Source: Thermoplasma sp. Kam2015 (GTDB taxonomy: Archaea > Thermoplasmatota > Thermoplasmata > Thermoplasmatales > Thermoplasmataceae). Taken from it: DNA of 56,917 bases. The translations under genes and the position numbers were made by a program. The stretch is from NCBI RefSeq assembly GCF_003205235.1, contig NZ_QJSM01000019.1, positions 1 through 56,917 on the forward strand. Direction: 5' to 3'. Below are positions 1-56,917 of this stretch, piece after piece (the first letter of the stretch is position 1; every line of letters begins with the position of its first letter). Below the pieces are notes generated by a model, which was not told the origin of the DNA, searched no databases, and worked only from the letters and a program-made list of their open reading frames with translations.

Positions 1-255
1 TTTGGATGTATAAGAACATTTCACTTAATCTTTATATATGTATTATGAATAATATATTATTAAAATAAAAAATTCTGCACTGCAAGATACTCGCATCATG
101 CAAATTTCAGCCGCTTCAGATCGCTAAATGGTAAATTGTTCAATTCTGACGCTTCAATTCTCTTGCGAGGTGCAATCATAAACATAAAATTCAATGCCAG
201 GGAAATTTAATTATTCTGAAAAAATATATCTTATATCAATCGATCAATGGCCCTC

Positions 256-1422
256 TCATTCCACCATTTCCAAGGTTAATGTATGGGCCCCTCCACCGCC
301 ATGGCAGAGTGTAGCCAATCCAGTCTTCATATGCCTGTGCTTCAACGCATTTATCAATGTTACTATGATCCTGGCTCCGCTGTTTCCGATCGGATGCCCT
401 ATCGCAACTGCACCACCGTTCACATTGAATCTGTCATTATCTATCTTCAGTTCATTTCTGACTATGACCGAGGCTATGGAGAAGGCTTCGTTGTGTTCAA
501 CAAGGTCATAGTAATCTATGGTCTTATGCTGTTTTTCCAGCAGCTTTCTCGTTGCCGGTATGGGCGCTTCAACGAAATCAAGAGGATCGAGAGATGCCTG
601 TTCATATCCTGTGATCCTTGCCACTGGCTTAAGGCCATATTCGTTGATGGCCTTTTCAGAAGCTATCATGAGCGCAGATCCACCGTCCGAAAGCTGTGCA
701 GAATTACCGGCCGTTAATATCCCGTTTTTCTCAAATGCTGGAGGTAGTTTTGCGAGATCCTCCATGGTCGTCTTTCTTATGCCCTCATCACGATCCAAGT
801 TTTCAAACGGAACGATCTCGTCTGCAAATTCTCCAGATTCTGTCGCTCTGATGGCTCTTTCATAGCTCTGCACAGAGTATTCATCAGCCATCTCTCTTGT
901 TATGCCGAATTTTCTAGATGTTCGCTCAGCTGATACGCCCATATGTTCGAAATAGAAGGCATCCAGAAGGCCATCAACAAGCATGGCATCATCTATCTTG
1001 TAGTTCTTGTGAAGAAGATGCTTCGGTCCCCATCTGAGATCCGCAGGGAGAAGGAAGGGGGCATTGCTCATGCTCTCCATACCTCCAGCGATCACGAGAT
1101 CTCTTTCACCTAGGGCGATCTCCCTTGCCGCACTTTCCACTGCCAGCATACCCGATGCACATACAACATTGACAGTATATTTAAGGACAGAATTTGGGAG
1201 GCCTCCATGGAACGCGGCCTGGCCGGCTGGATTTTGCCCGTTTCCAGCTTGAATTACATTGCCCATTATTACTTCTTCCACCGATTTCGCATCTATGTGT
1301 GTTTCATCCATCACCGCCTTAATAGCTGCACCACCCAGCTGGGGGGCCTTTAACTTTGAAAAGGATCTTCCGAACTTGCCGATGGCAGTTCTCTTGGCAG
1401 CTACAATATATACATCTCTCAT
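256..1422 (-). CDS. acetyl-CoA C-acetyltransferase (thiolase)
   Basis: This 388-residue protein is a full-length thiolase, the enzyme that condenses two acetyl-CoA or cleaves 3-ketoacyl-CoA. The nucleophilic cysteine is C88 in NVVCASGML. The catalytic histidine is H343 in AIGHPIGNSG, and the second cysteine is C373 in ATLCHGGGG, so all three thiolase signatures are present. The close fit to the biosynthetic/degradative thiolase II type, rather than the short archaeal thiolase that works with HMG-CoA synthase, is an inference from the motifs. The ATG start lies downstream of an AT-rich intergenic region. The gene is transcribed away from the actin-like gene, and no operon partner is visible inside the window. 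Confidence 0.95.
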   Translation of the reverse strand: MRDVYIVAAKRTAIGKFGRSFSKLKAPQLGGAAIKAVMDETHIDAKSVEEVIMGNVIQAGNGQNPAGQAAFHGGLPNSVLKYTVNVVCASGMLAVESAAREIALGERDLVIAGGMESMSNAPFLLPADLRWGPKHLLHKNYKIDDAMLVDGLLDAFYFEHMGVSAERTSRKFGITREMADEYSVQSYERAIRATESGEFADEIVPFENLDRDEGIRKTTMEDLAKLPPAFEKNGILTAGNSAQLSDGGSALMIASEKAINEYGLKPVARITGYEQASLDPLDFVEAPIPATRKLLEKQHKTIDYYDLVEHNEAFSIASVIVRNELKIDNDRFNVNGGAVAIGHPIGNSGARIIVTLINALKHRHMKTGLATLCHGGGGAHTLTLEMVE

Positions 1423-1665
1423 ATTCTAAAATGACGAGGCAATTAATACATTTTTACTTTGCACATGCATGAATAGTTTTCCTTGGTCAAGTAGAGAATT
1501 GAACATTCCACTATATATCCCTGATGGCTGGTGGAAGATGATAAAAATTTCTACATGTAAAAAAATTAGAAAAGATCCGATATTTTTCTGATTATTTCGG
1601 CATTCTAATCGAATCAAAGTTTAAATCATGGACAATGTTAATAAGTTAATGTCAAAGGTGATGCC

Positions 1666-2646
1666 TTGGTAGTTGTAGGATTAGATGTAGGTTATGGCGA
1701 TACAAAGGTAATAGGAGTTGATGGTAAGAGGATACTGTTTCCTTCCAGATGGGCTGTGACGGAGACTGAAAGCTGGGGTATAGGAGGCAAGATACCGGTT
1801 CTTAGCACTGATGGGGGCCAGACGAAGTTCATATATGGCAAATATGCCAGTGGAAATAACATAAGGGTACCACAGGGTGATGGGAGGCTGGCCAGCAAAG
1901 AGGCCTTTCCCTTGATAGCCGCCGCACTCTGGGAAACGGGTATACACAACGATGGAAGCCCCGTGGATCTTGTAATAGGTAGCGGAACACCTCTCGGTAC
2001 GTTTGATCTGGAGGTCAAAGCGGCAAAAGAGGCACTGGAAAATAAGGTGCTTACGGTCACAGGACCAGAGGGTGAGGTCAGGCAATTCAACATAACCAGG
2101 CTTATAATGAGACCACAGGGAGTTGGTGCTGCCCTGTACCTGCTGAATCAGGGAATAATTGAACAGCAGCCAGGTTACGGAGTGGTGATCGATGTAGGAT
2201 CTAGGACTACTGATGTGCTGACGATAAACCTGATGGACATGGAGCCTGTGGTGGAGCTATCCTTCAGTCTACAGATAGGCGTTGGTGACGCGATTTCCGG
2301 CCTTTCAAGAAAGATAGCCAAGGAGACAGGATTCGTCGTCCCATTTGATCTGGCTCAGGAGGCACTTTCACACCCAGTCATGTTCAGGCAGAAGCAGGTC
2401 GGTGGTCCTGAGGTTTCCGGGCCAATATTGGAGGACCTTGCCAACAGAATCATAGAGAACATAAGACTGAACCTAAGGGGAGAGGTCGACCGTGTCACAT
2501 CGCTGATACCGGTTGGTGGAGGATCAAACCTGATAGGCGATCGCTTTGATGAGATCGCGCCAGGTACTTTGGTGAAGATAAAGCCCGAAGATCTGCAGTT
2601 TGCAAATGCACTTGGATATAGGGATGCGGCGGAAAGATCGATGTAG
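1666..2646 (+). CDS. actin-like ATPase (Ta0583-type, ParM-like)
   Basis: This 326-residue protein has the actin/Hsp70/ParM ATPase fold. Phosphate-1 is GLDVGYGDTK (residues 5-14), phosphate-2 is IDVGSRTTD (175-183) and the adenosine motif is IPVGGGSNLI (281-290). From memory it is nearly identical to Ta0583 of T. acidophilum, a crystallised actin homologue closer to bacterial ParM than to eukaryotic actin. The start is TTG at 1666, chosen because AAGGTGAT lies just upstream at ribosome-site distance and the product then begins directly with the first beta strand. A small RHH-like gene follows 7 bases downstream, so the two are probably co-transcribed. Its cellular role is not settled. Plasmid-type segregation or a cytoskeletal function are the main options. 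Confidence 0.95.
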   Translation: MVVVGLDVGYGDTKVIGVDGKRILFPSRWAVTETESWGIGGKIPVLSTDGGQTKFIYGKYASGNNIRVPQGDGRLASKEAFPLIAAALWETGIHNDGSPVDLVIGSGTPLGTFDLEVKAAKEALENKVLTVTGPEGEVRQFNITRLIMRPQGVGAALYLLNQGIIEQQPGYGVVIDVGSRTTDVLTINLMDMEPVVELSFSLQIGVGDAISGLSRKIAKETGFVVPFDLAQEALSHPVMFRQKQVGGPEVSGPILEDLANRIIENIRLNLRGEVDRVTSLIPVGGGSNLIGDRFDEIAPGTLVKIKPEDLQFANALGYRDAAERSM

Positions 2647-2653
2647 ATAATGC

Positions 2654-2962
2654 ATGACGATACGAATTGTCCTTGACCTTAGCGACGAGGAGAAAAAAAT
2701 AGTGGATCTCATAAGGATACAGGGGGAGACGTACGTAGATACCATCAAAAGAATAATAGAGGATTACTATGAATACCAACTGGTCAAGGACGCCGTGAAT
2801 AAAATTTACGACAAATTGGGCCTGTCCGAAAAGAAGGAAAAAACAGATGATCCACCACCAGAAATAAAGTCTAAGAAAAAGACTGAGATCAGTCAGGGGC
2901 ATCCCGTCAGTATGACCAAGGTGGAGGAACTTAAGAAAAATCTTGAAAGCAGATGGAAGTGA
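2654..2962 (+). CDS. small RHH-like protein, possible partner of the actin-like ATPase
   Basis: This 102-residue protein has no family I can name with certainty. Residues 1-45 read as a ribbon-helix-helix unit: a short strand with alternating hydrophobics (TIRIVLDL), a helix beginning at SDEEK, a turn at QGET and a second helix to about YEYQL. The second half is charged, with lysine-rich and PPP segments, and ends in a short amphipathic helix (KVEELKKNLESRWK). It starts 7 bases after the actin-like gene and is transcribed with it. In plasmid ParMRC systems the actin-like ParM is followed by an RHH DNA-binding ParR, and this gene occupies the same place. That functional pairing is an inference; the fold call rests on pattern only. 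Confidence 0.6.
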   Translation: MTIRIVLDLSDEEKKIVDLIRIQGETYVDTIKRIIEDYYEYQLVKDAVNKIYDKLGLSEKKEKTDDPPPEIKSKKKTEISQGHPVSMTKVEELKKNLESRWK

Positions 2963-3072
2963 GGCTTCAATTACAATTTTTTAATATACAGATCCAAATT
3001 CAGTTTCATCGTCTTTTATATACTTATCCTAAACGTTAACTTTAAGTTTAATGATATAATACCCGCCTGTAA

Positions 3073-3104
3073 TCATGCTTATGTATTAAATATCATAAGC
3101 ATGA
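3073..3104. promoter_or_regulatory. perfect 11-bp inverted repeat around a TATA-like loop
   Basis: The arms TCATGCTTATG (3073-3083) and CATAAGCATGA (3094-3104) are perfect reverse complements separated by TATTAAATAT. The loop itself resembles an archaeal TATA box, and it lies about 50 bases before the DsrE-like start codon. This would put transcription start near 3115-3120. A dimeric repressor bound to both arms would cover the TATA box. The repeat is directly visible; the operator role is inferred. Confidence 0.6.
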
Positions 3105-3142
3105 ATATATGAGAATAATGTAAGATATGTGATGGTGGTAAT

Positions 3143-3490
3143 ATGGCGAAGATGCTAGTAATGGTGATCACTGGAAAAGAGAACATAAACACGGAAATGG
3201 TAGCATTCAATTTTGCCATAAATTCAGTCCAGAATGCACATGCACAGGTCGAAATGCTATTTCTTGGGCGCGGTGTGGAAGCCGTACTCAAGAATCAGAA
3301 CAATTCAGATACATTCCTGGCGCAGGCTCAGAAAGCAAGATCGCTGAACATACGGCTAACAGTATGCAGCGTTAGTATGAAATCTCTGGGCATAACGGAT
3401 GAAATGATATTTGAAGGCCTAGATAAGGTTATGGGTGGAGTCGAAACGGCTGCTCGTATCGATGAAGGATACCAGGTGATAACTTTCTAA
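3143..3490 (+). CDS. DsrE/DsrF-like sulfur-relay protein
   Basis: This 115-residue protein looks like a DsrE/F/peroxiredoxin-like small alpha/beta protein. It opens with KMLVMVITGKEN, has the helix NFAINSVQNAHAQVEMLFLG typical of the family, and carries a single cysteine in RLTVCSVSM, the position often used for persulfide transfer. A GGTGGT ribosome site precedes the ATG. It is followed within a few bases by a TSUP-family anion exporter, which suggests joint handling of reduced sulfur or sulfite. The promoter contains a perfect inverted repeat. The family call is good; the substrate is unknown. Confidence 0.75.
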   Translation: MAKMLVMVITGKENINTEMVAFNFAINSVQNAHAQVEMLFLGRGVEAVLKNQNNSDTFLAQAQKARSLNIRLTVCSVSMKSLGITDEMIFEGLDKVMGGVETAARIDEGYQVITF

Positions 3491-3494
3491 GTTG

Positions 3495-4331
3495 ATGGAA
3501 ATGGACATAACACTGCTTCAATATATTTTCTCAATAATATCCGGCGTTATAGTCGGTTTTTCTCTCGGCCTGATCGGAGGCGGCGGATCAATACTGGCCA
3601 TTCCGCTCCTGATATACTTCGTAGGAATAAGGAATCCGCATCTAGTGATCGGTACGACGGCACTTGCCGTGGGTATAAATGCACTAATAAATGTATACAG
3701 TCATTTCAAGAAGAAGAACGTCAATCTCAGGACAGGGGCGATATTCACAGTATTCGGCGTTATCGGCGTCTTGATAGGTACTACGCTCGGGCTAATCACA
3801 CCCGGCGGAAAGTTGTTGTTTCTCTTCTCATTTCTAATGATGATCATTGGAGCATACATGTTTGTAACCAAATGCAGGACATGCAAGAATTACGACGCTA
3901 TACCAGGCAACGATCCAAAGGGTAAGGAAGATCCGCCTGACCCACCAAAGAAAAGTTTCTGGCAGAGAGCAAAGCTGGAGATATTTGGAGTACTTGCGGG
4001 TTTTGCCTCAGGCTACTTCGGGATAGGCGGTGGATTCCTGATCGTTCCCGCTCTTCTTTATTCCGCCGATATAACTATGAATCTAGCTGTAGGCACCTCA
4101 CTTCTTTCTGTTGGTACGTTTGGACTTGTCACAGCGTTGAGATATGGAATAGCAGGCAAGGTTTTGATATCCATAGCCCTTCTGTATGTCCTTGGAGGAA
4201 TTTTCGGAGGATACGCTGGTGCTAGAGTTTCAACTACAATGAAAAGGTCTACTCTTCGAAAATTCTTCTCTCTGATAATAATCATCGTGGGAATATACAT
4301 GGCTATAGAGTCCTACAGAGCCATGCTGTGA
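3495..4331 (+). CDS. TSUP family (TauE/SafE) sulfite/sulfonate exporter-like permease
   Basis: This protein of about 278 residues has around eight membrane segments and the two internally repeated glycine-rich signatures of TSUP permeases (GLIGGGGSILAIPLL near the N-terminus, GYFGIGGGFLIVPALL in the second half). The cytoplasmic loop between the halves contains CRTC and a proline-rich charged stretch, a possible metal- or persulfide-binding site. The start is taken as ATG 3495, with TTG 3492 as an alternative; AGGTGAT inside the end of the preceding gene can serve as ribosome site. It directly follows the DsrE-like gene. Export of sulfite, thiosulfate or a sulfonate is likely, but the substrate cannot be read from sequence. 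Confidence 0.88.
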   Translation: MEMDITLLQYIFSIISGVIVGFSLGLIGGGGSILAIPLLIYFVGIRNPHLVIGTTALAVGINALINVYSHFKKKNVNLRTGAIFTVFGVIGVLIGTTLGLITPGGKLLFLFSFLMMIIGAYMFVTKCRTCKNYDAIPGNDPKGKEDPPDPPKKSFWQRAKLEIFGVLAGFASGYFGIGGGFLIVPALLYSADITMNLAVGTSLLSVGTFGLVTALRYGIAGKVLISIALLYVLGGIFGGYAGARVSTTMKRSTLRKFFSLIIIIVGIYMAIESYRAML

Positions 4332-4530
4332 TATTATTCCCATCTTTCATATTTTTCAATTTTTGGTCATAGGTCAAAGTAAGTGTACTAACTTTTATGT
4401 ACGGCGCATATGCCGATTGGCCTATTCAGGGGTTTATTTCAACAATTATCCACAAAGTGTACAGATGAAATGAGTTTAAATGCCACTCAAGTTTTTATAA
4501 GATTATAACCTATAGTTTAGACCAAATAAG

Positions 4531-7500
4531 ATGGAATCAGAAACAAGACTATTCAGGATAGAGGAATTTTTCCCGTTCCTTGACAGCCATGTATCGAGAT
4601 GGTTCAATAATAATTATTCATCCTTAACTGAGCCTCAGAGATACGCCATTCCGTTGATACATGCTGGAAAAAATGTGCTGGTCTCAAGCCCGACAGGAAC
4701 GGGGAAGACCATGACAGCCTTCCTCACCATCATAAATGAACTCGTCACTCTTGCTAAGGAGGGTCGTCTTGAGGATCGTGTATACTGTGTGTATATAAGC
4801 CCACTGAAGGCTCTTGCCAATGATATTAACAAGAATCTGAAATTCCCTCTTGACGGTATCTATTCTATAATGGAATCTGATGGTATGAAGATACCTAAGA
4901 TAAGAATATCCGTAAGATCAGGTGATACCTCTGAAAGCGAAAGACAGAAGATGGTGAGGAAACCGCCTCATATACTCATAACTACTCCAGAGTCTTTCTC
5001 ACTTGCGCTTTCATCTCCGCGAATGAGAGAAAACCTCAGAAACGTCAGATACGTGATAATCGATGAGATTCACGAGATTTCTTCCACAAAGCGAGGAAGC
5101 CTCCTCTCCGCGAATCTGGAGAGATTGAATGCCATTTCTCCGGAAATGCTTAGGATAGGACTCTCGGCAACGCAGTCGCCCATAGAGGAGATAGCTAAGT
5201 ATCTTGTTGGTTTTGATGGGGGAAAAACCAGGCCGTGCGAGATTGTAGAGGTCAGAGGGGAGAAACACCTTGATCTCAGGACAATAACGCCAGTACCAGA
5301 TCTGACAAGAGTGAGTTTTGAGGTTGCCAACGATAGGATGTACGATATAATCGCGGATCTGGTTAAACAATACAGAACAACCCTCATATTTACAAACACT
5401 AGGAGCGGAACTGAACATGTTGCTATGCGCCTGAAGAGCAGAGGGATAGAGAGCCTTGAGGCTCATCATTCATCTATGGGCAAGGATCAGAGGCTCGAGG
5501 TGGAAAATAAACTTAAGAACGGCGAGTTGAAATGCGTGATAACTTCCACATCGCTTGAGCTCGGCATAGACATAGGTTTCATCGATCTTGTTATACAGAT
5601 CGGAAGCCCAAAATCTGTTAGCAAGGGGCTTCAGAGGATCGGGAGATCAGGACATGGCATCGATGAGCTTTCAAAGGGCATCTTTATAGTATTCACGCTT
5701 GACGATCTGGTAGAATGCGCAGTTCTAACGAAGGCAGCATACAGTCGCCAGATAGATAGGGTGGATATACCTAAGAATCCGCTGGATGTGCTTGCCCAGA
5801 TAATCGTCGGCATGTCTCTGGAGAGGGTATGGCGTATAGAGGAAGCTTTCGATCTTATCAGAAATTCATATACGTTCCATGATCTGAGCTTTGAAGAGTT
5901 CATGATGACCATGGATTATCTATCAGGTGAACTTGAAAGTCTTTCGATATATCCAAAAATATGGGTTGACAGAGAGGCAGGCACATTCGGTAAGAAGAGA
6001 AGCACCAGAATGATCTATTTCATGAACGTGGGCACCATCCCTGATGAAGCCAATTATAAAGCTATAAATGAAAAGGGAAAGAACGTTGGTGAACTGAGTG
6101 ATAAGTTCGTTGAGAGGCTAAAGGCAGGTGATGTCTTTGTACTTGGCGCAAGAACCTATCTGTTCGAAAAAACTGTGAGAAACAGAGTATACGTCAGATC
6201 TGTAACAGGTATGAAACCAACCGTACCTTCCTGGACGGGCGAGATGCTGCCAAGAAGCTATGATCTTGGCGTTATGATAGGTGAGTTCAGAAAGAAGATA
6301 GCGGCGATGATCGAATCTGGGCAGGACCCAACAGATATGCTCATCACGGAATACCATGTGGATGAAAATGGGGCAAGGAGCATCATATCCTATATCAAAG
6401 CGCAGATGAACTATGGTATACCAACGGAGGATCACTGTCTTATAGAGGGATATAAGGAATCAGACGACGTATATGGTCTCATATTCCATGTACCTCTTGG
6501 TAGAAAGGTTAACGATGCACTCTCGAGATCCTATGCACTGGCCATATCAAATAGGTACGGTTCCAATACACGCATCACGATAACGGATGATGGCTTCATC
6601 ATCTATGTAGAGAGGAAGATACCTATAGAGGAGGCAGTCAAGAGTGTAAAGTCAACCAATTTTAGGGATCTGGTACGTAGATCCATAGCAAATACTGAGC
6701 TATTCAAGCAGCGTTTCAGGCACTGTGCAGCGAGGTCTTTGATGGTCCTTCGTTCTTATAAGGGATACGATATATCGGTGGCTAGGCAGCAACTGAGAAG
6801 TGATAGACTGCTCAATGAACTTCAGAAGCATGAGGATTTTTCCATAATACGTGAGACATACAGAGAGATAATGGAGGATCTGATGGATGTGCCCAGAGCC
6901 GAGCAGTACGTTAGATCTGTTATGGACGCACATTCGTATTCTGTGAGAGGTTATTCCACGGAATCTAGTCCATTCTCATACGGGATGATAATGGCGGGAT
7001 CGTCTGATATAGTGATGATGGAAGACAGATCCAAGATGCTCAGGGATCTGCAGAGCAGGATGCTTGAGAAGATATACGGTGGTGAGTCGATCCACTTCAT
7101 ATTCGAGAATCAGAAGGATGTGGACGACTATTTCAGAAAGAAGATCCCGCGTGTGCACGATGAGGAATCGCTGATCAGATTTGCAAATCACTTTCCATAC
7201 ATTGACATCATCAAGGATCGTTTCAATTCGCCCTACCAATATGCCGATGCTGAGATAAAAGAGATCATAGAGAAGGCTGTCGAGGATGGTAAGATCATAT
7301 CCGCCTATGTTAGGGGTCTCGTATGGACCTCGTATGAATATTACCCTATGCTATGGACGCTGTTCAGAAAAAAAATAGATCTAAAGGATGAGGATGAGAG
7401 GATTCTGGAAAGCTGTGATGGTAAATCCTTCTCTGATCTGAGATCAGAACTCGGTATAGACGATACCACTCTCAAAAATGCCATTCAGAAGCTTGAATCT

Positions 7501-9606
7501 GCGTATCTAATCATTAGAAAGTCAAAGAATGGCCTAACGATATTCTTCAAGAATAGACGAGATTTCTCTGTGGACGCTCTAACAGCTTCCAGGCGTCTGA
7601 TAGAGATAACCCTATCTGCCTATGGTCCGATGACCCTGGACGAGATTGAGATAAAGTTGCCGATCGGAAGAGAAACGTTAAGATCAATACTTGATAGCAT
7701 GGTCGCAAATGGCACCGCCATATACGATTACATAACGCCTGTTTATAGCAAACAGTACATGCTTGTTTCTGATCTTAAGGCGCTGAAGAATGTTGAAGAC
7801 ATAACAAGACTCAGACTTTCTAGAATAACGAAGAAGGTTAAAGATCCCAGGGAATACTTTGACGTTTATGGTTTCGCATTTGATGTGGAGAATATAAACG
7901 CTCGTCTGATCGATGGAAGATTAGACAGTTTTGACGATCTGATAAAGGATGGTTATATTATCCGGGGGCACTTTATAAAGAACAAGATCACTTACTCAGC
8001 CAGATGGTTCATAGACATGATGTTCAGCCTCAGAGATCATACACTTAGCAACGAGGAGAAAGTTGTAATGGATGCAGTGGATGAGGGAATAACAAGCGAG
8101 AAGATCATAGCAGAGAGAACAGGTCTGGACAAAAAGATCGTCAGGCAGATACTGCGATCGCTGGAATACAAGATCATGGTTTCCAGGGATGGGGACTCTG
8201 TCTTGAAGATATCTCCGAAGGACATCGGTTATGATAATGCGCTGCGCATGCTCATCGATAAATTTGGGCCGATAACTCAGGATGAAATACGCAAGTTCTT
8301 CTGGTTTAATCCAGACATGCGTTCCATAACGGTGAACAGCACATTTTTCAAGGGGGATCTTTACTATTACACTGAAAGATCTGATGAAATATCTGGAGTC
8401 TCGGTGACCACGGTCATAGATCCGGTGATGATTTATCTGCAGATATATGTTGAAAACATAGATTACAACAGATTGCTCATCGTTGATGGAGAAGAGATAG
8501 CAACTTTCTACCTGGAAGAGAAAGACGGGATCAAATGGATAAGCGATCTGTCAACCGGTGGGAAATATGATGATGCCGTGAGATACGTTATGGATTATCA
8601 TAAAGAGGGGTGGCTCGTGATAATACCACCAAACGGCATTTCCGGAGATGGCAATCTGGATATAGTGACTAGGCCAAAAGGTTTCATTATAAATTACGAT
8701 GAATCGGAGATCCTTTCAACAGCCGTAAGAATGATGAAAAAGAAGATCAAGAAGGCAAATCTCTACGAATCATTTTCAGACATATACTTTGGAATTAGGG
8801 ATTCAATAGAATCTCAGAGGTATGGGATTTCTGAGATGAATCTGCAGAACTATTTTGAGTCATCACTTCTGTACCAGTTCAATGGGCCGTTCAACCGCAC
8901 TGCAATGGCCACAAGGGAAATAATATCAATCTACAGGTCGCTGACTGATCGCAAGATGACGAGCGAGGAAGAGTCTGTTATAAGATCGATCATGATGCTC
9001 GAGGAAGCCACTGAAAGACAGATAATGAGCAGTACTGAGATGGATGCCAGAACGCTGAAGAAGGTTATGGATCTCCTTTACGAACGCAGATATATCGCAA
9101 AGAACTATGAGAGAAAATTCGTAGCTATAGCCCAGAGATACACCCCGGACGAAGCAGCAGCATTGCTTGCTGATCAGGTTCTGAAGGATTTCGGTATGAT
9201 GACGCCTACAAGATTTGCACAGATGACGGACATGGATGTGAACAGATCTCTCAATCTCTTGGATCATGTGGAAGGCTCATCAAGGTTCTTCAACATAAAG
9301 ACGAAGGAGCTTTATATCAGCAGATTAAATTTAGCCGAGTCATCCCCCATGAATGGAGGAGAAGAGGCCATATTTTCTGCAAAGGACATACTTGCGCTTG
9401 CATATGCTGATTATTTCAAAATGATCTTCGGAAATGGCTTTGATATGTTCTATTTTGATGGTAAAACGTTTTCTGCAGCTCTTTCTGTTCAGCGAACAGT
9501 GAGACATCTTCGGCTTAAAAAATTCGAGGGCGATTCTAACGCATTGCCAATGATAGCTGAAAAGCTGAGGGAGATGGGGTACCTCCTTTCGACACAGAGG
9601 TTATGA
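4531..9606 (+). CDS. lhr: very long Lhr-type superfamily 2 helicase
   Basis: This 1691-residue protein begins with a complete SF2 helicase core. It shows Walker A SPTGTGKT (53-60), DEIH (178-181), GLSATQS (210-216), TSTSLELGIDIG (338-349) and QRIGRSGHG (368-376), the last being the Lhr/Ski2-type motif VI. Lhr proteins unwind RNA:DNA or DNA and are linked to DNA repair. The core is followed by more than 1200 residues, much longer than the roughly 850-950 residues usual for archaeal Lhr-core proteins. The extension contains several stretches that look like winged-helix repeats (for example TSEKIIAERTGLDKKIVRQILRS near residue 1190). No zinc-binding cysteine cluster is seen. The gene stands alone with its own AT-rich upstream region. 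Confidence 0.9.
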   Translation: MESETRLFRIEEFFPFLDSHVSRWFNNNYSSLTEPQRYAIPLIHAGKNVLVSSPTGTGKTMTAFLTIINELVTLAKEGRLEDRVYCVYISPLKALANDINKNLKFPLDGIYSIMESDGMKIPKIRISVRSGDTSESERQKMVRKPPHILITTPESFSLALSSPRMRENLRNVRYVIIDEIHEISSTKRGSLLSANLERLNAISPEMLRIGLSATQSPIEEIAKYLVGFDGGKTRPCEIVEVRGEKHLDLRTITPVPDLTRVSFEVANDRMYDIIADLVKQYRTTLIFTNTRSGTEHVAMRLKSRGIESLEAHHSSMGKDQRLEVENKLKNGELKCVITSTSLELGIDIGFIDLVIQIGSPKSVSKGLQRIGRSGHGIDELSKGIFIVFTLDDLVECAVLTKAAYSRQIDRVDIPKNPLDVLAQIIVGMSLERVWRIEEAFDLIRNSYTFHDLSFEEFMMTMDYLSGELESLSIYPKIWVDREAGTFGKKRSTRMIYFMNVGTIPDEANYKAINEKGKNVGELSDKFVERLKAGDVFVLGARTYLFEKTVRNRVYVRSVTGMKPTVPSWTGEMLPRSYDLGVMIGEFRKKIAAMIESGQDPTDMLITEYHVDENGARSIISYIKAQMNYGIPTEDHCLIEGYKESDDVYGLIFHVPLGRKVNDALSRSYALAISNRYGSNTRITITDDGFIIYVERKIPIEEAVKSVKSTNFRDLVRRSIANTELFKQRFRHCAARSLMVLRSYKGYDISVARQQLRSDRLLNELQKHEDFSIIRETYREIMEDLMDVPRAEQYVRSVMDAHSYSVRGYSTESSPFSYGMIMAGSSDIVMMEDRSKMLRDLQSRMLEKIYGGESIHFIFENQKDVDDYFRKKIPRVHDEESLIRFANHFPYIDIIKDRFNSPYQYADAEIKEIIEKAVEDGKIISAYVRGLVWTSYEYYPMLWTLFRKKIDLKDEDERILESCDGKSFSDLRSELGIDDTTLKNAIQKLESAYLIIRKSKNGLTIFFKNRRDFSVDALTASRRLIEITLSAYGPMTLDEIEIKLPIGRETLRSILDSMVANGTAIYDYITPVYSKQYMLVSDLKALKNVEDITRLRLSRITKKVKDPREYFDVYGFAFDVENINARLIDGRLDSFDDLIKDGYIIRGHFIKNKITYSARWFIDMMFSLRDHTLSNEEKVVMDAVDEGITSEKIIAERTGLDKKIVRQILRSLEYKIMVSRDGDSVLKISPKDIGYDNALRMLIDKFGPITQDEIRKFFWFNPDMRSITVNSTFFKGDLYYYTERSDEISGVSVTTVIDPVMIYLQIYVENIDYNRLLIVDGEEIATFYLEEKDGIKWISDLSTGGKYDDAVRYVMDYHKEGWLVIIPPNGISGDGNLDIVTRPKGFIINYDESEILSTAVRMMKKKIKKANLYESFSDIYFGIRDSIESQRYGISEMNLQNYFESSLLYQFNGPFNRTAMATREIISIYRSLTDRKMTSEEESVIRSIMMLEEATERQIMSSTEMDARTLKKVMDLLYERRYIAKNYERKFVAIAQRYTPDEAAALLADQVLKDFGMMTPTRFAQMTDMDVNRSLNLLDHVEGSSRFFNIKTKELYISRLNLAESSPMNGGEEAIFSAKDILALAYADYFKMIFGNGFDMFYFDGKTFSAALSVQRTVRHLRLKKFEGDSNALPMIAEKLREMGYLLSTQRL

Positions 9607-9662
9607 TGTAGAACAATTCGGCAGATCATTTTTGATGGGGACCTCTATGATCGATTTAGATA

Positions 9663-9672
9663 AATTTATATA
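9663..9672 (+). promoter_or_regulatory. TATA box of the UspA gene, leaderless transcript likely
   Basis: ATTTATATAT lies about 25 bases before the ATG of the universal stress protein at 9694. No ribosome site is seen between them. In Thermoplasma such spacing fits a transcript beginning at or next to the start codon. Confidence 0.55.
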
Positions 9673-9693
9673 TGTCTGTATCTTTAATAATAT

Positions 9694-10137
9694 ATGAAGG
9701 CTCTTATCGCTTATGATGGCAGTGAAACAGCTCAGTGTGCTCTTGAATTTGCGTTGAATCTCAAAAACTCCATAAACAAATTCCTTGTGGTATACGTAAT
9801 TCCACAGATAATAGGTACTACACCAACTTATGATACATATGTGCCGGAATCTATGTTCGAAGACGAAAGAAGGAAGGCCGAAGAGATCATAGAGAAGGCC
9901 AAGAAACTTGTCAGCAATGAGAATCTGGATATAGAGTTTGAGATCGTTGACTCTGGTACAAAGACAGTGGCCAAGAAAATGGTGGAAGTTGCCGAGGAGA
10001 ATGGAGTCGATCTTATAATAACCGGATCAAGAAATCTCAAGGGATTGACTAAGATAATATTGGGATCGGTGAGTAGTGAACTGCTAAAGTTGAGTACGGT
10101 TCCTGTGATGATCTGCAGTACCAATGCATGCAAGTGA
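9694..10137 (+). CDS. universal stress protein UspA family
   Basis: This 147-residue protein is a single Usp domain, a Rossmann-like alpha/beta fold that often binds ATP. It opens with KALIAYDGSETAQCALEFAL and ends with the family's nucleotide-loop and last strand (ITGSRNLKGLTKIILGSVSSELL followed by VPVMIC). The nucleotide loop has Asn where ATP-binding members have the second glycine (GSRN rather than GSRG), so ATP binding is uncertain. It is preceded by a TATA box at leaderless distance and followed 30 bases later by ribosomal protein S17e. Confidence 0.92.
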   Translation: MKALIAYDGSETAQCALEFALNLKNSINKFLVVYVIPQIIGTTPTYDTYVPESMFEDERRKAEEIIEKAKKLVSNENLDIEFEIVDSGTKTVAKKMVEVAEENGVDLIITGSRNLKGLTKIILGSVSSELLKLSTVPVMICSTNACK

Positions 10138-10167
10138 TCTTTTTATATAGCTTATCCATCTGGAAAT

Positions 10168-10395
10168 ATGGGAAGTATCAGACCATTCAATATCAAACGT
10201 ACAGCTGAGGAACTTGCAGATAAATTTCCTGACTTATTCGGCGACAAATTTGAGGATAATAAGAAGAAACTGGAAAAGATGATGCCTGACGTCTCAAAGC
10301 GTACAATAAACATGGTGGCAGGTTACATCACCAGGTATTCCGTGAAGAAGAAGCAAAAGGCGAAGAGGGAGATCGAAGAGAATTCGGCCACCTGA
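10168..10395 (+). CDS. rps17e: 30S ribosomal protein S17e
   Basis: This 75-residue protein carries the S17e pattern: MGSIRPFNIKRTAEELADKF at the start, the DKFEDNKKKLEKM helix, and VSKRTINMVAGYITRY near the end, matching the conserved RN-hydrophobic-AGYITR element of the family. The tail is lysine-rich, as expected for rRNA contact. It belongs to the archaeal/eukaryotic small ribosomal subunit and has no bacterial counterpart. A TATA-like TTTTTATATA sequence about 25 bases upstream suggests its own leaderless promoter. Confidence 0.92.
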   Translation: MGSIRPFNIKRTAEELADKFPDLFGDKFEDNKKKLEKMMPDVSKRTINMVAGYITRYSVKKKQKAKREIEENSAT

Positions 10396-10448
10396 TCTCC
10401 CAGGATCATGCTCTTCATCTGAATTATTCGTATTGTAAGATAAGCCGG

Positions 10449-10838
10449 ATGGACAGAAACCAAATAATGAGGCATCTGGAAAGATATTCGAAACTTGTTG
10501 ATGAAACCGACATCAGAAGTTTCATAGATGCCTATTTATCGAATAGTTTCTACATAGATCCAGATGCGATCAAGAGTGATGGTGAATATTCCTTCATTTC
10601 TCAGGTTACCAGGATACTTGGTGAACGATCTCTTGATCGTGACGGTCGCACCATAAGATATGCGAAACTGGTCTTAGGAAATAGGATCACTTTCACGCTG
10701 TGGAATGAAGAAATTGAAAGATATTTCGAAATGCTTGCAGAGGGTAGAAACTATCGTTTTATATTCTGCAGCATCAGGTTTACGAGATTCGGCATTGAGG
10801 GAAGCCTTGGTCTGCGGGGTTTCATCCTTAACTATTAA
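10449..10838 (+). CDS. small OB-fold-like protein, possibly RPA-related
   Basis: The function of this 129-residue protein is not firmly recognised. Residues 45-125 read like a single nucleic-acid-binding OB fold: a strand at SFISQVTRILGERSL, a second with RTIRYAKLVLGN, then RITFTLWNEEIERYFEML, where the LW-N-E pattern is typical of replication protein A domains, and a final pair of strands. The first 45 residues look helical. No zinc site is present, and it is too short to be a full RPA. It follows S17e by 53 bases on the same strand. An alternative is a stand-alone RNA-binding OB protein. Confidence 0.55.
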   Translation: MDRNQIMRHLERYSKLVDETDIRSFIDAYLSNSFYIDPDAIKSDGEYSFISQVTRILGERSLDRDGRTIRYAKLVLGNRITFTLWNEEIERYFEMLAEGRNYRFIFCSIRFTRFGIEGSLGLRGFILNY

Positions 10839-10849
10839 ATCCTAATCGG

Positions 10850-11117
10850 TGAGCTGCTCCTCAGCTGAAGCTTCGGATCTTCCTTTCATCGAAGAGACCT
10901 CTCCCTCTCCGAACATCCGTACAAGCTATATATCGCCATAACCACAGGCTTGCATTCGGATCTCATCGATCCCACTCAGGTGTCGTACACTTGTTTATCG
11001 TGGATGATACAAAATGCGTGAAGACAATTTATAAATCATTCCATTGGAGGATGTCCGTATATCTCTTGTTTGAAGAAGGAGAATTACAGCTTCTTCCAAG
11101 GACCCAACTTCTAATTA
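10850..11117 (-). repeat. TnpB/IS605-derived repeat, copy 1 (minus orientation)
   Basis: This copy begins with GTGAGCTGCTCCTCAGC, followed by the conserved CTTCGGATCTTCC block, ATCCGTACAAGC, TTCGGATCTCATCGATCCCA and GGATGATACAAAA. It ends in GAAGAAGGAGAATTACAGC, the degenerate form of the other terminal palindrome. Relative to the tnpB-bearing copy at 43.1 kb it lies in the opposite direction. It fills most of the gap between the OB-fold-like gene and the small membrane protein gene and contains no credible reading frame. Confidence 0.7.
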
Positions 11118-11233
11118 AATGTCGTCATCCAAAACATGATTATATGATTCTCACCGCTCCACGAGATTATCGATAACATGGATGAGGGTAATAAAGAGTT
11201 AAATTTTTAAGAGAGATTATAATGCTTCAGTAA

Positions 11234-11425
11234 ATGATTAACTGGGTAAGGGGTATTTCAGTGGCATTACTATTCATTGGTTTGGCGTTTTATCTATCAT
11301 GGTCGATTATGTACGGGACATGGTTCGACATTGGTCTTTATTCATTCACCATTGTGTTGATCGTTTTTGGCGTTTTAGGAATAATGCTGACAACGGTTAA
11401 AGACGAAGACTCCGTTTCGAGCTGA
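11234..11425 (+). CDS. small two-helix membrane protein
   Basis: This 63-residue protein is almost entirely two membrane helices: residues about 8-27 (ISVALLFIGLAFYLSWSIMY) and 32-54 (IGLYSFTIVLIVFGVLGIML), with a short acidic tail. It faces the VirB4-like gene and ends 23 bases from that gene's stop, so it is convergent with the secretion-like operon. No family is recognised. A role as an extra small subunit of that system, comparable with the small Ced membrane proteins, is possible but unproven. Confidence 0.55.
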   Translation: MINWVRGISVALLFIGLAFYLSWSIMYGTWFDIGLYSFTIVLIVFGVLGIMLTTVKDEDSVSS

Positions 11426-11448
11426 TATGATTGATGATGTAGAACCTT

Positions 11449-13359
11449 TCAATCACTAGCTGCAATAAGGAGTTTGGTGTACTTGTCCTCATAGAGATAG
11501 AAACATTCTGAGAACTTTCTGTTTTTTCCTCCGGCTAGTCTTGTCATATCTTCTTCCTCCGGTATATACTTTTCAATTCCCTCCGTGTTTCTGCTGTTTC
11601 TGAAGAAAAATTTGTGGATGCTGTTCTCCTCTATCGTGGCTCCCAGCCTTATGTCCTCAATGCTCTGCGTGATTATGACGACTGCAGTTTCAAAGTGTCT
11701 TGAATGCCTAACTGTATTTTCTATTATTTTAAGAGTCTGATCATTTCTGAGCATAATATTGGCTTCTTCGATTATGACAGTCTTTCGGCCCTCGACCATT
11801 GACATGTATTCAGATATGGACCGTGCTAGATCCAGTCCTGCATTATCGTCTATTTCAAATTTTATGAGATTATATTTTACTATGATGACCCTTGCTGATT
11901 CTATTTTCTCTCTGCTCGTATTTAGCTCTTCTATGTATTCTTCCAGAGTCATTTCAATGCATGGCCCGGAATAGTCTTGGCAATGGTATTCGCTGAGTGG
12001 ATCCAGCACAAGAACACGTGAATATTCAGAACCGGAAATTCTCTTTATCAGAAGTCCGGCAAAATGTGACTTGCCGGATCCGGTTTCTCCAGTTATCACG
12101 AAATTGTAAGAAGGGTGTTCAAAATAATCAAGAAAGATAGGCTTTCCAGTATATTCGTTCATGCCCAAAAATATTCCAGAGAGCTCCTCGCTGGAAAAAT
12201 AGGCTGGAAAGAAAGATGAAATTGAAATCCTATCCATCGGATATGCTATATTCTCCCTTCTGAAGTCCTCAAATCTAAATATAGATTTGGTTCCAGCTTC
12301 GCTCATGTTCTTTGCTCTCATACCTGCTATTTTTAGGCCACGATCGAGTTTAGATATTTCGTGGGTAAGCCCATATGGGGTATTATGAATGACCATAAAG
12401 TCAAGTCCACACAGCAATATCTGCGCTTCATCCTTTCTGTACTCATTAGATAGCTTTTCGGCAGACTTCATAACTGAATTCAGATACTCTGTATTTTCAT
12501 TTCTATTCTTTCTCTGCTTCAACTCGAAATTTATATCAGCGATCCTTGATGATGCTATTCTCAAGAGTCTTTCTCTGTTCATCTGCTTCATGCTGAACTT
12601 AACCACTGCATGTATATCGCTCATCTCAATTGCTTCGCAGTAGGTTGGAAAAGCAGGTTTCTCTGCATCTATCAGACTGAAAATTGATCTGTTCATCTCC
12701 CCAGAAAGATAGTTTTTTCTCGGCGACAAAACTGATCTATGAAAGATCCTGTGTATATTATCTATATCAGAATCTTCGATATTGAAATAAAGATGTACTT
12801 TCTTGCCTTCCCCCGGTATCTGTTTCACTGACTGTTTCAGGTTTTTAATATCATTTGTAGCATTCCACAAAAATAAGTATGTGGAGTAATAGACCTTACC
12901 TTTTATCACAGGATCTTCTGACCTTTTCTCTTCAGGGCGATGTGGAATGGAGTACGCGGTGATGTTTAGGCCGGTCTTCATCAGATCCGATATGAATTCT
13001 GATATCTCCCCAAATGTTCCTGCATGATTATCGTAGTCGGTCTTCATTTTTGCAAGAACGGCCGTTGAATTTTGTACCTTGATCATTGTCAGACCTTCTG
13101 ATCTGATGATCACGGAATCTAGGGGCCTATCCCTCTTTATCCTTTGTATTAACCTGATCATTCCTTTTCTGGATCTTGAATGAAGCATTATTATGAGCGG
13201 CGGTATGATTATGAATGCATAAACGTTAAATATCTTTATAAGTATGAGCAGCAGAGAGGATGAGATCATCAACATGAGAATGGTGCTTATACGAAATCCA
13301 TAATATTGAGGTCTGTATGCCAGTACATTTCTCAGGACTCTTTCCTCTTCCTCATTCAA
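11449..13359 (-). CDS. membrane-anchored VirB4/CedB-like (HerA/FtsK superfamily) ATPase
   Basis: This 636-residue protein has two N-terminal membrane helices (about residues 24-41 and 44-60). A middle region of roughly 350 residues follows, then a P-loop ATPase: Walker A ITGETGSGKS near residue 423, Walker B TVIIEEANIML near 525, a sensor-like AVVIITQS, and a late arginine-rich FFRNSRNT. This order (membrane anchor, long N-domain, HerA-type motor) is that of VirB4 and of CedB in the crenarchaeal DNA-import system. The start is TTG overlapping the stop of the upstream membrane-protein gene (TTGA), so translation is coupled. It is the third gene of a compact operon. It is likely to power pilus assembly or DNA movement; the DNA-import role is inferred. 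Confidence 0.75.
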   Translation of the reverse strand: MNEEEERVLRNVLAYRPQYYGFRISTILMLMISSSLLLILIKIFNVYAFIIIPPLIIMLHSRSRKGMIRLIQRIKRDRPLDSVIIRSEGLTMIKVQNSTAVLAKMKTDYDNHAGTFGEISEFISDLMKTGLNITAYSIPHRPEEKRSEDPVIKGKVYYSTYLFLWNATNDIKNLKQSVKQIPGEGKKVHLYFNIEDSDIDNIHRIFHRSVLSPRKNYLSGEMNRSIFSLIDAEKPAFPTYCEAIEMSDIHAVVKFSMKQMNRERLLRIASSRIADINFELKQRKNRNENTEYLNSVMKSAEKLSNEYRKDEAQILLCGLDFMVIHNTPYGLTHEISKLDRGLKIAGMRAKNMSEAGTKSIFRFEDFRRENIAYPMDRISISSFFPAYFSSEELSGIFLGMNEYTGKPIFLDYFEHPSYNFVITGETGSGKSHFAGLLIKRISGSEYSRVLVLDPLSEYHCQDYSGPCIEMTLEEYIEELNTSREKIESARVIIVKYNLIKFEIDDNAGLDLARSISEYMSMVEGRKTVIIEEANIMLRNDQTLKIIENTVRHSRHFETAVVIITQSIEDIRLGATIEENSIHKFFFRNSRNTEGIEKYIPEEEDMTRLAGGKNRKFSECFYLYEDKYTKLLIAASD

Positions 13360-14291
13360 TCTGATTCTTCCCTCCTGTAAGAGGCTTCCTTCGAATACAC
13401 ATTGCTCCAGTCAAGTTTTTTACTCATTGAGAAAGCAGCAGATTCCTCCAGCTGTCCTCCGATGAATCCCAGAACCGCACTGGAAGGTATGTTGAGTGGT
13501 TTCATTCTGAAGTAGCCGGTTCTTATTTCAAGGAATATGAGGGATGGGAGCACTGGTGCGAGCATAAAGAACCCCAGTTGTAATATCGGATCCGCCGAAA
13601 ATATGAATGCCAAGTGCAGATCTATGATGACAGGTATCGGAAGAAGATTCAACTCTATAAATGATGAGAAGATCCGTACCAGATATTCCTGGGTTCTTCT
13701 GATGAATGCGATGGATGAAAAGATAGGAATAACAGCAATCAGTAGAAGCTCAGCAGCCTCTCTGAATATCAACTCTGCAAGTAAAGAAGACATTGCCAAG
13801 AAATAAGACGTAAGATAGAGAAAGACAAGTGCCATCGATGAAGAACTGTCATTGGTTGAAAAATTCAATATCTGCGTTATGCTGAATAATGAATACCAGT
13901 TAACGTTTCCATAACTCCAAAGATAATCAAATATATACTCCGAAGCCAGGGCCATATACATGAGAATTTTGAATGAAAGTGCCAAGCTCAGGAATGGAAT
14001 CAATAAATTCATCAGGATATGCGTGAGTCTGAAATTCATAAGAAAAGCTCTCAAAGCTATGATAATTGAGAACAGAACAATGGATGCAGGAAGAATGATT
14101 GAGTATGCCGTATTCAATATGAAACTATACATGCTGTAGTATGTGGGTCCTGGTTTGAGTATCACTCCATAGGAATTTTCAGGGTTCAGCCCATAATAAA
14201 CTATCAGATGCCAGAGCGGAGTGAGCAAAGTCAGATAGAGGGCTACGATGGATCTTATCACATCGTAGATAAGAGTATCGACGGCGATCAT
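13356..14291 (-). CDS. polytopic membrane protein, VirB6/CedA-like
   Basis: This protein of about 311 residues has some six or seven membrane segments. I place the start at ATG 14291, where ATGA overlaps the stop of the preceding gene; the longer frame upstream would overlap that gene out of frame and encodes no membrane protein. The long loop containing PENSYGVILKPGPTYYSMYS lies between the first and second segments. The central segments contain charged residues in helix-breaking positions (LIFREAAELLLIAVIPIFSSIAFIR). Multi-helix proteins in this gene position are VirB6/TrbL in type IV secretion and CedA in crenarchaeal DNA import. No sequence motif proves homology, so the call depends on topology and neighbours. 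Confidence 0.6.
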   Translation of the reverse strand: MIAVDTLIYDVIRSIVALYLTLLTPLWHLIVYYGLNPENSYGVILKPGPTYYSMYSFILNTAYSIILPASIVLFSIIIALRAFLMNFRLTHILMNLLIPFLSLALSFKILMYMALASEYIFDYLWSYGNVNWYSLFSITQILNFSTNDSSSSMALVFLYLTSYFLAMSSLLAELIFREAAELLLIAVIPIFSSIAFIRRTQEYLVRIFSSFIELNLLPIPVIIDLHLAFIFSADPILQLGFFMLAPVLPSLIFLEIRTGYFRMKPLNIPSSAVLGFIGGQLEESAAFSMSKKLDWSNVYSKEASYRREESD

Positions 14292-14557
14292 GATCCCGTT
14301 ATTATATAATTGAAAATGGCATAGAGGAGGCCGCTCACAGCCAAAATATAGATAAACGTCCCGATTGCAGCATTTTTCAGCCTGGATCTGGCTGCCATCC
14401 TCTTGTTCTCGTCTGTGCTGAAAAATTGGAAGGCAATCGGTATCCATAGTATGGATATGAGGATAGCTGACACAGATATGGCGATTGTATCAATTCTGGT
14501 CAGCATCGCCGATATATTATTGCTTACCATATACGCCATAAATGAAATAATTGCCAT
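14288..14557 (-). CDS. two-helix pilin-like protein, VirB2/CedA1-like
   Basis: This 89-residue protein has two hydrophobic helices (about residues 22-47 and 67-86) joined by a positively charged loop containing ENKRMAARSRLKNAAIG. This is the topology of VirB2-type conjugative pilins and of archaeal CedA1, in which a short basic loop faces the lumen or cytoplasm. It is the first gene of the three-gene operon and overlaps the next by ATGA. TATTTAAAT-type promoter sequence lies about 25 bases upstream, so the message is probably leaderless. No processing site is evident. Homology to CedA1 is a prediction from topology and context. Confidence 0.6.
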   Translation of the reverse strand: MAIISFMAYMVSNNISAMLTRIDTIAISVSAILISILWIPIAFQFFSTDENKRMAARSRLKNAAIGTFIYILAVSGLLYAIFNYIITGS

Positions 14558-14638
14558 ATTGGTCGATAATCACAGTATATTTAAATTTATACTTAATAAA
14601 TGAAATATAATTATTACATCTATTACAATTTTTTACAT

Positions 14639-15961
14639 TTAGGTAAATCGTTCATGTCCTATCAGTTCTCTGGATTTTCTTATCTTTGCCTGAAGGTATT
14701 CGGCCTTTCCTATATCCTTTCGCACGTAGTAGTCACCTTTGACGTATTTCAAAGAAGCATCGACCATTTCTGAGGCTTCTGGAATGCTGTCTCCCTTCGC
14801 TAATATTGCCAGAGATCTTGAACTGCTCTGCTTCAGCCTACGCATATCTCCGCTCACAGATGCATAGAAAATTTCAACACCCGAATCGAACATCTTATCA
14901 TCGATCAGTATCTCACCAGGTTTGGGATTTGTTCCATAACCCACCGGAACAAGATATTTGAGTACCGTTGCCTTTTTCTCGAAGATCTTCTCTCCCTGCA
15001 AATTACCTTCATATATCTGATGCAATATCTCTACAAAATCACTTTTGAGCAAAGATAATACATTTATCCCCTCCGGATCAGCAAAGCGAGCGTTTATCTC
15101 TATAACTTTAACACCCTTGGGCGAATCCATAAACTGACCGTACATTACCCCTTTGAATGGTGTGTTCTCAGAATTCATCGATCTTACTATATCGATCATT
15201 ATGTGTGCAGCCTCATCCCTTGCATTTCTGCTCAAGAACGGTAGCGTGAAATTTGAGTCGGAGATCGATCCCATACCCCCAGTATTCGGCCCAGAATCAC
15301 CCTCATAAGCCCTCTTATAATCCTGGACTATGGGCATGAATGAAACATTTTTCCCGTCAACGAATGCCTGAAGGCTGAACTCTTCTCCAACGACCTTTTC
15401 TTCTATAAGTACAACACCGTCTCTCTTCAATACCTCAATAGCATAGGACTTTGCCTCTTCAAGGCTATGCAGCTGTTCGCCCATCACACGTACGCCCTTG
15501 CCTCCAGTCAGTCCTATAGGTTTAACGGCCACATCATGCATCATTGAAGCAAAAGCATCATTGACGTCATTCTCACTGAAGCATTCTCTGAATTCAATGT
15601 TCCCAGGTATATTGTATCTCTTCATCAATTCCCTCATGAACATCTTTGAGGTCTCTATCCTGGCCGCCTCCATTGTTGGGGATGCCACAGGTATGCCATG
15701 CTTCATCAGATTATTTACAAGAGGGGTATCAAGCACCGGATCCGGTCCTACGAAAACCATGTCAACAGAATTTTCAAGAGCAAATTCTTCAATCTTTTTA
15801 TAATCCAGTTCGTTGCCAAGCAGATATTTCGACGAAAGCGATTTGATTGATGGATTTTCATGACCGATAACGGATAAGAGCGTTGCTCCTGATCTTTTTA
15901 TAGCTCTGGCTATTGCGTCTTCCCTGCCACCACTTCCGACCAGCAATATCTTTTCCGTCAT
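14639..15961 (-). CDS. purD: phosphoribosylamine-glycine ligase (GAR synthetase)
   Basis: This 440-residue protein is PurD, the second step of de novo purine synthesis: 5-phosphoribosylamine + glycine + ATP to GAR. It opens with ILLVGSGGREDAIARAI, carries the ATP-grasp segment AVKPIGLTGGKGVRVMGE and the substrate loop DSGPNTGGMGSISDSN, and has EINARFADPE for metal-ATP binding. Length and domain order are normal for the family. It ends about 80 bases from the start of the divergent VirB2-like operon and is preceded on the same strand by scpB, without overlap. Confidence 0.96.
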   Translation of the reverse strand: MTEKILLVGSGGREDAIARAIKRSGATLLSVIGHENPSIKSLSSKYLLGNELDYKKIEEFALENSVDMVFVGPDPVLDTPLVNNLMKHGIPVASPTMEAARIETSKMFMRELMKRYNIPGNIEFRECFSENDVNDAFASMMHDVAVKPIGLTGGKGVRVMGEQLHSLEEAKSYAIEVLKRDGVVLIEEKVVGEEFSLQAFVDGKNVSFMPIVQDYKRAYEGDSGPNTGGMGSISDSNFTLPFLSRNARDEAAHIMIDIVRSMNSENTPFKGVMYGQFMDSPKGVKVIEINARFADPEGINVLSLLKSDFVEILHQIYEGNLQGEKIFEKKATVLKYLVPVGYGTNPKPGEILIDDKMFDSGVEIFYASVSGDMRRLKQSSSRSLAILAKGDSIPEASEMVDASLKYVKGDYYVRKDIGKAEYLQAKIRKSRELIGHERFT

Positions 15962-16151
15962 ATCATTTCACCGTGATTATTGCATTCAGTTCTTGAATTC
16001 TCTCCAAACATATTTCCAATATACTGAACGGTATATTATCAATTCTGTTTTTAGTTTTCCATAAGCTAGTATAGGTTAGCGATCGATCCAATGGAATTTC
16101 TCATTCCATATTTGCCCATTATCGAAGAAGCCCTGTCAATCAAAAGATATA

Positions 16152-16706
16152 TCATGACTGCTCGGAATCAATCTTTCCTCCAGTCCCTTCCTGATTCTTC
16201 TTCTGTAGCTCAGTTCTTATTCGTCTGGCAAACTCTTCCTTTGAGACTCCAAAATAACTTTCAAATCTACGGCCAAGAATGTAAAACTTAGCATTACCTC
16301 TGTTCACGGCCTTTATAAGGCCCATGCCCTCAAGATGATTAATTATTTCGTCTGTTCTCTTATGAGCTATTTTTCTAATGGCACTGGAGCTTATGCCTCT
16401 TTCATTCATCGCAATATTCGCCAGGACCTTCATTTCAGATCCAGAAATATCTGGCAGGGATACTGCATAAGCCTCCTTAAAATAATCCGATCTTAGCTGA
16501 ATTCTATATTTGTATCCATAAGCTGCTAGCTCAAGAGCCCCGCCTCTCTCTTCATATTCCTTTTTGAGCCTTACGATGGCCTTTCTTATATTAGAAGGGT
16601 CGGCTGAGAGTATCTGCGATATGAACCTGACATTTAGAGGAGTTCTACTCGAATAAAGAACAGCCTCGACTCGGTTGATCAGATCCTTTTCCTCATCATC
16701 GGTCAT
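16152..16706 (-). CDS. scpB: segregation and condensation protein B
   Basis: This is an ScpB-type kleisin-interacting winged-helix protein that works with SMC and ScpA in chromosome organisation. The frame is open to 16805, but ATG 16706 is preferred: GGGTGA sits about ten bases upstream and the product then begins MTDDEEKDLINRVEAVLYSS, the usual ScpB start. The first winged helix (AVLYSSRTPLNVRFISQILS) and second one (EMKVLANIAMNERGISSSAIRK) are clear. The conserved YKYRIQLRSDY strand lies between them. The tail is basic and variable. No scpA or smc lies beside it here, which separates it from its usual bacterial neighbour. Confidence 0.85.
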   Translation of the reverse strand: MTDDEEKDLINRVEAVLYSSRTPLNVRFISQILSADPSNIRKAIVRLKKEYEERGGALELAAYGYKYRIQLRSDYFKEAYAVSLPDISGSEMKVLANIAMNERGISSSAIRKIAHKRTDEIINHLEGMGLIKAVNRGNAKFYILGRRFESYFGVSKEEFARRIRTELQKKNQEGTGGKIDSEQS

Positions 16707-16962
16707 CAGTAACGCTTCACCCTGAACATCCATAAGTCTATTCAGGACTGGCTTATCAATTTTTTCACATTTTACAGCATAATAGAATAATTTGTTCGGG
16801 TACAAAAATCATATCCATGGGTCGTCGTATTGGTGGAGTTTCTGCATTCCCTCTTCTTCTAAACGGGGAACTTTTCCATTGATATATTCGCAATGCTGAT
16901 GAGACATGCCGTTGATCATTAAAGAACGATAAAATTTAATAATCCTAGCGTATTCCTGGTTT

Positions 16963-18327
16963 ATGAATACCGAACATGAGTTCGGAAGTGATATCAATTC
17001 AAAGAATTTTTTAAAGGATAAATTGGATATAGAAAGTGATAAAAGACCGGCATCTATGTTTTACATATGGTTTGCATCGAATCTTACAGTGGGGGATTTT
17101 GCGGTTGGGTTTATACCGGTTTACCTTGGGCTTCCGATAATCTATTCCGTTATGGCGATAGTTATAGGTACGGTCGCAGGTGGAATAATGCTTTCCTATA
17201 TGAGTCAACTTGGCGTTATATACAGGGTGCCACAGATGTACATGGGAAGGGCACCATTTGGAACGATTGGTGGATCACTTCTATCAATATTGCAGTGGGG
17301 AAACACAGCAGGCTGGCTTACGGTAAATGTGATCCTGGCTTCACTTGCCATATATGAGATTATGAAGATCCCCTACTATTTGATTATAATGTCAATAGTG
17401 ATCGCAGTGGCTCTGACCGCTTTGATAGGATACAGGGCGATAAGAATACTTGAAAGATCCATGTCTTATGTTCTCGGGATACTGTTTGTGTTTCTCATCA
17501 TATTCTTGATATACTCTCACTTCTCCATATCTTATCCTTATGCCCCCGTTTTAGATATCCCTTCTGCATTTGGCATCACATTTGCATCAGCCTTCTCATA
17601 CATAATGTCATGGGGGCCATATGCCGCTGATTATTCAAGGCATGTTCAGCTGATGAAACCCTCCAGGATAATCTTCTATTATACTCTGCTCGGTTCAGTC
17701 ATTGCATCCGTATTTGCTGAAATTGTAGGCATGTTGGTTTCTGCGGCTTCAGGTAATCCCTCAGGATCGCCGGCTGCAGATCTCTCAATGTTGATGAATA
17801 AATATGCTCTCATAGGCATGCTGGCATTATTCCTTGGCGGGATCGCTGCCAATGCAATTAACCTTTATTCTAATTCTCTGGCGTTTCTTTCAATAGGATT
17901 TAGGTCAGAGAGATGGGTGGCCATCATCGTTGCATCCATATTTTCATTTGCGATGGGTATATTGGGATTTTTCAGGTTCTATGGTTTTTATGAAACCTTC
18001 CTGTTCATACTTGATTACTGGATAACCCCATGGATAGGCATAATGATAGCTCATTTCTTCATGGTTCGGAAACTTAATCCTGAACGATTCAACGATCTGC
18101 CAAGACTGGTGAAGCCAGGCATATATGCGTATCTGATCTCGATAATAGTTTCGATTCCGTTCATGGCTCCAGCAGGTATAATAAGCATGCCAGTTGCTGC
18201 ACTTCTCCATGGAGTAGATATAAGCTATTTCGTCTCATTCTTCCTAGCTATGATCCTCTATCTCTATTTTTCAAAATTATCGGTCCGTCAAGGAAACATA
18301 CAGACCACCGTAAAAAATATCCGATAA
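16963..18327 (+). CDS. NCS1 family nucleobase/cation symporter
   Basis: This 454-residue permease has about twelve membrane helices and NCS1 features: the amphipathic start SDKRPASMFYIWFASNLTVGDFAVGF, the GRAPFGTIGGSLLSILQWGNTAGW segment in helix 3, and MSWGPYAADYSRH in the middle, which corresponds to the substrate-binding region. Members import cytosine, uracil, purines, allantoin or hydantoins with sodium or protons. The substrate cannot be chosen from sequence. The dUTPase-like gene that follows 33 bases later would fit pyrimidine handling, but it seems to have its own start region. The gene is divergent from scpB. Confidence 0.9.
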   Translation: MNTEHEFGSDINSKNFLKDKLDIESDKRPASMFYIWFASNLTVGDFAVGFIPVYLGLPIIYSVMAIVIGTVAGGIMLSYMSQLGVIYRVPQMYMGRAPFGTIGGSLLSILQWGNTAGWLTVNVILASLAIYEIMKIPYYLIIMSIVIAVALTALIGYRAIRILERSMSYVLGILFVFLIIFLIYSHFSISYPYAPVLDIPSAFGITFASAFSYIMSWGPYAADYSRHVQLMKPSRIIFYYTLLGSVIASVFAEIVGMLVSAASGNPSGSPAADLSMLMNKYALIGMLALFLGGIAANAINLYSNSLAFLSIGFRSERWVAIIVASIFSFAMGILGFFRFYGFYETFLFILDYWITPWIGIMIAHFFMVRKLNPERFNDLPRLVKPGIYAYLISIIVSIPFMAPAGIISMPVAALLHGVDISYFVSFFLAMILYLYFSKLSVRQGNIQTTVKNIR

Positions 18328-18360
18328 GTTTTTTAATGTTACACCATAACGCCTCTCTGA

Positions 18361-18840
18361 ATGATACTTAACGATGAAACAATAATTGATATGGTTGCCA
18401 AGGGATTTCTCATTTCAGAGAATTTTGAAATAAAATCGCTGACACCCAACGGCTATGATCTACGTATTGATATTATAGACGTTGATGGAAAGCAATATTC
18501 AAAAGCCGACATACCTGCCATGAAGCATTTTCTTGTATCAACCATGGAAACGCTCAATATGCCTGAAGATGTTGTTGGGATGATCTGGACAAGATCAACG
18601 TTCGCACGAAAGGGAATATTTGGATCCTTTGGTGCTATAGATGCAGGATATCATGGAAATCTAACTCTATCTTTTTTCAATGCAGATGGCCCGATTGAAC
18701 TGAATAAGGGTGATAGAATTGCGCAGATGCTTTTCGTCAAAATGAACGAAAGAGCCAAGATTCCCTATTATAAAAGATCCGGCAATTATCAGCATTCTCA
18801 GGGAATCATTAAGGAGCCATTGAAGGCTAAATCAGATTGA
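18361..18840 (+). CDS. Dcd/dUTPase-fold protein, predicted dUTPase
   Basis: This 159-residue protein belongs to the trimeric dCTP deaminase/dUTPase family. It has the family motifs [15 protein letters not shown] (phosphate and trimer contacts), [16 protein letters not shown] and [14 protein letters not shown]. In true dCTP deaminases the motif after G-Y/F-x-G contains a catalytic glutamate (TLE, as in LEF or LEI); here it is TLSFF, with serine in that place. The aspartate of IDAGYHG, which activates water in dUTPases, is kept. I therefore predict dUTP hydrolysis without deamination. The start is probably leaderless (CTCTCTGA precedes ATG). Annotation as dCTP deaminase would be the common automatic call. 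Confidence 0.85.
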
Positions 18841-18928
18841 TGGAACTGCAAAACAATCTAAGATTTTAAGATTTGTATATTTCAAAATTGGATGGATAAA
18901 AATATTAATTATGCAATGATAACGACTT

Positions 18929-19426
18929 ATGGAAACTAAGAAACCGTCAGAATCAGAGACTTATGTTGAAAGAATGGTACTGCCGGAGGACATGGATATT
19001 TATGAATATCTTTATGGTGGCAGGCTGGTTGAATGGATAGACAACTGCGCCTCAATAGTAGCTACAAAGCACTGCAGAAAGAGAACAGTCACTGGCAGTA
19101 TAGACTCCTTGTTTTTCCTGCTCCCAATACATCTGGGCGATATGGTCATATTGCATGGATACATAAATTACACCACAAAATCCACCATGGAAATCGAAAT
19201 AGACGTCATCAAGGAAGAAGGTTTAACCGGAATAAGGAGATATGCTACAAAGGCCTACCTTACCTATGTTGCGATAGATTCCGATGGTAGGCCCACTGAG
19301 ATACCACAAATCGCACCGGAGACTGAGGAAGAAAAGAAGAGATTTCAGGATGCTGAAAAGAGAGCTGAAGAGAGAAGAAAGCGTCTTGAAACGATAAAGC
19401 AGCAGCTGGCAAATATGATACCATGA
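18929..19426 (+). CDS. hotdog-fold acyl-CoA thioesterase
   Basis: This 165-residue protein matches the YciA/BACH acyl-CoA hydrolase group. It has MVLPEDMDIYEYLYGGRLVEWID, where N/D-x-x-G-x-L-x-E/D marks the hotdog helix and active site, the strand SIDSLFFLLPIHLGDMVILHGYI, and AYLTYVAIDSDGRPTEIPQI. The C-terminal 35 residues form a highly charged helix (EEEKKRFQDAEKRAEERRKR). It probably hydrolyses medium- or long-chain acyl-CoA as a homohexamer. It starts behind an AT-rich promoter and has no evident operon partner. Confidence 0.9.
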   Translation: METKKPSESETYVERMVLPEDMDIYEYLYGGRLVEWIDNCASIVATKHCRKRTVTGSIDSLFFLLPIHLGDMVILHGYINYTTKSTMEIEIDVIKEEGLTGIRRYATKAYLTYVAIDSDGRPTEIPQIAPETEEEKKRFQDAEKRAEERRKRLETIKQQLANMIP

Positions 19427-19788
19427 AATACATATTTATATTACAATGCAGATTTAATTAAATCTCTAAAATTTTAACATGTGCGGATGCGCACCATATT
19501 GGTTCATCATGTTCAACGCATCAAATCATTCTGCTATTTCCATGCAAAGTGAAATATTTGCGGAAGATAGTCAGTAAAGTATATTATATATCTATGCCTT
19601 TGAAATGACGATCCATTTTTATGATACTTTGATATGCTGAAAAATTCTCACTACCGGATCGATCATTAAGAAGTTTTATATTTTTTCATGGCATTCGCCC
19701 ATCATACCTGTCTCATAACCAAATGCATGTATGTTTAACGTATGAAATGTTAGTTTGAGCAGGTAATGGAGATACAAGGGGTGGTGGC
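19427..19788. other. intergenic region without recognised gene
   Basis: These 362 bases are AT-rich and hold no credible coding frame. A short hairpin GTGCG-GATG-CGCAC is seen near 19480, soon after the thioesterase stop. The last 60 bases include promoter-like sequence and the GGTGGTGG ribosome site of the UPF0147 gene. Confidence 0.5.
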
Positions 19789-20046
19789 ATGGATCAGAAT
19801 CTTTTCAATGAAGTGATGTACCTTCTAGACGAACTATCTCAGGATATAACAGTACCCAAAAATGTAAGGAAGGTTGCTCAGGATTCAAAGGCTAAGCTGT
19901 CTCAGGAAAATGAAAGTCTTGATTTAAGATGTGCGACCGTTCTTTCCATGCTGGACGAAATGGCTAATGATCCGAATGTTCCAGCTCATGGCAGAACCGA
20001 CCTCTATACCATAATAAGCAAGCTGGAGGCCCTCTCAAAGAGTTGA
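19789..20046 (+). CDS. UPF0147 family protein
   Basis: This 85-residue all-helical protein matches the archaeal UPF0147 family. It has LLDELSQDITVPKNVRKVAQDSKAKL in the first half and LRCATVLSMLDEMANDPNVPAHGRTDLYTIISKLEAL in the second. The two halves look like repeats of one unit (LxxLLDEL-x-D-x-xVPxxxRxxxxxxxxKL). The family is widespread and conserved in archaea, with no assigned function. A strong GGTGGTGGC ribosome site precedes the ATG. It stands alone between long intergenic regions. Confidence 0.9.
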   Translation: MDQNLFNEVMYLLDELSQDITVPKNVRKVAQDSKAKLSQENESLDLRCATVLSMLDEMANDPNVPAHGRTDLYTIISKLEALSKS

Positions 20047-20209
20047 AGTTTTTAATTATCAATGTCTGAAAATATCGAATAACTCTAACATTCGAAAATG
20101 TATGATCGTCCAAATAAAATTATTGTTCAGATTTGAAATCTCAATTTGGTTATAATTTTCATCGCTATTTTGGCTGCATTTTTAGAAGAACGTTAAGTGT
20201 CTGGGAAGC

Positions 20210-20552
20210 TTTTGGATTTATAAAGAAGTTAGGAGTTTGAGGGAAGCAGTAAAACTCTCTCTTCGGACAGGAGATACACGGACTTCCTTCAATGGAAATA
20301 TTTATAGATCGTCTTCCCATATTTTTTTTGTATCATCCATGAAAACCAAGTGGATGATAACTGAATAGGATCGATGAGATCCGAATACAAGCCTGTGGAG
20401 ATCGCAACCTCCGTAACCCTTCTTCCAGACGTGATCCGAAAGAAAGTTTCCAATGACGGGAAACTGCGATATGGCAGTAGGGGGATCGAGTTTGATAGTT
20501 GAAGCAGGAAGATCCGAAGCTTGAGCTGAGGAGTAGCTCACCTAATTAATTC
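20210..20552 (+). repeat. TnpB/IS605-derived repeat, copy 2, near full length
   Basis: This copy shows both ends. The left end has the palindrome GAGTTT-GAGGGAAGCAGTA-AAACTC near 20233-20257. The right end has CTTGAGCTGAGGAGTAGCTCACC at about 20529-20551. Between them lie GTATCATCCATGAAAACCAAG, GAGATCCGAATACAAGCC and a CTTCTTCCAGACGTGATCC block, all shared with other copies. No transposase remains: in the tnpB-bearing copy at 43.1 kb the same left end is followed by TnpB sequence. The reading frames inside are not supported as genes. Confidence 0.75.
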
Positions 20553-20751
20553 GGTGGCAGGAGTCTGTACATTTTTCTATTCGAAGGAAGATATTTACTG
20601 CATTCGCCAAGCCCATAGCATTTCATAAGCGTGTCTGAATCATGTCCTAGTTTGTATCGAATCGATTGTGTGTAACCGACCGATCAAAAAGTATATATAG
20701 GTCATTATTTAAAAAAGCTAAATATTTATAGAAATATAATATTATGGTACG

Positions 20752-21114
20752 ATGAACATGGTTCTGAGCGAAGATGCTGAGAAACTGGCTAAATATCTGA
20801 TGATTGCGGATATACCGAGGAGCGTAGCATACACGCTTGTCTATATGAGAGATAAAGACGAGGTTACCAGCGTAGAAATAGAGAGGGAAACCGGCCTCAG
20901 GCAGCCAGAGGTCTCTATTGCGATGCAATGGTTGCGTAGGAAAGGGTGGATTACCAAACGAAATATGAAAAAGGAAGGAAAGGGCAGACCTATTCATGGA
21001 TACAGGCTCTCGAAATCTTTCAATGAGATCCTTGAAGAGATCATTCAGGATCTTAGCAAGAAGATAAATGAGATAAACTACAACATAGAACAGCTGAAAA
21101 ATTATAGAAAATAA
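20752..21114 (+). CDS. winged-helix transcription regulator
   Basis: This 120-residue protein is a DNA-binding regulator of the ArsR/TrmB/MarR-like winged-helix type. Residues about 20-85 form the domain: VAYTLVYMRDKDEVTSVEIERETGLRQPEVSIAMQWLRRKGWITKR, where TSVEIERETGLRQPEVS is the helix-turn-helix and the following basic stretch is the wing. The last 35 residues form a coiled-coil helix for dimerisation (ILEEIIQDLSKKINEINYNIEQL). No ligand or metal site is seen. It lies between two copies of the TnpB-derived repeat and upstream of the GT-C-like gene, but its targets are unknown. Confidence 0.85.
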   Translation: MNMVLSEDAEKLAKYLMIADIPRSVAYTLVYMRDKDEVTSVEIERETGLRQPEVSIAMQWLRRKGWITKRNMKKEGKGRPIHGYRLSKSFNEILEEIIQDLSKKINEINYNIEQLKNYRK

Positions 21115-21185
21115 TCATCAAAATGAACATACATAAAAAATCAATTTTTTAAATTGGGCTGGAAGTTGTTTTTCTTATCTTTGTG

Positions 21186-21407
21186 AGATATACCTAAACT
21201 GAATCCTCGGATCTTCCTTTCATCGAAGAGACCTCTACCCTTCCGGACATCCGTACAAGCCATATATCTCTATAAACACAGAGGTGAATTCAGATCTCAT
21301 CGATCCCGCTCAAGTATCATTCTATTAAGGGAAGTCCATGCATCTCATCGCTGAAGCATTTGAGAGTTACAGATTCCCCAAAATACATAAACTTCCTTTA
21401 AATAAAA
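21186..21407 (-). repeat. TnpB/IS605-derived repeat, copy 3 (pairs with copy 4)
   Basis: This copy starts near CCTAAACTGAATCCTCGG and ends near CATAAACTTCCTTTAAATA. It has the shared blocks CGGATCTTCCTTTCATCGAA, ATCCGTACAAGCC, TCAGATCTCATCGATCCCGC and AGAGTTACAGATTCCCC. Over about 220 bases it is almost identical to 23536-23757 in the same direction; I count only a handful of differences, clustered around the middle of the first 110 bases. The pair flanks a single gene, so a recent duplication or gene conversion is likely. Confidence 0.8.
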
Positions 21408-21451
21408 TAAGAAATTTGACTTTCCATAGGGAAAATTAATTAATCACAAAT

Positions 21452-23461
21452 GTGATCCCCAATTTAATGAACCGAAGGATATTATCAGCCTTAGCAGTTA
21501 TAACATTTGCCGCACTTATGATAAGGCTGATACCATCGATGACCAGCTACGGATGGGGTAATGACTTCGGTATCTATTATTATATAACGCAAGACTATAT
21601 TAAATCAAGGCTTCTGGTGATTGATGTACCTTCTCAGTGGGGTACATCAGGATATGGATCATTTCCTGTGATGTATTGGATAATTTCATTAATATACTTT
21701 ATTACAGGTATAAAATGGCATCTTCTGCTGAAATTTGTACCTCAATTCTTCGGATCACTGACCGTGGTGTTGATATTTTTCATAACAAGAGAAATAACAA
21801 AGGACGATCGGATGTCGCTCGTTGCGGCCGCATTCCTGGCCGTTAATCCCGTTCAGGCATATCAGACGTCCTTATCTTCTATACTTGTCTTCGGTCATTT
21901 TTTCGGGCTTCTGACCGTGCTATCTCTTTTGATATCCCTGAGAAAGAGATACTTCCTGTTCCTTGCTTCCATTTTCGGGATACTGCTGGTGATGTCGCAT
22001 CAGCTATCCACATTCATGTATCTCCTGGAAATGATCGGTATACTGGTCTATCTGAAGATATCTAATGGATCTCTCGAAAGAAGGTATATATATTTCATAT
22101 ACGGATTTTCGGCTTTCATGTTTGCCTACTGGTTCCTGAATGTAGCCAATACTCCTGGTTTTATTACTGGAGGAGCCGAGGGTCTTCCATGGTATGTGGT
22201 GATTGCATTATACTTTTTGATCATCGGCATCTTCTTTAGCATACCAGCGAAATATACATCCGCAATTCGCAATATGCTCTATATTCTGAAACCCATGGAT
22301 AAGAAATTCACTGCTCCACTTTTTGTTTCCCTATCTTTCGTAGTGCCAAGCATAGCTGTATTCATCTATCAGAGATATATAGTGAATTTAAGCGGAACAT
22401 CATTCTTAGTGTTCATACCCATACTGCTTTCTGTAAGCCTGGCTGCATATGGTTATATAATCTCATGGAAAAAGTACAGAATCCTTCTGGGCATGTTGTC
22501 TCTGCTTCTCATTACGGCCATATATGCATCATTGACTATGAGCACGGTACTGTTGCCGGGTAGATTTTTCGAGTACATATTCGAGGTACTCTCGATATAT
22601 GACGGCATAGCGATAGTGAGCTATCTTGATTCAAAGAAGCCTAGGGAGATCAGGATAGAGTATAAGATAAAATCAACAAAGCCGTCTCCAGTGGTGGTTG
22701 GGCCCTCTATTGGTATAAGCGTGACTGCTCCAAATATATATTATTACCCCACCGCATCGGCGACGGAGAGTGCTAAGTTCTACTATCAGAAGAAGAAATA
22801 CAGTGCTTCGCAGATCCTTATATCTGTGGTTATGATAGTTATAATAGCCGGATCAGCTGGTTCAGTATATCCATTTGGCCATGTTGTTGTGCCATCTGGT
22901 ACCCAGACGATATCATATCAGGATTACTATGCTATAGAATGGATAGATTCCCACGTGAATAAAAATTACAGTGTGCTATCAGATCATAGGCTTGGTCTGC
23001 TGATAGAAGCTGATAATATAAGCGATCCTTTTGAATACGCTTCATATGTATGGAATTCTACAGATTATCCAATCATTATTCAGGAGCTTTCTGGAAATTT
23101 CAAAAATCATACGGCTAAACCGATAGAATTCATTCTTATTGATAATTATATGTATACATACGGTGTATGGGGATATGAAGGTGCAATAAATCCAGACAGA
23201 CCGCCAATTAAATTCACAAATGAGACATTCCTGAAATTCATGTATGAGCCTTTCATACCGGTCTACTTCAATATATCACTTGACAAAACTCAGTGGGCCC
23301 TTGTGCTGCAGGTAAACTGGACGTACATTGATGATCATTATCACGTAAATATAAGCGCCCCACCCTTGATAAATTCATCGATCTCACTGAATGTGCCATA
23401 CATCCTCAATTCCATAAATCCAGATCTTGTTGCCACCTACTCAAAATACAGCCAGCAATGA
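21452..23461 (+). CDS. large polytopic membrane protein, GT-C glycosyltransferase-like
   Basis: This 669-residue protein has about eleven to thirteen membrane helices in the first 490 residues and a 180-residue soluble, outward-facing C-terminal domain with several N-x-S/T sites. The first outer loop holds SYGWGNDFGIYYYITQDYI; an acidic residue here (ND) is where GT-C enzymes keep their catalytic aspartate. The later AIEWIDSHVNKNYSVLSDHRLG stretch resembles the periplasmic domains of such transferases. It lacks the WWDYG motif of STT3/AglB. The start is GTG 21452, with ATG 21467 as an alternative. It sits between two nearly identical repeats. A role in lipid-linked sugar transfer fits the flippase gene nearby; the activity is inferred. 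Confidence 0.65.
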   Translation: MIPNLMNRRILSALAVITFAALMIRLIPSMTSYGWGNDFGIYYYITQDYIKSRLLVIDVPSQWGTSGYGSFPVMYWIISLIYFITGIKWHLLLKFVPQFFGSLTVVLIFFITREITKDDRMSLVAAAFLAVNPVQAYQTSLSSILVFGHFFGLLTVLSLLISLRKRYFLFLASIFGILLVMSHQLSTFMYLLEMIGILVYLKISNGSLERRYIYFIYGFSAFMFAYWFLNVANTPGFITGGAEGLPWYVVIALYFLIIGIFFSIPAKYTSAIRNMLYILKPMDKKFTAPLFVSLSFVVPSIAVFIYQRYIVNLSGTSFLVFIPILLSVSLAAYGYIISWKKYRILLGMLSLLLITAIYASLTMSTVLLPGRFFEYIFEVLSIYDGIAIVSYLDSKKPREIRIEYKIKSTKPSPVVVGPSIGISVTAPNIYYYPTASATESAKFYYQKKKYSASQILISVVMIVIIAGSAGSVYPFGHVVVPSGTQTISYQDYYAIEWIDSHVNKNYSVLSDHRLGLLIEADNISDPFEYASYVWNSTDYPIIIQELSGNFKNHTAKPIEFILIDNYMYTYGVWGYEGAINPDRPPIKFTNETFLKFMYEPFIPVYFNISLDKTQWALVLQVNWTYIDDHYHVNISAPPLINSSISLNVPYILNSINPDLVATYSKYSQQ

Positions 23462-23535
23462 TATTTATCGACGTTCGTTTATTCATCTTATCTATACATC
23501 CCCAGAGGATGCTCGGAAATCAATGTAGATTAGTG

Positions 23536-23757
23536 GGCTATACCTAAACTGACTCCTCGGATCTTCCTTTCATCGAAGGATCTCTATCTTTCCGGACATC
23601 CGTACAAGCCATATATCTCTATAAACACAGACGTGAATTCAGATCTCATCGATCCCGCTCAAGTATCATTCTATTAAGGGAAGTCCATGCATCTCATCGC
23701 TGAAGCATTTGAGAGTTACAGATTCCCCAAAATACATAAACTTCCTTTAAATAGTTA
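23536..23757 (-). repeat. TnpB/IS605-derived repeat, copy 4 (pairs with copy 3)
   Basis: This copy is nearly identical and in the same direction as 21186-21407, differing mainly in the stretch after CATCGAAG. Shared ends are CCTAAACTGA and AACTTCCTTTAAATA. It lies between the stop of the GT-C-like gene and the promoter of the aldehyde dehydrogenase. Confidence 0.8.
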
Positions 23758-23854
23758 GATTGCAAACTGTATTGAAGCGATTACAATGAATTATATAGAA
23801 AGTATATGTCTAGCATTCTGCAAAATAATATGTATTGTTTTGCAATAATATGGT

Positions 23855-25402
23855 ATGCCATTCGAAAACGAAAACACATACCTGAGGATGGTGGAAGCAG
23901 GCAAAGAAGAGGAGTTCCACAGAAAATATGAGGCGGCTCTGAAGGAGGCTGAAACTCTTTTCCATAAGGAATATCCCAATATAATAGCTGATGATGTTGT
24001 CGAGAGCAAAAAAATCAAAGATATAAGCCCAATAGATGGAAGTGAGATCGCTACCTTCCAGCTCGCATCTGAGGAATCTGTCAATCGTGCCGTAGAGATG
24101 CTTCACCGGTCATACAAAGGCTGGTATAACCTCGGTTATATGAAGAGAGCTATGACTTTTTTGAAAGCAGCTGATATGCTCAGTGAACAGAAGTTCAAAT
24201 TTGCAGCCATACTGACCTATGAGAACGGCAAGAATAGATACGAGGCAATTGGAGATGTGGATGAAGCCATAGATTTCATGCGTTTCTATGCCATCAATCT
24301 CATAGAGAACCAGGGATTCATAAAACTGACGGGAAAGGCGTACAAGAACGAAGAATCTATGAGCGTCATGAAACCATATGGCGTCTTCGGTGTGATATCG
24401 CCATTCAACTTCTTTTCTATCGGAGTCGGAATGAGTTCCGGGCCACTTGTAACAGGAAATGCTGTGATACTCAAGCCAAGTAGCGACATACCGCTTTCGC
24501 TATATCTGTGGGTTCGCCTGATGCATGAAGCTGGAGTTCCGAAGGAGGTTCTGGCCTACGTTTCAGGATCCGGTGGAATAGTTGGAAGACACATAGTTGA
24601 AAGCAAAAAGGTTGCGGGTATTGTCTTCACAGGATCAAGGGATGTTGGTTTGGATATCCAGAGAAAATCAATAGATAACGGACCGAAGGTAGTTATAACT
24701 GAAATGGGCGGCAAGGATGCCATAATAGTTTCAAATAAGGCCGATCTAGATAAGGCTGTTGAAGGTGTGGTCAGGGCTGCCTTTGGTTTCGCTGGTCAAA
24801 AATGCAGTGCATGCTCGCTTCTCTATGTCCATAAGGATGTGTACGACGAATTCATGAAGCGTCTGAAGACCAGGACTGAGCAGATAAAGCCAGATGATCC
24901 AAGAAAGAGGGAAACATTCCTGAATCCTGTCATAAACAAGGAAGCTTATGATAAATTCATCTCCCTCAAGCCAGAATACAATAAGGGGAAAATACTTACG
25001 GGTGGACATGAACTCAAGAGGCCAGGCTTCTACGTGGAGCCAACCATTGTCACCGATCTTCCCAGAGATGCATACATAGCCAGAAATGAGATATTCCTGC
25101 CAGTTCTGAGCGTATTCAAATGCAATAGCATAGAGGAGGCCGTGGATGATATAAACAGCATGGATTACGGGCTCACGGGAGGAATATTCACTGAAGATCC
25201 AAAGGAAATTCAGTACTACTTCGACAATGTTGAGGTAGGCGTGCTCTATGCGAACAGGAAAAGTGGAGGATCTACCGGCGCAATGGTTGGTTCCCAGCCA
25301 TTCGTTGGATGGAAGCTGAGCGGCGTATCAGGCAAGGGTACCGGTTCGTACTACTATCTGATGCAGTTCCTGAGGGAGCAGGCACAGACAATAGCCCATT
25401 GA
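23855..25402 (+). CDS. 1-pyrroline-5-carboxylate dehydrogenase-type aldehyde dehydrogenase
   Basis: This 515-residue protein is an NAD(P)-dependent aldehyde dehydrogenase. It shows the glutamate in VVITEMGGKDAIIV, the catalytic cysteine in FAGQKCSACSLLYV, and the nucleotide loop FTGSRDVGLDIQRK. The GQKCSACS context and the 515-residue length are those of the P5C dehydrogenase (RocA/PutA C-terminal) branch, which oxidises glutamate semialdehyde to glutamate in proline or arginine breakdown. No proline dehydrogenase is next to it. A related role on other semialdehydes is possible. The TATA-like region AATAATATG just ahead of the ATG suggests a leaderless or nearly leaderless message. Confidence 0.9.
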   Translation: MPFENENTYLRMVEAGKEEEFHRKYEAALKEAETLFHKEYPNIIADDVVESKKIKDISPIDGSEIATFQLASEESVNRAVEMLHRSYKGWYNLGYMKRAMTFLKAADMLSEQKFKFAAILTYENGKNRYEAIGDVDEAIDFMRFYAINLIENQGFIKLTGKAYKNEESMSVMKPYGVFGVISPFNFFSIGVGMSSGPLVTGNAVILKPSSDIPLSLYLWVRLMHEAGVPKEVLAYVSGSGGIVGRHIVESKKVAGIVFTGSRDVGLDIQRKSIDNGPKVVITEMGGKDAIIVSNKADLDKAVEGVVRAAFGFAGQKCSACSLLYVHKDVYDEFMKRLKTRTEQIKPDDPRKRETFLNPVINKEAYDKFISLKPEYNKGKILTGGHELKRPGFYVEPTIVTDLPRDAYIARNEIFLPVLSVFKCNSIEEAVDDINSMDYGLTGGIFTEDPKEIQYYFDNVEVGVLYANRKSGGSTGAMVGSQPFVGWKLSGVSGKGTGSYYYLMQFLREQAQTIAH

Positions 25403-25445
25403 AATCATGAAATAATTTTATTCTCATTTTTGCATACCCTCAATA

Positions 25446-26975
25446 TTGTTTAGTCGGAAATCACCCATAATTGTTACCTCAAACATCATAAACGCCATCG
25501 CTGGATATCTTGGACTCTTCTTCATTACGAGATATATTGGCATAACAATCTGGGGGTTTGTGGCCTTCGGTATGGGTTTCACGGGTATATTCTCCCTGGC
25601 CACCGAACTGGGCTTCACTTCTGCTTACACAAAGAGCGTGTCTGAAGGCTATGATGTCAGGGATGCAACGAGCACATTCTTTGCAGTCAAGCTGCTTCTG
25701 GCTGTTTTCTTCGTGATAATAACTATATCCGCACTCATTATATGGACGGACGTACTTCATCGTGGTTTTCAGAATCCAATTGAATACTGGGTGATCATAG
25801 CCCTTATACCGTACTACTTTTCAGGCACACTTCTATCGATACCGAGGTCATACTATGCCTCCACATTTTCACCTTACAGACAGGTGCTCCCCTCAATAAC
25901 GGAGGCTATACTGAGAAATACGTTCTTCATTCTGATAGGAATATTCTACTATTTCAGGATATGGAGATTTCCGGATGCAGACGTTGCAGTTATCATCGCG
26001 TCCGTCTATTCCATTACCTACACCATATATTTCCTTTTTATGATGCATCTGGGGAGGCCATGGCATCTTCAGAGACCAAGCCTATCAACGTTGAAGTACT
26101 TCGCTGCAGTAGCTATACCTCTGGCCGCGACAAGCGGTATAGCCACCATAAATGGAAATATAGACAAGGTCATAATACAGTTCTACTGGCATGCAGACGC
26201 GACCAGCGCACTTTACACCTCGCAGATAATCGGAACGGCTTTGATATCCTTCTCAGGTGCAATCACTGGATTCTTCCTGCCCATACTGGCAAGAAGGTAT
26301 AAAAAAATAGATATGACCTATGATTCCTACGATCTGGAACGATATGTATCACTCTTCATTCTCCCTTTTGTGATTGTGCTTTCTGTATTTTCCATCTATT
26401 TCCTCAATATTTTCAGTGGTGGATACAGGGTTTATTCCGACATACTGGTCTTCGTAGCGCTTGGAAATTACATATCCATCATTACTTCTCCCTTCACCTC
26501 TGCAGTGGTGGCAAGTGGGAAAACTTGGAATATAGCAAAGATAACGACGCCTTCAATATTGGCTAACATAGCGCTCAACTTCCTGTTCGTACCCAGATCA
26601 GTCTTTGGATTTACCGGTTTTTCTATGGGCCCAGCTGGAACGGTATTCGCATCATTTCTCACAGCGCTGGCTGACTACATAGTGTATCGTTATCTATATT
26701 TTCGCGTGGAAGGAAGAAATGACATGGGAATAATTAGACAGATAATCCCAGCACTATCCGAGCTTGCAGTAGGCTATGCCATAATAAAGATAATAAAGCC
26801 CTATCCTTTCATTGAACTGTTGGGATCTTCACTTCTGCTCATTCTTGTTTTCTTCCTCGTTGCGATCGCCATAAGGGAGATCACAGGAGCAGAGATACTT
26901 GAGTTTTTAAAGAATCTGAATCCCATAAATATTCCCAAGAATATCAGGGAGGAAAGAGAATCGGATAAAAAATGA
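25446..26975 (+). CDS. polysaccharide biosynthesis flippase (RfbX/Wzx-like, MOP superfamily)
   Basis: This 509-residue protein has about fourteen membrane helices and the O-antigen flippase pattern. It begins VTSNIINAIAGYLGLFFITRYIG, then FGMGFTGIFSLATELGF, and in the middle KYFAAVAIPLAATSGIATINGNIDKVIIQFY, the hallmark of MOP exporters. It would flip lipid-linked sugars across the membrane for surface glycans or protein glycosylation. The start is TTG 25446, because no ATG gives the N-terminal helix. It follows the aldehyde dehydrogenase by 43 bases and shares its neighbourhood with the GT-C-like protein. Confidence 0.88.
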   Translation: MFSRKSPIIVTSNIINAIAGYLGLFFITRYIGITIWGFVAFGMGFTGIFSLATELGFTSAYTKSVSEGYDVRDATSTFFAVKLLLAVFFVIITISALIIWTDVLHRGFQNPIEYWVIIALIPYYFSGTLLSIPRSYYASTFSPYRQVLPSITEAILRNTFFILIGIFYYFRIWRFPDADVAVIIASVYSITYTIYFLFMMHLGRPWHLQRPSLSTLKYFAAVAIPLAATSGIATINGNIDKVIIQFYWHADATSALYTSQIIGTALISFSGAITGFFLPILARRYKKIDMTYDSYDLERYVSLFILPFVIVLSVFSIYFLNIFSGGYRVYSDILVFVALGNYISIITSPFTSAVVASGKTWNIAKITTPSILANIALNFLFVPRSVFGFTGFSMGPAGTVFASFLTALADYIVYRYLYFRVEGRNDMGIIRQIIPALSELAVGYAIIKIIKPYPFIELLGSSLLLILVFFLVAIAIREITGAEILEFLKNLNPINIPKNIREERESDKK

Positions 26976-27006
26976 TTTAACCGCCCGCTTAATGTTCAAA
27001 TGTTGA

Positions 27007-27636
27007 TCAGCGTCTATCCTGTTTTAGTCTATCTATTATCTCGCCAATAGCAACATCATTCTTTATCTTCTTTATTCTGATCTTCACCGTTTCACCCTTC
27101 TTCGCACCAGGCACAAATATGGTATAGCCCTTGTAGGTGGATCTTCCTTCACCGGAGCTACCAACTTCTGTTATTTCTACAACGTATTCCTTGCCCTCTT
27201 CTATTGTTTCATCTTCTTTTACCTCTCTTACGGAATGTATTGGGTGCTGCGCACCGCATGCTTTGCAAACAAGTAGCGATATTCTCCCAGACTTCTGAAT
27301 CTCAGTGTCAAGCGAACCGCATTCGTAACATCTGACATAGGTATTGATGTACTCGTTCATCTTATCCAGAAGTTCCTCCAGCGTAAGCTTGCGATTTATA
27401 ATTAGCCTTCTTCCATTCTGTACTATATTGGTGCCGAACTCCCTAGTGAGGAATTTGATTATATGCTCTGGATCTCTGTTTATGATATCAACTATGTCCT
27501 GAAAGTTTCTAATTATCGTGGCCTTTCCTTCCCTTATTATTTCGGGTTCTGGAATCTTCAATCGATCGATATTCTTTGTTGAACTTGAAAGGACATTTTT
27601 TGCTTTTTCTAAAAGCTTCTCATAATCATCAGTCAT
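27007..27636 (-). CDS. translation initiation factor aIF2 subunit beta with C-terminal TRAM domain
   Basis: This 209-residue protein is aIF2-beta: an N-terminal helix, the core IVDIINRDPEHIIKFLTREFGTN, and a four-cysteine zinc ribbon (CYECG and CKACG, with SLDTEIQKSGRISLLV between). It binds aIF2-gamma and helps deliver initiator tRNA. After the ribbon comes a TRAM RNA-binding domain of about 60 residues (EEGKEYVVEITEVGSSGEGRS and VPGAKKGETVKIRIKKI), which is not part of the minimal factor. A TRAM fusion at this place is seen in some euryarchaea. The gene is divergent from the RHH/FtsZ-like operon. Confidence 0.95.
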   Translation of the reverse strand: MTDDYEKLLEKAKNVLSSSTKNIDRLKIPEPEIIREGKATIIRNFQDIVDIINRDPEHIIKFLTREFGTNIVQNGRRLIINRKLTLEELLDKMNEYINTYVRCYECGSLDTEIQKSGRISLLVCKACGAQHPIHSVREVKEDETIEEGKEYVVEITEVGSSGEGRSTYKGYTIFVPGAKKGETVKIRIKKIKNDVAIGEIIDRLKQDRR

Positions 27637-27789
27637 ACATGCCGTATGTAAACGTTAAATATTAACTTGAACCATCGTTATATGAGAATACGGATGAGAT
27701 GTATAGGATACTTATATGCAAAAATTAAATAATATCTTTTTCCATAAAATGTACAAATGTCAGTACATGGTAGAAAAATTAATATAGTG

Positions 27790-27802
27790 ACTATATTATA
27801 GT
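27790..27802. promoter_or_regulatory. short palindrome before the RHH/FtsZ-like operon
   Basis: ACTATA-T-TATAGT is a perfect 6-bp inverted repeat with one central base, about 20 bases upstream of the RHH start and overlapping TATA-like sequence. RHH proteins commonly bind such short palindromes and repress their own operon. Autoregulation is an inference. Confidence 0.4.
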
Positions 27803-27820
27803 TCTTATGAGGAGTTGAAA

Positions 27821-28231
27821 TTGCTCAATAAGGATGTCAAGCTCACATTGCGTATATCTGAGGAAGACATCAATGAGATCGATAATTTTCTGAATTCGTA
27901 TCCTGAATTTGGAAGCAGATCCGAATTTATAAGGCACGCGGTGATGTCATACATCTCAAGCAAAAGGGTATCCGTGGTAAAGGATCAGAATCAAAGCGCT
28001 TTTGAACTGGATCTGGATGATAATACGACCAATATTATAAAGACTGTCATAGATAAAGGCTTCTTCAAATCAGAGAAAGATCTGATAAGTGCCATAGTGA
28101 GGGAATATGTGGACGTTTTTCTTCTGGACTTCGTGAAGAGGAAATCGAAGAATATGAAGGATCTTATGGGTGAGCTATCCTCGTTTGAAGGTGTAAAACA
28201 CAGTACAATCGAGAGGAGAAACGGAAGGTGA
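27821..28231 (+). CDS. tandem ribbon-helix-helix DNA-binding protein
   Basis: This protein of about 136 residues has two RHH-like units. The first is VKLTLRISEEDINEIDNFLN, then GSRSEFIRHAVMSYISS, a textbook CopG/NikR-type domain. The second, less certain, is AFELDLDDNTTNIIKTVID, then KSEKDLISAIVREYVDVFL. The start is taken as TTG 27821, six bases after GAGGAG; TTG 27815 would sit on the ribosome site itself. Its stop overlaps the next gene's GTG start, so the two proteins are made together. Haloarchaea have an RHH regulator (CdrS) next to ftsZ2, which offers a precedent for this pairing. Confidence 0.8.
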   Translation: MLNKDVKLTLRISEEDINEIDNFLNSYPEFGSRSEFIRHAVMSYISSKRVSVVKDQNQSAFELDLDDNTTNIIKTVIDKGFFKSEKDLISAIVREYVDVFLLDFVKRKSKNMKDLMGELSSFEGVKHSTIERRNGR

Positions 28232-28974
28232 TCGGTATTCAGAGGCGTTTTGAAGTTTTTGAAAACAACACGGATTTTAGATCGAGTATGGCAGAGCTTT
28301 ATTACAGGCAAAAGGCTAACGTTGCGGTAGTTTCCATAGGAGGGGCAGGCTTTAGAGTAATAAAGAGGATGAGACCCATAGAGATAAAGAACGTTGACAC
28401 CTATGCGATAATTGAAGAAGGTATGCAGGAGACCCGCATATACGACGGTAGAATGTCTGATAAAACTGGAGAGGTAAAAATCTCATTGTATACGCTCAAT
28501 TCTGAAAGAAATCCTTTCCTCAGATACGCCTCAGGGCCGATAAAGATATTGAACGGGGGGTTGAGCAGTAAGGCAGATGAACAGATGTTCGTGAGGCTAT
28601 CAGATAATGCGGTGGCTTTTGTAATCCTTAGCGGTTTCGGGGGTACTTTTTCTCAGGATCTGCATATTCATCTTGTTGGATGTTTGAAAGATCTCGGAAA
28701 GGAAACACTGAGCGCTGTTATAATACCAAGCAAACTTGAACAGAAACGTAGGCAGAAGGCGCTTTCAGGGATAAGGAAACTTGAGAAGATTGGTGCTCCG
28801 TACATAACTTTTGACAATGAAAATTTTACAGACTTGCTAGATACAGCGGCAATAACTGACAGGGTCGATGCAGTCAATTTGAAAATTGCTGATAGTCTTG
28901 ATGAGTACATCTCTTCCATATCATCTTCCATAGATAACCTTAAATACAATCTAATAGAAGATCTCAGGCGCTGA
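28228..28974 (+). CDS. divergent FtsZ/tubulin-superfamily-like GTPase
   Basis: This 248-residue protein resembles a shortened FtsZ/CetZ-type GTPase domain. After a 30-residue lead comes AVVSIGGAGFRVIKRM, corresponding to the first nucleotide loop of FtsZ (GxGGxGxN). Then FVILSGFGGTFSQDLHIHLV takes the place of the tubulin signature GGGTGTG, followed by SAVIIPSKLEQKRRQKALSGIRKLEK, very like the FtsZ strand and helix after that motif. The signature is degenerate (SGFGGTFSQ), and the usual C-terminal domain is mostly missing, so GTP hydrolysis may be altered. The GTG start overlaps the RHH stop (GTGA). A role in positioning, segregation or regulation is plausible but unproven. Confidence 0.65.
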   Translation: MIGIQRRFEVFENNTDFRSSMAELYYRQKANVAVVSIGGAGFRVIKRMRPIEIKNVDTYAIIEEGMQETRIYDGRMSDKTGEVKISLYTLNSERNPFLRYASGPIKILNGGLSSKADEQMFVRLSDNAVAFVILSGFGGTFSQDLHIHLVGCLKDLGKETLSAVIIPSKLEQKRRQKALSGIRKLEKIGAPYITFDNENFTDLLDTAAITDRVDAVNLKIADSLDEYISSISSSIDNLKYNLIEDLRR

Positions 28975-29024
28975 TAAGGATTCTTAAGCCTGAGAAAATA
29001 TTATCTATTCGGTTATTAACGACG

Positions 29025-29245
29025 TTTTCTAAGCAAAGTTGGAATTTTGAGGGAAACGATAAAACTGAGATCTTAAGGGGAAAATTTACTGACCTCTCTC
29101 AATGGATGGTTTTATGAATTCTCTTTCTAGGTTTCTTGTGGTATACCACACCACATAGGTTTTGTTTGCATCATATCCTTACTGACATGGCTATCTTTGA
29201 TGAAAGAAAGTTTAAAGGTTCAGCTGAGGGATAACTTAAGGACAT
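29025..29245 (+). repeat. TnpB/IS605-derived repeat, copy 5, degenerate
   Basis: The left-end palindrome is present in worn form as AATTTTGAGGGAAACGATAAAACTG near 29041-29065. It is followed by a CTGACCTCTCTCAATGG block comparable with TTCCTTCAATGG in copy 2. GTTCAGCTGAGGGATAACTT near 29218-29237 corresponds to the right end. The copy fills most of the 407-base gap between the FtsZ-like gene and the Lrp gene. No gene is seen here. Confidence 0.55.
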
Positions 29246-29381
29246 ACAAAAAGGATTTCATCACATATCGTCTACTGAAACGTAGAACGTGTTTGGATAA
29301 AATAGGATGATATGCTCATTTTCGATAATAAATCAGGTAAGAAAACGAGAATATTGATCAATAGGGTATAGAGATGGAATC

Positions 29382-29813
29382 TCATTTAACTTCAGAAAAC
29401 ACTGTTATTGTTTGGGCCCTCTCAACACCTGGCATCTCCCTCAGCTTATCAAGTACAAAGTTTCCTACGGCTTCGGTCGATGATTCTCTCACCTTTATGA
29501 GAAGATCCCATTCACCCGCAATTATATATACATTTTCCACTTCCTTGAAATTCGCTATACGGGCAGCCAGATCACGCTGAGATAGACCGTCCTTTGGTGT
29601 ATATGCTATAAGTATGAACGCCACAACAGGTATACCCAGGGCCTTGTAGTCCGGAACAATGGTAAATTTTTTAATAATACCTGATTTTATCATGTTCTGC
29701 ATGCGCTCGTAAATCGTTACTCGCGGTATATCAAGAACGCGCGACATGTCTGAAATCTTGTCTCTGGCATTATCCATCAGATAATTCAGTATCTGAATGT
29801 CCTTTTCATCCAT
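29382..29813 (-). CDS. Lrp/AsnC family transcription regulator
   Basis: This 143-residue protein has the Lrp/AsnC layout. An N-terminal helix-turn-helix (IQILNYLMDNARDKISDMSRVLDIPRVTIYERMQNM) is followed by a linker and an RAM/ACT-like ligand domain (PVVAFILIAY, ANFKEVENVYIIAGEWDLLIKV, and PGVERAQTITVF). Such proteins form dimers to octamers and respond to amino acids. It lies next to the AS-AR asparagine synthetase gene, with the two starts facing away from each other across 123 bases, so control of that gene by this regulator is a reasonable guess. Confidence 0.93.
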   Translation of the reverse strand: MDEKDIQILNYLMDNARDKISDMSRVLDIPRVTIYERMQNMIKSGIIKKFTIVPDYKALGIPVVAFILIAYTPKDGLSQRDLAARIANFKEVENVYIIAGEWDLLIKVRESSTEAVGNFVLDKLREMPGVERAQTITVFSEVK

Positions 29814-29936
29814 AATTCAATGATAATATCTTATTATTTAAATTTAGTCATAATGTCGATTGAACTGAAAATACACGGACGATCATGAACAAAATGTTGA
29901 GTAAAATCTAACAAAATTCATAAAGCATGCATTTAT

Positions 29937-30890
29937 ATGCATTTTATGGAAGCAAGAGAGATAAATGCACTTGTTGATGAGATAAGTACCCATCTAGAGA
30001 AGCCGGAACTGTACCACGCGCTTAAAGTACAGAGCTCAATAAGATCCATAGCATCCGAATTTCTGAAGGAGAGAGGTTTCATAGAGGTTCCACCAGTTAT
30101 AATCTCCGTACTTACAGATCCGTTGAACCATCCGGTATTCGATCCTACAATTGATTATTACGGATACAGATATTCGCTTACAAAGAGCATGATATTTCAT
30201 AAGCATCTGCTCACGAAGCATTTTGATAGGATATTCACATTTTCTCCAAATATCAGGCTAGAGGAGCAGGATAAGGTCAGGACAGGTCGTCATCTTGCAG
30301 AGTTCACGCAGCTGGATCTGGAGATGAAAGGCGCAACCAGAGATGATGTCATCAGCCTTGGCGAAGATATGATAATAGATCTGTTCAAAAGAATAAAGAA
30401 GACAAACGAGGAAGATCTAAAGTTCTTTGGCAGAGATCTCAAAATACCTGCTAAACCCTTCAAGAGGATCAAGTATCTGGATGCATACAGCAAGTACGGT
30501 GAAGATTTTGAACATGTACTTTCAAGCGAGATGAAGGAACCATTCTGGATAGTAGATATACCTCTAGAAAAGAGAGAGTTCTATGATAGGGAGGATCCGT
30601 CAAGACCTGGCATACTCGTTGATATGGATCTTATATATCCGGAGGGATATGGAGAGGCCCTATCCGGCGGGGAAAGGGAATATCAGCTGGATAGGATAAT
30701 AGAGAGAATACATAAGAAGGGTCAGACCGAGGAGCAATTCAAATGGTACATAGAATTTGCGAAGGAGGGACTTAATCCATCCGCTGGATTCGGAATAGGA
30801 ATAGAGCGGTTGACTAGATTCATATGCGGTCTTGAGAGGATAGAGGATGTCCATCCATTTCCAAAGATACCAGGACATCTCTCCCTTTGA
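29937..30890 (+). CDS. archaeal asparagine synthetase of the AS-AR type (AsnRS/AspRS paralogue)
   Basis: This 317-residue protein is the catalytic core of a class II Asp/Asn-tRNA synthetase without an anticodon-binding domain. It has motif 2 (FTFSPNIRLEEQDK then HLAEFTQLDLEM), the aspartate-recognition region and motif 3 (GFGIGIERLTRFICGLERI). Known archaeal proteins of this build (AS-AR, described in Pyrococcus) make asparagine from aspartate, ammonia and ATP instead of charging tRNA. The missing OB domain supports this assignment over a real tRNA synthetase. The start is ATG 29937, with ATG 29946 as an alternative. It is divergent from an Lrp regulator. Confidence 0.85.
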   Translation: MHFMEAREINALVDEISTHLEKPELYHALKVQSSIRSIASEFLKERGFIEVPPVIISVLTDPLNHPVFDPTIDYYGYRYSLTKSMIFHKHLLTKHFDRIFTFSPNIRLEEQDKVRTGRHLAEFTQLDLEMKGATRDDVISLGEDMIIDLFKRIKKTNEEDLKFFGRDLKIPAKPFKRIKYLDAYSKYGEDFEHVLSSEMKEPFWIVDIPLEKREFYDREDPSRPGILVDMDLIYPEGYGEALSGGEREYQLDRIIERIHKKGQTEEQFKWYIEFAKEGLNPSAGFGIGIERLTRFICGLERIEDVHPFPKIPGHLSL

Positions 30891-31029
30891 TACTATTTTT
30901 ATGATATAAACATTCAAAGAGAGACCTTAGATCTATGATTGTCGATATTATCCTGAGGTATTTTTCTATTAGAATGATTCGTTATAGATCCAGAAATTGA
31001 TGGGCACTAGCATATCTCTATTTACTATT

Positions 31030-31275
31030 TTTCTATAAAAATTAGAGGCTTAGGGAAGGTCAAAAACTGGAATTTTATGGATGGGGATGCAGGGGCTCAT
31101 TCAATATCAGGATCAGTAAGATCTTGCACGTGCTGTAAGAATACGGCTGGTGTAGTATGGTTTCTCTCCTGAAGATATCATGATATATGCTTTGTACGGG
31201 ATATATACGTGCAGGCAGAGATATTTTCAATGAAATGAAGACTGAAGCTTAAGTTGAGGAGTGGCTCACACATAT
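31030..31275 (+). repeat. TnpB/IS605-derived repeat, copy 6, degenerate
   Basis: The copy begins with GAGGCTTAGGGAAGGTCAAAAACTG, a worn left-end palindrome, and ends with GAAGACTGAAGCTTAAGTTGAGGAGTGGCTCACAC, which matches the right end GCTTGAGCTGAGGAGTAGCTCAC of copy 2. It occupies most of the 399-base gap between the asparagine synthetase and MFS genes. No open gene is seen in it. Confidence 0.6.
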
Positions 31276-31289
31276 ATTTATGCCATAAT

Positions 31290-32696
31290 TCAGGAATGCA
31301 TTCTAGATTTGCTTAATCTTTCCATCAGTACCGCCATCAGGGCAAGTAAACTTGCAATGCCTGACACAAGGAAAGTTATGGAAATACCCTTCAGAAAGCT
31401 ATTCTTTACCGTTTCGAAACCGGATATTTTTATCCCAAGAAAGGCATAGCTGAGAACGTTCTCCGGAACATACAGAGCCACAATTGTGAATACAAGGGAC
31501 ATACCAATGACTGATCCCATGTTCAGGATAACTGTCCTCATACCGGCAGCTGATCCCCTCCTGTCAGGAGGTGCGGCTGACATGAGTATGGCATTGCTGG
31601 GTGTATAGAACAGACCTATCCCAAAGCCTACCATTACAAGTCCGATATAGAAGGGTATGTTAACGGATCTTATGAGAGACAAAAGCAGTGATCCGAAGAA
31701 AGATAGAAAGAGGCCAGCGTATATTAGATCGTTTTCCATTTTCCTTGTGTCCAGGTTGCCCACAAGATAGGAGGAAACGCTCAGCGATAATGCGTATGGT
31801 ATCACCAGTATGCTTGAACGTAGCGGCGAGATTCCCAATGGGCCCTGGAGCATTATTATAACTATAAGCAAAGCAGAATACCTTGTTATGGAATTTAGAA
31901 AAGTGGCAATTGCCTGTGTCGCAAATTCTCTAATCCTGAAGAGCGAAATATCGATCAGGGAATCGTCTCTGCCTCTCCCGGACATTATGAACAGAATGAA
32001 AGATATGATAGATACTATGAGGAAGGCAAGATCTGGCGGGCTGAGCCACATATCGGGTGGCGCAAACGTCAGATAAATAACTATGGAAACTATGAATATG
32101 GAGAAGAAGAGGCTCGGCTTCCAGTTTATACTGACCTTACGTTTCTGTATCTCTCTCAGTCGTAACGACATTATGTATCCGACAATACCGAATGGGATGT
32201 TGAAGACGAAAACATATCTCCAGTTGAATGCAGTTAGAATTCCGCCAACAAGGGGGCCAACAGCCGTCGCTATTCCAATTATTAGGCTGTTCATGCCTAT
32301 TGCCCACTTCAGCTCATCCTGTCTGAAGGCATCGGCAATTATTGCAAGGCTGTTTGAGAACAAAAGTGCACCTCCAAGCCCCTGGAATATCCTCGATAGT
32401 AATAAGATAGGCGCGTTGGGGCTGAGAGCAGCAAGCGTGGAACCCACTATGAAGAATAGATATCCAAGTCCATAGAGCTTGTTTCTTCCAACAAAATCAG
32501 AGTATCTGCCGAATAAGGGGGCACCTATGGTCATAACAAGCGGATAAACCACAAGTATCCAGATTATGAAGAAGAACGAAGTGTGTAGCGATATCATTAT
32601 GGTTGGTAGAGATATCAGTAGCGATGTACTGTTTATCACAGCAAGCAGGGAACCTATACTCGTCACAGATATAGCAATTAATTTATAGGTATCCAT
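31290..32696 (-). CDS. MFS multidrug-type transporter (EmrB/QacA-like)
   Basis: This 468-residue permease has about fourteen membrane helices, as in the DHA2 drug/proton antiporters. The conserved motif A between helices 2 and 3 reads GRYSDFVGRNKLYGLGYLFF, and motif C-like sequence AVGPLVGGILTAFNWRYVFVFNIPFG follows helix 5. It probably exports toxic or amphipathic compounds using the proton gradient across the acid-facing membrane. It ends next to the right end of repeat copy 6 and starts 7 bases after the CBS protein stop, so the two are probably one transcript. Confidence 0.92.
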   Translation of the reverse strand: MDTYKLIAISVTSIGSLLAVINSTSLLISLPTIMISLHTSFFFIIWILVVYPLVMTIGAPLFGRYSDFVGRNKLYGLGYLFFIVGSTLAALSPNAPILLLSRIFQGLGGALLFSNSLAIIADAFRQDELKWAIGMNSLIIGIATAVGPLVGGILTAFNWRYVFVFNIPFGIVGYIMSLRLREIQKRKVSINWKPSLFFSIFIVSIVIYLTFAPPDMWLSPPDLAFLIVSIISFILFIMSGRGRDDSLIDISLFRIREFATQAIATFLNSITRYSALLIVIIMLQGPLGISPLRSSILVIPYALSLSVSSYLVGNLDTRKMENDLIYAGLFLSFFGSLLLSLIRSVNIPFYIGLVMVGFGIGLFYTPSNAILMSAAPPDRRGSAAGMRTVILNMGSVIGMSLVFTIVALYVPENVLSYAFLGIKISGFETVKNSFLKGISITFLVSGIASLLALMAVLMERLSKSRMHS

Positions 32697-32703
32697 TTAA
32701 AAA

Positions 32704-33126
32704 TCAGAGATTTCCGAATCTTGATATTATGTCAGATATGCTGTCCATGTAATCCTTGAATATCCTCAGAATATCTCTTGAGGTTATAACTCCAAGGAGT
32801 TTTCCATTTTTCATCACCGGCAACCGTCTGATTCCGTTTTTTGCCATGATTTCAGTCACCTTGAAGGTTGGAGTATCCGGTTCAACCGAAATTATGGGCG
32901 AATTCATTATCTCATCTATCCTCACTTTCTTAGGATCCCTATCCTGCGCAATTATCTTGTTGATGTAGTCCCATTCAGTAACCATGCCTCTGATCTCTCC
33001 ATTCTCCGCGATTATAGCGAAGCCAACGTGATCCTGTGCCATTATTTTTGCGGCCTCATAAGCTGAGGTTTCTCCAGGCATAACCTTGTCGTATTTTCTC
33101 ATAACGTCTGAAGCGTAAAGCACCAT
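32704..33126 (-). CDS. two-CBS-domain protein
   Basis: This 140-residue protein is a pair of CBS domains. The first is residues about 5-60, with TSAYEAAKIMAQDHVGFAIIAENGEIRGMVTEWD. The second is residues 70-130, with VSVEPDTPTFKVTEIMAKNGIRRLPVMKNGKLLGVITSRDIL. The GxVTxxD ends of both are intact, so adenosine-ligand binding is likely. There is no attached enzyme or transporter domain. It is followed after 7 bases by the MFS gene, and could sense energy state for that transporter or act elsewhere. Confidence 0.92.
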   Translation of the reverse strand: MVLYASDVMRKYDKVMPGETSAYEAAKIMAQDHVGFAIIAENGEIRGMVTEWDYINKIIAQDRDPKKVRIDEIMNSPIISVEPDTPTFKVTEIMAKNGIRRLPVMKNGKLLGVITSRDILRIFKDYMDSISDIISRFGNL

Positions 33127-33499
33127 GTCTCCACATCACAATTCTATATTTACAGATTTGTCAGTCATGTGAAGACCGAATGACCTGATGCCTAACAAAA
33201 AGGATCTATTTCATTTGCAATGTCTGCAGGATCGATGTACTCATAAACTATACGATACGCATTAGCGCTTTTTCATTGGAATGTATTTAAAATAGTGAGA
33301 ATTTTCTATTTTGGCTTTCCTTTTGATCCAATATCGGTCTTCTCCATTAATATCTTCTTTTAACTCGAATTATTGAATTTTCCACGATTGTATAATCGTG
33401 AATATATACCATGAGCAATGAATGTTGAATGACACAGACGGAAAACATTTAATATCATAGGTCAATTATGAGTTAGCCTTTTTAAAAGGAGTTGATGTT
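33127..33499. promoter_or_regulatory. psmB upstream region with a 7-bp hairpin
   Basis: This 373-base region has no credible gene. A perfect inverted repeat CACGATT-GTAT-AATCGTG lies at 33383-33400, directly before AATATATACC, a TATA-like sequence. Nearer the proteasome gene are ACATTTAATATCATAG and a ribosome site GGAG at about 33488. The hairpin could be an operator or an element of a longer leader; which promoter drives psmB is not decided here. Confidence 0.4.
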
Positions 33500-34135
33500 A
33501 TGAATCAGACTTTAGAAACTGGTACGACTACGGTTGGTATCACATTGAAGGATGCCGTGATAATGGCAACCGAAAGGCGTGTCACGATGGAGAATTTCAT
33601 CATGCATAAGAATGGAAAGAAGCTGTTTCAGATCGATACATACACTGGAATGACCATAGCCGGGCTTGTTGGTGATGCTCAGGTTCTCGTGAGATATATG
33701 AAGGCGGAACTTGAGCTCTACAGACTCCAGAGGCGCGTTAACATGCCCATAGAGGCTGTGGCCACATTGCTTTCTAATATGCTGAATCAGGTCAAATATA
33801 TGCCGTATATGGTCCAGCTGCTTGTTGGTGGCATTGACACGGCCCCACACGTCTTCTCCATAGATGCTGCAGGGGGATCCGTTGAGGATATTTATGCAAG
33901 CACAGGATCTGGTTCACCATTTGTTTACGGTGTTCTAGAGTCTCAGTACAACGAGAAGCTGACTGTGGACGAGGGTGTGGATCTCGTTATAAAGGCGATA
34001 AGTGCTGCCAAACAGAGAGATTCTGCATCAGGTGGTATGATAGATGTTGCCGTAATAACGAAGAAGGATGGATATGTCCAGCTTCCGACTGATCAGATAG
34101 AATCCAGAATAAGGAAGCTTGGATTAATTCTATAA
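33500..34135 (+). CDS. psmB: 20S proteasome beta subunit
   Basis: This 211-residue protein is the catalytic beta subunit of the archaeal 20S proteasome. The propeptide is the first eight residues (MNQTLETG); autocleavage exposes Thr9 of TTTVGIT as the N-terminal nucleophile. The lysine in GKKLFQ and the aspartate region complete the active site, and the [12 protein letters not shown] segment is typical. From memory it is almost identical to the Thermoplasma beta subunit that served as the structural model for 20S particles. A GGAGTTG ribosome site precedes the ATG. The FttA gene follows 40 bases later, an arrangement common in euryarchaea. Confidence 0.98.
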
Positions 34136-34175
34136 AATTATACGATATTTTTTAAATTTTAAAGGTGTACGACCT

Positions 34176-36095
34176 ATGGGTTTTCATGACTACATTGAGG
34201 AAACGAGACAGATATTTGACCGTCTGTATCCGGATAACAAGATAACGGAGATAGATTATGAGGGTCCAACGATAGTCGTTTATACGAAAGACCCTGAGTT
34301 ATTCGCAAAGAGAGATGACCTGGCAAGGCAGATCGCGCAGGAGATCAGACGCAGAATAGCTATAAGACCGGATCCATCGATACTCTTACCCGAGGATCAG
34401 GCGCGGGACTCGATAGAAAAGATAATTCCGAAAGAAGCTGGTCTCGAAGATATATACTTTGAGCCAGATACAGGGGAAGTTGTTATAGAACTTGATGAAC
34501 CCTCTATAATCACCGCGCGTGGAACTGATTACGTCCAGGAGATAAAGAGCAGGACGCAATGGTCTCCCAGAATTGTCCGCGCACCGCCCATGTATTCCAG
34601 AACAGTCAAGGAGGTCAGGGAGTTTATGCGCGAGGTGAAGCAGGAACGAAGAGAATTCCTGCATAATCTCGGCGTTAAACTGTCCGGACCACCGATGGTT
34701 GGCGAGACATGGGTCAGATTGACTGCCCTTGGTGGCCATTCTGAGGTGGGTAGAAGTGCCACTCTGGTATCCACAAAGAATTCAAAGGTGCTCATAGACT
34801 GCGGTATGATGAACGTCGGCCCAGACGCAGATCCATGGGACGCTGCACCATATCTCTATGTTCCTGAGGTACAGCCACTCAGTTCCATCGACGCAGTGAT
34901 ACTCACGCATGCGCATCTTGACCATTCTGGTCTGCTACCCCTGCTTTTCAAATATGGATATGACGGGCCAGTTTACATGACCCAGCCGACAAGGGATCTT
35001 GCCGCCCTACTTCAGAATGATTACATCAAGGTGGCGAGGATGGAAGGTGGTAAGGTTCCATACGAATCGAAATTCATACGTGAGGAACTGAAGCATACGA
35101 TAACGCTTAGGTACGGTGAAACAACCGATATAACCAGAGATATGAGGCTTACATTCTACAACGCTGGTCACATTCTTGGATCGGCCTCGGTGCACCTTCA
35201 TATTGGTGATGGTCTTTACAACGTTGTGTTATCTGGCGATGTGAAATTCGAAAAGACATGGCTTTTCAACCCAGCAAACAACAAATTTCCAAGGGCAGAG
35301 ACATTTATGACCGAATCTACCTATGGTGGAAGGGATGACTATTCGTTCACCAGGGAAGAGGCAACGCAGACCCTTATCGATGTGATAAATAGAACGCGTG
35401 ATCGAGGAGGATCTGTACTCATACCAGTTTTCGCAGTGGGCCGCAGTCAGGAGGTCATGATAGTGCTTGAAGATGCTATGCGCAACGGCAAGATACCACA
35501 GATGGATGTGTATCTCGATGGTATGATAATGGAGGCCACCGCAATTCACGCTGCATATCCAGAGTATCTAAACAAGGAGCTACGTGAAGCCATAATGGTG
35601 AGAAAAGAGAATCCATTTTTAAGCCCAATATTCAAAAAGGTGGAAACGAAGGAGCAGAGGGAAGACATAGCCGAGAATCCCGAGAGCAAGATCGTTCTGG
35701 CCACGTCCGGAATGATGAATGGAGGCCCGGTTATGGAGTATTTCAAGGCATGGTCTTCAAACCCTAAGCACACTCTCGTCTTCGTCGGTTATCAGGCCGA
35801 TGGTACCCTTGGAAAGAAGATACAGAGCGGCGCTTCAGAGGTAACTCTGTCTGACGAAGGTAGAAACGTCACATATCCCATAAAGATGGACGTTGAGACC
35901 GCAGAGGGCTTCTCTGGGCATTCTACAAAAAAGCAACTTCTGGCCTACATTGCCACAATGCAACCAAAACCAAAAAGGATCCTGGTTAATCATGGGGATA
36001 ACGGAAAAACTGCCGAATTCGCCCGCCTTGTCAGGCAGAGATTTAACATAGAAGCTTATGCACTTAAAAATTTAGAGACCATAAGACTTTTGTAA
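34176..36095 (+). CDS. fttA: beta-CASP ribonuclease / transcription termination factor aCPSF1 (FttA)
   Basis: This 639-residue protein has two KH-type domains at the N-terminus (about residues 1-150) and then a metallo-beta-lactamase/beta-CASP nuclease. The zinc motif THAHLDHSG is at about residue 243, followed by GHILGSASVHL, SGDVKFE and ATSGMMNGGPV, with the final histidine in HGDNGKT. The archaeal orthologue is the 3'-end-cleaving transcription termination factor. Length and order are those of the full protein. A GGTG ribosome site precedes the ATG, and the gene follows psmB by 40 bases, linking RNA and protein turnover genes. Confidence 0.96.
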   Translation: MGFHDYIEETRQIFDRLYPDNKITEIDYEGPTIVVYTKDPELFAKRDDLARQIAQEIRRRIAIRPDPSILLPEDQARDSIEKIIPKEAGLEDIYFEPDTGEVVIELDEPSIITARGTDYVQEIKSRTQWSPRIVRAPPMYSRTVKEVREFMREVKQERREFLHNLGVKLSGPPMVGETWVRLTALGGHSEVGRSATLVSTKNSKVLIDCGMMNVGPDADPWDAAPYLYVPEVQPLSSIDAVILTHAHLDHSGLLPLLFKYGYDGPVYMTQPTRDLAALLQNDYIKVARMEGGKVPYESKFIREELKHTITLRYGETTDITRDMRLTFYNAGHILGSASVHLHIGDGLYNVVLSGDVKFEKTWLFNPANNKFPRAETFMTESTYGGRDDYSFTREEATQTLIDVINRTRDRGGSVLIPVFAVGRSQEVMIVLEDAMRNGKIPQMDVYLDGMIMEATAIHAAYPEYLNKELREAIMVRKENPFLSPIFKKVETKEQREDIAENPESKIVLATSGMMNGGPVMEYFKAWSSNPKHTLVFVGYQADGTLGKKIQSGASEVTLSDEGRNVTYPIKMDVETAEGFSGHSTKKQLLAYIATMQPKPKRILVNHGDNGKTAEFARLVRQRFNIEAYALKNLETIRLL

Positions 36096-36134
36096 CGGCA
36101 TAAACATTATATATACATAATTAGATGCACAGGT

Positions 36135-37796
36135 ATGAACATCAAAATAATAGCGATTTCCGTGGCGATTTTTTCTGTCATAGGATTCGCTCTAACGAGT
36201 GTGGCTGCCACAGGTCAGACGCCCTATGCGGCCAGTGCCGGCAACTACACTATAAATATATACACCAATAGTGTAATAAAAAATATAACCTACAATGGTA
36301 CAGCAATTGTTAACTATGGTAAGGTTTCAGGAAGCAACCTATCCGCACAGACAGGAATGTCAGATATGATGGACAATATGAATCAGTTCATCAACTTTCA
36401 CAATCTGAGCTACATGAGCACTGAAGACGGAAACGGGCTCATAATGGCAACCTATGGGGCGTCTGCCCAAATACAGCTGAACTTTTCTGGAAAGCTGAAG
36501 CCTTTCGCGATGGATCAGAAGGATGACATGGGTAACTATGTGAGCCTGTACTATCTTACGATAAGCGGATACAATTTCACGGTAGGATCCAATGTGCAGC
36601 CGACCTCTGCGAATAACAACTACACATTCGGTGCGCCCACGCTATCAAAGATCGTGTTTGTTGTAATAATCAGCAACAGCGGACTGCAGGACATGTTCAA
36701 TCACTTCGAACACGAGCTGAACGGATTCAAGTTCACATACAACAGCACAAGTGGTTTGGTTAACGGAAAATTCCTCAACTTCACCTTCGACAAATCCACT
36801 CAAAAGATATCAAAATTCAATGACAAGCTATCGAACCTGACCGTGTTTTCAAACGTAACGGCAAACGCTACTGGCAAGAATAATTTCTCATTCTATCCTG
36901 GTATGTACATTGGAAACATCTTCTTTGATTCTTCAGCTTATTATGCCCTGCTGATTCACGACAATCCGGCGCTTCAGTCATCGTTCATGGTGATAAACGG
37001 TACAATATACTTCAATGTATCCAAAGACATATCCATAACGGAGAAGAATTTCACCTACAATGCGGCATTCAACTATAGCGGCGAGTTCGATAACATGATC
37101 ATGGATGCGGAACAGAACTTTTACGGTGGTGCAACTTTCGTATTCCTGAGCGCTCCCCACTTCTATGGAATGATGACCTTCGCAGGTGCTAAGAGTGTCG
37201 TTGTGAATGGCACAGAAATAAAGGCCATGACAAATGGCACGATGGTAGCATCATTCGTTTCGCCTCCCGGACTGTCCAATGGCGTGAAGAACTTTGCGCC
37301 TATGACATACGCCATGGAGCACGGAAAGCTCGGGCTTCAGATGGCTATAGAAAAAGTTAATTCAACACTCAGCAACATATCGCTGGATCTCAACACATCC
37401 GTGCACGCTGTTCTGAAGAGCGCCAATTCCAGTGGAATAGTCATAAATGTCAATTCCTCAGAGTCGGCAGGGACTATAATAGCGGTATACGTCTCACACA
37501 GTGTAATGAATGCATCAAAGCTGGTAGTGAAGTTTGACGGATCTGCTGCGGTGCAGGTTTCAGCCTCAGCGCTTGTTAACGAGACCTCAACGACAACAGC
37601 ATATTACAATGCAACAGCCGATGGCAACGGGACGCTTGTTATGATATATATACCGCATTTCTCGGATCACACCATTGAGATAGAACCTTACGTCGCCACA
37701 TCATCACTCTCACTGTACTATTACATCGCAATTGTCGTAGTTGTAGTTGCCGTGATAGCTGCAGTAGGATATGTGATGATCAGAAGAAAACAGTAA
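36135..37796 (+). CDS. secreted surface glycoprotein with C-terminal membrane anchor
   Basis: The function of this 553-residue protein is not recognised. Residues 1-30 form a signal peptide (AISVAIFSVIGFALTSVAATGQ), and the last 28 residues are a membrane helix (YYYIAIVVVVVAVIAAVGYVMI) followed by RRKQ. The body is beta-rich and full of N-x-S/T sites, far more than in the cytoplasmic proteins nearby, which implies heavy N-glycosylation. It would be anchored in the membrane with the domain facing the acid medium; Thermoplasma lacks a cell wall. It has its own TATA box (ATTATATATAC) about 25 bases before the ATG and converges with the transaldolase. Confidence 0.7.
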   Translation: MNIKIIAISVAIFSVIGFALTSVAATGQTPYAASAGNYTINIYTNSVIKNITYNGTAIVNYGKVSGSNLSAQTGMSDMMDNMNQFINFHNLSYMSTEDGNGLIMATYGASAQIQLNFSGKLKPFAMDQKDDMGNYVSLYYLTISGYNFTVGSNVQPTSANNNYTFGAPTLSKIVFVVIISNSGLQDMFNHFEHELNGFKFTYNSTSGLVNGKFLNFTFDKSTQKISKFNDKLSNLTVFSNVTANATGKNNFSFYPGMYIGNIFFDSSAYYALLIHDNPALQSSFMVINGTIYFNVSKDISITEKNFTYNAAFNYSGEFDNMIMDAEQNFYGGATFVFLSAPHFYGMMTFAGAKSVVVNGTEIKAMTNGTMVASFVSPPGLSNGVKNFAPMTYAMEHGKLGLQMAIEKVNSTLSNISLDLNTSVHAVLKSANSSGIVINVNSSESAGTIIAVYVSHSVMNASKLVVKFDGSAAVQVSASALVNETSTTTAYYNATADGNGTLVMIYIPHFSDHTIEIEPYVATSSLSLYYYIAIVVVVVAVIAAVGYVMIRRKQ

Positions 37797-37838
37797 GAAA
37801 TCTATTTTTATAATATTTTTATAAAATTTTTATTTTAA

Positions 37839-38510
37839 CTATAGAACAAGTTTTCCATCAGGAGAAACTTTCTTCCAGTCCTCCAGGAATTTTGCCAAGC
37901 CTTCATCTGTTTTTGGATGCTTCATAAGAGACTTCAGCACCGAAAACGGTACGGTGACAACATCTGCCCCAATGACAGCGGATCTGAGCACATGGATTGG
38001 ATTTCGGATTGAGGCCACCAGGATCTGTGTCTTGATGATGTAATTGTTGAATATCGTTCTGATCATATCTATGATCTGCATGCCATCTTCCCCTATGTCA
38101 TCCAGCCTTCCGACAAAGGGTGATACGTAGGTGGCTCCAGCCTTCGCAGCCAGCAGCGCCTGAATTGGATTGAAAACAAGCGTGCAGTTAGTGTTTATAT
38201 GTTCGGACGTAAGCGTCCTTATTGCACGCAGACCATCCTCAGTCATGGGTATCTTCACCACTGCATTGTCACCAAGCCCATGGATCTTTCTGGCCTCTTC
38301 CACCATGCCCTCGTATTTTGTCGAAACCACCTCAACGCTGACCGGCCCGTCAACCGTTTTCAATATCTCCCGTATGATATCACCATACTTCTTACCGTTG
38401 ACGGCTTCTTTAGATATAAGTGTTGGATTTGTCGTGACGCCATCCACTATACCCCAGCTTACACCCGTCCTTATCTCATCTATATTTGCGGTGTCAAGGA
38501 ATATTTTCAT
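37839..38510 (-). CDS. tal: transaldolase (short, FSA/TalC-like)
   Basis: This 223-residue protein is the short, single-barrel transaldolase/fructose-6-phosphate aldolase type. It starts [16 protein letters not shown], followed by [13 protein letters not shown], has [14 protein letters not shown] containing the Schiff-base lysine, and ends with the usual [12 protein letters not shown]. It transfers dihydroxyacetone units in the non-oxidative pentose phosphate pathway. Its start overlaps the end of the transketolase C-terminal gene by 17 bases, so the three genes tktN, tktC and tal are translated as one operon and together form ribose precursors. From memory, the Thermoplasma enzyme has been crystallised. 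Confidence 0.95.
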
Positions 38511-39444
38511 AGCTCTTCTCCTCCAGGCAGGTCATGGCTTCGTTTATTATATCTTTAACATCCATGTGGAAATAGGAAAACAGTTCCCATGCCTTTCCAG
38601 ATTTACCGAAAGTATCCCTCATGCCTATGCGCCTTACAGGAACAGGATAGGACTCTGAGACCACCTCAGCAACGCGACTTCCCAGACCGTTGTATACGGA
38701 ATGCTCCTCAGCTGTGACTATATGCCCCGTCTCCCTTGCGGATCTTATTATGACGTCTCTGTCGATGGGCTTTATTGAAGACATATTTATGACTCGAGCA
38801 CTTATGCCTTGCTTCTTGAGCTGTTCGGCCGCCTCCATGGATTTTGAAACCATGACACCATCTGCTATAATTGTCAGATCGGTTCCATCCTTCATAGTGA
38901 CTGATTTTCCCATCCTGAATTCATAGTCCTCTTCATTGATGACGGGGAATTTCTCCCTGCTCAGTCGGACGTAGTGCGGTTTATCCACATTTGCCAGATA
39001 ATCGATTACGCTCCTGGTTTCTATTGAATCTGATGGTACTATCACATTCATATTGGGAAGACCGGACATTATGCCCACATCTTCGACGATCTGATGCGTC
39101 GCTCCATCCTCTCCAACAGTTATACCACCGTGCGTCACAACGAATCGTACAGGTGCATTATTGTAACAAACGGACTGCCTGATCTGTTCATAGGTCCTCG
39201 TTAAGAAAATGGCAAAAGTAGAAACGAATGGCTTCTTTCCGGATAAGGCCAATCCGGCCGCAGTCGTCACCATGGACTGTTCAGATATGCCCATGTTGAA
39301 GAACCTGTCAGGAAATGCATTTGCAAAATAACCAGTTTTTGTGGATGAGGAGAGATCAGCATCAAGCACAACTATATCAGCGTCCTTGGAACCAAGCTTT
39401 ACAAGTTCCTTTCCGTAGGCGTCTCTCAGGCTATCCGATTTCAT
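38494..39444 (-). CDS. transketolase C-terminal subunit
   Basis: This 316-residue protein holds the pyrimidine-binding and C-terminal domains of transketolase. It has [35 protein letters not shown], in which E-Q is the cofactor-activating glutamate, and [20 protein letters not shown]. The last part is [20 protein letters not shown]. It pairs with the neighbouring N-terminal subunit to build one active heteromer with thiamine diphosphate at the interface. The ATG overlaps the stop of the N-terminal gene by 4 bases (ATGA). Split transketolases are common in archaea. Confidence 0.95.
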
Positions 39445-40262
39445 AGTTCCTCACCAAGCTGTCTCATAGCTCTTCTGTAGAGTTCTTCCGATTCCGGAGG
39501 ACTGCCATGGTATTTGGGATTGTTCTCCATGAAGTCGACACCCTTTCCCTTCACTGTGTTCGCGATTATGAACGTTGGCCTCTCCGATGTCTTCGATTTT
39601 TCGATGGCACTCTCTATCTCACTGAAGCTGTGCCCGTCGATTTCGATCACGTTCCATCCAAAGCTTTCAACCATTGAATGTATATCGTGCAACGGCATTA
39701 TGTCTCTTGTATATCCGTCAAGCTGTATGCCATTCCGGTCAAGAATCGCAGTTAGATTTCTGAGATTATATTTGTATCCAGCCATGAGGGATTCCCAGAC
39801 ATTCCCTTCCTCCATTTCTCCGTCTCCAAGTATGACGTAAACATGATAATCCAGGTGATCCAGCCGTCCGGCCAGAGCCATCCCCACACCTACACCCAGA
39901 CCCTGACCGAGTGAACCGGTGGATACCTCAACGCCGGGGATCTCTCTTGAAACATGACCCTCCAGATGGGAATCTATCTTTCTGAAACCGGAGAGTTCTG
40001 AAATAGGGAAAAAGCCACGAATCGCCAGTGTCGCATAAAGGGCAGGAGATGCATGTCCCTTGCTCAGAATGAGACGGTCTCTCTTCGGATCTGTAGGGTT
40101 CTTCGGATCGATATTCATCTCCTTAAAATATAGAACTGTTAGAATATCAGCGATGCTTAAGGAACCACCAGGATGGCCACTCTGAGCACTGTAGACCATC
40201 CTTACTATCTCCCTCCTTATCCGGAGGGCAATCTCGCTCAAGTCTACCTGATAGGTTTCCAT
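39441..40262 (-). CDS. transketolase N-terminal subunit
   Basis: This 273-residue protein is the thiamine-pyrophosphate-binding half of transketolase. It has SAQSGHPGGSLSIADILTVLY and LILSKGHASPALYATLA near the start, and the cofactor motif GDGEMEEGNVWESLM through LDRNGIQLDG. It ends with YHGSPPESEELYRRAM. It is the first gene of the tktN-tktC-tal operon. The KDG aldolase gene lies 98 bases upstream on the same strand and is probably transcribed separately. Confidence 0.95.
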   Translation of the reverse strand: METYQVDLSEIALRIRREIVRMVYSAQSGHPGGSLSIADILTVLYFKEMNIDPKNPTDPKRDRLILSKGHASPALYATLAIRGFFPISELSGFRKIDSHLEGHVSREIPGVEVSTGSLGQGLGVGVGMALAGRLDHLDYHVYVILGDGEMEEGNVWESLMAGYKYNLRNLTAILDRNGIQLDGYTRDIMPLHDIHSMVESFGWNVIEIDGHSFSEIESAIEKSKTSERPTFIIANTVKGKGVDFMENNPKYHGSPPESEELYRRAMRQLGEEL

Positions 40263-40360
40263 TTTATTTACGGGAGATCATATCAAACAAATATATAAGC
40301 AAGTATTCATGGATGGAGTAACAAGGCTAGAGTCGCATTCTGTCTGGTGAGATAGACCGA

Positions 40361-41218
40361 TCATTTCCTGTATCTCTTCAGTACAGCCTGCACTTCACGT
40401 TTTAGTTTTTCTTCGCTTTCAGGATCCAGCGGATAGAAAGGTGGCCTCGGATTACCTGCATCGTACCCTCTGAGTATCCTTACAAGGCTATAATTGGAAG
40501 CCCACTGCCCATATCTTGAGGCAATGTCTATTATTTCATTTATCACCATCTGATTTATTCTACCGAATCTTGCCGTATCCCCAAGAATCTCAACGAACAT
40601 CCTAGTAGCATAATTTCCAGCTGCAGCAACTGCACCATCTAAACCATTCAATGCAGCATAGAGAATATACGTACTCGGACCAGAGAATACCATAAAATCA
40701 TCAAGCAGGTATTTGTATCTCATCATATGGTCGATATCATTCACCGTATCCTTAACCCCGATTATATTCCCACCATGGCGCCTTATCTCAAGTGCCATCT
40801 TTGCGTTGACATCGTATCCTGTGAACTTTGGATAATTGTAGATGAAAGTATCGGTGATTGAGGATATCTCTGTGTAATACCGTACAATCCATTCATCAGG
40901 TATGCCACCGAAATAATATGGAGGTATAGCAGCCACGGCGTAAAAGTTCTTATTCTTAGCGATCTTGGCAAGTTCGATACTCTCCTCTAGATTGAGTGAA
41001 CCCACCTGAAATATGACCTTTCCGGGAATATCTGAACAGTATTCAGCTAGCTGCGCTCTCTCCTGAAATGACAGTGAAGGTCCCATTCCGTTTGTACCGG
41101 CAACAAATATCATATCTACATGATCATCCAGTAGTCTTTTGCAGTGATTTCTGAATTTCTCTTCGTCTATTTGTCCTCCATTGAATGGAGTCAGCACGGG
41201 CACAATTTTCAATGGCAT
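40361..41218 (-). CDS. kdgA: 2-keto-3-deoxygluconate aldolase (KDGA)
   Basis: This 285-residue protein is a class I aldolase of the DHDPS/NAL barrel family. The Schiff-base lysine lies in IIGVKDTVNDID, the tyrosine in FIYNYPKFTGY, and VAGTNGMGPSLSFQER is the phosphate/carboxylate loop (here TNGMG rather than the TTGE of DHDPS). Thermoplasma breaks down glucose by a non-phosphorylative Entner-Doudoroff route, where this enzyme cleaves KDG to pyruvate and glyceraldehyde; from memory this is the characterised Ta0619-type enzyme. Its position next to pentose phosphate genes supports a sugar role. The start is ATG 41218. Confidence 0.9.
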   Translation of the reverse strand: MPLKIVPVLTPFNGGQIDEEKFRNHCKRLLDDHVDMIFVAGTNGMGPSLSFQERAQLAEYCSDIPGKVIFQVGSLNLEESIELAKIAKNKNFYAVAAIPPYYFGGIPDEWIVRYYTEISSITDTFIYNYPKFTGYDVNAKMALEIRRHGGNIIGVKDTVNDIDHMMRYKYLLDDFMVFSGPSTYILYAALNGLDGAVAAAGNYATRMFVEILGDTARFGRINQMVINEIIDIASRYGQWASNYSLVRILRGYDAGNPRPPFYPLDPESEEKLKREVQAVLKRYRK

Positions 41219-41342
41219 ATACGAACATTGGTGAAACAGGCATAAATTTATCCCATTCTAGGCTGAACAAATGTTTTTATACTAGAATGCAATACAATTA
41301 ATTACACATTTTTACACAAAAGTAAAAATGAACCTGTTTCCA

Positions 41343-41366
41343 CCCCTAGGGTGAAATTCCCTGGGG
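41343..41366. promoter_or_regulatory. GC-rich hairpin between kdgA and the APC permease
   Basis: CCCCTAGGG and CCCTGGGG form a near-perfect inverted repeat (one extra base) with loop TGAAATT, in an otherwise AT-rich region. It lies about 125 bases upstream of the kdgA start and about 100 before the permease start. It could be an operator or a structured leader. There is no run of T that would make it a normal archaeal terminator. Confidence 0.5.
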
Positions 41367-41464
41367 AACAAGATGTTTTATGATTAAATCATATTGCTGA
41401 TAATTTTTGATTAGATATGTTTGCTAAATTTTAAATATATATTCTGCAATAATCATTAGATAAA

Positions 41465-43060
41465 ATGGAAAACAAGGATGGCGAAATAAAGCTAAATAAA
41501 GCACTGACGTTTCCACAGATGCTGGTCATCGGCCTGATCGCCGCAGTTGGTACAGGTGCACTCTTTGCACCCGTTGCCATGGTCAGTGCAGCGGGACCTT
41601 CAGCAGTGATTGGCTGGGTAATTGGAGCCATAATGTATGCATTCGTATCCCTAACCTTTGTAGAACTTTCAAAGACCTATCCGGAAGCCGGGGGGCCTTC
41701 CAGATATTCTCTTTACACGCATGGCCGTTTTACCAATGCACTCAATGCATTTGCCAGTTTGATATGGTATATATTCATACCGCCGATAGAGGCTCTCGCC
41801 ACTGTTGAAGGTCTTCAGTACCTGTACCCTCATTTCATCTCAAGTACGGGTGCGCCGACGCTGCTCGGTGCAGGTCTTGGTGTTGTGATCCTTTTGCTGT
41901 TCCTTCCGCTTAACTACTTCGGTGTCAGAGCGTTCGGGAGATACTCGTTTTATATAGGAATAATAAAACTTCTGGCTTACCTTCTGGCGGCCTTTGGGAT
42001 GGCATTCGTATTCTTCAGGTTTCAGAATTTTTATGCGTATAAAGGAGGGTTTGCACCATTTGGCTTTTCTGGCATACTCTTTGCTATACCATTCGCAATG
42101 TTTGCCTTTGGCGGTATAAGGGTAGTCCCAGATTACTCAGAAGAGACAACGGAGACAAAGGAAAAGAGGTTCCTTGGCAGAACCATAATATACACCGTTC
42201 TGGGTCAGTCGCTAATATACATACTCTTTTCCATTGTATTCATAGCAGGTGTTAAGTGGTCTGCAATAGGTGGAGGTATATCGCCAGGATCCTGGGGAGT
42301 TCTGGATACCGTTATAACTGAGAATCCATTTGTATACCTGGCAAGTACGTTCCATTCCTATCCGGTTCTTATAATCGTGCTGATAGTCTCCATACTTGGT
42401 CCGTTTGTCACAGGCTATGTTTACGTAGGCGGAGGTGCCAGAGTCCTACTCGCAACGGCAAGATCCAAGATAATGTCCTCCTCTATGAAGAAACTAAGTG
42501 AGACCTACGCCGTTCCATACTGGGCAATAATTGCATTTGTTGTAGTTGGAGCCATCGTTGCATTCATCTCAGCGCCTGTTCCAGGTATTTACGCCCTGCT
42601 AACAGATGCCGTGGTTGCAGGATATCTCGGCTTTGCAGTAACTCCGGTTTCTATGATAGTAAGCAGGCGCCAGTCAATGACTAAAGAGAGCGACAGGATA
42701 CCGGGAGGACCGGCTATTGCAGTTATAGCCTTCGTGAGTTCCTCACTTATAGCATTCTGGAGTGGGTGGCCCTCAGTACCGTATGCACTGCTCATATTGA
42801 CTATAACCATGGTCGTGTTTGGCGCAGTGTTCAAGATAAAAGAACATTTTGTGAACTCATTATGGTACATACTCTACATGGTGTTCATATTGGTGATGTC
42901 GTACATCGGTAGCGATGGAGCGCTCAACATCATATCGTTCATCACATCGACGATAATCGTGGTGCTTGTGTCTGCGATTGTCTTCTTCCCATGGGGTATA
43001 ATTTCAGGGCTCAAAGAGGCGTATGTACCAGAGGGGCAGATACTTCCAGAATTAGACTGA
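41465..43060 (+). CDS. APC superfamily amino acid permease
   Basis: This 531-residue protein has about twelve to fourteen membrane helices. Near the start it has ALTFPQMLVIGLIAAVGTGALFAPVAM, the helix-1 break that binds substrate amino group, then YAFVSLTFVELSKTYPEAGGPSRYSLYTHGR in helices 2-3 and FAMFAFGGIRVVPDYSEETTETKEKR after helix 6, all standard APC features. It probably imports amino acids or related amines with protons. The start ATG follows an AT-rich promoter, with the GC hairpin further upstream. Directly after its stop begins the left end of repeat copy 7. Confidence 0.92.
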   Translation: MENKDGEIKLNKALTFPQMLVIGLIAAVGTGALFAPVAMVSAAGPSAVIGWVIGAIMYAFVSLTFVELSKTYPEAGGPSRYSLYTHGRFTNALNAFASLIWYIFIPPIEALATVEGLQYLYPHFISSTGAPTLLGAGLGVVILLLFLPLNYFGVRAFGRYSFYIGIIKLLAYLLAAFGMAFVFFRFQNFYAYKGGFAPFGFSGILFAIPFAMFAFGGIRVVPDYSEETTETKEKRFLGRTIIYTVLGQSLIYILFSIVFIAGVKWSAIGGGISPGSWGVLDTVITENPFVYLASTFHSYPVLIIVLIVSILGPFVTGYVYVGGGARVLLATARSKIMSSSMKKLSETYAVPYWAIIAFVVVGAIVAFISAPVPGIYALLTDAVVAGYLGFAVTPVSMIVSRRQSMTKESDRIPGGPAIAVIAFVSSSLIAFWSGWPSVPYALLILTITMVVFGAVFKIKEHFVNSLWYILYMVFILVMSYIGSDGALNIISFITSTIIVVLVSAIVFFPWGIISGLKEAYVPEGQILPELD

Positions 43061-43074
43061 TATGGGAAAAATAA

Positions 43075-43645
43075 AATCTTTTAGTATTTATAGAAAAATT
43101 AAGAGTTTGAGGGAAGCAGTAAAACTCTTTTTTTTTAGAACTGGAGATATAACCAATAATTCCAATAACTCGTTTCTTGATAACGAAAGCATAGAACACC
43201 ATGAGGCGTACATGGGAAAGAGAATAGAGAGAGGTGTATTTCAGTCTGCAAATGGAACATTAATACATGCGGATCTGAACGCATCCTACAACACAATAAG
43301 AAAGGCAGTCCCTGAAGCATTTGACGGGATAGAGGGTATTGGGTTATACCCACGAAGTTTAAGCATCAAAGAGATGATAACTTCCAAAGGTGGATGTTAA
43401 CATGTTTAACAGAAACCATAACCTGCGAACCCCTTCTATGGATATATTTATAGAAAGATCTTTCTATGTTATTTTGCATTCTTCACAATAACCAAGTGGC
43501 TTAGTACGCGAATGGGAATTGTGCTATCCGAATTCACACCAGTGTAATATCAGGATATACTTTATTCGAGGTATACTGATATGAGTGTAAATCCCTTGGT
43601 TTAAATGAAGATTCGAAGATTCGGACCAGGAATAGCTCGCTAAAT
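43075..43645 (+). mobile_element. IS605-type element remnant with partial tnpB (repeat copy 7)
   Basis: The left palindrome AGAGTTTGAGGGAAGCAGTA-AAACTC is at 43100-43127, nearly identical to copy 2. The tnpB C-terminus follows to 43400. Then come AATAACCAAGTGG and CTATCCGAATTCACACC, shared with other copies, and GGACCAGGAATAGCTCGCTAAATC near the right edge, corresponding to the right end. There is no Y1 transposase (TnpA). The N-terminal three quarters of TnpB is missing. This is the copy that ties the whole repeat family to IS605/TnpB elements. Confidence 0.75.
43201..43400 (+). pseudogene. TnpB C-terminal fragment
   Basis: The reading frame open from 43062 has about 45 residues derived from the element end and then the TnpB C-terminus: RIERGVFQSANGTLIHADLNASYNTIRKAVPEAF and GIEGIGLYPRSLS. 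ADLNASYN is the third RuvC motif with its catalytic aspartate. Only the last of the three RuvC motifs is left, the target-strand zinc finger is gone, and the N-terminal DNA- and RNA-binding domains are absent. TnpB is the RNA-guided nuclease of IS605-type transposons and the relative of Cas12. This fragment cannot be an active nuclease. Confidence 0.8.
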
Positions 43646-44244
43646 CATCCCTGAACGATGTTAACTGGGCCGCTTTCTTTATCGCTGGATCTGTAGAGTA
43701 ATCTGTTTAGAGCGTCTGCAGTTTTTCCAGCAGATTCTGAATCCACTATTATCCATATCTCACGACTGAGTCTATATATATTCTTTACTGAAACCCCATT
43801 TATCTCTAGAAATTCTGTGATCAAAAGAGTTATTCCAGCGGTTGTGCATGAACCAGGCGGCAAAAGTATCTTTGCTATTACAAGTGAATTGCCTTCTGTA
43901 GTTTTTATTATGGCTGAATATCCGTTCGTTTCCTTTATAATAAGTATGGCATCTTCCGGTATATCATTTTTATTTTCAGTATTTATCTCCTTATAGTTAT
44001 ATTCCAGTGTCAGGATCGATTGTTTTAATATCAACAATATGTCTTTTGGTTTTGCCTTGACCTCAATATTCGTCAGCGCTTTAACTATGGTGTTTATTTT
44101 CACTTTTTTTCCTGTAAGAAAATCTACCTGACTCTTTATTTCCCTAGCAAGTTTTGTATAATTAACCAGACCGGTGTTCAGAAGCAAGGTATAAATATTG
44201 TTGCTATTTATTATCCCCTTAACGGCATCTGTAGCCTTGGTCAT
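43645..44244 (-). CDS. ACT-domain-like regulatory protein
   Basis: This 199-residue protein resembles the archaeal group of predicted amino-acid regulators with ACT domains. Residues about 10-55 (TGLVNYTKLAREIKSQVDF) look like a helix-turn-helix. Residues 60-120 form one ACT-like unit, and the end has a second with LLPPGSCTTAGITLLITEFLEINGVSVKNIYRLSREIWIIVD, the strand-helix-strand of ACT. Composition is rich in Ile, Lys and Asn compared with its neighbours. Repeat copy 7 ends at its 3' side. It would bind an amino acid or similar small ligand; the target is unknown. Confidence 0.6.
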   Translation of the reverse strand: MTKATDAVKGIINSNNIYTLLLNTGLVNYTKLAREIKSQVDFLTGKKVKINTIVKALTNIEVKAKPKDILLILKQSILTLEYNYKEINTENKNDIPEDAILIIKETNGYSAIIKTTEGNSLVIAKILLPPGSCTTAGITLLITEFLEINGVSVKNIYRLSREIWIIVDSESAGKTADALNRLLYRSSDKESGPVNIVQG

Positions 44245-44571
44245 ATCCTTATATATAATTATAAAAGATAAACTTTTCTAAAAAATGAATTTATGCAATT
44301 TCATTCATGGTAATGATTAAAATTCTAAATTCATACATAAAAGAAGAAATGTACATGATGATAGTTCGCTATGAAGCAAGGACTGTGATCCATATTTTCT
44401 CTCTCCATAGTCATGATCAGAATATGCTGCTCATTCATGAAAGGCATAGCATTCTTCGCCACACACATTTATCATCCATCAGACCGAATTGATTAAGTCT
44501 ATGATTCGCATTATCCACCTATTGAAGGGTCAACGCTACGTTCATATCCAAAAATTCAGAAGGGATCATTT
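44245..44571. other. intergenic region without convincing gene
   Basis: These 327 bases separate the ACT-like gene from nadK, which are divergent. A 61-codon frame at 44307-44492 has weak protein character (many His and Met residues), no ribosome site and no recognisable domain, so it is not called. The first 60 bases after the ACT-like start are AT-rich and hold its promoter (TATATATAATTATA). Confidence 0.45.
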
Positions 44572-45390
44572 ATGAAAATTGCATTTGTCATAAGAAAGGA
44601 CTGCAGCAGATGTGCAAAGATAGCCGAGAGCATTATAGAACTTCTCCCTAAAGACTGGGAATTGATATACGATCACGAAGCCGCAAAGTATCTTAATGGA
44701 AATGGCGTTGATCTTACAAGAATGGAGGCCGATGTCATCATAACCATCGGTGGCGATGGAACAGTCCTCAGGACATTGCAGTTGGCCAGAGGCCCGGTAT
44801 TAGGTATAAATATGGGCGGGCTCGGATTCTTTACCGAACTAGAAGTGGATGAAGTCGGACCGGCTGTATTCAAGCTGTTGAAGGGTGAATACAAGATCAG
44901 CGAAAATATGAAGCTGCGTGTCGAGATAAATGGGGAGAGGGTTGAGGATTGCACCAATGAAGCAGTGGTACATACCGAAAGAATAGCACGGATAAGGCAG
45001 TTCAAGATTTACATTGATGGGCATTTCCTTAGCACCATGAAGGCTGATGGCATAATCGTTGCGACGCCCATAGGATCATCATCATATTCATCATCTGCCG
45101 GTGGTCCACTTCTTCTTCCGACGCTGAAGGGAATGGTAATATCATATCTAGCGCCGTATTCCTCAAGACTTAAACCGGTGGTTGTTCCTTCCGATTCAAA
45201 GGTGGAGATAAAGATAGCAGGTAAGGATCAGGAATGCATTCTTATACTCGATGGACAGCGTGAATATAAGGTGAAGAGCGGCGACACCGTCAGAATATCC
45301 CGATCTGAGAACAATGCAAAGTTTATTTCCTTCAGAGAATCAATATATGACAGAATAAGGGATAAGGTAATAAGACATGTGGTTAATTAA
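44572..45390 (+). CDS. nadK: NAD kinase
   Basis: This 272-residue protein is the ATP/polyphosphate-dependent NAD kinase that makes NADP. It has IITIGGDGTVLRTLQLA (GGDGT motif), VLGINMGGLGFFTEL, and CTNEAVVHTERIARIRQFKIYIDG (NE motif), then GIIVATPIGSSSYSSSAGGPLL for the substrate loop. Full length and normal order. The JAMM gene overlaps its end by 14 bases on the same strand. NADP supply suits the NADP-linked sugar dehydrogenases of the Thermoplasma glucose pathway. Confidence 0.96.
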   Translation: MKIAFVIRKDCSRCAKIAESIIELLPKDWELIYDHEAAKYLNGNGVDLTRMEADVIITIGGDGTVLRTLQLARGPVLGINMGGLGFFTELEVDEVGPAVFKLLKGEYKISENMKLRVEINGERVEDCTNEAVVHTERIARIRQFKIYIDGHFLSTMKADGIIVATPIGSSSYSSSAGGPLLLPTLKGMVISYLAPYSSRLKPVVVPSDSKVEIKIAGKDQECILILDGQREYKVKSGDTVRISRSENNAKFISFRESIYDRIRDKVIRHVVN

Positions 45391-45739
45391 GCGAAACTTG
45401 CTGCAGATGATAATGGAGGCATCAAAGGATTCCTATCCGCGAGAATTCGGTGCCCTTCTTAGGGCCGAGGGAAACATAATATACGAAATAGCTCTCGTAC
45501 CTGGAACCATACAAAGCGAAAGATATACGCTTTTCTATATGTACAATAAGCCTATAGATTTTTCAATTGTTGGATCTGTGCACTCGCATCCATCCGGAGT
45601 GATGCTTCCATCTGACGAAGATCTTCACATGTTCTCAATGACAGGCAGTGTTCATATAATAGTCGGATATCCGTATAATCTGGATAATTACAGAGCCTAC
45701 GACAGATCAGGAAATCCCATACAGGTAGATATCCTCTGA
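45377..45739 (+). CDS. JAMM/MPN+ metalloprotease-like protein
   Basis: This 120-residue protein is a single JAB1/MPN/Mov34 domain. The glutamate lies in REFGALLRAE, and the zinc motif is GSVHSHPSGVMLPSDEDLHMF (H-x-H-x7-S-x2-D), complete with Ser and Asp, so it should be catalytically able. Archaeal stand-alone JAMM proteins can remove SAMP/ubiquitin-like modifiers. Its start lies inside the nadK end, so the two are translationally linked, although no functional tie is known. It is followed by repeat copy 8. Confidence 0.88.
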   Translation: MWLIKRNLLQMIMEASKDSYPREFGALLRAEGNIIYEIALVPGTIQSERYTLFYMYNKPIDFSIVGSVHSHPSGVMLPSDEDLHMFSMTGSVHIIVGYPYNLDNYRAYDRSGNPIQVDIL

Positions 45740-45787
45740 CATGCTCTCCTAGTCAAAGCATAGGATTTTTCACAAATCTATAACTAA

Positions 45788-46068
45788 AACTAGTGAGCTA
45801 CTCCTAAGCTAAAGCATCGGAGCTTCCTGCTTCAACGACCGGCATCCGCCCGTAAGGATATATCCCGTACAAGCCCGAAGCAACGATCTCCACAGGCGTG
45901 AATTCGGATCTCACCGATCTTACTAAAGTATTATTCACTTGGTTATGATGGAAGATACAAAATAATATGGGAAGATCATACATAAAACTTTACATTGAGG
46001 GGAGTCCGGGTATCCCTTGTCCGAAGAAGGAGAATTACTGCTTCCCCCAAACTCCCAACTTCTCTTTT
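45788..46068 (-). repeat. TnpB/IS605-derived repeat, copy 8 (minus orientation)
   Basis: This copy starts AGTGAGCTACTCCTAAGC and continues TCGGAGCTTCCTGCTTCAACGAC, ATCTCCACAGGCGTGAATTC and GGATCTCACCGATC. It ends in GAGAATTACTGCTTCCCCCAAACTC (about 46030-46054), the reverse complement of the left-end palindrome. Both ends are therefore present, and the copy is about 280 bases without tnpB. It lies directly upstream of a broken MFS fragment, which it or a parent element may have disrupted. Confidence 0.7.
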
Positions 46069-46084
46069 AAGTGCTGATAGCTGG

Positions 46085-46400
46085 GTTTCCGATATTCCTT
46101 GTACTTGATCTCAAGGCTTCAGTCTATATTCTTGAAATTGCAATGGCTATAGCATACGGAATAGGCTCCATTTTTGCGTATATCGGAGGACCTCTATCTG
46201 ATAAATATAGAAAGAAAAAATTGCGATCGCAGGAAATCTGCTGATTCCGATCCTTTCATTCAGAGGTCTTTCCATTACTTATGCAGAAGCGATTGGGCTC
46301 TTCTCCGTAGGATGGTGGGCCAGAAATTTTTGTATACTGGCGATAAGGGCTCTGATTGGTGATATCACTTTATGCACCTATAACAAAGTATGAGTAGTAA
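46085..46400 (+). pseudogene. MFS transporter fragment
   Basis: In shifting frames this stretch encodes GFPIFLVLDLKASVYILEIAMAIAYGIGSIFAYIGGPLSDKYRKKK and then, after a one-base shift near 46220, IAIAGNLLIPILSFRGLSITYAEAIGLFSVGWWARN. The GPLSDKYRKKK element is MFS motif A (G-x-x-x-D-R/K-x-G-R/K). The fragment covers only about three or four helices, has at least one frameshift, and no start or end. It is a relic next to repeat copy 8. Confidence 0.65.
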
Positions 46401-46667
46401 ATATATTTATCTACCATACATAATAAATATTGTGAATATATTCTGCATTCTTTTCGTCAATGACTCATTGGGAGGATCAGTTACACCTTTTGTATTACAT
46501 GTGTATTCGCGTTCTTTGGAAATTCATCTCCTCCATAAGTGAAGGAGCATCGTTGCTCATATATTGCAATGTATATATGCGTGGGGAGGAATTTGAACTA
46601 AAGGATTTGATGCGTATTTATACCAAAACTGGCTAATGATGCATAGCCATCTACGACTTGGATCGCA

Positions 46668-47888
46668 TTGTTAGAGAATGAGAGCAGGCTTCTGCCTAAC
46701 GCCTATCCCGCCGAGGCAAGGGATTCGATAAAGGCGTTTCTCGATCATGGGAGGATACGCAAGGGATGGTCAGCTCACAGGATATATTACTACAGCGTCC
46801 GCCTTAGGATAACATTAGAATGCCTGGGTGATAGTTTCCTCGATCCAGTTCCGGAGGACGTGACGGCACTCATCAGCGGTCTGAGAGGAAGGGGAAATAG
46901 CGACAGGACGGTAATGGATTACCTCGATGCCTATAGGCGTTTCTTCAGATGGAGAAAAGGGACGCTGGGCAGCGATCCGGTCGGGGCGTTCGAGTTCAGG
47001 TCAGCGAAGAAGAGCAAGAGGCCGGAGGACCTGATCACGTCGGATGAGGTGCAGAGGCTAATCGATCATGCCACGAATGACCGCGACAGGGCACTGATAT
47101 CGCTGCTTTGCGATGGTGGCTGCAGGATCTCCGAACTGCTCACCATGAGGAAGCCGGATGTGAATTTCGATGAGCATGGCATGATGATCGCCGTCATAGG
47201 AAAGACCGGATACAGGCATGTGTACGTTATTGGAAAAATCCGTTCCGTTATTGAGGAAGTGGTTGCAGTCGCACCCGGGTCTCCGCGATGACGATCACGT
47301 TTTCTGCATGATCGGCGATCCTGGAGAGCCGATGTCCTACGCCTCTGTCAGAAAACTGTTGAAGACCGCTGCAGCTAAGGCAGGGATAAAGAAGAGGATA
47401 CACCCACATCTGTTCAGGCACACCATGGCATTATTTCTTGCGACGCAGATAACATAGGCACCGCTTGAAGCCCAGATGGGCTTGGTTCATGGGTAGAGGC
47501 AGGCGCAGACGTACGTGCACCTGTCGGGGGAACAGCGGAGGAACGCCATACTCAGGGCCTATGGCCTAATAAAGGAGGATAGGAAGATAGATGCTCAGGT
47601 CAAGACATGCCCGGGATGCGGCAATGAGATACGTGTCGACGCCGAGTACTGCCAGTTATGCTATGTGGAATTTCCCAACAGGAGCATGCTTACCATATAA
47701 CAGCTCAGGGAGGGGCTGTTCCTTCAGCTTGAAGGATTCAGGGAAGGGATAAAAATGAAGGACGCCACGGTTGTGGTCAACGGTAAGGATTTCCCCAACA
47801 GCTAGTTCAGACTGGATAGGGGCGTAGTTGATTATATAATCAGGGAGGTCATGAAGCGCATCGGATCGGAGAAGCCCAGTCGTGAATG
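46668..47888 (+). pseudogene. tyrosine recombinase/integrase with C-terminal zinc ribbon, broken
   Basis: The first frame (TTG 46668 to 47291) has an N-terminal SAM-like DNA-binding domain and the catalytic core start CDGGCRISELLTMRKPDV (first Arg) plus VIGKTGYRHVYV (Lys). A five-A run at 47234-47238 has one base too many. The frame that continues reads SVPLLRKWLQSHPGLRDDDHVFCM and HPHLFRHTMALFLA (His-x-x-Arg). It is interrupted by TAG at 47455 and again after GLVHG, then QTYVHLSGEQRRNAILRAYG carries the active tyrosine. A zinc ribbon follows (CPGCGNEIRV, YCQLCYVEF) and TAA at 47698; coding-like sequence runs on to about 47888. Base composition is richer in G+C than the surroundings, which suggests transfer. 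It is dead as an enzyme. Confidence 0.85.
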
Positions 47889-48294
47889 AGAAGACTTGCC
47901 TTATACGCAGACAAATAAAGATAACCAAGTAGTTGAGAACGATTCTCAGGAGATTCCGAATCGGAAAAAACGAAAGATCGACGGGATGAGGCAGCATCTC
48001 GTCTAAAATCCCGGCCATACCATTCTTCGGTAAATGTTAAGTTTTCGAATACTTTGATACATTCCTGCTGCCTCAGGTTTCACCAGGATAGATTCAGATT
48101 CCTTCATAGATTAAAAAAATCTTGTCTCAGGAGGGGAATTTTTTGAAAATTGCGTCTGACCGCATGTTTTATAGCAGTGATCTGAGTTTCGGCGTTCATT
48201 GAGATCGAATTTTTCCTGACTTTTTCGCGGTTTCTGAAGTCAGACATTTCGAATTCGGAAGCCTTCCATTCTTCTATTGCTCATTCTATATTAT
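47889..48294. other. gap without recognised gene
   Basis: I see no intact gene in these 406 bases. AGGAGGGG at about 48129 is a good ribosome site, but the frame behind it (TTG, MKIASDRMFY...) closes after 19 codons, so it may be a relic. The opposite-strand frame across the integrase end and this gap is not supported. Confidence 0.4.
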
Positions 48295-48336
48295 GCAAAA
48301 AATTGCATGCTATACATATATAATGTAAAAAATTAC
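48295..48336. repeat. two palindromic sites 30 bp apart with compensating changes
   Basis: GCAAAAAATTGC at 48295-48306 and GTAAAAAATTAC at 48325-48336 are the centres of two tandem units of about 30 bases that also share CATGC, a TATACATATATA stretch and flanks. The second base changes from C to T and the partner base from G to A, so each site keeps its symmetry. The spacing is about three helical turns. This looks like a pair of operator sites. Confidence 0.5.
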
Positions 48337-48633
48337 ATGCCCTATACATATATATGACATGTAATCTTTGTGCGTATACATACGCATGAGGAGGTAGTAG
48401 ATCAGTAGTAGGGATGTAGCATAGGGAGATGCATACATGTAGACGTTAGCATGCTTAAGCTCACATATGCAAATGCGTTCATAGCCATTTTTGTAATTCC
48501 GATATATGAAGTCGGATCGATTGATGACCTCACCATCAGGATCGCTGGGATTGAATACTCCAATCACATACCATGTCGCTGTTTTCATATCATAAATTTC
48601 AACATCCAAAGCTATCCTGTCTGAGTCATTCAT
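48310..48633 (-). CDS. small protein of unknown function, possibly truncated
   Basis: The 107-residue frame has a protein-like first half (ALDVEIYDMKTATWYVIGVF and NPSDPDGEVINRSDFIYRNYKNGYERICI). The second half is tyrosine- and isoleucine-rich and runs through the tandem repeats at 48295-48356 and the palindrome at 48371. This makes it likely that the true end has been lost and the frame reads on by chance. No family recognised, no ribosome site of note. Treat as a possible fragment. Confidence 0.3.
   Translation of the reverse strand: MNDSDRIALDVEIYDMKTATWYVIGVFNPSDPDGEVINRSDFIYRNYKNGYERICICELKHANVYMYASPYATSLLLIYYLLMRMYTHKDYMSYICIGHVIFYIIYV
48371..48386. promoter_or_regulatory. 7-bp palindrome next to the tandem sites
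   Basis: TGCGTAT-AC-ATACGCA is a perfect inverted repeat, 35 bases from the second tandem site. It may be part of the same regulatory patch. No gene can be assigned to it with confidence. Confidence 0.4.
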
Positions 48634-48701
48634 ACCTGAAATGCACGATAACAGAACTTTTTGGAAGTCATTTTTGTTTTACCTTTTTACTTACCCCTGC
48701 C

Positions 48702-49196
48702 TCATTTCTTTCCGCTAATTTCTGTTGATAAGCAATTCTCCAAATTCTTAAGAGAATTCTCAAATTCGTTGAGGATCTTATACCAAAGGTCAATATAATT
48801 GGGAGGGAACTTGCCTGTTAATTTTATAATGAGATCTATAACCTCGAGATCCGTATCATGAACGGGATATCTTGCGCTCCTAAGCTTATGAATTTTTCTA
48901 AAAATGTCTATTATTGCTTCATCACACTTTATATTTTTGTCTTTTAATAATTCAGATAAGAGGCCGATAAATGCAAGATTATCTTTTTTGCTACTTACTT
49001 TTTTCATATCCTCGGGGTCCATATTTTCTATTAAGAGATACAATGCCTGAATATGATGATTAAACTCCTCCTCAGAGTGGCATGGTTTCATAATATCGAA
49101 AATTGCCTTTTCAAATTGCTTGAATAGATCAAATCCATAGTTTTTCTTAAAAAGGAGATTCACGTTTAACCTTTTATTTGTAATAGGCTGTCTCAC
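48702..49196 (-). CDS. helical protein with HEPN-like RxxxxxxH motif
   Basis: This 164-residue soluble protein appears all-helical and has no family I can name. Residues about 105-120 read FRKIHKLRSARYPVHDTDLE, where R-S-A-R-Y-P-V-H matches the R-x(4-6)-H pattern of HEPN domains, many of which are RNases of toxin or defence systems. The rest is rich in Leu, Lys and Glu with a short GKFPPNYIDLW turn before the last helix. It lies alone between the accessory repeats and the MFS exporter. A HEPN assignment from one motif is weak, and a plain structural protein is possible. Confidence 0.5.
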   Translation of the reverse strand: MRQPITNKRLNVNLLFKKNYGFDLFKQFEKAIFDIMKPCHSEEEFNHHIQALYLLIENMDPEDMKKVSSKKDNLAFIGLLSELLKDKNIKCDEAIIDIFRKIHKLRSARYPVHDTDLEVIDLIIKLTGKFPPNYIDLWYKILNEFENSLKNLENCLSTEISGKK

Positions 49197-49390
49197 ATTC
49201 CATGATAAGTCAGACGGACGTCGAACATTATCTACAAGTTCGTAATTATCCTATGATCTGGGACTTTTCCCGGTTATTCTTATACAAAATTCGGGATACT
49301 ATCCCTATTTAGAGTTATAAGTAAATCTCTTATCTTAAAGAATAGAAATGGATGAGTTATTGTTATTTGAATAGTGTCTTAAAGAAGATG

Positions 49391-50560
49391 TTAGATTAAA
49401 TTTCTTTCAACATAAATATAAATTGGAATGAGCAGGAGAATGACTACAATTTCAGTATAAAAGATAATTCTCATAGGATTAAAAATTGCTCCTAAGGCAC
49501 TGTATACAAAAGCCAGCAGAGGTGCATTCGAGGCTATCATTGTATAGTAGAGCGCATTCACCCGGTCAATCATTTCCTTGGGTGTTTTTATGGTAATATA
49601 TATTGTTATTTTAATTGTAAGAAATGGACTTATTATGCCGAGCAAAATAGCTGCAATTACTATTTCGAATGCGTGAGTTGAGAAGGATATTAATAAAAGT
49701 AAGACAGCGAAAGGCAACATTAAGAGAACAAAAAAATTGTCAATATCGGTTTTAGTACCATGACCGGCAATATAAAGACCAGAAATAATGCTGCCAGCTG
49801 AAAATGCCACTATAAACAAAGTATACCATAATACGCCAGACTGTAAATAGGTGGAGATAATGTATGCACTATACACATCCAATGTCGAAGAACTTCCAGC
49901 TAATATAAAGCTTAATGTCATCACCGGTAAGACAGCTAAAATATAAGGAAAGACGTCCCGATATCTTGTTTTCTCTCGATTCAATGGAAGCTTTACGTCC
50001 TTTAACACCGTATCATAGAGCGTAATGATTGATAGAGCCACAACGGTGATAAAGAAAACGAAAAAGATTCTTTGAAAAAATACTAGGAAAGCCCCAGCCA
50101 GCAAATCCCCAGATATGTATGAGCCTCCTCTTCCTATCTGAGAGATTGATATACCCTTCGCCAGTTCGTCTTTATCTAAAATATCTTTGGTAATAGCTCT
50201 CAAGGAATCGACTGATATAGCAGTTATTGCCTGAGAAAGAAATGAAAGGGCGTATAACCATAATAGGGACATCTCAAAAGTAAGGGTCGAATAAAGAAAA
50301 AGTAAAAGAACATTGGATATTAAGAATAGTTTCTTTCTGTTAAATCTATCAATGAGATAGCCCTCAAGGTATAAAGATGATAATAGTCCTACCAGGGAAA
50401 AAGAAGGAATCATACCTGTTAAGAATACCGACATGGTATGCCGGTATACAAACCAGATAAAATATACATTAAAAAAAGCTACATTAACCCTCACGAAATC
50501 ATGAGAAAGCCAAAATTTGTAAAATAATTTCCAATTGGAATTTAAGGGCAATCTTAACAC
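49391..50560 (-). CDS. MFS exporter coupled to a SPASM-domain remnant
   Basis: This 389-residue protein has about twelve membrane helices of the MFS_1/MFS_3 type (SLYLEGYLIDRFNRKKLFLIS after helix 2 is motif A). The GTG start at 50560 overlaps the stop of the upstream SPASM remnant, which ties both genes to one former operon. Codon use is more AT-rich than in the core genes. Exporters of this sort often leave the cell with a peptide product or protect against it. It appears intact. Its substrate is unknown. Confidence 0.8.
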   Translation of the reverse strand: MLRLPLNSNWKLFYKFWLSHDFVRVNVAFFNVYFIWFVYRHTMSVFLTGMIPSFSLVGLLSSLYLEGYLIDRFNRKKLFLISNVLLLFLYSTLTFEMSLLWLYALSFLSQAITAISVDSLRAITKDILDKDELAKGISISQIGRGGSYISGDLLAGAFLVFFQRIFFVFFITVVALSIITLYDTVLKDVKLPLNREKTRYRDVFPYILAVLPVMTLSFILAGSSSTLDVYSAYIISTYLQSGVLWYTLFIVAFSAGSIISGLYIAGHGTKTDIDNFFVLLMLPFAVLLLLISFSTHAFEIVIAAILLGIISPFLTIKITIYITIKTPKEMIDRVNALYYTMIASNAPLLAFVYSALGAIFNPMRIIFYTEIVVILLLIPIYIYVERNLI

Positions 50561-50865
50561 CTAAATTGTATAATCCTTTTTATGAATTGGTACGCCTCTG
50601 TAGGAACAAGAGCAACGATTTTAGGATTTTTAGCGATTGAACTAAATATATGATAAATTACTGGATACCAATAATCGCAATATGGGTCTTTCTTAAACAA
50701 AGAACCGGTGCTTCGTAAAGCATTAGCCGGACATCCATCATTACATAGAATTTGCAAGGCACAATCCTTGCATTACTCCATATTTTCTACTCCTCCTCTT
50801 AAAAACATAGGAGCAACCTCTCCGTTCATAATCCCTTCAAAGCTCTGGTTTTTAATATCGCTCAT
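50554..50865 (-). pseudogene. SPASM-domain remnant of a radical SAM peptide-modifying enzyme
   Basis: The frame from ATG 50865 has an in-frame TAA at 50775-50773 and closes at 50554. Around and after the stop it reads FEGIMNGEVAPMFLRGGVENME-stop-CKDCALQILCNDGCPANALR and DPYCDYW. This matches the SPASM domain that follows the radical SAM barrel in peptide maturases: C-x2-C, then C-x3-C and a later cysteine for extra iron-sulfur clusters. The whole radical SAM domain (CxxxCxxC) is missing upstream, where the sequence turns into AT-rich promoter-like DNA. Its end overlaps the MFS exporter start. It is a relic of a ribosomal-peptide (RiPP) modification operon. Confidence 0.65.
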
Positions 50866-50986
50866 TATATATATGAAAAATCGGTATACTTATTTTTCTT
50901 TGATTAAACTTTCCTTTTTAGGAAAGGTTATCGCAAATGAAAGCCCATATTATTACACGATGAAAAACTTGAGGCTTTCCTGCGAA

Positions 50987-51087
50987 CCCTCTCCCCGCCG
51001 AGCGGAGCGAGGGTCAAGACAAAGACACAGCGAAGCAAGAAAAGAGGGGTGGCTAAGCGAAGCGAAGTCGGGGTGAATTTTCTTGCT
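50987..51087. ncRNA. GC-rich structured block, candidate structured RNA
   Basis: This block of about 100 bases is far more GC-rich than both sides. It has a two-stem hairpin CCCTC (50987-50991) and CCGC-CGA-GCGG (50995-51005) closed by GAGGG (51009-51013). Further on, AGCAAGAAAA (51034-51043) pairs perfectly with TTTTCTTGCT (51078-51087) around GGCTAAGCGAAGCGAAGTCGG. No reading frame in it looks like protein. It could be a structured RNA or the end of a mobile element, since an IS3-type relic begins 145 bases to the right. Confidence 0.4.
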
Positions 51088-51231
51088 GTGCTTCTTTTGG
51101 AAAGAAGCCATAGGGTCTATATTTTTGATATGTGATATGAAAAATATGGAATAATTCTGAAAATGTTTTAGAAATCAATTGTATTACAATGTGATGTTGT
51201 ATAGTGATTGTTAAACAAAAATCTTTCCATT

Positions 51232-52105
51232 TTATGAGATATTCATCCTCGATCTCCGATAATAATTGTTCCTTCTTCTCCTGTAGCCATCCTTCAGATT
51301 CTTTAAAAAATTCCTGTAATGTTCTCTGAAACTGCCGTCACTGTTCCATTTTTCTAAGAATTGCAATGGTGAATAGTAATCCAGGGTAGAATGAGGCCTT
51401 ATATTGTTGTAATCATGGAATGCATTTTCAATTATCTCTTTTCCCTTCATTGAAATTGTCGATTTCATTGATTCATATGTAATCTGTCTTTATTGAATTA
51501 TGGAAACTTTCAGTATCTCCGCTTTCCTCGGGTGTTTCTCTTTCTATGTATTCGTGCTTTATTCCAATTAATTTAAGGTAATCATTGAACTCTTTTGAAA
51601 TATACTGTGTACCATTGTCAATTCGTAAAGTAATGTTATCTGGTATATTTCCGTTGAACTTCCTTATAATAGCATCATCAACTGCATTGATAGTATCCTT
51701 TGCAGTGCATGAAGTATTATAGCTATAGCCATACCATTCTTTTGAGAATACATCCTTTATATACATCAAATAGGTCATTCCATTGTCTGTGGGAATATAT
51801 GTAATATCGGCTTCAATCAGCATCCAAGGCTTATCAGCTTTCAAGAGTTTCAATTCCTTTCTGTACTTATGCGTATACAATGGTAGTGTAATATTGTCGT
51901 TCTTCATTATTTTGTACACTGCTTTCCTGGCTATTCTTATGCCGGAATTCCTCAATAATGCTCATATCCTGTTATAGCCATATGTTATTCTTTCTTCGCA
52001 TAATTCTATTATTTTATTCACTATGCTGCTGTCTACTCTCGTTATACGCCTATTTTTTCCATGTTTTTCATGCTTCTTCCCGTAATTATTGGTTTATGTT
52101 ACCCG
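51232..52105 (-). pseudogene. IS3-family (rve) transposase, broken
   Basis: Read on the minus strand, this is an OrfB-type DDE transposase. First comes KHGKNRRITRVDSSIV and then ERITYGYNRI, where TGA follows; next GIRIARKAVYKIMKN. The three catalytic acids are in IEADITYIP, TLRIDNGTQYIS and TESFHNSIKTDY. A frameshift near 51470 leads into KEIIENAFHDYNNIRPHSTLDYYSPLQF, the usual end. One stop and one frameshift make it non-functional. The family is clear. OrfA is not seen, and I could not define terminal inverted repeats. Confidence 0.85.
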
Positions 52106-52151
52106 GAAATAAGTGAGTTAGGGTTTAAATATTATTTATCGTTCTCTTTTC

Positions 52152-52565
52152 ATGGAATTGACCACAGATGATGGTATCATCTTTGGCGAAATTAATGTTT
52201 CACGTTTACATGAAAAATTTGCAGCTAAGGGATGTGAAGAAGGTTGTGCCTATTCTGATGTGCTCATAGAAGGCGGGGTAAGTTTACTTGATAACGATAC
52301 AATGATCAGATTGTATGTTGCTTATTGCAATTGCCACAGGTGGCAAGATACTTTTGAAATAGATGGCGTACAGGTATCACTCACTAAGGATGATGGGAAG
52401 GAATATAAATCACAGGTCTTTAGCATTTACAATACCACGCCAGAACTGGCTGTTTACGATATTACTGTAAAGTATGCAGGCAAACTTAAATTATATGTTC
52501 CATCGACTTACTATGTCGACGGGATACAGGATATCATACGGGGGATGAGGATCAATGAACAGTAA
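52152..52565 (+). CDS. small cysteine-containing protein of unknown function
   Basis: This 137-residue protein has no family I recognise and no signal peptide. It has two close cysteine pairs: GCEEGCAYS near residue 33 and YCNCHRW near 59, which could bind a metal. The rest looks beta-rich (VLIEGGVSLL, DGVQVSLTKDDG, ITVKYAGKLKLYV). The end overlaps the next gene's start by 11 bases, so the two are translated together; the next protein is membrane-anchored and faces outward. It lies just outside the IS3 relic. Confidence 0.6.
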   Translation: MELTTDDGIIFGEINVSRLHEKFAAKGCEEGCAYSDVLIEGGVSLLDNDTMIRLYVAYCNCHRWQDTFEIDGVQVSLTKDDGKEYKSQVFSIYNTTPELAVYDITVKYAGKLKLYVPSTYYVDGIQDIIRGMRINEQ

Positions 52566-53097
52566 AATAAGGGTAGCGATAGCAGTCGTTCTCGCCTTAG
52601 TGATAATCGCTGTTGCAGTTGTTATCATTAGCTATTCGAATCGAAATAACATAGTTATAGCCGAAACTGGTACATCGATGACTATCGGAAACTACACTTC
52701 GAATGGATGGAGAACCGATTCGCTTCCTCCTACATCGTCATATCCCAACACAATATACGTCGATTATTACGTATTTTCCGTCAGCTACAATTTCTCCCTA
52801 TACGGTAATCTGTCGATCCCGGACACGCCAGGCATCATAATCGGCATCGAGAGCTATTCAGTATTTGAACAGTCGAGTAAAAATGTTTTCATGCCTAATG
52901 CGTATTCTGAGAGTTATAGCCCAAGTGGTTCCAATGCGTCAGCAAGGATAAATGTTACATTGGCAAATGTCTTTTCTCTTCCTCTTCTGCACGGAAAGTA
53001 TGTGCTGATATTCGAGAGCATGGGTCTGATGAAGGATCAGCGCAGCGTGTACGTGAAGTCGAATATACATCCAGTGGAGGTAACAACTTTCTATTGA
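52555..53097 (+). CDS. N-terminally anchored outward-facing protein
   Basis: This 180-residue protein has one membrane helix (VAIAVVLALVIIAVAVVIISY, residues 7-27) and then an outer domain with several N-x-S/T sites (NYTSN, NFSLYGN, NLSIP, NASARINVT). The outer domain looks beta-rich. No family is recognised. It overlaps the small cysteine-containing gene upstream. The same build (one N-terminal helix, glycosylated beta domain of similar size) is seen in the 54.7 kb gene, though they do not align well by eye. Confidence 0.65.
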   Translation: MNSKIRVAIAVVLALVIIAVAVVIISYSNRNNIVIAETGTSMTIGNYTSNGWRTDSLPPTSSYPNTIYVDYYVFSVSYNFSLYGNLSIPDTPGIIIGIESYSVFEQSSKNVFMPNAYSESYSPSGSNASARINVTLANVFSLPLLHGKYVLIFESMGLMKDQRSVYVKSNIHPVEVTTFY

Positions 53098-53439
53098 TTG
53101 TCAGCGCATGCAAGATAATGTGTTTAAACTTAAACTAACCATAACCAAATATTACTTTTTTTCTAAAAATGTCTTGACGGGGGTATTTTTTACTGCCTCT
53201 ACGTGCATTTCATAATTCTTATACGGGTATATGACATGTGTATTACACTCCTCCTTTCTTGGAGATAGTAATAAATATCTTTCCTTCTTAATATTAATTG
53301 TGATTGTATGAACGAAAACGAATACGGAATAGAAGAAGGCACACGTGCAATGACACGGGATAAAGAAAGCCTTATCGGTTTTCCTCTCCTCTGATTCAAA
53401 GCTCCTAGGAGCTTGGATTGTGCATAACTGAAAGTCAGC

Positions 53440-54114
53440 CCTTAGACTTAGATAAACTTCCTTATCTCTTTGTCAAACCTCGGTTTTTCATCTGCTATGA
53501 ACACCTTACCCTCACCCCCTGTTGTATAGATACTTAACAACCTCTACATATAAGAAATAAGATTCCATTGATGCCAGATAGAATCTCAGGATCTCATATT
53601 CCCCAAATTCCCTTATTCCGTTGTAAAGAGAACAGGCTCATTTTCAACACTATCGCTTCCGAGAAAGAAGAATAAAGCATCAAGGAATATGGCGATATAG
53701 CGAGGATTAGTTGGCCTTGACTGGAATCTCTTGACCTCTTACATGATGGCCTCTGTTATCCTTGAGATTGATGATCTTGAATATATGTTCTGAAACATCG
53801 TCTCCAGTATTTCAGAAGCTTTCCCTGCGGATATACCTCTGGAGTATACGGATACGATGAGTTCATCTATCCCTATTTGCCTTGAATATGGATCAAATAT
53901 TCCAGTTCTGAAATTACCTTCTCTCTCTAGGTGCTGATAGATTTTCTATCTCCCCCTAATTTGCTTTAATTGATCTCTCATAGAATCTGTTCTTTATTCA
54001 GCTATGTTCCTCTATGAAAACATTCCTCTCCGTTCTCGTCAATGCCTCTAAATATTCCTTAACTGTCCTCCTCAGAACCTCCATTATGTTATTATCTATT
54101 TCTTCCATAATCAT
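53440..54114 (-). pseudogene. IS256-family (mutator) transposase, decayed
   Basis: Reading the minus strand from ATG 54114 gives MIMEEIDNNIMEVLRRTVKE, a stop after EEHS, another after KAN, then FRTGIFDPYSRQIGIDELIVSVYSRGISAGKASEILETMF, which matches the segment before the first catalytic Asp of IS256 transposases. Further on are RYIAIFLDALFFFLGS (with the catalytic D) and VLFTTE-stop-GNLGNMRS. Several stops and shifts break it, and the final part survives only in pieces (VFIADEKPRFDKEIRKF). The far end is uncertain. Confidence 0.75.
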
Positions 54115-54219
54115 TCGTACCTCCGTTGTTGTAATGTTCAGCAGAGGTATGTCTCCTTGTTCAAGAGATTTGCTTCTCTTGTTCTGGGGATTTACATAAG
54201 ATTCGTGACATTAAGATGA

Positions 54220-54408
54220 TACTTTAGTAGGATCGGTGCCATCCAAATACACGCCCGTGAAGATCGCAACACCCGTAATCCTTCTTCCAGACGTGGATAG
54301 AAATAAAGTTTCCAATGACAGGAAACTGCGTTCTTGCTATATGGGGATCGAGTTTGGTCGTTGAAGCAGGAAGCTCCGATGCTTTAGCTTAGGAGTAGCT
54401 TACACAGG
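54220..54408 (+). repeat. TnpB/IS605-derived repeat, copy 9, right half
   Basis: GTGAAGATCGCAACACCCG, then CTTCTTCCAGACGTGG, AAAGTTTCCAATGACAGG, ATGGGGATCGAGTTTGG and GAAGCAGGAAGCTCCGATGC match copy 2 in the same direction. The end is TTAGCTTAGGAGTAGCTTACAC. The left end is missing or lost in the IS256 relic. The next 280 bases to the surface-protein gene hold no recognised gene. Confidence 0.7.
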
Positions 54409-54687
54409 ACATAGAAGAAGTGGATGTCTTCGTTTTGGTATCTCTCATAAAAAAACTATAGCTCCACCTTGCCGGATCCCTTAGCCTCTGCACCCAAATC
54501 CTAAATGCGTCCTGTCCGTAATATACGATAGCGGGGCACCCATATGGATCTTTGTATCAGGAATATTGACAGGTTCTGCCAGAAATTTCTCTACTTTTCT
54601 TTATTTCCTTTGCAAGGTTATGGACGCTGCATTACTAGTTAGTATGGGAGCTGCAACACTTAAATACGCATTTTCCATGAATAAACA

Positions 54688-55290
54688 ATGAGACATGGCG
54701 TGGTGTTCCTTGTCGTATTCATCGCTGTGGCCATCATAGCCGTCCCAGTCTCGTACCATATCTATTCATTTAGTAATGTGCGGACTAGACAAAAGACGCA
54801 GCTTCCTAGCGTTCCCGAGAACAAGACGCTGACCGTTAGTCCTCTCATCGGGCCGAAACTCATACTGAATATAGACGCACCAAACGATATTAACTTGGAC
54901 ATGCAGTATATAAGCATGACCGTGCAGGTCTTCGGTTCGGACTTCATGGGTTCGCAGGTCTACTGCCTCCTGAACACAAGCGTACCACACAACGGGAACT
55001 ACACCTTCTTGATCAACAGCACCTTCTACAACATATCCATGTCATACGTGAGGGGGGGTTTCGGAGACAATGGTGCTTCTCTGAATGCAGTGGCCTTGTA
55101 CAACACGAAGGATGGCGGTCAGGCCGGTTACAACAACATAGACTTCTTTCCGGAGCAAGTACACATTGCAAGGATGCGTGTGTCTGGCAACATGACGTTT
55201 CTAAACGAATACTTTGAGAACACAGGTTTTGATTTCCAGCAGTATGGGGTAGTACAGTTCGTCAACGTGACGCTTTACTGCGACCTCTGA
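54688..55290 (+). CDS. N-terminally anchored outward-facing protein
   Basis: This 200-residue protein has an uncleaved or signal-type helix (VVFLVVFIAVAIIAVPVSYHIYSF) and a beta-rich outer domain with several N-x-S/T sites. No family recognised. Base composition is more GC-rich than the decayed region to the left. The ATG is preceded by ATGAATAAACA without a ribosome site; a leaderless message is likely. It may belong with the secreted protein at the right edge, which is transcribed towards it. Confidence 0.65.
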   Translation: MRHGVVFLVVFIAVAIIAVPVSYHIYSFSNVRTRQKTQLPSVPENKTLTVSPLIGPKLILNIDAPNDINLDMQYISMTVQVFGSDFMGSQVYCLLNTSVPHNGNYTFLINSTFYNISMSYVRGGFGDNGASLNAVALYNTKDGGQAGYNNIDFFPEQVHIARMRVSGNMTFLNEYFENTGFDFQQYGVVQFVNVTLYCDL

Positions 55291-55565
55291 CCTGCCATGG
55301 CCATCAGATCCCAGGAGCGATTATGGTAAAGCTACGAACGTAATCGGATAAATAAGCATTATAATAGACAGTTTCAGGAATATTAATTAGTATAGCAATC
55401 GAGAACTGTCTTGTATTTGCCCCATGATGTAGTCTTTATATGTTCAAGTTTTACATTATGGCATTAACCGATATACTTTTTTAATTCATGGGAGACTGCA
55501 TCCTAATACCCTCAGTGATAAATAAAAAACAGGGATTGTGAATATATTGAATATTTTAAATAATT

Positions 55566-56915
55566 TTATGGTATTATCGATGTCGCATCGAGATAGTCCT
55601 CAGGCGCATAGAAGCTGTAATAATTGCCGTTGACCGTGAACGAAACTGGCATATAGGAGCTGTAGTCGGATAGTTTATAATTCGATCCGGGATTTATCAG
55701 CGCTTGGTTATTCAAAGCGTATCCAATACTGGCAATATGTATAGAAGTAAAGTAGCTTATGGAAGTAAGATCGGCAAGTATGTTGAGCCCCATACCTGTA
55801 GCCGCAGTAACAAGACTTGCAGCATCCAGAGTCTCAGCACTGATTCCAAGATCGAAGTCAAAGAGGTTTCCAGCAGAGATGGCTGTTATTATGGCTAGAC
55901 CGAGACCCAGCGCTGAGACGAATGTAGACACTGCATTGTTTACCTCTGCGATTTCATCGGCAGCGTTCGAATAGCCCTCCTCGGAGTACCATACTGTATT
56001 TGAATTCATGCTTTTCGACACGTTCAAGGTATAGTTCTTCTCTGTGCTACCACGGCTCATCATATACGATACTGCGTCCGCCACGTTGTTTGGAAGCGTG
56101 CCAGCCTCCACAACAAGGTTGCCACGTTGGGTCTGTATGGACGATATGTACACTTTGGAACCGTTTCCATCGTACGTCGTTCCCACGTAAGTTGTCCCCT
56201 CGTTCTCCCTGTACACATGGCATATCGCAACCTTACCGTCCACGAATTCGTAGTACACGATCTCATGCCACTTCGTTTTATACTCGCTTGTGTACTGATC
56301 GTAATGGACGATCGTATAGGTTGCATTGTTGATCGCTACGTAGCCAGTGGTGTTGTTGTTTGCCTGCGAGACGCTGAAATGGCCGATATTAACTGAGTAG
56401 TTATAGGGAAAGACCTCCTTTAAGTTTATTCCACCTGTGAATGTCAGGTTCTTCAGGATCATGGTAGACGGCGATGTGCTCATTGACGATGTGGCTTCAC
56501 CGCTCACAGGTTTGTACACATCGTTCCCGTTTATGTACATATTTGCGCTTATGAGCGATATGTAGGCGCTCAGACCAATTTGTGATAGCCCGTTTGAAAC
56601 ATTCTTTGAGAGGTGTACAAGCAGGAGAGGGAACATGCCTTCCATGTTCTTGTGCCAGACAGTATCTTGATATGTATCATACGAATACGTGTAGTAATCG
56701 AACTGGTACTCCTCGCAGTATGGATCCACGGTTGGCTGTCCGATGGTGTTGCTGAAAACGGATGCATTTATGACCTGTATCGGTTTCTTCGAGAAAGACA
56801 ACGAGACGTTGATGACGTACGGAGTGAACGTTAAATCCGAGTAATTGCCAACATTGATGCCTGTGCCATTGAAAACGTTAAGTGCCATCGATGCCTGAAC
56901 AGACTTATTCGTCAT
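55566..56915 (-). CDS. large surface protein, 5' end beyond the window
   Basis: The 449 residues visible contain no signal peptide, and the frame is open to the window edge, so the N-terminus is probably outside. It has many N-x-S/T sites and a tyrosine/asparagine-rich beta-type body. A hydrophobic stretch near residues 325-345 (VSTFVSALGLGLAIITAISAG) is followed by a second (LVTAATGMGLNILADLTS). The end is again polar (GNYYSFYAPEDYL). No family recognised. It could be membrane-associated through the two hydrophobic stretches. Confidence 0.6.
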   Translation of the reverse strand: MTNKSVQASMALNVFNGTGINVGNYSDLTFTPYVINVSLSFSKKPIQVINASVFSNTIGQPTVDPYCEEYQFDYYTYSYDTYQDTVWHKNMEGMFPLLLVHLSKNVSNGLSQIGLSAYISLISANMYINGNDVYKPVSGEATSSMSTSPSTMILKNLTFTGGINLKEVFPYNYSVNIGHFSVSQANNNTTGYVAINNATYTIVHYDQYTSEYKTKWHEIVYYEFVDGKVAICHVYRENEGTTYVGTTYDGNGSKVYISSIQTQRGNLVVEAGTLPNNVADAVSYMMSRGSTEKNYTLNVSKSMNSNTVWYSEEGYSNAADEIAEVNNAVSTFVSALGLGLAIITAISAGNLFDFDLGISAETLDAASLVTAATGMGLNILADLTSISYFTSIHIASIGYALNNQALINPGSNYKLSDYSSYMPVSFTVNGNYYSFYAPEDYLDATSIIP

Positions 56916-56917
56916 TG

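Follow-up and report, generated by a model that had tools for sequence, protein, structure and literature searches.

A chromosomally fixed three-gene operon of the Thermoplasma family resembling the core of a minimal type IV secretion system

The archaeal systems closest to the locus described here are Ced of the Sulfolobales, comprising CedA, CedA1, CedA2 and CedB together with CedD and CedE, and Ted (Thermoproteales exchange of DNA), in which the TedC pilin, TedA and TedB fill VirB2, VirB6 and VirB4 roles from a chromosomal position, as the genes of our operon would (PMC9905601). The components of Ced and Ted are mutually unrecognisable by sequence, and the authors of their structures stated that, to their knowledge, a domesticated conjugation apparatus for DNA transfer was unreported elsewhere (PMC9905601). 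Ted further resembles our locus in having just one VirB4-type ATPase, of full length, and in lacking a relaxase and any recognised CedA2 counterpart (PMC9905601), whereas it belongs to another phylum and its locus is partly dispersed, as opposed to one tight overlapping operon with a conserved convergent two-helix gene and with no HerA, ParA/MinD or Rad50 gene adjoining it in the window. With Ced, the operon shares CedA1-, CedA- and CedB-like sizes and roles, and CedA2, like the product of the convergent gene, is a small protein with two helices; Ced, however, employs CedB plus CedD where one VirB4 is present here, and is characterized by UV induction, partnership with Ups pili and import. The minimal T4SS of Mycoplasma ICEs is comparable in its wall-less hosts and in the absence of VirB1 or VirB8 (PMC12857230), and profiles of its pilin-like and VirB4-like proteins (NF045849, NF045975) gave some of the best matches, but these ICEs are mobile elements capable of chromosomal transfer whereas the operon is a fixed chromosomal locus. 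In Cuniculiplasma divulgatum, an arCOG-based annotation of 2016 assigned CSP5_1185-1189 to type IV secretion and recognised a VirB4 among them; the set comprises arCOG05340, arCOG04034, arCOG05369 and one membrane protein whose conservation is confined to Thermoplasmatales (PMC5155288). This is very probably the same locus, although that study left the pilin and VirB6 unidentified, drew no link to Ced, Ted or DNA exchange and did not examine distribution (PMC5155288). The first-pass annotation regarded the system as not described in this genus; some of its components had been listed in Cuniculiplasma (PMC5155288), while the pilin and VirB6 assignments, the retention across the family and the parallel with Ced and Ted appear to be new.

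The window, that is the whole 56,917-nucleotide stretch of Thermoplasma sp. Kam2015 DNA that was analysed, carries the operon and its convergent neighbour as listed in Table 1. The three overlapping minus-strand genes noted previously, encoding 89, 311 and 636 residues, were confirmed, as was the small convergent reading frame. The stop codon of the pilin gene overlaps the ATG of the 311-residue reading frame in an ATGA at 14288-14291, the stop of the latter overlaps the TTG start of the ATPase gene in a TTGA at 13356-13359, and identical 4-base overlaps were seen in further genomes of the genus (e.g. L074). A TATA-like block occurs at the matching position in four genomes of the genus, and the element is likely to be the operon's own promoter, from which a leaderless transcript is predicted.

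Table 1. Predicted features of the operon and its immediate surroundings, in window coordinates.
Feature	Position	Strand	Details
Convergent two-helix membrane protein gene	11234..11425	+	63 aa; possible accessory subunit or only conserved neighbour
VirB4-like ATPase gene	11449..13359	-	636 aa, TTG start
Walker B region, TVIIEEAN	11758..11784	-	about residues 526-534, with VIIEEA around 527-532; E532 invariant in 30 relatives
Walker A, GETGSGKS	12067..12090	-	residues 424-431; G424 and T426-K430 invariant in 30 relatives
N-terminal membrane segment of ATPase	13183..13290	-	residues about 24-59; helix in model
VirB6/CedA-like polytopic membrane protein gene	13356..14291	-	311 aa, about 7 TM
VirB2/CedA1-like pilin gene	14288..14557	-	89 aa; two hydrophobic helices, positively charged loop (STDENKRMAARSRLKNA)
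TATA-like element (TATAAATTTAAATATA)	14576..14591	-	centre about 25 bases upstream of pilin ATG

The proposal that the small protein is VirB2/CedA1-like was borne out by profile searches. Pfam T4SS_pilin matched the 89-residue protein at 1.3e-4 and the NCBIfam Mbov_0395 ICE pilin profile matched it at 3e-4, both falling short of the curated cut-offs, and among its relatives the former matched 38/38 (best 9.9e-8) and the latter 37/38 (best 9e-8), which places it, as judged by these profiles, among the predicted VirB2-type T4SS pilins. The net charge of the loop was positive in all 38 relatives, and when an unrelated two-helix family was scanned as a control T4SS_pilin was absent among the matches listed. 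A sequence-based search of the pilin profile against the PDB returned only unrelated membrane proteins and did not recover the solved CedA1, TedC or VirB2 pilins. The pilin of Ced resembles the N-terminus of CedA; a corresponding resemblance of the 89-residue protein to the N-terminus of the 311-residue protein was not reproduced (hhalign of family alignments, probability 0.3%).

The ATPase, which had been considered VirB4/CedB-like, grouped with VirB4 and not with HerA-NurA by both profile and fold. The NCBIfam VirB4 CD1110 and TraC profiles matched all 30 relatives, at scores far under their equivalog cut-offs, and in a tally over these relatives VirB4 profiles matched 30/30, CedB 23/30 and HerA 7/30. 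In a profile search of the PDB the top match was the VirB4 entry 4ag5 (2e-12), the best HerA-type entry reaching 2.5e-8, and with an AlphaFold2 model of the protein (pLDDT 86) Foldseek ranks 1-17 were all VirB4 or R388 IMC chains, the full-length match to R388 TrwK/VirB4 having an E of 1e-20 and a TM of 0.60 as compared to 3e-7 for HerA. Profiles and model together identify a VirB4-family ATPase with a VirB4-type N-terminal domain. That the gene instead encodes a stand-alone HerA/FtsK-type translocase, lying by chance beside two unrelated membrane proteins, is an exceedingly improbable reading which draws on the DUF87/HerA central domain matched by Pfam; VirB4 profiles and folds far outscore HerA, neither HAS-barrel nor HerA_C is among the Pfam matches of the 636-residue protein, and the genome possesses a separate HerA with both domains in a nurA-herA-mre11-rad50 operon of its own (G000:C9). 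With the three genes also found together in all genera read, the stand-alone identity was ruled out. The N-terminal membrane segment is possibly a fused VirB3/PrgI-like part. In some relatives VirB4 is in two pieces, the membrane portion from the N-terminus being separate from the ATPase portion, and comparison of the stand-alone N-terminal proteins with PrgI/VirB3 gave sub-threshold matches (E 0.03-0.1); this splitting differs from the situation in Ced, where CedB and CedD both retain ATPase domains (PMC11868833).

The first-pass annotation had also suggested that the system was acquired from, or specially shared with, the Sulfolobales, and this was not upheld. The CedB profile NF041017 gave 31.4 bits against the ATPase where the cut-off is 700, and no protein of the genome exceeded that cut-off, while the control Sulfolobus acidocaldarius was among the five that pass. 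The ATPase is nearer to the bacterial-type VirB4/TraC profiles than to CedB, the CedB profile matching most of the relatives, and its inheritance is vertical across the family; neither result favours a Sulfolobales origin. Nor is the system Thermoplasma's own version, as it is common to the genera of the family.

For the 311-residue protein, sequence-family searches were without a match and a search of its profile against the PDB by sequence yielded only unrelated membrane proteins. Its AlphaFold2 model (pLDDT 79) was searched against 350,542 PDB chains, and the best six were R388 T4SS chains, all from stalk/IMC entries that hold TrwI/VirB6; these matches are weak (E 0.07-0.44, prob 0.41-0.93, TM at most 0.33) and, with an E of at least 0.07, not significant alone, so that the model weakly suggests a specific VirB6 resemblance. 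The gene always adjoins that of the pilin. The earlier reading of the three genes as VirB2, VirB6 and VirB4 counterparts (CedA1-, CedA- and CedB-like) is in agreement with the profiles of pilin and ATPase, with the folds of the ATPase and, weakly, of the putative VirB6, and with the linkage.

The operon set is single copy and occurs in all 19 genera of the Thermoplasma family, with the pilin present in 34/35 good genomes; in one genome (G042) all three genes are absent. Conserved linkage, for which a check had been proposed, was found in every genus read, as the triad has a constant order in all 18 genera whose loci were read. Over the 48 loci of these genera the ATPase was called in 48, the VirB6-like gene in 47 and the pilin in 43, some of the uncalled genes lying at contig ends or being hidden by the ORF picker, as was the case for the pilin of the window. 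In a second order of the class, independent matches to the pilin and VirB6 profiles fell at adjoining places. The three genes are under purifying selection, with dN/dS values against the nearest species of 0.05 for the pilin, 0.25 for the VirB6-like gene and 0.23 for the VirB4-like gene, and the constancy of order in 18 genera coupled with these low values places the three-gene operon far beyond chance. In the tree the family forms one clade with a support of 100 and nearly all genera are recovered; its deep part, with long branches and with tips that include the VirD4/TraD-like ATPase, is without resolution. Tree and synteny establish old vertical inheritance across the family.

These observations also bear on whether the operon is a mobile conjugative element or a relic of one, which we regard as very improbable. 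VirB2, VirB6 and VirB4 are usually borne by such elements, and the top profile matches include ICE-encoded proteins of Mycoplasma and Firmicutes. The operon is nonetheless single copy in every genus of the family, its neighbourhood is made up of core and housekeeping genes in up to 15/18 genera, the tree follows the genera, no close relatives were found on plasmids or viral contigs, and a Pfam search for relaxase (PF03432) was negative in 21 relatives. An integrative conjugative element in particular was ruled out, as there is no linked relaxase and the VirD4-like gene is on another contig. Single copy, housekeeping context, purifying selection and the lack of plasmid or viral relatives mark the operon as a domesticated T4SS rather than a mobile element, and as a putative system of the Ced/Ted kind.

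We consider it probable, on balance, that the operon specifies the inner core of a minimal T4SS with a fixed place in the chromosome, a pared-down form of the apparatus by which bacteria hand DNA to one another, that it most likely moves DNA between sibling cells, and that the wall-less relatives of Thermoplasma probably possess a built-in means of DNA exchange. The 89-residue pilin, in the role of VirB2, CedA1 or TedC, would form a thin hollow pilus; the 311-residue protein, in that of VirB6, CedA or TedA, would provide a membrane platform or pore; and the ATPase, in that of VirB4, CedB or TedB and tethered to the membrane by its N-terminal segment, would power pilus assembly and/or DNA movement, the likeliest use being recombination and repair with DNA from sibling cells. 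Comparison of sequences and structures shows the identity of the ATPase and of the pilin, whereas the assembly of a pilus, the nature of its cargo as DNA, the direction in which this would travel and a response to damage are inferred. The absence of a relaxase among the matches and of close plasmid or viral copies, as in Ced and Ted, and the presence of an unlinked VirD4/TraD-like ATPase in the genome were counted for this reading. Two observations were counted against it: no known DNA-repair gene adjoins the operon within the window, and the VirD4-like ATPase, which is encoded on a contig other than the operon's and is unlinked to it, is absent in genera g2, g5 and g14, which retain the operon. 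Both would suit a T4SS-derived pilus or secretion device with a non-DNA cargo, exporting protein or lipid or serving adhesion only, and T4SSs are known to diversify into effector export; we judge this unlikely, as no candidate cargo gene accompanies the operon, its other conserved neighbours being unrelated housekeeping genes, and known archaeal systems of such composition move DNA. It is rather improbable that the machine takes up free environmental DNA in the manner of ComB-like competence, with no link between cells, although a pilin and a VirB6/VirB4 core would suffice for this, a relaxase was not found, and a T4SS serves DNA uptake in Helicobacter pylori. Free DNA undergoes fast depurination at 55-60 C and pH 1-2, so that uptake from the medium is disfavoured, and Ced and Ted, the nearest archaeal counterparts, are known or believed to work from cell to cell (PMC9905601).

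If exchange between sibling cells is correct, the operon would add a third case, one that spans a whole family of wall-less acidophiles in a different archaeal phylum, and tamed conjugation would emerge as a general archaeal strategy. It also points to specific genes through which the exchange of genes within populations of Ferroplasma and Thermoplasma, a process whose mechanism is unexplained, could be approached and, with only three linked genes, would rank among the T4SS-type machines that are easiest to reconstitute and investigate. A broader and more doubtful proposal is that a class-wide core conjugation machine was tamed independently of Ced and Ted, with the convergent protein as a fourth subunit and the unlinked VirD4-type ATPase loading or exporting DNA, such that cells would serve as donors as well as recipients of chromosomal DNA. 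High recombination is reported for natural Ferroplasma populations, and such a machine, if real, would explain it. The ATPase in question (L066, 637 aa) is VirD4/TraD-like according to profile scans, which ruled out a HerA-like identity; PF02534 also matches HerA, so a hit to this family by itself does not single out coupling proteins.

The convergent gene lies beside the operon in the majority of genera and is located elsewhere in g2, g5 and g14. Family searches with its product were without a recognisable family, and its candidacy as a second pilin was rejected by profile, T4SS_pilin also being absent among the matches listed. Its dN/dS against the nearest species is 0.10, and the family is single copy in 35/35 good genomes of the Thermoplasma family, with one partial second match in one lower-quality genome.

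The three genes carried on the minus strand between 11449 and 14557 overlap one another, and the ATGA and TTGA stop/start overlaps between them claimed in the first-pass annotation are present as stated. Four genomes of the genus have a conserved TATA-like element approximately 25 bases 5′ of the first ATG, which makes it probable that the operon is transcribed from its own promoter into a leaderless transcript. We hold with high confidence that this operon encodes an apparatus derived from a type IV secretion system (T4SS).

Open reading frames of the operon and of the gene convergent on it
Feature	Position	Strand	Type
89-aa protein (pilin-like)	14288-14557	-	ORF
311-aa protein (putatively VirB6-like)	13356-14291	-	ORF
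636-aa protein (VirB4-like ATPase), TTG start	11449-13359	-	ORF
63-aa two-helix gene, convergent on operon	11234-11425	+	ORF

The ATPase scored above the Pfam cut-offs of both AAA_10 (7.6e-11) and DUF87 (2.8e-10). Among NCBIfam models, those of the VirB4 CD1110 family (best 1.8e-30) and TraC (best 2.3e-23) matched each of the 30 relatives in the alignment, the CedB model 23 of them and the anti-phage HerA model seven. VirB4 4ag5 was the top PDB match of the family profile (2e-12), the best HerA-type entry reaching 2.5e-8, and the AlphaFold2 model (pLDDT 86) matched full-length TrwK/VirB4 of the plasmid R388 T4SS over nearly its whole length (E 1e-20, TM 0.60); structural ranks 1-17 were all occupied by VirB4 or R388 inner-membrane-complex chains, with HerA at rank 18 (3e-7). 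A separate HerA with a HAS-barrel is encoded in the same genome, adjoining NurA, Mre11 and Rad50. As VirB4 is ahead of HerA in profiles and fold, and as the genome has this other HerA, a HerA-NurA identity for the ATPase is rejected and the VirB4 reading proposed at first pass stands. In at least eight genera VirB4 is encoded by two genes, one for the N-terminal membrane portion (~230-280 aa) and one for the ATPase portion (loci L033, L037-L039, L044, L068, L069, L076, L081, L082, L086, L089 and L090), an arrangement which requires at least three changes on the tree, six by parsimony, and which is reminiscent of, yet not the same as, CedB/CedD of the Ced system. Sub-threshold matches hint that the N-terminal part may be related to VirB3/PrgI.

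For the 89-aa protein itself, the matches to T4SS_pilin (1.3e-4) and to the Mycoplasma ICE pilin family (3e-4) stayed below the curated cut-offs. Across its family the first of these models matched all 38 members and the second 37, at best with ~1e-7. As a composition control, a scan of the convergent two-helix family returned scattered matches only, and T4SS_pilin was absent from the 25 families listed. Every one of the 38 members carries a net positive charge in the loop between the pilin helices; under the positive-inside rule this loop would lie in the cytoplasm or, after assembly, in the lumen, an arrangement shared with VirB2. The 311-aa protein is likely, though not proven, to be VirB6-like: it matched no sequence profile searched, and when its model (pLDDT 79) was compared with 350,542 PDB chains the top six were chains of R388 stalk/inner-membrane entries containing TrwI/VirB6, at statistically weak values (E 0.07-0.44, TM ≤0.33). 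Its size, its topology and its place between the pilin and VirB4 genes are all consistent with VirB6.

The operon is a domesticated system and not a mobile element. Among good genomes, the ATPase is present in 47 of 51 at the level of the order and the pilin in 34 of 35 at the level of the family; the pilin occurs in all 19 genera of the family and is single copy throughout bar one redundant contig. The gene order pilin, VirB6-like, VirB4-like recurs in the 48 loci from 18 genera examined in detail. The one good family genome lacking the pilin (G042, genus g2, 96% complete) likewise has no VirB6-like or VirB4-like matches and keeps the convergent gene, reflecting either loss of the whole operon at once or a gap in the assembly. 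Housekeeping genes common to up to 15 of 18 genera surround the operon; judged from their sequences, those upstream include genes for a thioesterase-like protein and for ribose-5-phosphate isomerase, and those downstream include genes for Trm1-like and prenyltransferase-like proteins, purD taking the place of the commoner neighbours in Thermoplasma itself. The VirB4 tree groups the family in a single clade (support 100) and recovers almost every genus, the exceptions being genus g2, nested in g5, and one g9/g17 conflict; dN/dS of the operon genes is well below 1, and no close relatives were found in the plasmids and viral contigs searched. The conflict concerns L083 (G080, genus g9), whose VirB4 is placed with strong support within g17, either because the locus has been exchanged across genera or because the genome is mislabelled.

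In other families of the order the triad is present, its pilins being divergent or enlarged. A further order of the class (f7) has adjacent sites matched independently by the pilin and VirB6 profiles, with VirB4 close by. At f7 loci L109, L110, L114 and L115 the pilin matches lie in or beside very long open frames (700-1850 aa) adjoining VirB6-/VirB4-like genes; part of these frames may be gene-calling artefacts. At L112 (G006:C1, about 1018800-1023500) five consecutive pilin-domain proteins, four of them of 320-405 aa with apparently extracellular N-terminal extensions, adjoin VirB6-like and VirB4-like genes. In family f5, a second DUF87/AAA_10 ATPase (677 aa) lies directly 3′ of VirB4, as does a protein whose match to a GINS-like helical bundle is weak (L059:8332-11009).

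For Cuniculiplasma, Golyshina et al. 2016 (PMC5155288) listed as type IV secretion components one cluster in which a VirB4 component lies with a multipass protein and with membrane proteins, together with an unlinked VirD4-family ATPase; the cluster is very probably the same locus. A 2023 E-plasma paper also names a VirB4 (PMC10354927). In the Beltran paper, domestication is said to be unreported in other organisms (PMC9905601). Our literature search, with most subscription papers outside it, found no paper identifying the pilin or VirB6, relating the locus to Ced or Ted, or noting fixation across Thermoplasmata; against that literature these points appear new, the VirB4/type IV annotation being already known.

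In Ced and Ted a hollow pilus is built of the pilin, with VirB6-/VirB4-like proteins providing the pore and motor (PMC9905601; PMC11868833). By analogy, the 89-aa protein would build such a pilus, with the VirB6-like protein as pore and the VirB4-like protein as motor, and the most likely function would be movement of DNA between sibling cells followed by recombination. That the cargo is DNA exchanged between cells we consider reasonably probable; the chance of import rather than export is not better than even.

A second ATPase of 637 aa, encoded on another contig of the same genome (G000:C35, L066:10034-11947), matches VirD4/TraD-type coupling proteins (TrwB_AAD_bind 1.9e-10; 6.5e-14 plus TraG-D_C 3.6e-9 for its counterpart in the relative G101) and is without a transmembrane helix. 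In Thermoplasma a 206-208-aa protein of no known family precedes it (L066:9415-11947, L067:6161-8672). This ATPase is widespread in the family and absent from all 15 genomes of g2, g5 and g14, the same three genera in which the convergent two-helix gene lies away from the operon; they form one clade in the VirB4 tree, so absence of the ATPase and unlinking of the gene coincide on one branch only, which counts as one coincidence and points weakly to a functional link between the two. No relaxase was found in the 21 relatives searched, and Ced and Ted are likewise without one. A cassette at L131:3646-6477 (G006:C1) encodes a ribbon-helix-helix protein, a protein of 190 aa whose MobL/relaxase matches are weak (0.003, 0.009), and a VirD4 coupling protein with a good TrwB_AAD_bind match (2.5e-38). 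Although no relaxase is said to be known from archaea, the cassette could possibly represent an archaeal relaxosome or an integrated mobilisable element.
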